The position numbers and the translations under genes were made by a program. The notes under the pieces are model-generated. The model was given only the letters and a program-made list of their open reading frames with translations. It was not told where the DNA came from and made no database searches. Of a DNA stretch of 38,914 bases, positions 1-38,914 are shown in pieces; the first letter of the stretch is position 1; the number at the start of each line of letters is the position of its first letter. The stretch is from contig JANWYU010000212.1 of the NCBI GenBank assembly GCA_025055135.1, positions 1 through 38,914 on the forward strand, in the 5' to 3' direction. This DNA is from Pseudobdellovibrionaceae bacterium. Its GTDB lineage: Bacteria; Bdellovibrionota; Bdellovibrionia; Bdellovibrionales; Bdellovibrionaceae.

Positions 1-209
1 GAGATGTTGATGGTGTGTTACCTCATTCCAAGACACAAAAAGATGGGGGTTTGGGGGTAAAGACTAAACACAGTTTTGAAGATCTTGTGATCCAAGGTAA
101 ATTTCGTAAAGCACTTGAGGAAGTGAGGATCATCGATAGTGACAAGGAATTTGGTCGTTTGATAAGACCCAGAGAGGATTTTATCGATCGTATGGAGTTT
201 TTGGAGTAG
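1..209 (+). CDS. C-terminal fragment of a CDS truncated by the window start (hypothetical)
   Basis: The frame of the 15..209 ORF stays open to the left edge (…DVDGVLPHSKTQ…). Its stop TAG lies 1 nt before the next ATG, so it is probably in the same operon. Confidence 0.6.
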   Translation, partial: DVDGVLPHSKTQKDGGLGVKTKHSFEDLVIQGKFRKALEEVRIIDSDKEFGRLIRPREDFIDRMEFLE

Positions 210-210
210 T

Positions 211-1392
211 ATGTTAGTTTTGAAAGATCGGGAAAATAAAGTTATTCGGGTTTTTACGGGAGAGGTCTCTCGTGGTGTGGTATTTTATGATCGTCTTTTG
301 AAAAGGTTATCTGTTAGAGACAGCAGGTTGTTTGAGAGAATGGTGTTTAAGGAATCAAACAGGCTCAATCGTTTTTTGTTAATAAAAGAATTTGAATTAA
401 GTGAGCTAATCAAAAGTCCCTTGTCTTTAGGTCTTTTGGGCACGCTGGAGTTTGTTTCGCTTAATCATCGAGATTTTCTCATCGACACGAGATTTTTTGC
501 GCTTGATAGTAATGAACGCCGTTCGGCCGTTGTTTTGTCCGTTATATCAGTGTTAGCTTTTTGTATTCTATTTATTATTTTTAAGGTGTTACCAAGGGAA
601 ATTTCTCCAAATTTAGAAGAGGAAATTCAGGCTAAATTGGTAGAGATGAGAAAGCTCAATAAGGATACTAAGCCGCAAGTGGTTGTGCCTCATGTGCAAA
701 TTGTTAATAAAAGGTCAGTCCCTGTTACCGTAGTAAACAAAGATGTTTCATCGGCCTCTTCCATGAAGCGTGTTGGCGTTTTAGCAGTTTTGGGAGAATT
801 GCAGAGGGGATCAAAAGTTCCCGGAATTAATTTGGGTAGCGTTAATGTTACAAGTGGGAGTGGTTTGGGCGGGTCATTAGGATCGGGTGGTGTTCAATCT
901 CAGATTTACGCGAAAGGTATGATTGCAGCGCCACTGGGATTGGCACAGCGGCTCGAGGGGGCCGGAGGATATGGTACCAAAGGTTCGGGTGGTGGATCTG
1001 GTGGATATGGAAATATCTCGATCGTAGGATCAAGAGGTCGAAGCTCTTTGGGTGTGGGAGGAAGTGGTTTGGGGTATCAAAGTGGAGGAGCGGGATTGAA
1101 TGAGAATCAAATTCGAGCTGTCATTGAACAAAATAGTGGTCAGGTTCGTTATTGTTATGAACAAGCCCTTCTTCGTAATCCTGAATTAGCAGGAAGGGTA
1201 ACCATTAATTTTATTATTAATGCTAAAGGGTTTGTAACAGAGGCATCAGTAGGTTTTTCGAATTTGAACAATCATGATGTTGAACAATGCATAGTGGATA
1301 AATTAAAAATGTGGCGCTTTCCCTCTCCTGAAGGAGGAGTTGACGTGAAAGTTAGTTACCCTTTTACTCTGAAACGCTCGAGTCAGGGATGA
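211..1392 (+). CDS. AgmX/PglI C-terminal domain protein (TonB-like energy transducer of gliding/envelope machinery)
   Basis: One TM helix (VVLSVISVLAFCILFIIF), a long Gly/Ser-rich linker, and the C-terminal block IRAVIEQNSGQVRYCYEQALLRNPELAGRVTINFIINAKGFVTEASV…CIVDKLKMWRFPSPEGGVDVKVSYPF, typical of AgmX/PglI C-terminal / TonB-C-like domains. Confidence 0.85.
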   Translation: MLVLKDRENKVIRVFTGEVSRGVVFYDRLLKRLSVRDSRLFERMVFKESNRLNRFLLIKEFELSELIKSPLSLGLLGTLEFVSLNHRDFLIDTRFFALDSNERRSAVVLSVISVLAFCILFIIFKVLPREISPNLEEEIQAKLVEMRKLNKDTKPQVVVPHVQIVNKRSVPVTVVNKDVSSASSMKRVGVLAVLGELQRGSKVPGINLGSVNVTSGSGLGGSLGSGGVQSQIYAKGMIAAPLGLAQRLEGAGGYGTKGSGGGSGGYGNISIVGSRGRSSLGVGGSGLGYQSGGAGLNENQIRAVIEQNSGQVRYCYEQALLRNPELAGRVTINFIINAKGFVTEASVGFSNLNNHDVEQCIVDKLKMWRFPSPEGGVDVKVSYPFTLKRSSQG

Positions 1393-1414
1393 ATTTAACG
1401 GAGGAGGTTTTATC

Positions 1415-2665
1415 GTGATTAATTCCAGTACAGTTCAAATTTTTTGGTGGTTGAGAAATTCTTTGGTGGTCATGATTGGGACTTTTGTATTCGTTTCGTG
1501 TCAATGGTCGCAAGACCCAATGGAAAATAAACCAGATTTTATAAAAAAGGCATCGCCATCTAAAAAAACTGTTATTCCTCGACCAATAAATTCGGATGCA
1601 ATACGGCTACATGGCCCCTCGGTTGTAACGGCTAGTGAGAATGAAGAAATTGAAATCGAATTTGAACCGAAATTATTGGTGGATCACTATGTGATTGACG
1701 GTTTTGAGGTTTTAAATTCGGATTTTTTTAGTGAGATACAAGTTGATTCAAAAAAATTTAGCGTTAGATGGAAACCAAGTAAAAAAGACCTCGAATATGA
1801 CGTGTATGTTACCAAAGAATTAAAGGTCAGAGTTTGGGCTAAGCCGCAAGTGCAGATGGATTTACCAGTGATCCAAAGTGAGAGGACCGTGGCCATTCTG
1901 GTTAAAAGAAAGGCTCAGATTCCCACAGTCGAAGAAATTAGTGTGGATGTCAGCCATTTTAGAGAGGGATCGACCTATTTGATGACCATTTTGGTTAGAG
2001 ATGTTAATGGTGGAGAAAAAAAAGGAGTTGAGCCAGCGGTAGAGCTGTTACCACCTAAGGCGACTGATCGGAAAAGATTAGTTAATTTAGCTGCAATGAT
2101 CCATCTCGTCTCTAAGGTAAAAGAAGATCCACAAGGAGATATCTGGAAGTTTCGGTATCAAGTGAGTTTGCCGGATGTCAATTTGACCGACTCTTCTGTG
2201 TTGGGAGGAATGGAAGTAGCGGTGCGAAGTGGGTTTGGAGTGAGCAGTGAACCAGTTTCATTTCGAATTCCAATTTATACTCGTTTAAGTGATCTGGTCG
2301 TTCTAGGGATGCCCCAAAAGTTAAAAGTTGCCGCCGGATCATCTTTAAATTTTGAGTTCTTAGTAGTGGATCCTATGGGGGAAGGGCAGATTCGTGTTGA
2401 TTCCGAGTTGAGTAAGATACCTTTAGGCGCTGAATTAAACTGCAAAAACGAGGAAATTACGACCTTGCTTCAATGTGAGTTTGTTTGGATAACCGGTATG
2501 GAAATGGCTGGAAGATGGTACTTATTGAGTTTGCATGCTGTGAATTCAAATAGAGAGATTAATGATCCTTTAGTCAAAAAACATTGGTTTAAGACATGGA
2601 TTTATGTAGGGCTTGAGTCCGATCGTCCGTCTTGGCCGGAAAATCCCCCAAGTGGACAAGAGTAA
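1415..2665 (+). CDS. Putative lipoprotein, hypothetical
   Basis: Long ORF; N-terminal hydrophobic stretch ending in a lipobox-like FVSC; RBS-like ggaggtt upstream. Confidence 0.7.
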   Translation: MINSSTVQIFWWLRNSLVVMIGTFVFVSCQWSQDPMENKPDFIKKASPSKKTVIPRPINSDAIRLHGPSVVTASENEEIEIEFEPKLLVDHYVIDGFEVLNSDFFSEIQVDSKKFSVRWKPSKKDLEYDVYVTKELKVRVWAKPQVQMDLPVIQSERTVAILVKRKAQIPTVEEISVDVSHFREGSTYLMTILVRDVNGGEKKGVEPAVELLPPKATDRKRLVNLAAMIHLVSKVKEDPQGDIWKFRYQVSLPDVNLTDSSVLGGMEVAVRSGFGVSSEPVSFRIPIYTRLSDLVVLGMPQKLKVAAGSSLNFEFLVVDPMGEGQIRVDSELSKIPLGAELNCKNEEITTLLQCEFVWITGMEMAGRWYLLSLHAVNSNREINDPLVKKHWFKTWIYVGLESDRPSWPENPPSGQE

Positions 2666-2689
2666 CAAAAAAATTAAAGGAGCTGGGGC

Positions 2690-3454
2690 ATGAAAAAATA
2701 TAGAAAAATGACTTTTTCGTTTCTGCGAAAACTGGCCAATGGAGTGTGGTGGTTAGCTTTTTGTAGTTGTTATAATGTAAGTGCCGCTTTCGCTGAAGCC
2801 GATGGTGAGGAACTTACTGATGGTTTGGGTGGAAGTCGTGAAATTGTTGAAAAGTTACAAATAATTAATCCCGTAGTAACAGTTGCCGCTATTCAGAATG
2901 AGTTTTTTCCTCGAAGCGGGCGATGGGAATTGGCCTCGCAGTTATCTTACGGTTTGGGTGGGGATACTTATGTACGAAGTCATAGTGTTGGGTTTAATGG
3001 GTACTACCATATCAACAGGTATTTTTCCTTGGGGATTTCGTGGCAAAAAGTTTACAACTTTCTAACACCAGAGGGAGAACAATCTATTGCGCAGGCAATT
3101 CAGGAATATTATGCCGATCCTTCAGATCCATCACGAGCGTTTCCAGAGGTCAATTATTTAAAAGAGGCCGGTCATTTCAGTTTTTTGTGGTATCCTATTT
3201 ATGGAAAAATTTCCTGGCTAAGTAGTAAGATTATTCAATTTAATAGTTATCTTGCTTTGGGGTTTGGTAACCTAAGCCTCAGATTTCATAATGCAAATAG
3301 CACCCAAGTGGGTTTAGGTTTCAGCTTTTGGGTTACACCCAAGTGGACAATTCGTACTGAAGTTTTGTGGCATTTTTTTGAAGCTCGTTACCACAATCAA
3401 TTGTCGCCTATGAATTGGGTTTTATTGGGAACACAGCTTGGTTATATTTTTTAG
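2690..3454 (+). CDS. Outer-membrane beta-barrel domain protein
   Basis: Signal peptide-like N-terminus; alternating amphipathic strands (WELASQLSYGLGGDTYVRSHSVGFNGYYHINRYFSLGISWQ…) with terminal …LLGTQLGYIF. Confidence 0.7.
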   Translation: MKKYRKMTFSFLRKLANGVWWLAFCSCYNVSAAFAEADGEELTDGLGGSREIVEKLQIINPVVTVAAIQNEFFPRSGRWELASQLSYGLGGDTYVRSHSVGFNGYYHINRYFSLGISWQKVYNFLTPEGEQSIAQAIQEYYADPSDPSRAFPEVNYLKEAGHFSFLWYPIYGKISWLSSKIIQFNSYLALGFGNLSLRFHNANSTQVGLGFSFWVTPKWTIRTEVLWHFFEARYHNQLSPMNWVLLGTQLGYIF

Positions 3455-3466
3455 GAGCGCTTATTT

Positions 3467-5122
3467 ATGCACTGGAATTGGCTGATACTCTTTTTTATTT
3501 TTATTGGTATCTATAGGGCTAATGCGCAGTTCAATCTTAATCATTTTTTTCCTAACCATCAGGGGAGCGACAACCCTAGTTTCGTTCGTCCCGGTAAATA
3601 TGGGGAGTGGGAGCTGGTGTTGCTTCAAGAGTTGAAGCAACTAAACATTGAACAATATGTCGTTTTAGAAAATGTTTTGCAAAAAAAGTACGCAGATGCC
3701 TTAACCGTATTTCAGCAGGCGTTTAGAGAGTTTAATCAAATTCCGACGATAAGGCTGTTTGAGGCGTTTTTATTGTATAAGTCTGGTTTACGTTTGAGTG
3801 GAGTGGAAAAATTGTTGCAAGAAAAAGAGCTAGATCGTGCCCATTTTTATACTTTAAATATTTGGCGATCGCTATTACAAGAATTAACTGACGTTGATTG
3901 GAAGGCGATTGAAGTAACTCCTCATTCAGAGATTAGTCGCTATTTTGGGGGAGAGATAGAGTTACGGGTGTTAGCCAATCAGAATCTTTCAGAACAAAGA
4001 TCAGAACAGTTACTTCCACTTACTTTAAAGACCGTAGACGGAACGTATGAGCAGGCCTTAGTGTACTGGAGCCTTGTGCTTAGTTATCTCAGGGAAAATA
4101 AAACTGAAGAAGCAGCTCGTGTGCTGGTTAAGCTATTGGCGAATGAAAAAACGTTAAAAGCCTTTGATCGCGATTTGGTTTTTTTAACTGCCGGTCGTAT
4201 GCTTTATCAGGCTAAGTTACATCCTGTAGATGTGGAATATTATGCAAAGGTAGGCAAGAAATCTGACCTGTGGCCTATTGCTCGAGAAGAAATGGCTTGG
4301 TCTTTGTTGCGGCATCAGAAGCCCCATGAGGCATTTGCCGTGGCCGATGAAATTGCCCGTCCTATTTTTCATGGTTGGGTCAATCCAGAAGTTTATTTAA
4401 TTTACGGATTGTCCGCACTGGAGTTGTGTCAGTATTCGGCGGTGCAACGCTCGATTGTTATTTTTCGCGATTATATAAAAAAGAGAAAATCACAGTTAGA
4501 TACTTTGCTTGGTTCTGAAATTAAAGAGGAATCTAAAGGGACGCTTCCTGAGGCCCTTTCTTCTTTATTGAAGGCTTTGCAGGGAGAAGAGCAATTTTTT
4601 GTTACTTTGAAGCAGGTTGGTTCTTATATTAATCAGCTTCCGTGGTTGTTTCATCGTAATCGGAGTGTTCGAGATAAGGCTATGGCCCTGAAGGCTGTGC
4701 ATCGTGAGCTAGCTGGTATCAATCAAATAGGGTCAGATTCTGTAAATAGGGATGTTGTTCAATCTTTAAAGAAACGGTGGGAGGAGCGAAGGGCTCAAAT
4801 TGAGCACAGCTTATTAAAGCTATACAGGTTAAAACTCAAGGAGGAGCGAAGCAATTTGGATTTGTTAGTTAAAAAAATGGCCTTACTTGAGGTGGAACTT
4901 TTAAATCACTTAGTGGGTAACAAAAAACTTGGATCATTATCCCAAGTATCCCACCTATCTCAAGTATCCAAAGTATCTAAGGGGAAACATTATGAAAGTA
5001 ACATGAAAAATGGGGCATATCGTTTTAGACGACTGGGTGATGAATTATGGATGGATGAGCTTGGATGGTCTACGGCTGAGGTAAAAGGAGTTACCTGTTT
5101 GACAGAAACGAAAGGGCGGTGA
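3467..5122 (+). CDS. Hypothetical secreted, TPR-like alpha-helical protein
   Basis: 551 aa ORF with signal peptide; helical repeats resembling TPR/Sel1-type repeats; in the same operon as its neighbours. Confidence 0.65.
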   Translation: MHWNWLILFFIFIGIYRANAQFNLNHFFPNHQGSDNPSFVRPGKYGEWELVLLQELKQLNIEQYVVLENVLQKKYADALTVFQQAFREFNQIPTIRLFEAFLLYKSGLRLSGVEKLLQEKELDRAHFYTLNIWRSLLQELTDVDWKAIEVTPHSEISRYFGGEIELRVLANQNLSEQRSEQLLPLTLKTVDGTYEQALVYWSLVLSYLRENKTEEAARVLVKLLANEKTLKAFDRDLVFLTAGRMLYQAKLHPVDVEYYAKVGKKSDLWPIAREEMAWSLLRHQKPHEAFAVADEIARPIFHGWVNPEVYLIYGLSALELCQYSAVQRSIVIFRDYIKKRKSQLDTLLGSEIKEESKGTLPEALSSLLKALQGEEQFFVTLKQVGSYINQLPWLFHRNRSVRDKAMALKAVHRELAGINQIGSDSVNRDVVQSLKKRWEERRAQIEHSLLKLYRLKLKEERSNLDLLVKKMALLEVELLNHLVGNKKLGSLSQVSHLSQVSKVSKGKHYESNMKNGAYRFRRLGDELWMDELGWSTAEVKGVTCLTETKGR

Positions 5123-5128
5123 GGGGGA

Positions 5129-6292
5129 ATGACTATGAATGTGAGCACACAATCTTTTGCTATAAAGATCATGAGAACATTTTATCAAACAAAGTTAAGA
5201 ACATTAAGGATGACTTTCGTAGGGTTATTGTTTGCAGTGGCGTGTTCTCCATCGGTTCCTAAAGTGTTCCCCGAGCAGGCATTTATCTCCTCTGCGGTGA
5301 AATGGGATGCAGGTATTGAATTTATCAATCCCAAGGTGGATATTTTGTTTGTGGTTGATGATTCCTCAAGTATGAGCTCCCATCAGTCGAATCTAGCTCA
5401 GAATATTGCCCGATTTTTGAATCAATTCGTAAAGCGACGTGATATCGACTATCAAGTTGGGGTGATTACGACGGCCATGGGTGTTCATAACGATAGACCT
5501 CATCTATGTTGTGGGCGTTTGGTTGATCTATCGGGTCATCGCTTTGTCAACTCGAGCACAAACAACCTTGTTCGGGCTTTGCAGATCAACCTGTTGGTGG
5601 GTACTCGTGGGGATCCCTATGAAATGGTTTTCTCTCCTATTATGAAGGCGTTAAGCCCTGAAATGCGTAATGGTTACAATAAAGGCTTTTTAAGAGATGA
5701 TGCCCATTTAATTATTGTGGTGATTAGTGACGCTGAGGATCAATCTGATAAAGAGAATCATAGTGAGTATCATACAAGTCCCATTTCTCCTTATGAGGCC
5801 TATCAATTTCTGTTAAATTTAAAAAACAAGGACTTGGATAAGATTATGGCCTACGGGGTGATCGTTCCAGTTAACGATATTTTTGGATGTGCCCGCGATG
5901 AGGAAGGTGTTCTTCCCCGTCGTATAGAGGCATTTCTACGAAATTTTGATAAATCGGGACAAAATATTTTTAATTTATGCGATCCCTTTTTTGGGGAACA
6001 TTTAGTAAGAATTGGAGAACATGCCGTGCGTAGGCTTTCGCGGACCATTTATCTTTCACGGCCTCCCATTGTATCGAGTATCAGAGTTCAGATTGGAGAT
6101 AGAGTAATTCCCAATCATGCAGATAATGGTTGGGTTTACGATCCTGAAAAAAATGCTATTGTGTTAGGGGTTAATGTTGATCTAAACTCGTTGAGTGACA
6201 ATGATCGCTTAAAAATTTTTTACAATGCTACTGAGTATGTTGAGACTCGAGATCCTCGACCTTTATCAAAACGGGCTAAAATACAAAAGTAA
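5129..6292 (+). CDS. VWA-domain lipoprotein
   Basis: Lipobox FAVACS; MIDAS-like DILFVVDDSSSMSS followed by a VWA-like fold (VGVITTAMG, HLIIVVISDAEDQS). Translation may start at the ATG near 5171. Confidence 0.8.
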   Translation: MTMNVSTQSFAIKIMRTFYQTKLRTLRMTFVGLLFAVACSPSVPKVFPEQAFISSAVKWDAGIEFINPKVDILFVVDDSSSMSSHQSNLAQNIARFLNQFVKRRDIDYQVGVITTAMGVHNDRPHLCCGRLVDLSGHRFVNSSTNNLVRALQINLLVGTRGDPYEMVFSPIMKALSPEMRNGYNKGFLRDDAHLIIVVISDAEDQSDKENHSEYHTSPISPYEAYQFLLNLKNKDLDKIMAYGVIVPVNDIFGCARDEEGVLPRRIEAFLRNFDKSGQNIFNLCDPFFGEHLVRIGEHAVRRLSRTIYLSRPPIVSSIRVQIGDRVIPNHADNGWVYDPEKNAIVLGVNVDLNSLSDNDRLKIFYNATEYVETRDPRPLSKRAKIQK

Positions 6293-6294
6293 TT

Positions 6295-7305
6295 ATGAAC
6301 TCTGAAATTTCTGTTTTGGTAACAGGGGGAGCAGGCTACATCGGATCTCATACGGTGAGTCAGCTTTGTGCCCATCCCAAGATTGCTCGGGTTATTGTAC
6401 TAGATGATTTAAGCACAGGCTTTCGTGAGGCAGTAGATTCTCGGGCTGAATTTGTTCAAGGTTCTGTGTTGGACTCAAAGATTTTAGACTATATTTTTTC
6501 TCGTTACCAAGTTAGCGCCGTGGTTCATTTTGCTGCCAAACTGGTAGTCCCAGAATCTGTGATAGAGCCCGTTTTGTACTACGAGAATAATGTTATGGGT
6601 ATGATTCAGCTGATTAAGGCTATGCGCCGATTTGGGGCGCGCTACTTTATTTTTTCCTCTACTGCTGCTGTTTATGGCAACCCTCCTCCTCATGTTACTT
6701 TGATTGGAGAAAATGAATCTCCCAATCCTTTAAATCCCTATGGGTGGTCCAAATTGATGGCTGAGCAGATTTTAAAAGATGCTGTGTCGGCCTATGGCTT
6801 CGCTGCGGTAGTGCTGCGTTACTTTAATGTGGCAGGTGCTACCGAGTCTAACGGCCAAAGGACTCGGCATGCTACCCATTTGATTAAAGTGGCCGCTCAG
6901 GCGGCGGTAGGGAAACGATCTTTTGTGGAAATTTTTGGTTCGGATTATCCCACTAAAGATGGTACAGGGGTGAGAGATTATATTCATGTGGAGGATTTAG
7001 CCCGCGCGCATATTCTGTCCCTGGAATATCTCTTAGCGGGGCATGGATCTTCTTATGAGGTTTTCAATTGCGGATACGGCTATGGGCATTCGGTGATTGA
7101 GGTGCTTGAAGCAATGAAAAGGGTTTCTGGGGTTAATTTTGAAATGAGGATGAGTGGAAGAAGGCCGGGGGATGCGGCTTGTTTGGTAGCGGATCCGGAA
7201 AAAATTAGGAAGACCTTGGGATGGCGGCCTCAATTTCAAGACTTAGAGGGCATCTGTCGTTCTGCCTATCTTTGGGAAAAAAAATGGTCTGAAAATGGTA
7301 TTTGA
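6295..7305 (+). CDS. galE: UDP-glucose 4-epimerase
   Basis: N-terminal Rossmann GGAGYIGSHTV; SSTAAVYG and YGWSKLMAE catalytic motifs; DGTGVRDYIHVEDLA; CNVGYG-like NCGYGYGHSV. Confidence 0.95.
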   Translation: MNSEISVLVTGGAGYIGSHTVSQLCAHPKIARVIVLDDLSTGFREAVDSRAEFVQGSVLDSKILDYIFSRYQVSAVVHFAAKLVVPESVIEPVLYYENNVMGMIQLIKAMRRFGARYFIFSSTAAVYGNPPPHVTLIGENESPNPLNPYGWSKLMAEQILKDAVSAYGFAAVVLRYFNVAGATESNGQRTRHATHLIKVAAQAAVGKRSFVEIFGSDYPTKDGTGVRDYIHVEDLARAHILSLEYLLAGHGSSYEVFNCGYGYGHSVIEVLEAMKRVSGVNFEMRMSGRRPGDAACLVADPEKIRKTLGWRPQFQDLEGICRSAYLWEKKWSENGI

Positions 7306-8515
7306 AAAGGTTATTGCTTTTTTCGGTTTTTTGATTTTCTTGTTACTGGCCTGGGTACTTAGTGACAACAAAAAGGCGATTCCATGGAGAACGGTTTTCT
7401 GGGGCGTGGGACTGCAAATTTTTTTGGGTGTCGTCATTTTGAAAACCGACCATGGGTTGCTTGTTTTCCAAAAATTGGGAGATTGGACTCGGTTCCTTCT
7501 GAATTTTTCGTTAGAGGGTTCGCGCTTTATTTTTGGTAAGCTAGCCGATCCTGAGGGAAGTTGGGGATTTCTATTTGTTACCATGGTGTTACCAACCATA
7601 ATTTTTATGAGCTCTCTCATGTCGGTGTTATATTTTTTGGGAATTATGCCAAAGATCGTTCAAGCTTTTGCTTGGGTCATGGTTAAGACTATGAGGATAT
7701 CGGGTCCTGAAAGTCTTGCGGCGGCAAGTAACATATTTGTAGGGCAGACGGAGGCCCCTTTAGTAATTCGTCCCTATTTAGAAAAAATGACTCGGTCTGA
7801 AATCATGAGTTTAATGACCGGGGGCATGGCTACTGTTGCTGGAGGAGTGTTGGTGGCCTATGTGGGTTTTGGGGTGGATCCAGTGCATCTGTTAGCAGCT
7901 AGCGTGATTTCAGCGCCCGCAGCCTTAACTGTGGCAAAGCTTATGGTCCCTCCGGAGCCTAGGTTACCTATCGATTTTTCCATGCGCATTGGACGGGATG
8001 ATACCAGTAATATTCTTGAGGCGGCTACTCAGGGGGCAACGGAGGGGTTGCGATTGGCAGCCAATGTAGCGGCCATGTTGGTGGCCTTTATCTCATTAAT
8101 TGCTTTGTTGAATCATTTGCTTGGAGCCTTGGGTGGTTGGATCGGATGGCCATCTCTTTCCTTAGACCTTATTTTAGCCTACGTAAACGCTCCTTTTGCT
8201 TGGTTAATGGGAGTTCCGTCGCAGGACGTTTTCCAAGTGGGGGTACTTTTAGGAAAGAAAATTGTTTTTAACGAATTTGTTGGCTACATGGATCTTGTAA
8301 AAATAGCTCCCAATTTGGATCAGCGCTCGGTAATTGTTGCTACCTATGCCCTGTGTGGTTTTGCCAATTTTTCCTCCATTGCCATACAAATTGGGGGAAT
8401 TGGAGCTTTGGCTCCAACCCAAAAGAAAACGCTAGTTCAGTTGGGCCTTAGGTCTTTAGTGGGAGGAACGTTGGCCTGTTACCTTACCGCTTGTGTTGCT
8501 GGCTTTTTAGTGTAA
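7295..8515 (+). CDS. NupC-family concentrative nucleoside transporter
   Basis: Multi-TM protein with CNT motifs: FVGQTEAPLVIRPY, MTGGMATVAGGVLVAYV, GVPSQDVFQVGVLLGKKIVFNEFVGY, YALCGFANFSSIAIQIGGIGAL. Overlaps the galE end by 11 nt. Confidence 0.95.
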   Translation: MVFEKVIAFFGFLIFLLLAWVLSDNKKAIPWRTVFWGVGLQIFLGVVILKTDHGLLVFQKLGDWTRFLLNFSLEGSRFIFGKLADPEGSWGFLFVTMVLPTIIFMSSLMSVLYFLGIMPKIVQAFAWVMVKTMRISGPESLAAASNIFVGQTEAPLVIRPYLEKMTRSEIMSLMTGGMATVAGGVLVAYVGFGVDPVHLLAASVISAPAALTVAKLMVPPEPRLPIDFSMRIGRDDTSNILEAATQGATEGLRLAANVAAMLVAFISLIALLNHLLGALGGWIGWPSLSLDLILAYVNAPFAWLMGVPSQDVFQVGVLLGKKIVFNEFVGYMDLVKIAPNLDQRSVIVATYALCGFANFSSIAIQIGGIGALAPTQKKTLVQLGLRSLVGGTLACYLTACVAGFLV

Positions 8516-9130
8516 GGTATCTTGGTTTTGTTCCAATTTACTTTCGATTTCTGTGAGGTTTAAGTCTTCTTGATCTAGGTCGCTATCCCAATCCCCTTCT
8601 AGAAAAGAGGAGTGGGAAGATATTCCCAGAATTTGATTGGCCTGGGCTTCTAAAAGGTTGTTTTTTGAGGAAAATTGATAAAAGCACTGGGGAAGTTGGT
8701 TGGGAATGGGTAGCGGGGTCCAATAAAGAGGGGGTTCTGGGTCCTCATCAGCGTGTTGAAGATACTCAGTAAAGAGGATATTGATTAGATCAACACCTTC
8801 AAAAATTTGTTGGAGATGGCGCTTGCCGATAACCGTTGTATTGGATTGGGCCTCCTGGGGATTATCCTTATCTACATCTTTAGTGCTATTTTCCTCTAAA
8901 TCCCAAGACAACATAAAGTGGTGGTGTTTTAGGCGTTTGGGGTGACCAAAACCCACTGATAAAATCATTTCTTCAGGATACAGAAATCCCTCAACAAACC
9001 ACTCTTCTTCTGGAAGCTGAGATTTAAAGGCGCTTTGAAACGTCTGTTGGATCTCCCATAGGAGTTCTCTCGGGAGTTTTACCCCGCGGTTTGATGAAGG
9101 TTTTCTTCCCATCATGAAAAGGTTCCTCAC
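8507..9130 (-). CDS. Hypothetical protein (acidic C-terminus)
   Basis: 207 aa ORF opposite to nupC; convergent ends overlap by 9 nt. Confidence 0.5.
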   Translation of the reverse strand: MRNLFMMGRKPSSNRGVKLPRELLWEIQQTFQSAFKSQLPEEEWFVEGFLYPEEMILSVGFGHPKRLKHHHFMLSWDLEENSTKDVDKDNPQEAQSNTTVIGKRHLQQIFEGVDLINILFTEYLQHADEDPEPPLYWTPLPIPNQLPQCFYQFSSKNNLLEAQANQILGISSHSSFLEGDWDSDLDQEDLNLTEIESKLEQNQDTLH

Positions 9131-9262
9131 TGAGCCTTGATGCTCTTTTGAATATCTGAAAGTTCCCCAAAGATAATGATGTTTGTCCGATTTTGCAAAT
9201 TTTATTTGGATTTTTCACTCTTTTATGTTTGAAAATTTGTTATTAGGAGAGCATTTGATTGT

Positions 9263-10666
9263 ATGAGCCAGGAGTTGCAGGATTTTCAGACTAATTCGTC
9301 CCAAAATACAGGGGAGTCGGTTCCGCCTTTTCAGCGTTCGGTGTATATCTCTACCTATGGGTGTCAAATGAATGAAAATGATACCGAACGTATGTATGCT
9401 TTGATGGAAATGGCTGGATATGCTGCGGTTGCATCTCCCGAACAGGCTGATGTGATAATCATTAATTCCTGCAGTGTGCGGGAAAAGCCTGTTCATAAAG
9501 TGTTTTCGGAGGTTGGCACTTATCGACGATTAAAGGAAAGGCGTCCTCACCTCAAAATAGGAGTTGGGGGATGTGTGGCTTCTTTGGAAAAGGAGAGATT
9601 AATTGAGGCCAATTCCTTAATTGATTTTGTATTTGGTACGGATCAAATTGATTTGGTGCCCTCCCTTGTTGATCGAGCCTTTGCAAAAAAGGGAATTGTT
9701 GAGGCCCGTTTTCATCATCGTGAGCCCTATCAAATTGAGACTCTGATTCGTAACCCGAAGGTAACGGCGTTTGTTAACATCACTAAAGGCTGCGATAATT
9801 TCTGCACCTTTTGTGTGGTTCCCTACACAAGGGGTCGTGAAAAAAGTCGTTTACTCCGTGAGGTGGTGGAAGACATTCAAAAACTCGTCAATCGTGGCGT
9901 TAGAGAGGTTACCTTGTTGGGACAGAACGTGAACTCTTATCGTTCTCCCTGTGGAGCTGATTTTGCCGATTTGCTGCAGGCCTTAGCTGAGCAAACCGAT
10001 TTGGTGCGGATTCGCTATACCACCAGCCACCCCAAGGATTTTAACGAGAAACTAATGCAAATCATGGAGCGTTACCAACAAAAAATTTGTGAATATATTC
10101 ATCTTCCGGTACAGAGTGGGAGTGATCGTATCCTGGAGCGCATGAATCGCGGATATAGTCGAAAGGATTATATAGCAAAAATTAAGAAAATTAAGGAATA
10201 CCTGCCCCAGGTGGTGTTATCGACAGATATTATTGTTGGTTTTCCAGGGGAGGATGAATCAGATTTTTGGCAAACTGTGGATCTTGTTTTAGAGGTGGGT
10301 TTTGAAACCATTTTTGCTTTCAAATACTCACCCCGCCCTTTTACAAAGGCGGCGCGTTTTGATCAACAAATTCCTGAAACTATTAAGGATGAGCGGCTGC
10401 AAAGGCTTTTCCAGGAGTGGGAAAAGTGGGCCTTTCCTTTTGTGAAACAGCGTTATCAAGGTCAGTATGTTGAGGTGTTAGTGGAAGAGTTTGATCAAAA
10501 ACGGGGTCAGTGGCATGGACGTAGTCGACAAAATAAAAATGTATACTTTCAAGCAGATAAGACTTTGACCGGTCAACTGGTCCATGTTTTAGTGGAAGAA
10601 GCGTTTCCCTCTGTTTTGCGGGGACGTTGGATGGAACGAGAATCGAAACAGCATGGTGTTGGGTGA
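9263..10666 (+). CDS. miaB: tRNA-2-methylthio-N6-dimethylallyladenosine synthase
   Basis: UPF0004 N-terminus STYGCQMNENDTERM; radical-SAM CxxxCxxC (GCDNFCTFCVVPYTRGRE); TTSHPKDF; C-terminal TRAM region. Confidence 0.96.
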   Translation: MSQELQDFQTNSSQNTGESVPPFQRSVYISTYGCQMNENDTERMYALMEMAGYAAVASPEQADVIIINSCSVREKPVHKVFSEVGTYRRLKERRPHLKIGVGGCVASLEKERLIEANSLIDFVFGTDQIDLVPSLVDRAFAKKGIVEARFHHREPYQIETLIRNPKVTAFVNITKGCDNFCTFCVVPYTRGREKSRLLREVVEDIQKLVNRGVREVTLLGQNVNSYRSPCGADFADLLQALAEQTDLVRIRYTTSHPKDFNEKLMQIMERYQQKICEYIHLPVQSGSDRILERMNRGYSRKDYIAKIKKIKEYLPQVVLSTDIIVGFPGEDESDFWQTVDLVLEVGFETIFAFKYSPRPFTKAARFDQQIPETIKDERLQRLFQEWEKWAFPFVKQRYQGQYVEVLVEEFDQKRGQWHGRSRQNKNVYFQADKTLTGQLVHVLVEEAFPSVLRGRWMERESKQHGVG

Positions 10667-10669
10667 GTT

Positions 10670-11146
10670 ATGGCAAAGTCGGACCTTTTAGTGATGTTAA
10701 AACCTTTGGGTATTAATATGAGTCAAATGGCGTCGCGCCCTTTGTTGTTATTGCGCGATGATAGCGGGGAATTAACGTTACCCTTACCTATTTCCCCCTT
10801 GGACGCTGGGGTTCTTATGCAGCAGGCAGGTAAGGCCGCCACCATGTGGAGTCCGCATCAGGTAACTGTAGAGATTTTGAAGTTGGCCCAGCTTGAGCCA
10901 GAACGGTGTGTTTTTATTGAAATACGAGGTGGAGCCGTTTGGGGGCGTTTGGAATTTAAAAATCAAAAGGCAATTGAAATGCGAGCTGATTATTTAGTTT
11001 CTTTATGTTTATATTTGAATGTGCCCATTTTTGCGACTGCAGATCTGATTTGGCGGGCCCGTCATCAGGTTTTTGAAATTCAGGAGCAGGATGGTCTTAT
11101 GTTGTTCCAGAGTTCTGCTTTTCGCCCCCACGAATATTTAATGTAA
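10670..11146 (+). CDS. Bifunctional nuclease / DUF151 (BFN)-like domain protein
   Basis: LLLRDDSGELTLPLPISPLDAGVLM…; EIRGGAVWGRLEF; MRADYLVSLCLYLNVPIFA resembles the DUF151 core; 4 nt from miaB, a known neighbourhood in deltaproteobacteria. Confidence 0.7.
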   Translation: MAKSDLLVMLKPLGINMSQMASRPLLLLRDDSGELTLPLPISPLDAGVLMQQAGKAATMWSPHQVTVEILKLAQLEPERCVFIEIRGGAVWGRLEFKNQKAIEMRADYLVSLCLYLNVPIFATADLIWRARHQVFEIQEQDGLMLFQSSAFRPHEYLM

Positions 11147-11166
11147 TTTTTGGTAACAATGACATC

Positions 11167-11188
11167 ATTACATTAATATTACATTAAT
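11167..11188. repeat. Perfect 11-bp tandem duplication attacattaat-attacattaat
   Basis: Read directly; overlaps the stop codon of the minus-strand CDS at 11184. Confidence 0.9.
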
Positions 11189-12128
11189 TCCATATGCGAT
11201 TCTGAAGGATTAATCCCCATCCCTGATTAAGGGTGCGATTTAGCGGTTGACCCAATAAGTAATCGTTAAAGTAAGTCAAGGAAAGGGAATAAGCCTCTCC
11301 CAATTGACGGGTTATGGCGATTTGCAAGACGGTTAATTGATTGGGAGAAAGCGATGGGGTTTCCCCAACGAATAAAAGCATATGTGATGGCAAGTGATTA
11401 CTTGAATGAAGGATTTGGGTTGCAACCCTCCAGTAACTTTTTTGGTAACCAAGTTCCATTGATCCTGACCATCCCCAGGTAATGGTTTTTTTGTCTTTAT
11501 TTGAAACATGATTTAATGAAAGTTCTCCTCGTCCTACAAAATCAAATCCAGTGGGGGTTTGCTGACCAACCATTAAGAATCCCCAGCCCAAGGTTGCTTG
11601 ATTTGATGTTTTTCCCGTAATACCTTCGTAGGCAACGTTTGATCCTCCTTCTAACCAGGTGTTGGGTAAATCAAAACGGAGATAACCAATGATTTTTTTT
11701 AACAAAGGGTTAGAGGAAGTGATAGGGTCCCAATAAAAATCACGGGCCATTGAAATGGAGGCTGTGCCTAATGTGAACTGATCATGGGTTACCAAGGATC
11801 GCTCTTGTAATACATTGAAAAAAACACTCCACTGCCAATCAAAGTCACTTGAGAGTCTTTTCTGATATGATAGAGACAGCGTTGTTGCTGCTTGATTTTT
11901 CATGCGATACCAATAACCAAATTCGTCAGCAAAATATTGTTTTTCGAAATGAAAAAGTCCCATCAGGATCTGCTGAGCTTCATCTCCCGTAATTAGGGGG
12001 GAAAGGGCAGAAGCGCTGCCTGCTCCTACGGAACAGCAACTTCCCGCCTTTATTACGATGGGTAAGAAAACAGGAAAGAGAAGCACTATCAATTTAATTC
12101 TGATATCCATTACTGGTACCATACTCAA
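11184..12128 (-). CDS. Hypothetical secreted protein, probable outer-membrane beta-barrel
   Basis: Signal peptide followed by GSCCSVGAGSASALSPLITGDEAQQI and alternating aromatic strands ending …GWGLILQNRIWN. Confidence 0.55.
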   Translation of the reverse strand: MSMVPVMDIRIKLIVLLFPVFLPIVIKAGSCCSVGAGSASALSPLITGDEAQQILMGLFHFEKQYFADEFGYWYRMKNQAATTLSLSYQKRLSSDFDWQWSVFFNVLQERSLVTHDQFTLGTASISMARDFYWDPITSSNPLLKKIIGYLRFDLPNTWLEGGSNVAYEGITGKTSNQATLGWGFLMVGQQTPTGFDFVGRGELSLNHVSNKDKKTITWGWSGSMELGYQKSYWRVATQILHSSNHLPSHMLLFVGETPSLSPNQLTVLQIAITRQLGEAYSLSLTYFNDYLLGQPLNRTLNQGWGLILQNRIWN

Positions 12129-12691
12129 AAGGAGGATTGATTAAATTCCTCATCGGAAATAAAAACTGGTAAGGTTAGTGTTTCTAAAATTTGATTTGTC
12201 TCTGGTTGCATTTTGTGCCATCGTAACTCCCAATCCCCCGGCATAATAAAAAATACCTGTTCCACTAAATAAGTTCCGATGTCTACTTTGGTTACTGTAG
12301 TGGGACTTGATCCATGATTCATGGAAGGCATCCATAATTCTAAAACAAAGCTATTTGTGCTTTCTAGCAAAACCGGGGATTGGTCGAATCGATTGAGCCG
12401 AAACATTTTTATCAACAAAGAACCATATTCAGAATGATTTGGTTTTTTGATCCATTGCCAGGTAACACATTCCTGGCCCGAAGGAAATCTCAAGTTGCAG
12501 GCTGTTTTCTCTGCTGATTGGGTTGTCAAATCCGAAGGACAAGAACGTTGCGAAAAGAATTTAGGTCGAGCGCATGAAAAAAGCCATAATGAAACGCAAA
12601 CAAACCCAACTCCCCAAAAAATCCTAACCCAAGTCATCCGTGTTGGTCGGAACACGAGCCTAGTGTGATCTTCCAGCATGGTGTCAACCAT
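12125..12691 (-). CDS. Putative lipoprotein with FixH/YtkA-like domain
   Basis: Lipobox WLFSCARPK; ELWMPSMNHGSSPTTVTKVDIGTYLVEQVFFIMPGDWELRW resembles YtkA/FixH-type domains. The true start is probably internal (MTWVRIFWG). Confidence 0.55.
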   Translation of the reverse strand: MVDTMLEDHTRLVFRPTRMTWVRIFWGVGFVCVSLWLFSCARPKFFSQRSCPSDLTTQSAEKTACNLRFPSGQECVTWQWIKKPNHSEYGSLLIKMFRLNRFDQSPVLLESTNSFVLELWMPSMNHGSSPTTVTKVDIGTYLVEQVFFIMPGDWELRWHKMQPETNQILETLTLPVFISDEEFNQSSF

Positions 12692-12753
12692 TGAATCAAA
12701 GGATCGGTAATGTCAACTTATGGTGCGCTTACTATGGTACTATGGAGGACACA

Positions 12754-13251
12754 ATGATGAGAAAAGTAATTCAGGTTACAGCCGTATCGGTTTTGCTGGC
12801 AATGCTAAGCTATGGAGTAAGCTCCTTTGGGAGGGAGCAAAAAGAATCAGAAAAATGGCTGATAAATGGAGCCTTAGAGTTCAAAAAGTTTGGTATCTTC
12901 ATGGATTTTAAATTTTCCGATCGCGGAGGATTAAACAATGGGACCTCCATGAAGGTGAATTTCTATACATTTCAAAACATGTGGGAAAAAAGGGCAATCG
13001 ATTTACAACAAGAGGGTTATGAGCTTGAGGGGGTGAAATTATGGATGCCTGATCATGGGCATAAAGGACCTCCGGTGCGGATTTCACAGGACCAGGGAGC
13101 TTTAGGGCAATATGATGTAAACTATATGTTGATTATGTTAGGAAAATGGGAAATTCATTTTAACGTTAAAAATAGAAGAACGGGTGAAAGTGAGGCCAAA
13201 AAGCTCACAATCATCGTAGGACGCAACGATAGTACATTGTTGGTCCCTTAA
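12754..13251 (+). CDS. Secreted FixH/YtkA-like protein
   Basis: Start chosen at ATG 12754 behind a ggagg RBS; signal peptide VIQVTAVSVLLAMLSYGVSS; VKLWMPDHGHKGPPVRISQDQGALGQYDVNYMLIMLGKWEIHF. Confidence 0.55.
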   Translation: MMRKVIQVTAVSVLLAMLSYGVSSFGREQKESEKWLINGALEFKKFGIFMDFKFSDRGGLNNGTSMKVNFYTFQNMWEKRAIDLQQEGYELEGVKLWMPDHGHKGPPVRISQDQGALGQYDVNYMLIMLGKWEIHFNVKNRRTGESEAKKLTIIVGRNDSTLLVP

Positions 13252-13264
13252 ATGAAAAAAGAGT

Positions 13265-13591
13265 TTAGTGGATATTTTTGTGGGGATGTATTTGTTTAAG
13301 GGCGTTTTCAATGATTTCAAAATAGGCGTGAACCAGGAGGGCTCGGCTCTCCTGATCTAAGTTATTAAGGTAGCCTAATTTTTCGCTTAAAGAAGAGCAG
13401 TTAACAAGATCGCGGATGAGGTCTTCCATTTGTTTTTTTGTTTCCGAAATATTTTTTTTTGTGAGAACGTGTTCCAGCGTGTTTAAAGCCTGTCGAATCT
13501 GATGATTGTGAAATAAAACATGGAAACCGCAAACTGAATGGAGAAGAAGGGCTTCCATTTTTTGGATTTTCTTTTCGATGGTTGCTGACAC
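13265..13591 (-). CDS. Small helical hypothetical protein
   Basis: 108 aa ORF in a gap between neighbouring genes, Leu/Ile/Glu/Lys-rich helices; no family recognised. Confidence 0.45.
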   Translation of the reverse strand: MSATIEKKIQKMEALLLHSVCGFHVLFHNHQIRQALNTLEHVLTKKNISETKKQMEDLIRDLVNCSSLSEKLGYLNNLDQESRALLVHAYFEIIENALKQIHPHKNIH

Positions 13592-13731
13592 GGTCGCCTC
13601 CTTGCGAGAGCATCAGAACACAAGATACTTTTAGTTTAAAAACACCCGTTTCACTCATCAATACATTTCTTTTGACGATTTGTGCCAAATCTTTTCTCAT
13701 TGCTCTTTTTTTTAATGTGATTGTGAATAAT

Positions 13732-14634
13732 TTTATGAAAAAAAGTAATGTTACCCGGCTGCCGCGACTTAAGTCGAGAAAAAAAAGAGTTACTTTAAGA
13801 AGGCCTAAAAAAAGCAAACAAGAAATTGTTATTGATGCCTCACTTGGCTTGGTTTTTAGCTCTGAAGAGGAAATTTTAAACTATTTCGAAGCATACATCA
13901 CTTTTTTAACGAAAAGTTACCAAGAGTTGCAAGATAAGAATGAAGTTCCATTGGAAAACATCGGAGATTTAGAAGACAAGGTAAATCAATCTATTGAAGA
14001 TCCAGATGAGGTTTGGATGTTACCAGAACTTCCAATTGAATTACATGGGAAAAAGATTCCGGTTTTCTCTTTTATTCGTTGGTATGACAATGAAAATTAT
14101 TTCCATGTTCTGTTGACCCATGTTGATGCTAATGATGAGCCAACTTTTATTTATTACCAATTTTTTACTAGAGATCGAAATATTGTTGAGCACTTCCGCA
14201 GGGGGCGGATGGTTTACGATCAAACCTTGCACTCCTTAGAGTTTGCAATGATTGATGGGGATGCCCTCAGTGAAGGAGATCCCCTGGCCGTTGGCCTGTT
14301 TAATGCTATGTTAAAGTTACGTTCGGCAAATGATGTTCCTTTTGATAAGTTCAAAGAACTTGGCGAGCAATGTAGAGACATAACCATTGAATCTGCTGAT
14401 GAAATTTGGAGAGTACAAGATAGTTCTGGTAACATTTTAGTTACTTTTATTAGGGATTTTCCTGATCATGGAATAAAAGATTTGCACTATATCGTAGTTA
14501 CTCAACAGGACGTATCCTCGGGTGTATATGGTTTGTTGTTTTCATTTCCCACAAATGATCTAAATTTAGTAGAGCGCTATCGGCATGGTGAAAATTTAGA
14601 GGCTGATGATATTAATCAAGAGTCTGCTCATTAA
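13732..14634 (+). CDS. Hypothetical protein with two tandem related domains, possibly PBECR2/RelE-like nuclease fold
   Basis: Start inferred at ATG of MKKSNVTRLPRLKSRKKR within ORF 13582..14634. Two internally similar blocks (DEVW…FIRWYD…FRRG and DEIW…FIRDFPDH…YRHG). Confidence 0.55.
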   Translation, partial: FMKKSNVTRLPRLKSRKKRVTLRRPKKSKQEIVIDASLGLVFSSEEEILNYFEAYITFLTKSYQELQDKNEVPLENIGDLEDKVNQSIEDPDEVWMLPELPIELHGKKIPVFSFIRWYDNENYFHVLLTHVDANDEPTFIYYQFFTRDRNIVEHFRRGRMVYDQTLHSLEFAMIDGDALSEGDPLAVGLFNAMLKLRSANDVPFDKFKELGEQCRDITIESADEIWRVQDSSGNILVTFIRDFPDHGIKDLHYIVVTQQDVSSGVYGLLFSFPTNDLNLVERYRHGENLEADDINQESAH

Positions 14635-14670
14635 TGGTCATTAATGGTCATTAATTGTCATAAATTGTTA
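14631..14670. repeat. 4-unit, 10-bp-period tandem repeat (ttaatggtca ttaatggtca ttaattgtca taaattgtta)
   Basis: Two perfect plus two degenerate 10-mers read directly; covers the stop codon at 14632-14634. Confidence 0.9.
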
Positions 14671-14710
14671 TTCCCTGTTTCAGTTAGTGATAGGTTTGCA
14701 CTATAAGATG

Positions 14711-15472
14711 TTACAGGCAAAACTTTTGTATTTCAAATAAAAATTGCCCGTCGCTGAAGTCAGTTCCTATAAGGCTTTGTAAGGGATGCAACTTACTTAA
14801 ATTAGAGGGCTTACTATTTGTATAACGATTGGGATTTGCATCAAACAGGGGAGCCAGTGCTGTTACGAATTTTATTGAGTCGTTACTTAAATAAAGGGAA
14901 GGCGTTATAATTTTTGCGTTACCTTCTTGATCAAGAATGGCTACCAATTCGATTTGGGAGAAAAACTGTTTGGCATCAGATACACTGATTCCCAAATATT
15001 GGGCGACTCGTTTCATATCTTCCCAGGTAATATCTTGGTAGCTATATGGTGTTCTCAACCAAGATTCACCCACGCGACGTTGGAAATAAAATCGTACATT
15101 CTGCCATTCTCCCCAGGTATTGCTTGGGGTGATGGTTCTCGTCCATAATTGCAGGGCATGCTGGTCTTGGCTGCCAAAAGAGTCAGGGATTCTAATGAAT
15201 TTGACTCGGATCAAATGATATAACTTACCAAATTGGGGATCATCTAATACCTGCAATTTTATTCCTAATTCAGGGTTTTGTGACATATCAATAGAACATT
15301 CAGCCAGTGATTGTTGGCTACCAAGGGTTAAATTGGTTAGAGACTGATTGTTTTTTGAAATATTTTGTTTGTTAAAACCGCAGCCAGAAGCCAACAAAAG
15401 AGAAGAGACAGTAACAGTAATGATTTTTTGCCAAGATATTTGAATGTTCATGATTTTTTGATTGTTGTTCAT
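14711..15472 (-). CDS. Putative lipoprotein, hypothetical
   Basis: Lipobox SLLLASGCGFN; 253 aa ORF. Start could be the in-frame ATG giving MNIQISWQK. Confidence 0.65.
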   Translation of the reverse strand: MNNNQKIMNIQISWQKIITVTVSSLLLASGCGFNKQNISKNNQSLTNLTLGSQQSLAECSIDMSQNPELGIKLQVLDDPQFGKLYHLIRVKFIRIPDSFGSQDQHALQLWTRTITPSNTWGEWQNVRFYFQRRVGESWLRTPYSYQDITWEDMKRVAQYLGISVSDAKQFFSQIELVAILDQEGNAKIITPSLYLSNDSIKFVTALAPLFDANPNRYTNSKPSNLSKLHPLQSLIGTDFSDGQFLFEIQKFCL

Positions 15473-15683
15473 ATCTTCCCCCCTTGTTAAAGTGGTGATA
15501 CTTTCTTTTAGGCAACGAACGTGCCAAAAGTGCTCATTTTCTTTTTTGGTTTATTGACCTTCATTGATTTATATTGAGACAGGAACAATTTTGGTCCGGC
15601 GTTTTTAGTCTCTGTTTAGCAAAAAGACGGAGTAAGATGTTCACTACCCTTGGCGGAAGGTTCCCAAAATGAAACAAACCTTA

Positions 15684-16760
15684 TTAAATTATAGCTTTTA
15701 ATTTTCTAATCGACAGACTCAAAAAAATAGCGTTTGCAATCCATAGACTTATTTCTGGAGGTAGAATTTCATTTTTTGCCACGGTTTCTCCGAGGACTAC
15801 CAGAAACCAATAGGAGGCAATGACCATAACACTCACTGCAAAGGAATTGGTCTGTTGGCGTCGATTGACATTAAAACTAACTGCGAAACCAAAAATAATC
15901 AATAACAAGTTGGCAAAGGCTACACTCAGTCTTTTGTTCACTTCGATCCGAGCAGATTTACGTAAATCTTGGGATTGCAGTCCGTTGATTAGATCTTTTA
16001 AGGTCCAAGAGTTAAGACTTTTTTCATTCTTTGCGAAGATTAAATCTTGATCAGAGACTTTGACTAAATATTCTTTAAAGTTGATTTTAGCATAGGTTTG
16101 CGATTGTGTGTGAATGCTACCGTTAAAAAGCTTAATCCAGGCCGAACTCGAGGTTGGGGTAACTTCGGTGATGAATAAACCAGATTTGGCGATAATGGCG
16201 ATGGGGTGATCGCTGTTGCTTTCGTCAAAGATAAGAACCTTCTCTAGTTCACCGGTTCTGCTATTTGATTTCATAACAAAAATTTTGAGATTGTCATAAA
16301 TGTCGGTAAATGTGTTTTCTTTAAGATGGACTTGGGATTTTGCTCGAGATAGTTCGCTAATAGCAGACTCAAATTTGAAGTTACTGCGAGGGGCAATCTC
16401 TAAATAGTGATAAGCAGTTAAGAGGCTCAGTATGAATCCGAAAATTAAAAATGGTAACAATAGATTAATGGGTGATATGCCCAAAGAAACAAAGGCCACC
16501 GATTCTCCATCATGAGAGAGTCGTGAAAATGTTAATACCATAGCAAAGAGAGCAGATACTGGTAAGATCGCTGGGACTAAGGAATTACCCAGATTGAAGC
16601 AAAGATCGATAACTTTATGAAACTCCACTCCATGAATAAGGAAAAATTCAGTTAATCGAAAAATTTGAAACATCAGTAAAATAAATAAAAAACTCAAAAG
16701 ACCAATCAAAAGTCCAGGTAAATACTCGAAGATAAGGTAGCGCACTAAAGTCCGTTGCAT
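15684..16760 (-). CDS. LptF/LptG (YjgP/YjgQ) family LPS-export permease
   Basis: Topology and motifs: LVRYLIFEYLPGLLIGLLSFLFILLMFQIFRL…; VPAILPVSALFAMVLTFSRLSHDGE; C-terminal TM bundle SFAVSVMVIASYWFLVVLGE. Confidence 0.9.
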   Translation of the reverse strand: MQRTLVRYLIFEYLPGLLIGLLSFLFILLMFQIFRLTEFFLIHGVEFHKVIDLCFNLGNSLVPAILPVSALFAMVLTFSRLSHDGESVAFVSLGISPINLLLPFLIFGFILSLLTAYHYLEIAPRSNFKFESAISELSRAKSQVHLKENTFTDIYDNLKIFVMKSNSRTGELEKVLIFDESNSDHPIAIIAKSGLFITEVTPTSSSAWIKLFNGSIHTQSQTYAKINFKEYLVKVSDQDLIFAKNEKSLNSWTLKDLINGLQSQDLRKSARIEVNKRLSVAFANLLLIIFGFAVSFNVNRRQQTNSFAVSVMVIASYWFLVVLGETVAKNEILPPEISLWIANAIFLSLSIRKLKAII

Positions 16761-16794
16761 TATCTTCTAATCTCTCTCTAAAATAAGGGAAGCA

Positions 16795-17475
16795 ATGATC
16801 CCACGCAGCCGAATTTTGTTACTCTTTGATGATCATATAATCTCAGACCATTGGCAAATTTTTCTTCAAAAAATGGGATTTGTTGTTGAGGTTTTGCGAT
16901 CGGACGCTGGAATTAAGATGAAGCTGTTGGATCTCAACCCCAATGCTGTGATTGTATTGGCTCGAGGAATTCATTTGCATCTTGATCAGGTATTAAAAAA
17001 GCTTAGTCAAGAAACGTGGTTTAAGGGAAAAATTTTGGTTTGTGAGATGCAGTCTCACCCCATCAATTTAGGCAATATTAAAAACCTAAGATTTGACGGG
17101 GTTTTAACTTTAGATAATGTTAGTGATGAAGAAAAGCTAGAGGTATTAGCTCAATTGTTAGATCTCGATTATCAGATGTTAATTGATAAGTACCGAAAGA
17201 GTATTGCCGCTAATTCTGCCTCTTCTACCTCCCAACAATCCCTTTTTGTGAGACCAACTGGTCCTTCATCTGGTGGGAGCGCTAGTATGGTCCGCCCTTT
17301 AAATGATTATGTGACCAAACAAAAGAAAAAGTGGGTCAATGGCCAAGTGCCGGGGTTTAAAATTGATGACATTAAGCGACAGTTTCAACAGCATTTTGTG
17401 GAGGATGTGGACCCTTCAATTCTTGAGGAAAAGAAGCGCTTTGTAAATGCTTTGTTCAAAAAAAAAACCAAATAA
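16795..17475 (+). CDS. Receiver-like (pseudo-receiver) domain protein with linker and C-terminal tail
   Basis: N-terminal RILLLFDDH + alpha/beta pattern resembling CheY; the beta3 position (NPNAVIVLARG) lacks the phosphoacceptor Asp. Confidence 0.5.
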   Translation: MIPRSRILLLFDDHIISDHWQIFLQKMGFVVEVLRSDAGIKMKLLDLNPNAVIVLARGIHLHLDQVLKKLSQETWFKGKILVCEMQSHPINLGNIKNLRFDGVLTLDNVSDEEKLEVLAQLLDLDYQMLIDKYRKSIAANSASSTSQQSLFVRPTGPSSGGSASMVRPLNDYVTKQKKKWVNGQVPGFKIDDIKRQFQQHFVEDVDPSILEEKKRFVNALFKKKTK

Positions 17476-17499
17476 CATTAAGGGCCAGGAGGTCCCCAT

Positions 17500-17823
17500 A
17501 TGGCAACTTTAACTCAAGTGGTAACAGATAGGGATTTTCAACAAAAAGTGGGCTCTGGATTGGTTTTAGTTGATTTTTGGGCCGAGTGGTGTGGGCCCTG
17601 TCGGGCCATTGCGCCTAAATTGGAGGAATTAGCACAAGAATACGAGGGTCAGGTTACCATATTGAAGTTAAATGTTGATGACAATCCTGAAACTCCAGCT
17701 CGTTATCATATTCGGGCTATTCCTACCCTAATTCTCTTTAAGAATGGCCAACCCATTGATCAGGTGATGGGGAATGTTCCTAAGGAACAGTTGCAAAACA
17801 TGATTAATCGACACCGAAATTAG
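17500..17823 (+). CDS. trxA: Thioredoxin
   Basis: LVDFWAEWCGPCRAIAPKLEELA, IPTLILFKNGQ; 107 aa. Confidence 0.97.
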   Translation: MATLTQVVTDRDFQQKVGSGLVLVDFWAEWCGPCRAIAPKLEELAQEYEGQVTILKLNVDDNPETPARYHIRAIPTLILFKNGQPIDQVMGNVPKEQLQNMINRHRN

Positions 17824-17870
17824 ACGTCCGCCTAGTAACATCTCCCCATAAACTTTGTTAGCATTTTTTT

Positions 17871-19589
17871 ATGGCTAAAATAGGGGAGTTGCTAGTAAAA
17901 GAAGGTTACCTTAAAAGTGATCAATTACAAAAGGCGCAAGAATATTCTAAGCGTACTGGTCAAAATTTGATTTCGGCGATTATTAATCTTGGTTTTTTGA
18001 CAGATGAACAAATTTTAAAGGCCAAAGAAAAAATTTTTAAAATACCTGGGGTTGATCTCAATAAATTTCCAGTTCAAAAGTCGGCAGTAGAACTGATTCC
18101 TCGAGATTTTTGCGAAAAAAACATCCTAATTCCTATTCAAACTGTGGGTGATCAGGCTATTTTAATTGCTTTTGCAGAACCAGGAAACTTACAGATTCTT
18201 GATCAAATCCGCTTTATTACCAAAAGAAAAATCCAATCTGTTGTTGGTACAGAGCCTTCCATTTTGGCAGCAATTGATCGATACCATATGGCTTCGGCCT
18301 CGGTGGCGCAGGGAGCCCTGGCGGAGGTAGAGGCATTTAGTGAAGGGGATGTTGCCGTTGGAGGCGATGCTGTCGTTAATTTGGCTGGTGTTGATTCGAG
18401 CGGAGGTGAGGACGCCCCTATTGTAAAATTTGTGCATACAATTTTGCTTGAGGCCATTCGTCTTAAGGCCTCTGACATTCACTTTGAGCCTTATGAAAAA
18501 CGATTGCGCGTCCGTTTTCGCTTGGATGGTAACTTGGTTGAGGTGCAAAACCAACCAGTGGGAATTGCCAGTGCTGTAGCCAGCCGATTAAAGATTATGA
18601 GTAAATTGGACATTGCTGAAAAGAGAAGACCCCAAGATGGACGAATTAAGATCCAGTTTAAAACGACAAAAGGCATACAGGACATGGATTTTAGGGTAAG
18701 TGTTATGCCGACGATTCATGGGGAAAAGATCGTTCTAAGGCTACTTGATAAAACCAATTTGCAGTTAGATATGACCAAATTGGGGTTTGAGCCTGATGAT
18801 TTAGAGCTGTTCCGTAAGCACATTCATATGCCTCAGGGCATGATTTTGATCACGGGACCAACCGGATCAGGAAAGACGACTACTATTTATTCAGCCTTAG
18901 CCGATTTAAATAAACCTGATGTAAATATTTCAACGGCTGAGGATCCGGTGGAATTTAATTTAGAGGGAATTAATCAGCTTCAAGTGAATCCAGATATCGG
19001 AGTTACTTTTTCTGAGGCCTTAAAAACGTTTTTGCGGCAGGACCCTGATATCATTATGGTGGGTGAGATTCGTGATTTAGAGACGGCAGAGATTGCGGCC
19101 AAAGCAGCTTCCACTGGGCATTTGGTGGTAAGCACTCTTCACACAAACGATGCTCCCCAAACCGTAACCAGGTTAATTGAAATGGGAGTAGCTCCCTATG
19201 TTATTACTTCGACCATCAACCTAATCGTTGCTCAGCGATTAATCGGAAAAATATGTGATACCTGCAAAGTCTTGCAGAAAGTGCCCGATCAAGTACTTCT
19301 TGATTTAGGGGCCGATTATGCGGAGCTGGGAGAGTACAAAATCTTTTCGGCAAAAGGCTGTAATGTTTGTCATGGTTCAGGCATTAAGGGGAGAATCGCT
19401 ATTTTTGAATTATTAGTCATGAGTGATTCTATTAAAGAGGCCGTGCTTAAGGGAGCTAGTGCCAATGAATTGCGCATAATTGCCAAGAAAGAGGGAATGA
19501 GAACCTTACGAAGATCGGCACTGTTAAAACTCAAAAGAGGCCAAACGACGATTCAAGAGGTGATTAATTCATCGGTGAGGGATGTATGA
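17871..19589 (+). CDS. pilB: Type IV pilus assembly ATPase PilB
   Basis: T2SSE N-terminal domain; Walker A GPTGSGKTTT; Asp box STAEDPVEFN; Walker B DPDIIMVGEIRDLETAEIA; His box STLHTNDAPQT; zinc Cys motif CDTC…CNVCHGSGIKGR. Confidence 0.95.
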   Translation: MAKIGELLVKEGYLKSDQLQKAQEYSKRTGQNLISAIINLGFLTDEQILKAKEKIFKIPGVDLNKFPVQKSAVELIPRDFCEKNILIPIQTVGDQAILIAFAEPGNLQILDQIRFITKRKIQSVVGTEPSILAAIDRYHMASASVAQGALAEVEAFSEGDVAVGGDAVVNLAGVDSSGGEDAPIVKFVHTILLEAIRLKASDIHFEPYEKRLRVRFRLDGNLVEVQNQPVGIASAVASRLKIMSKLDIAEKRRPQDGRIKIQFKTTKGIQDMDFRVSVMPTIHGEKIVLRLLDKTNLQLDMTKLGFEPDDLELFRKHIHMPQGMILITGPTGSGKTTTIYSALADLNKPDVNISTAEDPVEFNLEGINQLQVNPDIGVTFSEALKTFLRQDPDIIMVGEIRDLETAEIAAKAASTGHLVVSTLHTNDAPQTVTRLIEMGVAPYVITSTINLIVAQRLIGKICDTCKVLQKVPDQVLLDLGADYAELGEYKIFSAKGCNVCHGSGIKGRIAIFELLVMSDSIKEAVLKGASANELRIIAKKEGMRTLRRSALLKLKRGQTTIQEVINSSVRDV

Positions 19590-20536
19590 TGGGTTATGAA
19601 TTAGTCTTAAAGGCTATTCGTAACAAAAAGGCTTTTTTGTTCGAGTTCCGCACTGATGGACTTGTTTTCATCTATGATGGCATTGTTTGGGAGAAATTGG
19701 ATAATCCTGACTTGCCAGCGTTGGATGAATGGTTACCCACCTTTGTGGATCAGCTAACCCCCGATATCAAAATGAAGCACAAAAATCAGGCTTCGTGGAG
19801 GGTTGAGCTGGATTATTCGGGAGAGAACTTCATTTGTTCATACTCTCATCACTATAAGAGTTTGCGTATCTCCCGTGCCCCCTCGAAAGCCCTTAATTTA
19901 AAAGAATGGGGTTTCCTGGAAAATCAAATAAAGAGCTTATCACAGCCAGGACAAATTACTTTAATTACCGGGCCGCAAATGAGTGGAAAATCGACTTTGC
20001 AAAAATTGTTAATGAAATCGTCAGAAATCGGAGGGGTGTTACCAGTTGTTAAAGAGCCTGGTAGCCTTATTCCCTCGCCGAGAATTTGGTATTTTGGCGA
20101 TGAGAAAAATATCCCAATACGCGAGGTTTTGGATTTATCTTTGTACGGACAAAGTGTCTGTTTAGCCTTCGAAGCTTTGGACTTGGAGGCCTGTCTTCTA
20201 CGGTTTTTTGAGCACATTCCGACAGTTTTTCAGGACCGAGTGATTCAATTTTTAACAGTTGTCGAAACGAGATTGTTACCTGGAGTGGAACAGTTGGTGG
20301 TTCCCTTTTCTTCGTTCTATCAATTGCGCTATTGCCCTCAAATCATGTTAGATAAAAAGGATTGGAATGCTCTTTTAACATGGAATGAGGGTAGCAAAGA
20401 AAATTTTAATGTGAGGACATTAAATCAAGCCTTACTTCAGGGGGTTATCAGGAGGAAGATTGAAATGCAAACTGCCTTTTCTGCGTCAACCTTTCCGGAA
20501 GGATTAGACTTACTATTAAAAAGATTAGGAGTATAA
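19586..20536 (+). CDS. Divergent, probably catalytically degenerate PilT-like secretion ATPase
   Basis: Start overlaps pilB stop (ATGATG). PSKALNLKEWGFLENQIKSLSQPGQITLITGPQMSGKST aligns with the PilT core; C-terminal layout matches PilT without the Asp/His boxes. Confidence 0.7.
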   Translation: MMGYELVLKAIRNKKAFLFEFRTDGLVFIYDGIVWEKLDNPDLPALDEWLPTFVDQLTPDIKMKHKNQASWRVELDYSGENFICSYSHHYKSLRISRAPSKALNLKEWGFLENQIKSLSQPGQITLITGPQMSGKSTLQKLLMKSSEIGGVLPVVKEPGSLIPSPRIWYFGDEKNIPIREVLDLSLYGQSVCLAFEALDLEACLLRFFEHIPTVFQDRVIQFLTVVETRLLPGVEQLVVPFSSFYQLRYCPQIMLDKKDWNALLTWNEGSKENFNVRTLNQALLQGVIRRKIEMQTAFSASTFPEGLDLLLKRLGV

Positions 20537-20539
20537 GCC

Positions 20540-21751
20540 GTGAACAAATTTGCCTACTTAGCTACGACTCCGAAGGGCAAAACGATATCTGGTCAATTGG
20601 ATGCTGAGGATGAGGCAAGTGCTCGCATTTTGTTAAGGGCTCGAAATCTGAATCCTATTAGGGTGGTAAAAGTGAAAGGGACCTCATCTACTCCTTCAGG
20701 ATTTGTTGTCAAAGGCAGGATATCCTCTCGGGATCTCCAAATTTTTACCAGGCAATTCTCTACCTTGATCAGTGCTGGAATTCCGATTCTAGATTCTTTA
20801 AAAATTTTAGGAGAAGGGAAAAAGAATCCAACATTGAAGGAGGTTTTGTCGAAGGTGCAAGCAAGCATTCAGCAGGGAAAGAAGCTTGGAGATGCATTAG
20901 GGGCTCATGGAAATATTTTCGACCGCTTGTATGTGAATATGGTGAAGGCGGGAGAAGAAGCAGGTATTCTTGATGGAATTCTACAAAGATTATCGGTTTA
21001 TTTAGAAAAGGCTGAAAAGATAAAAAAACAGATTAAAAGTGCCATGGTGTACCCTGTTTCTATAATTGTTTTGGCCTTGATTGTGATTACAGGAATATTG
21101 ATTTTTATCGTACCAAAATTCCAGGAGCTTTATAAAGGCAAGAAAGAGTTACCGGCTTTGACTCAGATGGTAGTCGATATGAGTCATTTCATCATAGAAA
21201 AATGGTATTTGGTCATAGCTTTCATTCTCGGGGTTCCTTTTATTTTTTTTCAGTGGTATCGATCGGCTGAAGGAAGAGAACTTGTAGAACGTTTTTTAAT
21301 TAGGGCCCCCGTTCTTGGCGAAGTGGTTCAAAAAGCAGCGATCGCGCGTATGACTCGTACTTTGTCAACTCTCTTGTCCGCGGGAGTTCCAGTTATCGAC
21401 GCCTTAGAGATTGCAGCCAAAACTGCAGGAAATGTGGTCATTGAAGAAACCCTGTTGCGCTGTAAGGAAAGTGTCATTCAGGGTAAAAGTATTGGGTTGC
21501 CTTTGTCCAAAGAAAAGATGATTCCCGATATGGTAGCCCAGATGGTAACCATTGGTGAAGCTTCCGGAACTTTAGATACCATGTTAGGTAAGGTAGCCGA
21601 TTTTTATGAGGATGACGTGGAAAATGCCATTAAGGCAGCTACCTCTTTGATTGAGCCTGTTTTAATGGTGGTTGTTGGAGGCTTTATTGCCTTCTTAGTC
21701 ATTGCTATCTATCTGCCCATCTTTGATGTGGCTAGCTTGCGACCTGAATGA
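20540..21751 (+). CDS. pilC: Type IV pilus inner-membrane platform protein PilC
   Basis: FTRQFSTLISAGIPILDSLKIL, MVKAGEEAGILDGILQRLSVYLEKAEKIKKQIKSAMVYP, duplicated T2SSF domains, IGEASGTLDTML…PVLMVVVGGFIAFLVIAIYLPIF. Confidence 0.96.
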   Translation: MNKFAYLATTPKGKTISGQLDAEDEASARILLRARNLNPIRVVKVKGTSSTPSGFVVKGRISSRDLQIFTRQFSTLISAGIPILDSLKILGEGKKNPTLKEVLSKVQASIQQGKKLGDALGAHGNIFDRLYVNMVKAGEEAGILDGILQRLSVYLEKAEKIKKQIKSAMVYPVSIIVLALIVITGILIFIVPKFQELYKGKKELPALTQMVVDMSHFIIEKWYLVIAFILGVPFIFFQWYRSAEGRELVERFLIRAPVLGEVVQKAAIARMTRTLSTLLSAGVPVIDALEIAAKTAGNVVIEETLLRCKESVIQGKSIGLPLSKEKMIPDMVAQMVTIGEASGTLDTMLGKVADFYEDDVENAIKAATSLIEPVLMVVVGGFIAFLVIAIYLPIFDVASLRPE

Positions 21752-23277
21752 AATACGTCTGGCTTATTCCGAGTATCATTTATGCATTGTTAATCATTTT
21801 AGCTGGAGCTATTTATTTGATTGAAGGTTACCTAGTCCAAATCAGGACGCTTCAGATTTTATACTTTATAGGCGCTTTGGGTTTAATTGGTCAGTCCATT
21901 ATTATTTTTTGGGAACAGAGAAAAAAAATAGTAACGAGGTCCATTCAAGTACTCGATTTGATTTTAATCTCTTCCGCTATGTTTCTGGTAACTTCTGGTC
22001 AGAGCCTTCTTTTCTTTCTTGTTTTAGTATACGTTTTTTACACTGGCTTAACAGGATCTCATCGATGGCTGGATTTAGTAACAGGTTATTTTATTTTTGT
22101 TAACGTAATATCACAGTATTTGATGTTTGATCAAATGACTCTTCCTGACATTCTCATGCAACTTATCTTTGCGATGTCGCTTTTGGTGGTTAACTTTATG
22201 AGTCGATCGGTTGCGGCGAGTTTTTCAGAAGAGCAACAAAAAAATGCATTTTTACAAAAGTTAAATCAAGCAATTTTCGCTAATGTGCCCTATGGTTTTC
22301 TTGTTACTAATCCTGACGATGGTACTTTAGTTCATTATAATCCTTACTTACGAGATCTTTTTTTAAAGGTTCGTCCGCAGACAAACCCTTTTGAAGTTAC
22401 TAGTCTATTTGAGATTTTTCCTGAATTAAAGACTTTGGATACTTCGGATCGGATGGGATTGGATCTCATTCACAAGGTAGCTGACGGATTTGTGTTTTTA
22501 AGGGCGAAGCTGGTTAAATTGTTAGGAATCACTCCTCACTCTAACCTTTACATCATTGAAGATCGAACTGAGATTGAGAGATTAGAAATGAGTCGCAGAC
22601 AATCTGAAAAATTGGCTGCGATAGGAACCTTAGCTGCTGGAATTGCTCATGAGATTCGCAATCCATTAGCTGGAATCAGTGGTGCTTTGCAGTTGCTAGA
22701 ACCAAACATTGTTACCGATGAATCAAAGCGCTTAGTTAAAATTGTGTTTCGTGAAATCGATCGACTAAATGGACTCATCACGGAGTTTTTGGATTTTGCC
22801 CGTCCAGAGCCTCCTCCTCCTACCTCTTTAGTGAATTTAAAAACTATTTTAACAGATTGTTTTTTAGTTGTGGTTAATGATCCTCGCTTTCCTTTTTTGA
22901 AAGACCTGAAGCCATTTCAATTTGAAGAAGATTTTTTTATTTTGGGATACTCAGATAAGCTCAAGCAGATGTTTGTTAACATTATGGTTAATGCAGCCGA
23001 ATCCATGATTCAATCTCCTGAAAAAAAATTACAGGTTACCTTAAAGAAACAGGATAATCTCGTTAAAGTGGTCATTGAAGATACGGGAGAGGGTATGGAT
23101 TCCGAGACCGTTCAAAAAATTTTCGAGCCATTTTTTACGACTAAGGACAAGGGAACTGGACTGGGGATGGCTATTGTTCTTAAAATCGTCCAAAATCATC
23201 GGGGTTATATTTTCGTAGAAAGTCAGAAAGGAAAGGGGACTCGAATCGAAATTCACTTTCCTACTGCTGTAACTTAA
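21748..23277 (+). CDS. pilS: PilS-like sensor histidine kinase
   Basis: N-terminal TM bundle, PAS-like region, H-box AAGIAHEIRNPLAGISGALQLL, N-box FVNIMVNAAESM, G boxes EDTGEGMDSETVQKIFEPFFTTKDKGTGLGMAIV; followed by pilR. Confidence 0.88.
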   Translation: MKYVWLIPSIIYALLIILAGAIYLIEGYLVQIRTLQILYFIGALGLIGQSIIIFWEQRKKIVTRSIQVLDLILISSAMFLVTSGQSLLFFLVLVYVFYTGLTGSHRWLDLVTGYFIFVNVISQYLMFDQMTLPDILMQLIFAMSLLVVNFMSRSVAASFSEEQQKNAFLQKLNQAIFANVPYGFLVTNPDDGTLVHYNPYLRDLFLKVRPQTNPFEVTSLFEIFPELKTLDTSDRMGLDLIHKVADGFVFLRAKLVKLLGITPHSNLYIIEDRTEIERLEMSRRQSEKLAAIGTLAAGIAHEIRNPLAGISGALQLLEPNIVTDESKRLVKIVFREIDRLNGLITEFLDFARPEPPPPTSLVNLKTILTDCFLVVVNDPRFPFLKDLKPFQFEEDFFILGYSDKLKQMFVNIMVNAAESMIQSPEKKLQVTLKKQDNLVKVVIEDTGEGMDSETVQKIFEPFFTTKDKGTGLGMAIVLKIVQNHRGYIFVESQKGKGTRIEIHFPTAVT

Positions 23278-23331
23278 GCTAACCTAAAAAGAGCCGTTAA
23301 TGTTAGTAACCTTAATTATTGGAGGGCCTCC

Positions 23332-24744
23332 ATGAAGCCGCGTATCTTAGTGGTCGATGATGAAGAGTCTATCCGGGAATTTTTAGAAATTATGTTAAAA
23401 AAAGAGGGTTACGAGGTTTCACTGGCGGAAGACGGTGAGCAGGGCAGGGAGTTTATAAAAAACAAAACGTTCGATATGGTGATTTCGGACCTACAAATGC
23501 CTAAATTAAACGGATTAGAGTTACTCAAATGGACCAAGCAAAACTATCCCGATATTACTTTTATGATGATTACGGCATTCGGTACCACAGAATCTGCAGT
23601 AGAGGCCATGAAGATGGGGGCGTATGACTATATAACCAAACCTTTTAAAATTGACGAGGTTAAGATTGTTATTGCCAACGCCCTAAAAGCAAAACACTTG
23701 GAGGTGGAAAATCGTGTTTTGCGTAAGGAATTAAAAGCCACGTTTTCCTTTCAACAGATGGTTGGTAATTCCGAGGCGATGCATCGTATTTTTGACTTAA
23801 TTCAGCGGGTGAGTCAGGCCCCTTCCAATGTGATAATTACCGGGGAATCTGGGACTGGAAAAGAAATGGTGGCTAAGGCCATTCATTATAATGGGGCTTT
23901 AAAAGATCGACCTTTTGTGAGTGTCAATTGCGGGGCCATTCCTGAGGCTTTAATTGAGTCGGAGTTATTTGGTCATAAAAAAGGTGCATTTACCAGTGCT
24001 ATTGCTGATAAAGCTGGTCTTTTTGAAGTGGCCAACGGGGGAACTTTGTTTTTGGATGAAGTGGGAGAATTACCGTTATCAGTTCAGGTAAAGCTGTTGC
24101 GTGCCCTTCAAGAACGGGTTATTCGCCGACTGGGAGCGAACGATGATATTAAAATTGACGTTCGTATTATCGCTGCTACCAATCGCGACCTGCAAAAAAT
24201 GGTAGCAGAGGGGACCTTCCGCCAAGATCTATTTTATCGATTGAATGTAATTCACATTCATTTACCTCCGCTGCGCGAGCGAAAAGAAGATATCCCTCTT
24301 CTTGTTAATTTTTTTGTTAAAAAGTTTAACGAACGCCTCGGCAAAAACATCAGTGGTGTTTCTCAAGAGGCGATGGATCTTTTAATGAAATACCATTATC
24401 CGGGAAATGTGCGCGAACTGGAAAATATTATCGAGCGGACCATGGCCTTGGAAACTGGGTCGATCATTCTTCCTGAAAGCCTTCCCCCTTTATCGGGTAA
24501 ATCTTCTGAGCCAGATGGTGCTAAGTTCAGGACCACTTATGAGATTGAACTTGATAAAAATGGGATTGATTTAGAGAAGGTGTTAGGTCAAATTGAGAAG
24601 GAACTGATTTTGAAGGCCATTCATTTGGCTGGCGGGGTGAAAAAAAATGCCGCCAAATTACTGAAGGTTACTCCCCGCTCCATGCGTTACCGATGTGATA
24701 AATATAATCTCGGCCCTATGGAGGATGAGGCTGAGGACATCTAA
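23332..24744 (+). CDS. pilR: NtrC-family sigma-54 response regulator, PilR-like
   Basis: Receiver (ILVVDDEESIREFL, MVISDLQMPKLNG), AAA+ GESGTGKEMVAKAIH, GAFTSA, C-terminal Fis-type HTH. Confidence 0.92.
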   Translation: MKPRILVVDDEESIREFLEIMLKKEGYEVSLAEDGEQGREFIKNKTFDMVISDLQMPKLNGLELLKWTKQNYPDITFMMITAFGTTESAVEAMKMGAYDYITKPFKIDEVKIVIANALKAKHLEVENRVLRKELKATFSFQQMVGNSEAMHRIFDLIQRVSQAPSNVIITGESGTGKEMVAKAIHYNGALKDRPFVSVNCGAIPEALIESELFGHKKGAFTSAIADKAGLFEVANGGTLFLDEVGELPLSVQVKLLRALQERVIRRLGANDDIKIDVRIIAATNRDLQKMVAEGTFRQDLFYRLNVIHIHLPPLRERKEDIPLLVNFFVKKFNERLGKNISGVSQEAMDLLMKYHYPGNVRELENIIERTMALETGSIILPESLPPLSGKSSEPDGAKFRTTYEIELDKNGIDLEKVLGQIEKELILKAIHLAGGVKKNAAKLLKVTPRSMRYRCDKYNLGPMEDEAEDI

Positions 24745-24818
24745 AATGTGATTTCTAACGATTTTTATTTATTGATTACACCGCTTAATCAGGTTTAGGA
24801 TCAGAAGGCTTTGGGTGT

Positions 24819-24894
24819 GGTCTCATAGCTCAACGGGATAGAGCCACGGTTTCCTAAACCGTAGATCCAGGTTCGAGTCCTGGTGAGGCCACCA
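24819..24894 (+). tRNA. tRNA-Arg (anticodon CCT), CCA encoded
   Basis: Full cloverleaf by eye: acceptor GGTCTCA/TGAGGCC (one G-U), D-arm GCTC/GAGC, anticodon stem ACGGT-TTCCTAA-ACCGT, T-arm CCAGG-TTCGAGT-CCTGG, A discriminator + CCA. Confidence 0.95.
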
Positions 24895-24911
24895 AATCCG
24901 CTGCGGCGGTT

Positions 24912-26012
24912 TTAGGATGCCCGAAAGTGTTGGGCGCTAAACGGAAGCTTATTATCAATTAACTCTTGAAGGAAGCTAGGGACATTTCCTGTTGGTTCCA
25001 ATCTCCCATGGAGCCGTCCGTCGGTACCCCGAATGAGACGAGGAATATGATAAATGGGAACCACATTATAGGCACCCTTTTCATCGAATCCAACAACCTC
25101 GGAGATAGAAGTTACCTTTCGGGAACCATCGCTAAGTCGGCTAATCTGCACAATGAGCTCCACAGCAGAGGCTACTTGATAGCGCAAGGCCTTTTCTGAG
25201 AGTTTGGTATCTCCCCCAGAGGCAAGGGCCTCTAACCGCACAATGGCATCTTCAGGGGTGTTGGCATGAACGGTTCCCATCGATCCTTTATGACCGGTAT
25301 TCATAGCTTGAATGAGTTCTAACGCCTCGCTAGAGCGAACCTCACCAACGATAATACGGTCCGGTCGTAAGCGTAAGGCACTTTTTAATAGATCTCGTAT
25401 GGTAACCTCTCCTTTTCCCATTTGATCAGCCTGTTTTGTTTCAAAAAAAACCACATGATCGTGCTGGATTTTCAATTCGCTTGAATCCTCAATGACGATA
25501 ATGCGTTGGGTTTTAGGGATATAAGAGCAAAGTAGGGACAATAAAGTGGTTTTACCGGAGCCTGTTCCGCCACTGACTAAAAGGTTTTTCCCGAGAAGTA
25601 CACAGGCATTTAAAAATAAGGCCGCTTCCTGTGTGATGGATCCAAGTGCTATATACTCTTTAAAGGTAATTTGGGATTGGGTGAATTTTCGGATACTTAC
25701 AGTGGTTCCATTTCGGGCGCAGGGAGGAATGACCACGGCAACCCGAGACCCATCGGGAAGGCGGGCATCTAAACGGGGCTCGTCCTCCGATATCCGTCGA
25801 CCCACGCTCTGAGCAATATTGTTTACAGCCGCTCTTAAACTATCCTCATCGCTGAACTTTTTATCGGTCTTATAAAGAATGCCCTTTTTTTCTACAAAAA
25901 TTTCATGGGGTCCGTTAATTAAAATTTCACTAATGGTTGGGTCATCCCATAATTCGGTAATGGGTCCTAAAAAATTGCGAACCGCAGCTGCTACCACCGA
26001 AGATTTTGTCAT
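24912..26012 (-). CDS. cpaF: CpaF/TadA-type secretion ATPase
   Basis: ITELWDDPTISEILINGPHEIFVEKKG; LVSGGTGSGKTTLLSLL; RPDRIIVGEVRSSEALELIQAMNTGHKGSMGTVHANTPEDAIVRLE. Confidence 0.92.
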   Translation of the reverse strand: MTKSSVVAAAVRNFLGPITELWDDPTISEILINGPHEIFVEKKGILYKTDKKFSDEDSLRAAVNNIAQSVGRRISEDEPRLDARLPDGSRVAVVIPPCARNGTTVSIRKFTQSQITFKEYIALGSITQEAALFLNACVLLGKNLLVSGGTGSGKTTLLSLLCSYIPKTQRIIVIEDSSELKIQHDHVVFFETKQADQMGKGEVTIRDLLKSALRLRPDRIIVGEVRSSEALELIQAMNTGHKGSMGTVHANTPEDAIVRLEALASGGDTKLSEKALRYQVASAVELIVQISRLSDGSRKVTSISEVVGFDEKGAYNVVPIYHIPRLIRGTDGRLHGRLEPTGNVPSFLQELIDNKLPFSAQHFRAS

Positions 26013-26063
26013 TTTTGACTATACCCCCTTATAATGTTTTGTTACCTTTTGGTTTAGCATTGG

Positions 26064-26624
26064 TTACTGACTACTTAACCGGGGTTTGGGTAACACATGG
26101 ATTTTACCCTCAAATCCACTTTCTGGGCAGATAATATAAAATGTTCCCTCTTTTTTGACCGGTAACATGATTTTTTTTACCTCACCAAAGGGCATACTGT
26201 CTTGAATGCCAAATTGGTCAATAAGAAAACTAGCCAATCGATTGTTACGATTGACATTAGTAATCACTAACTCCACTTTGGTGTTAGACTCAAATTGGAC
26301 TTGGTTGGGAATAAATCCGTTATCAGAATGTAACATAACAATTGTTTTTTTATTATGATCGAGTTCTGGTGATAGTAACTCTTGAACCCGGGGGTGAGTA
26401 TTAACTGTGGAGGACGGTTGGGAATCTATTTTTTTTGATATTTTCTCAAAGTTGGAGGGGTGCCGTTGGGCGGTTGTTTGCGATGAAATTTCAATGGTTT
26501 CCTTAGATTGAATCGTAAAATGGAGTAAGCTTGTTAAAAGGAACACGAGGGTTTTTATGGCGCGAAAAATCCATTGGTTTTTGCTAGTGGATTTGGGTGC
26601 GTTGGGTGTATTCCACCAACTCAT
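26064..26624 (-). CDS. Cupredoxin-like domain protein, membrane-anchored/secreted
   Basis: ORF 26064..26708; the start is probably internal (MSWWNTPNAPKS). TM segment then C-terminal GFIPNQVQFESNTKVELVITNVNRNNRLASFLIDQFGI…EGTFYIICPESGFEGKIHVL. Confidence 0.55.
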   Translation of the reverse strand: MSWWNTPNAPKSTSKNQWIFRAIKTLVFLLTSLLHFTIQSKETIEISSQTTAQRHPSNFEKISKKIDSQPSSTVNTHPRVQELLSPELDHNKKTIVMLHSDNGFIPNQVQFESNTKVELVITNVNRNNRLASFLIDQFGIQDSMPFGEVKKIMLPVKKEGTFYIICPESGFEGKIHVLPKPRLSSQ

Positions 26625-26856
26625 TGGCGACCTCCAAGGCAATAACATTTTGGAAATCTTCAGAGAGATGCTGCAAAAACTGAAATAATTCACTTCCTTT
26701 GGTTTCATTAAGCTGTTCTACGAGAGAGCGATGGACTTGCCAGTGGGATTGACGAAACTGCACAATTTGATGCCAATCCTTTTGAATCACCCGTTGAATG
26801 GCTCCAATGGCATATAGGGCATCAAAAATTTCCTGTAAATTCCCTTGTAAATACAT
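26584..26856 (-). CDS. Small hypothetical helical protein
   Basis: 90 aa ORF preceded by RBS-like aggagg on the minus strand; overlaps the downstream cupredoxin-like gene. Confidence 0.5.
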   Translation of the reverse strand: MYLQGNLQEIFDALYAIGAIQRVIQKDWHQIVQFRQSHWQVHRSLVEQLNETKGSELFQFLQHLSEDFQNVIALEVANELVEYTQRTQIH

Positions 26857-27000
26857 ATCAACCTCCTGTTGATGTCACACGCTTGTACGTATGTAACAGC
26901 GGCTTTTAAAACAAAAAGTTGAGTCTAGAAATGGGGGAATCAAAGCCCAAAGTCTGAGACAGATTAGTACGGGGTTGTTGATGACAGGTAAAAATGATTT

Positions 27001-27183
27001 TTAATTTTTATCTTCGGAGGATTCTGATTTCTTCTTTGATAACAAGAAAACGACAATAATTCCCACAAATACAACGGAGGAAAACATCATTAATTTTAAA
27101 AAATATTGGGTAAACTGTTCGTTATTTATGATCTCCAAACTTCTTAAAGCCCCTAATGCAACAGCCAAGATAGTTTCAATCAC
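27001..27183 (-). CDS. Small single-/two-TM hypothetical protein
   Basis: 60 aa; FLKLMMFSSVVFVGIIVVFLLSKKKSE TM helix with charged tail. Confidence 0.35.
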   Translation of the reverse strand: MIETILAVALGALRSLEIINNEQFTQYFLKLMMFSSVVFVGIIVVFLLSKKKSESSEDKN

Positions 27184-27251
27184 AACAAATAATAAAATTA
27201 ATCTAATTTTTACACCCTTTCTTATTTTTTCCCTATCTATTTTTTTATTTT

Positions 27252-28475
27252 TTAAATCCCTTCGGCAATTCTTAATAATTCATTATACTTTGCTATTCGA
27301 TCTGTTCGGGATAGCCCGCCAGTTTTGATTTGATCACATCCTAGACCAACTGCTAGGTGGGCAATGGAAACATCTTCAGTTTCTCCCGATCGATGAGACA
27401 TGATGGTTGAGTAACCAGCCCTTTGTGCTAGAGTAACAGCCTCTATGGTCTCACTTATGGTACCAATCTGATTCATTTTAATGAGAACCGCATTAGCCGC
27501 CAGACGCTCAATTCCCATTTTAATGCGGTTGGGGTTAGTAACAAAAAGATCATCACCCACCAATTGGATTTTTAGTTCCTTTGTGCCGTAGACCCATCCA
27601 TCCCAGTCATTTTCTGCCCAGCCGTCCTCTATGGAAATTAGAGGATAGCGTTGTATCCAGTGTTGGTAAATACGGGTTAGCTCTTCGTGGGAAACTTTCT
27701 TGCCTTCAAATCGATAGCCATCTTTTTCATAGAATTCGTTACTAGCCACATCCAAAGCCAAACTGATTTGAGCGCCCAATTGGTAACCTGCCTTTTCTAT
27801 AGCCCGGGCCAATAGACTTAAAGCTGCTTCGTTGTTGGCCAGTTTGGGAGCAAAACCCCCTTCATCGCCAACGGAAGTGGGAAGTCCCTGGTCATTAAGG
27901 AGTTTTTTTAGTGTTTGGAAGGTTTCCACTCCCGCCCTTAAGGCCTCAGCAAAAGAGGAAAAGCCATGGGGAACGATCATAAACTCCTGAATATCCAAAC
28001 CGTTATTGGCATGAGCGCCTCCGTTAATGACGTTCATCAAGGGAGTGGGTAGGCGGTTTCTGGCAATTCCACCCAAATATTGATACAATGGCACTCCTGC
28101 CTCTTGGCTTGCTGCCTTTGCACAGGCCAAAGAAACCCCCAATATGGCATTTGCCCCAAGCTTTGATTTGTTGGGTGTTCCATCAAGCTCTAGTAAAACT
28201 TTATCTATTTGAACTTGATTAAAAACAGACATGCCCTTTAATGCAGGGAATATGATCTCTTTAATATTGTGTATGGCCTTTAGCACCCCTTTGCCATGAA
28301 AACGTTTGGGATCGTTATCCCGAAGTTCCAAGGCTTCAAAACTTCCTGTTGAGGCCCCTGAGGGCACGATGGCACGGGCCCATTCTCCACTTTCGGTAAT
28401 CACTTCTGTTTCAACGGTGGGATTGCCACGGCTGTCCAAAACCTCTCGGGCATGAATCAAGGCTATGTTTGACAT
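27252..28475 (-). CDS. eno: Enolase
   Basis: [64 protein letters not shown] signature. Confidence 0.97.
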
Positions 28476-29590
28476 GGGGCGTCCTCCTGAGCGTTTACGA
28501 GGGATTTTTTGTAAGAGTCTTTTTTTAGACGTTTAATCAGCCATGCACTGTCTTCCACTAGACCAGGGAAATCTTGAAGCACCTTCTGCCAGTTCAATCG
28601 CCGCATCCATTTTTTAGAACGCTCTGGGCTTTGTTGGCTCATTAAAGTAACCAGTTGGGTTGCTCTAACAAAAAAATCTAAAATACGACTTAGATTCTGC
28701 TGTAAAAGATCTAAGTCCGATTCCGACGGTTCTCCTGTTAATTCCAAATGTGGAGAGGAGGACAGGGGTAACTGAAGCGGGGTCTTGTCGACTGGATCAG
28801 GGTCAGGGGCCATATTGCTATCCCCAGGTAGTTCTTCTTTGCCAGGCTTTAACTTTTTGCGATTCCTGTTACTTGGCTTTTCAATAATCGAGACCAATTC
28901 GCGAAAAATTTCTCGGCTTAGACTCAGTGAATGAAAAAGTGCCTCTTCGTTACTTTCCACTATGGCTAATTGATGGGTAACTAGAGGATGGGAAGGGTGG
29001 TTGGACGATATTGATACTGGAGCAGAAGATGGCAAATTATGGTCCTTTTGGTTAAGGGTCATAATGAGTTTTCCATGCTCATAACGGCAATTCCCAGAAT
29101 GCCAGCCTAAATATTTTGGCAAAACCTCTAAGCTATGAAGAACCATGGCAAATGACTTGGGGTATTCGAGAGGGGCATTCTCCCAGCTAAGAACTATAAG
29201 ATTCTTCGATTTTGATAGCACGTGAATATTCGGGGCTGGTGAGACGAAATGTCCCAGTAACACATGGGGGCGCTCAAATGCCTCAAAAACATCGGGCATC
29301 ATCCGTAAAACACTATCAAGGGTTCCCCAGGCTCGGTGGTTAAAGGAGCTATGGGCTACTTCTCTTAAAAATGCATCCTCACTTGGTATGGTCCCCTTTT
29401 TTTTGGACCACCAAGCCATAAAATCACTAATGATCACCTCCAAATCCTGCCCCAATATCCATTGGCCTGGATCCGTAAGGGTTCCTTCTGCCCAAGGCCA
29501 TTCGAAAAATAACTCTGCAAGGTCAAGACCCTGAGCTTCCCCATAACTCAAAAGAGTGTTGGTGATTTTAGCGCTAAAATAAACTGCCAC
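28463..29590 (-). CDS. Hypothetical protein, translationally overlapping eno
   Basis: 375 aa ORF overlapping the eno start by 13 nt; no confident family recognised. Confidence 0.6.
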
Positions 29591-29723
29591 ATTCTAATTT
29601 GTAGCGAGTTGCCATTTAAAAAGCAAAAAGCCGCCACATATGTTGCGTAGCAATGAGGGGCGTTTTAGGGTCCTTTTCAGGGGTTTACTTGACCCAAGCG
29701 GTGATCTTTTTAAAATCGGTGAA

Positions 29724-30242
29724 ATGGCTATTATCCGCTCGGTGTGCGGTCACACTCCTTGCATTGCACCTTCAGCATTTGTTGCTGAGAACGCTACCAT
29801 TGTGGGTAACGTTATTATTGGAGAGCAATCGTCCATTTGGTATCATGCAGTTTTACGAGGTGATGTTAATCGCATTACCATTGGCGATCGCAGTAACATT
29901 CAGGACGGCTGTATTGTGCACGGAACCTATCAGACCCATGAGACCGTGGTCGGCAATCATGTTACAGTGGGGCATGGTGCCATCTTGCATGGGTGTTTTA
30001 TTGGCTCTGGATGTTTAATAGGAATGGGGAGTATTGTAATGGATGGGGTAGAATTAGGTGAATATTGTCTGGTGGCTGCAGGTTCACTTTTGACTGAAGG
30101 AAAGAAATTTCCATCGAAGACTTTGATTGTTGGTCGTCCCGCCTCTGTAAAGCGGTTTTTAACAAACGATGAAATTGAAATGCTTCATCAGAGCAGTCAG
30201 AACTATCTCATGTATATGCAGTGGTATCAACACAGGGTCTGA
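29724..30242 (+). CDS. Gamma-class carbonic anhydrase-like (left-handed beta-helix) protein
   Basis: MAIIRSVCGHTPCIAPSAFVAENATIVGNVIIGEQSSIWYHAVLRGDVNRITIGDRSNIQDGCIVHGT; hexapeptide repeats. Start moved from ORF 29640 to ATG 29724. Confidence 0.88.
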   Translation: MAIIRSVCGHTPCIAPSAFVAENATIVGNVIIGEQSSIWYHAVLRGDVNRITIGDRSNIQDGCIVHGTYQTHETVVGNHVTVGHGAILHGCFIGSGCLIGMGSIVMDGVELGEYCLVAAGSLLTEGKKFPSKTLIVGRPASVKRFLTNDEIEMLHQSSQNYLMYMQWYQHRV

Positions 30243-30264
30243 CAGAATTAACTAAGAGAGGGAG

Positions 30265-31725
30265 GTGAGTGTGAATATTCGCGAAACCTTAACGTACGAC
30301 GATGTGCTTTTGGTGCCAGCCTATTCAGAGGTATTACCATCTGCGGTTTCGACTCGGGTCCCCTTTGCACGAGGTGTGTATTTGGAAACGCCCATTATTT
30401 CTGCTGCTATGGATACAGTAACCGAAAGTCGTTTAGCTCGGGTGATGGCTCAGCTTGGAGGATTAGGGATTATTCATAAAAATCTTACCATTGAGGAACA
30501 GGCGTTAGAGGTGGAGAAAGTAAAAAAATATGAATCAGGAATGATCACTGATCCTATCACTTTGCCGCCCGAGGCTAAGGTTTCTCAGGCATTAGAACTT
30601 ATGAAGAAGTATTCAATCTCAGGGGTTCCTGTAGTTAAATCAGATGGTCAGTTAGTAGGGATTTTAACCAATCGCGATCTGCGATTTGAAACCAATTTGG
30701 ATCAACCAATTTCTAATATCATGACCAAAGATAATCTGATTACGGTTCCTGTGGGAACTACTCTGGATGAAGCCAAAAAGATATTGCACAAGCATCGCAT
30801 TGAGAAGTTGTTGGTGGTGGATCAGAACAAGCGCTTGAAGGGTCTCATTACTATTAAGGATATTGAAAAGGCGCGCACCTTTCCTCAAGCGACTAAGGAC
30901 CGTCAGGGTCGGCTGATGGTGGGGGCGGCTATTGGGGTAAATCAGTGGGAACGAGCTGAGGCTTTGGTAGCTAAGGGATGTGATATTATTGTGGTTGATA
31001 CGGCTCATGGGCATAGTCTTAATGTGATTCAAACGGTAAAAGAGTTGCGGCGGCGATTTCCTGATCTCATTTTGGTAGCGGGAAATGTGGTAACAGCTCA
31101 AGCTACTGAGGCTTTAGCGGATGCTGGAGCTGATGTGGTTAAAATTGGCGTTGGTCCGGGTAGCATTTGTACCACTCGGGTTGTCGCAGGAGTGGGGGTT
31201 CCTCAAATTTCTGCTATCATGGATTGTCGTGAGATTGCCCGACGAAAAAACGTTACCCTTATAGCAGACGGTGGTATTCGATACAGTGGGGATATTAGTA
31301 AGGCTTTGGCGGCAGGGGCTCATTCTGTTATGATTGGTAACTTGCTTGCTGGCACTGAGGAGGCTCCGGGTGAGACCATTCTTTATCAAGGCCGAACTTA
31401 TAAATTGTATCGTGGAATGGGATCTTTAGGGGCCATGTCTAAAGGTTCACGGGATCGATATAGCCAGAGTGATGTGGTGGATGAGCAGAAGTTGGTTCCA
31501 GAGGGAATTGAAGGGCGTGTGCCTTACAAAGGAAGTGCAGTAGCAGTGATTCATCAGTTAATTGGGGGTTTAAGGTCTGCAATGGGTTACTTGGGGGTTA
31601 CTTCGGTGGCCGAACTCCAAGAAAAAGCAACAATGGTGCGGGTAACCCAAAGTGGTGTTCGAGAATCTCACGTTCATGATGTAACCATCGTGAAAGAGGC
31701 CCCTAATTATTGGACCGACTATTAA
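30265..31725 (+). CDS. guaB: Inosine-5'-monophosphate dehydrogenase
   Basis: [20 protein letters not shown] pair, [20 protein letters not shown] active site, [15 protein letters not shown] 30271 is the more likely start because the SD abuts 30265. Confidence 0.97.
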
Positions 31726-31755
31726 TCACTTTTTATGACATGTTTTGGAGAGAAG

Positions 31756-33273
31756 ATGCGGGGAATCGTCATCCTTGATTTTGGTTCACAGTACACTCAA
31801 ATCATCAGCCGTCGTTTTCGGGAGATGGGATATTATAGCGAGGTGTTACCCTGTTCAGTTGATCTGGATTTACTAAAACAAAAGCAACCCTATGGGATCG
31901 TTTTATCGGGAGGTCCTTATAGTGTTTATGAACATCAAGCCCCGCAAGTGAGAGTATCCGATCTTATGGAAATCGCTCCCATACTGGGAATTTGTTATGG
32001 CATGCAATTGATTGCTCATCAATTGGGTGGACGGGTGCAAGAAAGTCACGTTCGAGAGTACGGTAAAACTGAAATATTTTGGGAGGAAAATGATCTATTT
32101 TCTTATCAACGCCAAACTGTGTGGATGAGTCATGGTGATGTGGTGGTTCAAGCTCCCCCGAATATGAGATTAGTGGCTATTACGGAAAATGGGTTACCGG
32201 CTGCCTTGCAAGGGGAAAGGGTTTGGGCCGTTCAGTTTCATCCTGAGGTTCAACATACTGAGCGGGGTGAGCTCATTTTAAAATCGTTTGCTCAGCTTTG
32301 TGGAGCTCCTCGAAATTGGGCGGTAACTGATATTATGGATTTTGTTTTTAATCATTTAAAATCCTATCGCGTAGATGGGAGGGTATTGTGTGCTTTGTCT
32401 GGTGGGGTTGACTCGACGGTGACCGCATTGCTGTTGCAAAAGGCTCTGGGAAGCGATCAAGTGGATTGCGTGTTCGTCGATAATGGCTTTTTAAGAAAGG
32501 GTGAGGCAGAATGGGTGGCTCATCAGTATCATGGTCTGGGTTTAAATGTAAAGGTTATTGATGCCAGGGCCCAGTTTTTAGAATCATTAAAAGGGGTTAC
32601 TGATCCTGAACATAAGCGAAAAACCATTGGTAGAATTTTTGTTCAGGTGTTTGAAGAGCACCTTAAAAGATTGTCTCATATAAAATGGTTAGCCCAAGGC
32701 ACTTTGTATCCTGACGTTATTGAATCGGTAACGGCGTTCGGAGGACCTTCTCAGGTAATTAAGTCCCATCATAATGTGGGGGGTCTTCCCCCCAATATGT
32801 CATTAAAGGTGATCGAACCGTTACGGTGGTTGTTTAAAGATGAAGTCCGTAAATTGGGCCTAGCTATGGGGATTCCCCAAGCGCTTTTGCTGCGTCATCC
32901 ATTTCCTGGTCCGGGATTGGCCATTCGGATAATAGGGGAGGTTACTGAAGACCGTTTAGAGATTTTAAGGGAGGTGGATGCTATTTTCATCGAGCACCTG
33001 AGAAGAGATGGTTTATATGATCAGATTTGGCAGGCCTTTTCTGTATTGTTACCGGTTCATACGGTAGGGGTACAGGGGGATGGTCGAACCTATGAGAAGG
33101 TTGTGGCTCTGCGAGCAGTTACCAGTCAAGATGGAATGACTGCCGATTGGTATCCCTTTTCCCCAGAATTTTTGAAGAAAGTGAGTAACGATATCACTAA
33201 TCGGGTAAAAGGGGTAAATCGAGTTGTGTATGATATTACAAGTAAACCTCCAGCAACTATAGAGTGGGAGTAA
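31756..33273 (+). CDS. guaA: GMP synthase (glutamine-hydrolysing)
   Basis: Class I GATase GICYGMQLIAHQLGG, HPEVQHTERG; ATP-PPase LSGGVDSTV; HPFPGPGLAIRI; TIEWE C-terminus. Start moved to ATG 31756 behind ggagag. Confidence 0.96.
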   Translation: MRGIVILDFGSQYTQIISRRFREMGYYSEVLPCSVDLDLLKQKQPYGIVLSGGPYSVYEHQAPQVRVSDLMEIAPILGICYGMQLIAHQLGGRVQESHVREYGKTEIFWEENDLFSYQRQTVWMSHGDVVVQAPPNMRLVAITENGLPAALQGERVWAVQFHPEVQHTERGELILKSFAQLCGAPRNWAVTDIMDFVFNHLKSYRVDGRVLCALSGGVDSTVTALLLQKALGSDQVDCVFVDNGFLRKGEAEWVAHQYHGLGLNVKVIDARAQFLESLKGVTDPEHKRKTIGRIFVQVFEEHLKRLSHIKWLAQGTLYPDVIESVTAFGGPSQVIKSHHNVGGLPPNMSLKVIEPLRWLFKDEVRKLGLAMGIPQALLLRHPFPGPGLAIRIIGEVTEDRLEILREVDAIFIEHLRRDGLYDQIWQAFSVLLPVHTVGVQGDGRTYEKVVALRAVTSQDGMTADWYPFSPEFLKKVSNDITNRVKGVNRVVYDITSKPPATIEWE

Positions 33274-36200
33274 TGGATTTTGTTCATTTGCATGTGCATT
33301 CCGACTATTCCTTACTAGAAGGGGCCTGTGAACTTGATCGCTTAGTTGCCGAAGGAAAGAAATATTTTAAGGCAATGGCGCTTACTGATCATGGTAACAT
33401 GTATGGTGCCATTGAATTTTACTTTTCCTGTATCGAATCCGGATTAAAACCCATTATTGGAATGGACGCGTTTTTTACCTTAGGCTCTAGGCAGGAGCGT
33501 CCTTCCCATTTGCCGGTAGAGCGACTACGTAATCCGCCCCAGTTAGTACTGCTTGCGAAAAGTTACCAAGGCTATCGTTCATTGTGTGAAATGAGTAGCA
33601 TTTCTTTTTTGGAAGGGTTTTACTATCGACCACGTGTTGATTTTCAAACTTTGGAGACATATTGTTCTGATATCATTTGTTTAACCGGTGGATGTCGAGG
33701 TTTGATCTATCAACTATTTGTTCAAGAGGGTGAGGAATCAGCCTATAATGCCCTAAGGCGACTAAAGGATATTTTCCATCATAATTTATTTGCTGAATTC
33801 ACTAGAACCCAGAAACCTCAGGAAAAAAAATTTGAACAATGGTTAAAGGCAGTATCTGTCAAGTTAGGTATCAAAGGGGTTGCCACAAATGATGTGCATT
33901 TTGTATCTCGCGAGGATTTTATCAAACAGGATATTTTATACTGTATTGGTAACAATCTTTTATATCGGGATCCCCACCGTTCACGACTTTGTAATGAAGA
34001 ATACTTTTTAAAAACTCCCCAAGAAATGAAGGAATTATTTTCTGATGAGCCAGAATGGATTGCCCATTCTGTGTTAATAGCAGAAAGTATTAATCTTAGT
34101 TTTAAATTGAAAGATGATCAGGGTAGGCCAATTTATCGTTTACCTCGGTTTCCCACTCCTAACGGTAAATCCTTAGCAGAACATATTCGAGATGAGGCGT
34201 TTTCGGGATTTGAAATGAGAAAAAGGGAGGCCTTAGATCGGGGGCAATCGTGGAATGAAGAGGTCGACGTAATCTATCGCAAGCGTTTGGAGTATGAGTT
34301 AGAGGTAATTGATCGAATGGGTTTTAATGGTTACTTTCTTATTGTTTCTGATTTTATTCGATGGGCGAAAAGTCAGAGCATTCCTGTTGGCCCTGGAAGG
34401 GGGAGTGGGGCTGGCTCGCTAGTAGCCTATTGTCTTAATATCACTGATTTAGATCCCATTAAACACAATTTATTGTTTGAGCGTTTTTTGAATCCGGAAC
34501 GCATTTCTATGCCTGATTTTGATATCGATTTTTGTCAGAACCGAAGAGATGAAGTAATTCAATATGTTACCGAAAAATATTCGTCCGAATCGGTAGCGCA
34601 AATTATTACTTATGGAAAATTGCAGTGCAAGGCTGCTATCAAAGATGTGGGACGGATATTGGGAATGAGCTTTGCCGAAGTAGATCGAGTTACCAAATTG
34701 GTTCCTGAAAAGTTAGGTATTACCATTCAAGAGGCATTAACTTTAGAACCTCGCTTGACTGAACTTATGGAAGAATCCCCAGAAGTGAGGGCTTTAATCA
34801 CCATGGCCCAAAAAGTGGAGGGTATGGTTCGACATGCTGGAATTCATGCGGCGGGAGTCATTATTACCGACGGAAGGATTCGGGATTATGCTCCATTAGC
34901 TCGAGGGGCTCATGGAGAGATTGTTGTTCAGTTTGACATGAAACATGCTGAAAAAATTGGACTTATTAAATTCGATTTTCTGGGCTTAAAAACATTAACT
35001 CTGATTCAGTATGCATTAGAGTTTATTAAAACCAATCATGGTAAATCGATTCAGGCAAAAGATATACCCATCGATGATCCGGGAATTTATGAACTGATGT
35101 CTGCTGGAGATACTTTAGGAGTTTTTCAATTTGAGGGTGAGGGAATTACCGATGCCATTCGTAAAATAAAGCCGACTTGTTTTACCGATATAACAGCTAT
35201 TAACGGTTTGTATCGTCCAGGTCCTTTGGCCATGATTCCGGTGTATGCCCGCAGAAAAAATGGTCAAGAGCCTGTGGAATATTTATTTGAAGATTTAAAG
35301 GATATTCTGCAGGAAACCTTTGGGATTATTGTGTACCAGGAACAGGTAATGGCCATTGCTTCTAAAATTGCTGGCTACTCTTTGGGCGAGGCGGATATGC
35401 TTCGAAGGGCCATGGGCAAAAAAATTAAGGAGGAAATGGATAGACAGCGTGAGCGGTTTTTAAAAGGTGCAGTGGCTCGCGGCTACGATGAAAAAAAGTC
35501 AGTAGAGCTTTTTGAATTAATGTATAAGTTTGCGGATTACGGTTTTAACAAAAGTCATGCAGCTGCCTATTGTGTGATCGCAGCGCAAACAGCTTGGTTA
35601 AAGCGTTACTATCCTGCAGAGTTTTATGCAGGACTTTTAACCACGGAAATATCTGATACCGATAAAGTTGTTGAATATGTGAAAGATGCTCAAAAACATG
35701 GTTTGGTTATTCGCCCGCCTCATGTAAACGAGTCTTTTTATGAATTTACCCCTATTGGCAATGAGATTTATTTTGGTCTTGGTGCCATTAAGGGAGTAGG
35801 AGAGAATGTTGCAAAAGAAATTCTTCGCGTTCGGGAATCGCTTCCCAATAAGAAGTTTCGTTCTGTTTTGGAATTTTTTGAAAATATGGACTCCAAACTG
35901 CTTAACAAAAAAACCATTGAGTCCCTTATTAAAGCAGGGGCTTTGGATCATTTGGGTTACTCTCGTGGTCAGCTTTTGACTGGATTTCCCAAGCTAACGG
36001 AGTGGGCGCTGGCGCGACAAAAAGAAAAAAAATCAGGCCAAATGAGCTTGTTTAAACTGGATTCTCAAAACACGTTTATCGAGTTACCGGATGCCACTAA
36101 TATCTCAAGACTTGAGCAACTTTCCTTAGAAAAAGAGGTCTTGGGTTTTTATTTAAGTGATCATCCTTTGAGAGGGTATGATGTGTTTTTAAAAAGATGG

Positions 36201-36815
36201 ACATCCGGGGAAATTCGTGAAGTTTTGGAACGACAGGCACAACAAAAAATGCAAGTCGTTTCTAGCGAAAACAAGCAGCGCTACCATTTTAAGAATCCAG
36301 AAGGTAAGCGATCATTTGTTCGGTTAGGTGGTGTGCTCCATGGTTTACGGGAGGTTGTTACCCGTAAAGGTACTCGCATGATGTTTGCGCGGTTAGAAGA
36401 TTTGTCGGGCTCTGTTTCTTTGGTGGTTTTTCCTGATACGTATTCACGATATAAGGATTTGTTACGAGATGATCGTACTGTTATTGTTGGTGGCTTTCTC
36501 GACGATGATCAGGGTGAAATGAAATTGTTGGTAGAGGATTTAACCGACTTAGAGTCAAGTATTCAAAGAATCCCCCAAGTGTGGGTCATGCTGGATGAAA
36601 TTGATGAAAATGAGTGGGGATCGTTTTTCGATGAAATAAAAAAACGTCCGGGATCAGTAACATGTCAATTTTTACTAAAAACAGAGGGCGCAACCGTTGA
36701 AATAATCCCTGATAGCCCAGTTAAGATTGCCTTAAGCTGCGAAGTCATCGAAGATTTTCGCAAAAAAATAGGTCATTTACGGTTTTTAAGGATTCCTGAT
36801 CATTTTGTGTCTTAA
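33273..36815 (+). CDS. dnaE: DNA polymerase III subunit alpha
   Basis: PHP domain FVHLHVHSDYSLLEGA; VGPGRGSGAGSLVAYCL; PDFDIDFCQNRRDEVI; YGFNKSHAAAYCVIAAQTAWLK. ATG 33273 overlaps the guaA stop (TAATG). Confidence 0.97.
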   Translation: MDFVHLHVHSDYSLLEGACELDRLVAEGKKYFKAMALTDHGNMYGAIEFYFSCIESGLKPIIGMDAFFTLGSRQERPSHLPVERLRNPPQLVLLAKSYQGYRSLCEMSSISFLEGFYYRPRVDFQTLETYCSDIICLTGGCRGLIYQLFVQEGEESAYNALRRLKDIFHHNLFAEFTRTQKPQEKKFEQWLKAVSVKLGIKGVATNDVHFVSREDFIKQDILYCIGNNLLYRDPHRSRLCNEEYFLKTPQEMKELFSDEPEWIAHSVLIAESINLSFKLKDDQGRPIYRLPRFPTPNGKSLAEHIRDEAFSGFEMRKREALDRGQSWNEEVDVIYRKRLEYELEVIDRMGFNGYFLIVSDFIRWAKSQSIPVGPGRGSGAGSLVAYCLNITDLDPIKHNLLFERFLNPERISMPDFDIDFCQNRRDEVIQYVTEKYSSESVAQIITYGKLQCKAAIKDVGRILGMSFAEVDRVTKLVPEKLGITIQEALTLEPRLTELMEESPEVRALITMAQKVEGMVRHAGIHAAGVIITDGRIRDYAPLARGAHGEIVVQFDMKHAEKIGLIKFDFLGLKTLTLIQYALEFIKTNHGKSIQAKDIPIDDPGIYELMSAGDTLGVFQFEGEGITDAIRKIKPTCFTDITAINGLYRPGPLAMIPVYARRKNGQEPVEYLFEDLKDILQETFGIIVYQEQVMAIASKIAGYSLGEADMLRRAMGKKIKEEMDRQRERFLKGAVARGYDEKKSVELFELMYKFADYGFNKSHAAAYCVIAAQTAWLKRYYPAEFYAGLLTTEISDTDKVVEYVKDAQKHGLVIRPPHVNESFYEFTPIGNEIYFGLGAIKGVGENVAKEILRVRESLPNKKFRSVLEFFENMDSKLLNKKTIESLIKAGALDHLGYSRGQLLTGFPKLTEWALARQKEKKSGQMSLFKLDSQNTFIELPDATNISRLEQLSLEKEVLGFYLSDHPLRGYDVFLKRWTSGEIREVLERQAQQKMQVVSSENKQRYHFKNPEGKRSFVRLGGVLHGLREVVTRKGTRMMFARLEDLSGSVSLVVFPDTYSRYKDLLRDDRTVIVGGFLDDDQGEMKLLVEDLTDLESSIQRIPQVWVMLDEIDENEWGSFFDEIKKRPGSVTCQFLLKTEGATVEIIPDSPVKIALSCEVIEDFRKKIGHLRFLRIPDHFVS

Positions 36816-36858
36816 TTATTTAAACGGAATGAGCCATAAAACCATTAGAGAAATCTCA

Positions 36859-38124
36859 CTAGGCCGCAGATTTTTTTGATTCTTCGTGTTTTATTTGTTC
36901 ACTGTTGATGGAGCGTTTCAGATAATTTTCCAAGTAATTAATAAAACTCGTCCACTCTTGATTGCTTTCCACCACCCGAAAACCACATTTTTTCTGAATT
37001 TTGTCATGCCACACAAGAGAGATTACTAAGTCGATGGGAGCAATTCCTGCTGGATGTAAACGAAGGTGATATCGAGAAGCATCGGGCAAATCACCGATTA
37101 GTGATCCCCCAATTCCTGTAAAGCTAAGATTGGTGATTTTAATTCTACCAATAATTTTTTTATAATCAGAATGATCATATATTTGACCATAAAAGGTAAC
37201 CATATACCTTTTGTATCTGGGTGATTTCGAGTCCAGGCCTTTAGGATGAGGAATGAGGTTTCTGTATCTTTTATCGTCGTATATTTCATGAAGGCGGTGT
37301 AATTCATATTCACTCAGCTCAAAAAGAATTTGTGATTTTTTGATAAAAAACCATTCAAATTCCTCAGGGGCTAGTAAACTATTAAAATGAATTTGAGGGG
37401 AACGCTCAGGAAATTCCATATTGATTCTTGGTAGTTCAAAAAATAGAGAATACATAGTTATTCGTTCTTCAAACTGTCCGTAGTGCGCATAATATCGTTC
37501 GGCGGCAACTCGTAGGTCCAAAATTCCTCCCATTGCAGGATTGTGATTTATAAAATCGTAGGGAACAGGTTTATCATTCAATTTTTTAAAGAGAAGTATG
37601 TGATAGTAAAAATCTTGCCATTTAGGATTAATTGCAATAACAAAATGGGTAACCCCCAAAAAATCGGTTGCATAGTGATAGAGAAATTTGAAAAGAGGGA
37701 AAAGAATAGTTCCCTTGCGGTTTTTAAATGGCTTTTTTACTGCTAGCGATGAAATTTCTGCAATTTCACCGTTAATGTGAGAAAGATCAAATAAAGCATC
37801 TGATGGAATACCAAAAACGGACTTTCGAATTAAGGTAACCGTAGCGACCACTTCTTCGTTCCAGAGTGCGACTAGTACGGATGAAGTTGGTAGCATATGA
37901 TATTTAGTAACTCGAATACCACTTTTTTCTGGAGTGATTAAACCTTCTTCAGTATATGCATCATGTAAAATAGAAAAGGCCTGTTCTAATTCTCTGTGGG
38001 TGGTTGCTACCTTGAATTTAAGTTCCCTTGGAAAAGGATAGGGAACTTTAACTAACTTCCTTAAAATCGGTCCTTTGAGATTGTCTGGTAACCATTTTGC
38101 CAGTTTCCGAAATGAAATTTTCAT
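36859..38124 (-). CDS. FeeM-like N-acyltransferase (GNAT fold) fused to C-terminal PilZ-like domain
   Basis: FKVATTHRELEQAFSILHDAYTEEGLI…LVALWNEEVVATVTLIRKSVFGIPSDALFDLSHI…AEISSLAVKK…THFVIAINPKWQDFYY; C-terminal RYKRY…GRIKITNLSFTGIGGSL with an NxSxxG PilZ motif. Confidence 0.65.
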   Translation of the reverse strand: MKISFRKLAKWLPDNLKGPILRKLVKVPYPFPRELKFKVATTHRELEQAFSILHDAYTEEGLITPEKSGIRVTKYHMLPTSSVLVALWNEEVVATVTLIRKSVFGIPSDALFDLSHINGEIAEISSLAVKKPFKNRKGTILFPLFKFLYHYATDFLGVTHFVIAINPKWQDFYYHILLFKKLNDKPVPYDFINHNPAMGGILDLRVAAERYYAHYGQFEERITMYSLFFELPRINMEFPERSPQIHFNSLLAPEEFEWFFIKKSQILFELSEYELHRLHEIYDDKRYRNLIPHPKGLDSKSPRYKRYMVTFYGQIYDHSDYKKIIGRIKITNLSFTGIGGSLIGDLPDASRYHLRLHPAGIAPIDLVISLVWHDKIQKKCGFRVVESNQEWTSFINYLENYLKRSINSEQIKHEESKKSAA

Positions 38125-38595
38125 ACTCGATATTAGTCGGATAATTTAAAAAAAACTTAATACTTTGGTACAGGCCGTGTTTGCGCTGATCTAGTTATTA
38201 CCTGATATCGCTAGGTTCTACTTTTCGCGTTTTTTTGGTTAAACAATTTGACTAAAAGTTAATCATTTTTTTAAAGTGGAACCTACTATTATGTGGCTGA
38301 CTTGGTGAAAAAGTAGATCATTCATTTGGTTACTTATTTTGAAGTCCATTATTTTCGACAAATAAGGCTGTGGTTAAAACCCCGCTTGGATAGAGCTAGT
38401 GGGTTTCGTTCTTTGAAGAAGGGATACGTTACTTAAGTAGAAATTTATGGTGACAAATCACAAAGCTATTAACCAACTTCTCTACAGACATTAGCCCAAC
38501 TAGGAAGGTTGAATATTGGACTTATTTTAGAAACTTTTAATTTGATCCTTATCCTAAAGGGCCATGAAAACATAGAGATTGATCGGTATCTATAA

Positions 38596-38914
38596 CTGGA
38601 TCTGTTCTGGAAATGGATTTTAGAGAAAATATTCCTAGAGGCATTTGTTGGGAAATGGCTTTTTCGGATTAGTACAGTAAGATATTCTCAAGAATTATGG
38701 TATGGGGTTATGCGCCTTGACTATGCTTTTTCCCCTGATCGTAGCTATTTAACTCAAAATCTACAGGTTTTGCAGTACCAAAGACGTTTCTTATCTATTA
38801 GTTACGATTCACCGACCTTTCAAAGGTATTGGATTTATTTTATAAGCTTTTCCAGTGAGAGATTGATGGGTAACACATTAGATAATCATCAATTTCCGTC
38901 GCGATCTGAATGGA
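38596..38914 (+). pseudogene. Partial coding-like frame running off the right edge; possible decayed beta-barrel-type gene
   Basis: Open frame (no stop) …WLFRISTVRYSQELWYGVMRLDYAFSPDRSYLTQNLQVLQYQRRFLSISYDSPTFQRYW… to the edge; upstream coding-like fragments in different frames are broken by stops. Confidence 0.35.

Follow-up and report, generated by a model that had tools for sequence, protein, structure and literature searches.

The window, i.e., the whole stretch of 38,914 nucleotides that was analyzed, carries a set of type IV pilus genes on its plus strand; ORF calls together with domain searches gave the order pilB, the ORF at 19586-20536 with which this work is concerned, pilC, and pilS-like and pilR-like genes, as follows:

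17871-19589, plus strand: pilB, extension ATPase of 572 aa with intact motifs, upstream operon partner (TIGR02538, E 1.8e-224)
19586-20536, plus strand: pilT1-type gene for a predicted, catalytically degenerate PilT of 316 aa (ORF, motifs, fold, profiles)
20540-21751, plus strand: pilC, inner-membrane platform protein of 403 aa (PF00482, T2SSF, E 4e-66)
21748-23277, plus strand: pilS-like histidine kinase (HisKA and HATPase_c)
23332-24744, plus strand: pilR-like sigma-54 response regulator (Response_reg, Sigma54_activat, HTH_8)

The initial annotation had placed the ORF between pilB and pilC with an ATGA overlap, and the ORF call and the junction sequence confirmed this arrangement: the start of the ORF lies inside the pilB stop codon, and pilC begins 3 bases after its end. 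The stretch immediately past pilR encodes, on the minus strand, a CpaF/TadA-like secretion ATPase (24912-26012).

Regarding the motifs of the protein, its segments were assigned as follows, all on the plus strand and by alignment unless noted:

19586-19879, plus strand: N-terminal PilT domain, residues 1 to about 98 (alignment, and a model of low confidence in this part)
19970-19993, plus strand: Walker A, GPQMSGKS, residues 129-136, intact
20048-20059, plus strand: place of the Asp box, VKEP, residues 155-158, lost
20084-20101, plus strand: place of the Walker B/catalytic Glu block, IWYFGD, residues 167-172, GE-RD lost
20165-20176, plus strand: place of the His box, AFEA, residues 194-197, lost
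20390-20533, plus strand: conserved C-terminal 48 residues, 269-316, TLNQALLQ..RRKIEMQTAF.....LD.LLKRLG (identity and within-genus changes)

Walker A, described from the outset as near intact, agrees with the pattern G-x4-GK[ST]. The alterations reported for the Asp box, the GE(M/I)RD block, and the His box are found at the aligned columns, where the GE(L/M)RD block reads GDEK; the column of the AIRNLIRE helix reads CPQIMLDK, and this helix motif is absent. The places of the Asp box and the Glu block are about 16 residues apart (155, 171) versus about 45 in a canonical slot PilT (159, 204), a spacing that agrees with the earlier estimate of about 30 residues missing between the Asp box and Walker B. 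Judged by these alignments, the protein has lost the residues that PilT and PilU motors use for ATP hydrolysis, and it may still bind nucleotide, Walker A having survived. In the earlier suggestion of a nucleotide-binding regulatory subunit, the words "regulatory subunit" are a matter of interpretation.

As for its identity, single-sequence family searches hardly recognize the protein: Pfam gave only T2SSE at E 0.045, NCBIfam searched with the protein alone gave no PilT match and nothing to TIGR01420 up to E 1, and the PDB returned PilT at E 0.01. These searches were set aside as too weak to prove identity by themselves, and the identification therefore rests on relatives and on the fold. Aligned to nine canonical slot PilTs, the single sequence gave an hhalign probability of 98.7% (E 1.5e-16); the profile of 23 slot proteins from the family matched Geobacter PilT-4 over its full length (E 5.3e-58). 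TIGR01420 matched 21 of 23 family slot proteins, a Bdellovibrio member scoring 71.9 bits against the curated cut-off of 319.1 bits, which the window protein also fails. The AlphaFold model of the window protein, of medium confidence (pLDDT 69.6, pTM 0.65), has the N-domain and the RecA-like C-terminal domain of a PilT; Foldseek against the PDB returned PilT or PilU as its top 24 matches, with PilT4 as the best (E 9.6e-16), and the match to PilT was better than that to PilU. The PilT fold proposed earlier was thus borne out, the structure search finding PilT and PilU first, and the alternative of a different fold failed. The overall TM-score reached only 0.56; a different placement of the two domains, together with the low confidence of the modeled N-domain, is the probable cause.

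In a tree of paralogues, the slot proteins are separate from PilT2 and PilT3; the very long branches limit what this tree proves where the degenerate proteins are concerned, and their position and tail are judged the better evidence; the tail of the window protein aligns with slot PilT and not with PilT2. Position, tail, and Bdellovibrionaceae relatives place the gene in the slot lineage rather than with PilT2/PilT3, and it is almost certainly the operon pilT, orthologous to pilT1 (Bd1510) of Bdellovibrio, and catalytically dead. This supports the earlier reading as a pseudo-ATPase and not that of a separate, novel subunit, since the protein is an orthologue of the canonical operon PilT. The kind of protein in this slot is already known from PilT1/Bd1510, with which the window gene shares the pilB-pilT1-pilC-pilS-pilR arrangement, the loss of catalytic motifs, and the conserved C-terminal tail; it is a divergent, Walker-A-retaining member. 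Bdellovibrio copies have 347 aa and have lost Walker A (GPGEAGQV), whereas the window copy has 316 aa, keeps Walker A, is about 30 residues shorter ahead of Walker B, and shares only about 20% identity with them.

The interval between pilB and pilC was examined in 55 genomes, including that of the window itself (2.0 Mb in 231 contigs). A profile of nine slot sequences found its relatives, within the named collection, in Bdellovibrio and other Bdellovibrionaceae. The count for the family comprises 30 slot proteins from 19 genera, the unreadable G020, G025, G028, and G035 being left out. None of the 30 carries an Asp box, a GE-RD block, or a His box; 14 have an intact Walker A, 2 an altered one, and 14 have lost it, and the frame is open in all 30 genes. 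Both the pilB-X-pilC position and the loss of motifs are therefore conserved in Bdellovibrionaceae. The loss is not local, no orthologue having intact boxes, and a sequencing error or a local pseudogene was rejected on the strength of the 30 open frames and the motif loss in every copy. Among 23 slot proteins from the remaining families of the order, 21 are canonical PilTs of 353-370 aa with all motifs; the other two, G039 (L091:2906-3976) and G038 (L096:2815-3837), are degenerate slot PilTs outside Bdellovibrionaceae. The degeneration in G039 looks recent (GPTRSGRS, VENPVE, GDIGT, TCFA).

The tree of PilB plus PilC, which was midpoint-rooted, recovered the family as monophyletic (support 1.0) with G039 and G038 outside it, the position of G038 being uncertain owing to its long branch; because these two fall outside, inactivation would have occurred at least three independent times. 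Walker A was lost mostly within a single clade, to which Bdellovibrio belongs (support 0.96); G011, sister to the window genome, and G003 lost it separately. Genus g2 and the clade of g6 and g11 lack the N-terminal domain, which, provided the tree is correct, disappeared two times or more (supports 0.67 to 0.996). Structure prediction gave the 240-aa short form high confidence (pLDDT 90.7) and the fold of the PilT C-terminal domain (2eyu, TM 0.83). The slot gene is absent in G004 (L083) and G022 (L082), both of genus g5 of Bdellovibrionaceae; there, pilC begins 2 bases after pilB, the pseudo-PilT being lost and PilT2 kept.

The slot proteins share with the canonical operon PilT (Geobacter PilT-4 type, TIGR01420) the fold, the domain order, the C-terminal tail, and the operon position, and differ from it by the absent catalytic motifs and by a body that is about 20% identical between genera, against 54-70%. 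By region, identity in the degenerate proteins was 20% for the N-domain, 21% for the nucleotide-binding part, and 19% for the part that follows, versus 54, 70, and 58% in canonical slot PilTs; over the last 48 residues it was 45% in the family and 52% in the canonical proteins. The family as a whole is not fast-evolving, since PilB (65% in the family, 56% in the outgroup) and PilC (58 and 53%, respectively) are no less conserved than in the outgroup. Within genera, pN was lower in the tail than in the rest of the gene in 53 of 53 pairs, which are not independent of each other, and synonymous changes were about equally frequent in both parts; this pattern of fewer amino-acid but similar synonymous changes indicates that the constraint on the tail acts on the protein and not on the DNA ahead of pilC. 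The Bdellovibrio pair G006/G033, the sole one with a usable ratio, dS being saturated for most pairs, gave a dN/dS of 0.035 for the slot gene, about twice that of pilB (0.016) and pilC (0.018). By these measures, taken in relatives while the window gene itself comes from one fragmented genome, the slot gene is a real gene under selection, mainly in its tail.

One or more PilTs scoring above the TIGR01420 cut-off are present in each of the genomes tested. In the window's own genome this is PilT2 (G000:C50; L005/L097), a protein of 353 aa with all motifs and likely the retraction motor. Other candidates for the genome's own canonical PilT were rejected: L002 is GspE-like with cysteine pairs, its start being cut by the contig edge, and L003, L004, and L006 are CpaF/TadA-like. 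The genome has three CpaF/TadA-like ATPases (window 24912-26012, L003, and L006), and the one at L003:1207-3462, minus strand (G000:C206), is a 751-aa fusion of the TadZ-TadA type, in which a ParA/MinD-like N-terminal part precedes a CpaF-like ATPase; a T2SSF protein follows it. A third PilT paralogue of 380-473 aa with a C-terminal extension occurs in many families of the order (L098-L103, L105, and others). It was found only outside Bdellovibrionaceae and never together with a degenerate or missing slot PilT, so that such slots, in three lineages, occur only in genomes without it; intact slots also occur without the third PilT (f8, G057). These distributions give a hint of a link between loss of the third PilT and degeneration of the slot.

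Type IV pili are needed for Bdellovibrio predation. The only functional evidence found on PilT1 is the deletion data of Chanyi and Koval (2014, PMC4237445), who had described B. bacteriovorus PilT1 (Bd1510) as lacking Walker A and other PilT motifs. In their work, deletion of pilT2 abolished plaques and left 92.5% of the prey biofilm, and the double deletion of pilT1 and pilT2 regained plaques and left 50.2%; deletion of pilT1 alone left 27.9% against 35.4% for the wild type, a gain in predation that was not statistically significant according to the authors (PMC4237445). Upon deletion of pilT1, piliated cells went from 27.0 to 33.4% by immunofluorescence, and by electron microscopy they amounted to 8.2% in the mutant versus 22.3% (PMC4237445). 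The authors proposed a PilU-like role for PilT1, or one in pilus regulation or stability, and their other explanations include protease regulation (PMC4237445).

A literature search for type IV pilus pseudo-ATPases found none. Besides PilT1, the nearest comparisons are with PilU and with mutant PilT. PilU of Pseudomonas aeruginosa and Vibrio cholerae, the analogue suggested for PilT1 (PMC4237445), is likewise a second PilT-like protein beside a working PilT; however, its Walker A and B are functional and its C-terminus is longer by about 30 residues (PMC12607626, PMC6762196), whereas the window protein has lost the Glu block of Walker B and ends at the PilT tail with no extension. V. cholerae PilU works only with PilT present, even a PilT with Walker A or B substitutions (PMC6762196), and the two proteins are predicted to stack back to back via their C-terminal faces (PMC12607626). 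Such a mutant resembles the window case, as read from its motifs, in being a non-hydrolysing PilT beside an active paralogue; it is made in the laboratory, whereas the state in Bdellovibrionaceae is natural and family-wide, and the genetics point to antagonism and not to coupling.

The interpretation put forward here, tentatively and with a little under an even chance of being right, is that PilT1 is a non-hydrolysing PilT that modulates, and probably brakes, the pilus motor through its tail. PilT2 would have taken over retraction, with the operon PilT retained as a non-hydrolysing member of the motor; PilT1 would touch a partner (PilT2, another copy of PilT1, or the PilB/PilC platform) via its conserved C-terminal 48 residues and dampen or hold motor activity, and a working PilT2 would be needed to overcome it. 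The order of the deletion effects (pilT2, pilT1, double) is what removal of an antagonist predicts. Against it, the gains of the pilT1 single mutant are small, and the count of piliated cells by electron microscopy fell. A brake of this kind would not be universal, because genus g5 has no slot gene. The broader proposition, namely a natural pseudo-ATPase brake whose 48-residue tail is selected, with inactivation repeated in at least three lineages of the order, parallel loss of Walker A and the N-domain, and loss of the gene once, is possible and should be held more loosely.

The same inactive protein could serve as an adaptor, a dead PilT1 ring coupling active PilT2 to PilC like the inactive V. 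cholerae PilT with PilU; this is unlikely in spite of a direct precedent, the dependence of PilU retraction on even a Walker-mutant PilT (PMC6762196), and of the predicted C-terminal contact between PilT and PilU (PMC12607626), the C-terminal segment being the conserved part here. Loss of an adaptor should resemble loss of PilT2, yet deletion of pilT1 keeps plaques and biofilm predation and partly rescues the pilT2 deletion, and it is because of this rescue that braking is favored over coupling. Moreover, genus g5 retains PilT2 without the slot gene, where an adaptor should be needed, and PilT2 is a canonical PilT, the kind that docks unaided in other systems. An action of PilT1 on PilB or PilC (assembly, stability, or conformation) and not on retraction, or, as a variant of this, a role as nucleotide sensor in lineages that keep Walker A, the window's among them, is doubtful. 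It would suit the strict position between pilB and pilC, the coding overlap with pilB in the window, the lower count of piliated cells by electron microscopy, and the pilus regulation or stability role of Chanyi and Koval; however, the position came down from the canonical operon pilT, which fills 21 of 23 slots in the outgroup, and so says little on a new role, and immunofluorescence was of opposite sign to electron microscopy. Nucleotide binding as the common function is impossible, with Walker A lost in 14 of the 30 proteins and altered in 2 more.

Slow decay of the operon pilT into a functionless relic after PilT2 took over would account for the low identity of the body, the recurrent losses of Walker A and the N-domain, the total loss in genus g5, and the mild phenotype of the pilT1 deletion. 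It is nevertheless improbable: the dN/dS is low, all 30 frames are open, the tail is nearly as well conserved as that of canonical PilT, an ordered fold is predicted for the short form, and a neutral relic would not have lasted through 19 genera. Finally, the protein might still hydrolyse ATP at a modified active site, at least where Walker A is kept, as it is in the window (14 of 30); this is hardly credible given that the Asp box, the catalytic Glu block, and the His box are found in none of the 30 and that the window protein is without about 30 residues between the Asp box and Walker B.

With the braking interpretation kept as the preferred one, what is new here is the family-wide loss of motifs, the presence of a canonical PilT outside the slot in every genome, the conservation of the tail, and the short forms folding as the PilT C-terminal domain. 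The long-annotated pilT1 is catalytically degenerate in every readable Bdellovibrionaceae slot, which corrects its annotation and fits the mild knock-out. The family also offers a natural series of stripped motor proteins, in which first the catalytic motifs, next Walker A, after it an entire domain, and finally the gene are gone; one constrained segment survives the series, and the role of the PilT C-terminal tail is therefore directly testable.

As for the rest of the window, four consecutive ORFs on the plus strand at 211-5122 (393, 416, 254, and 551 aa) had no Pfam match at E 1e-4. The ORF at 13582-14634, plus strand, has a PBECR2 nuclease-like domain (E 2.1e-9) of the phage Barnase-EndoU-colicin-RelE group, and a 421-aa protein encoded at 36859-38124 on the minus strand has a FeeM-like N-acyl amino acid synthase domain (E 1.1e-32).
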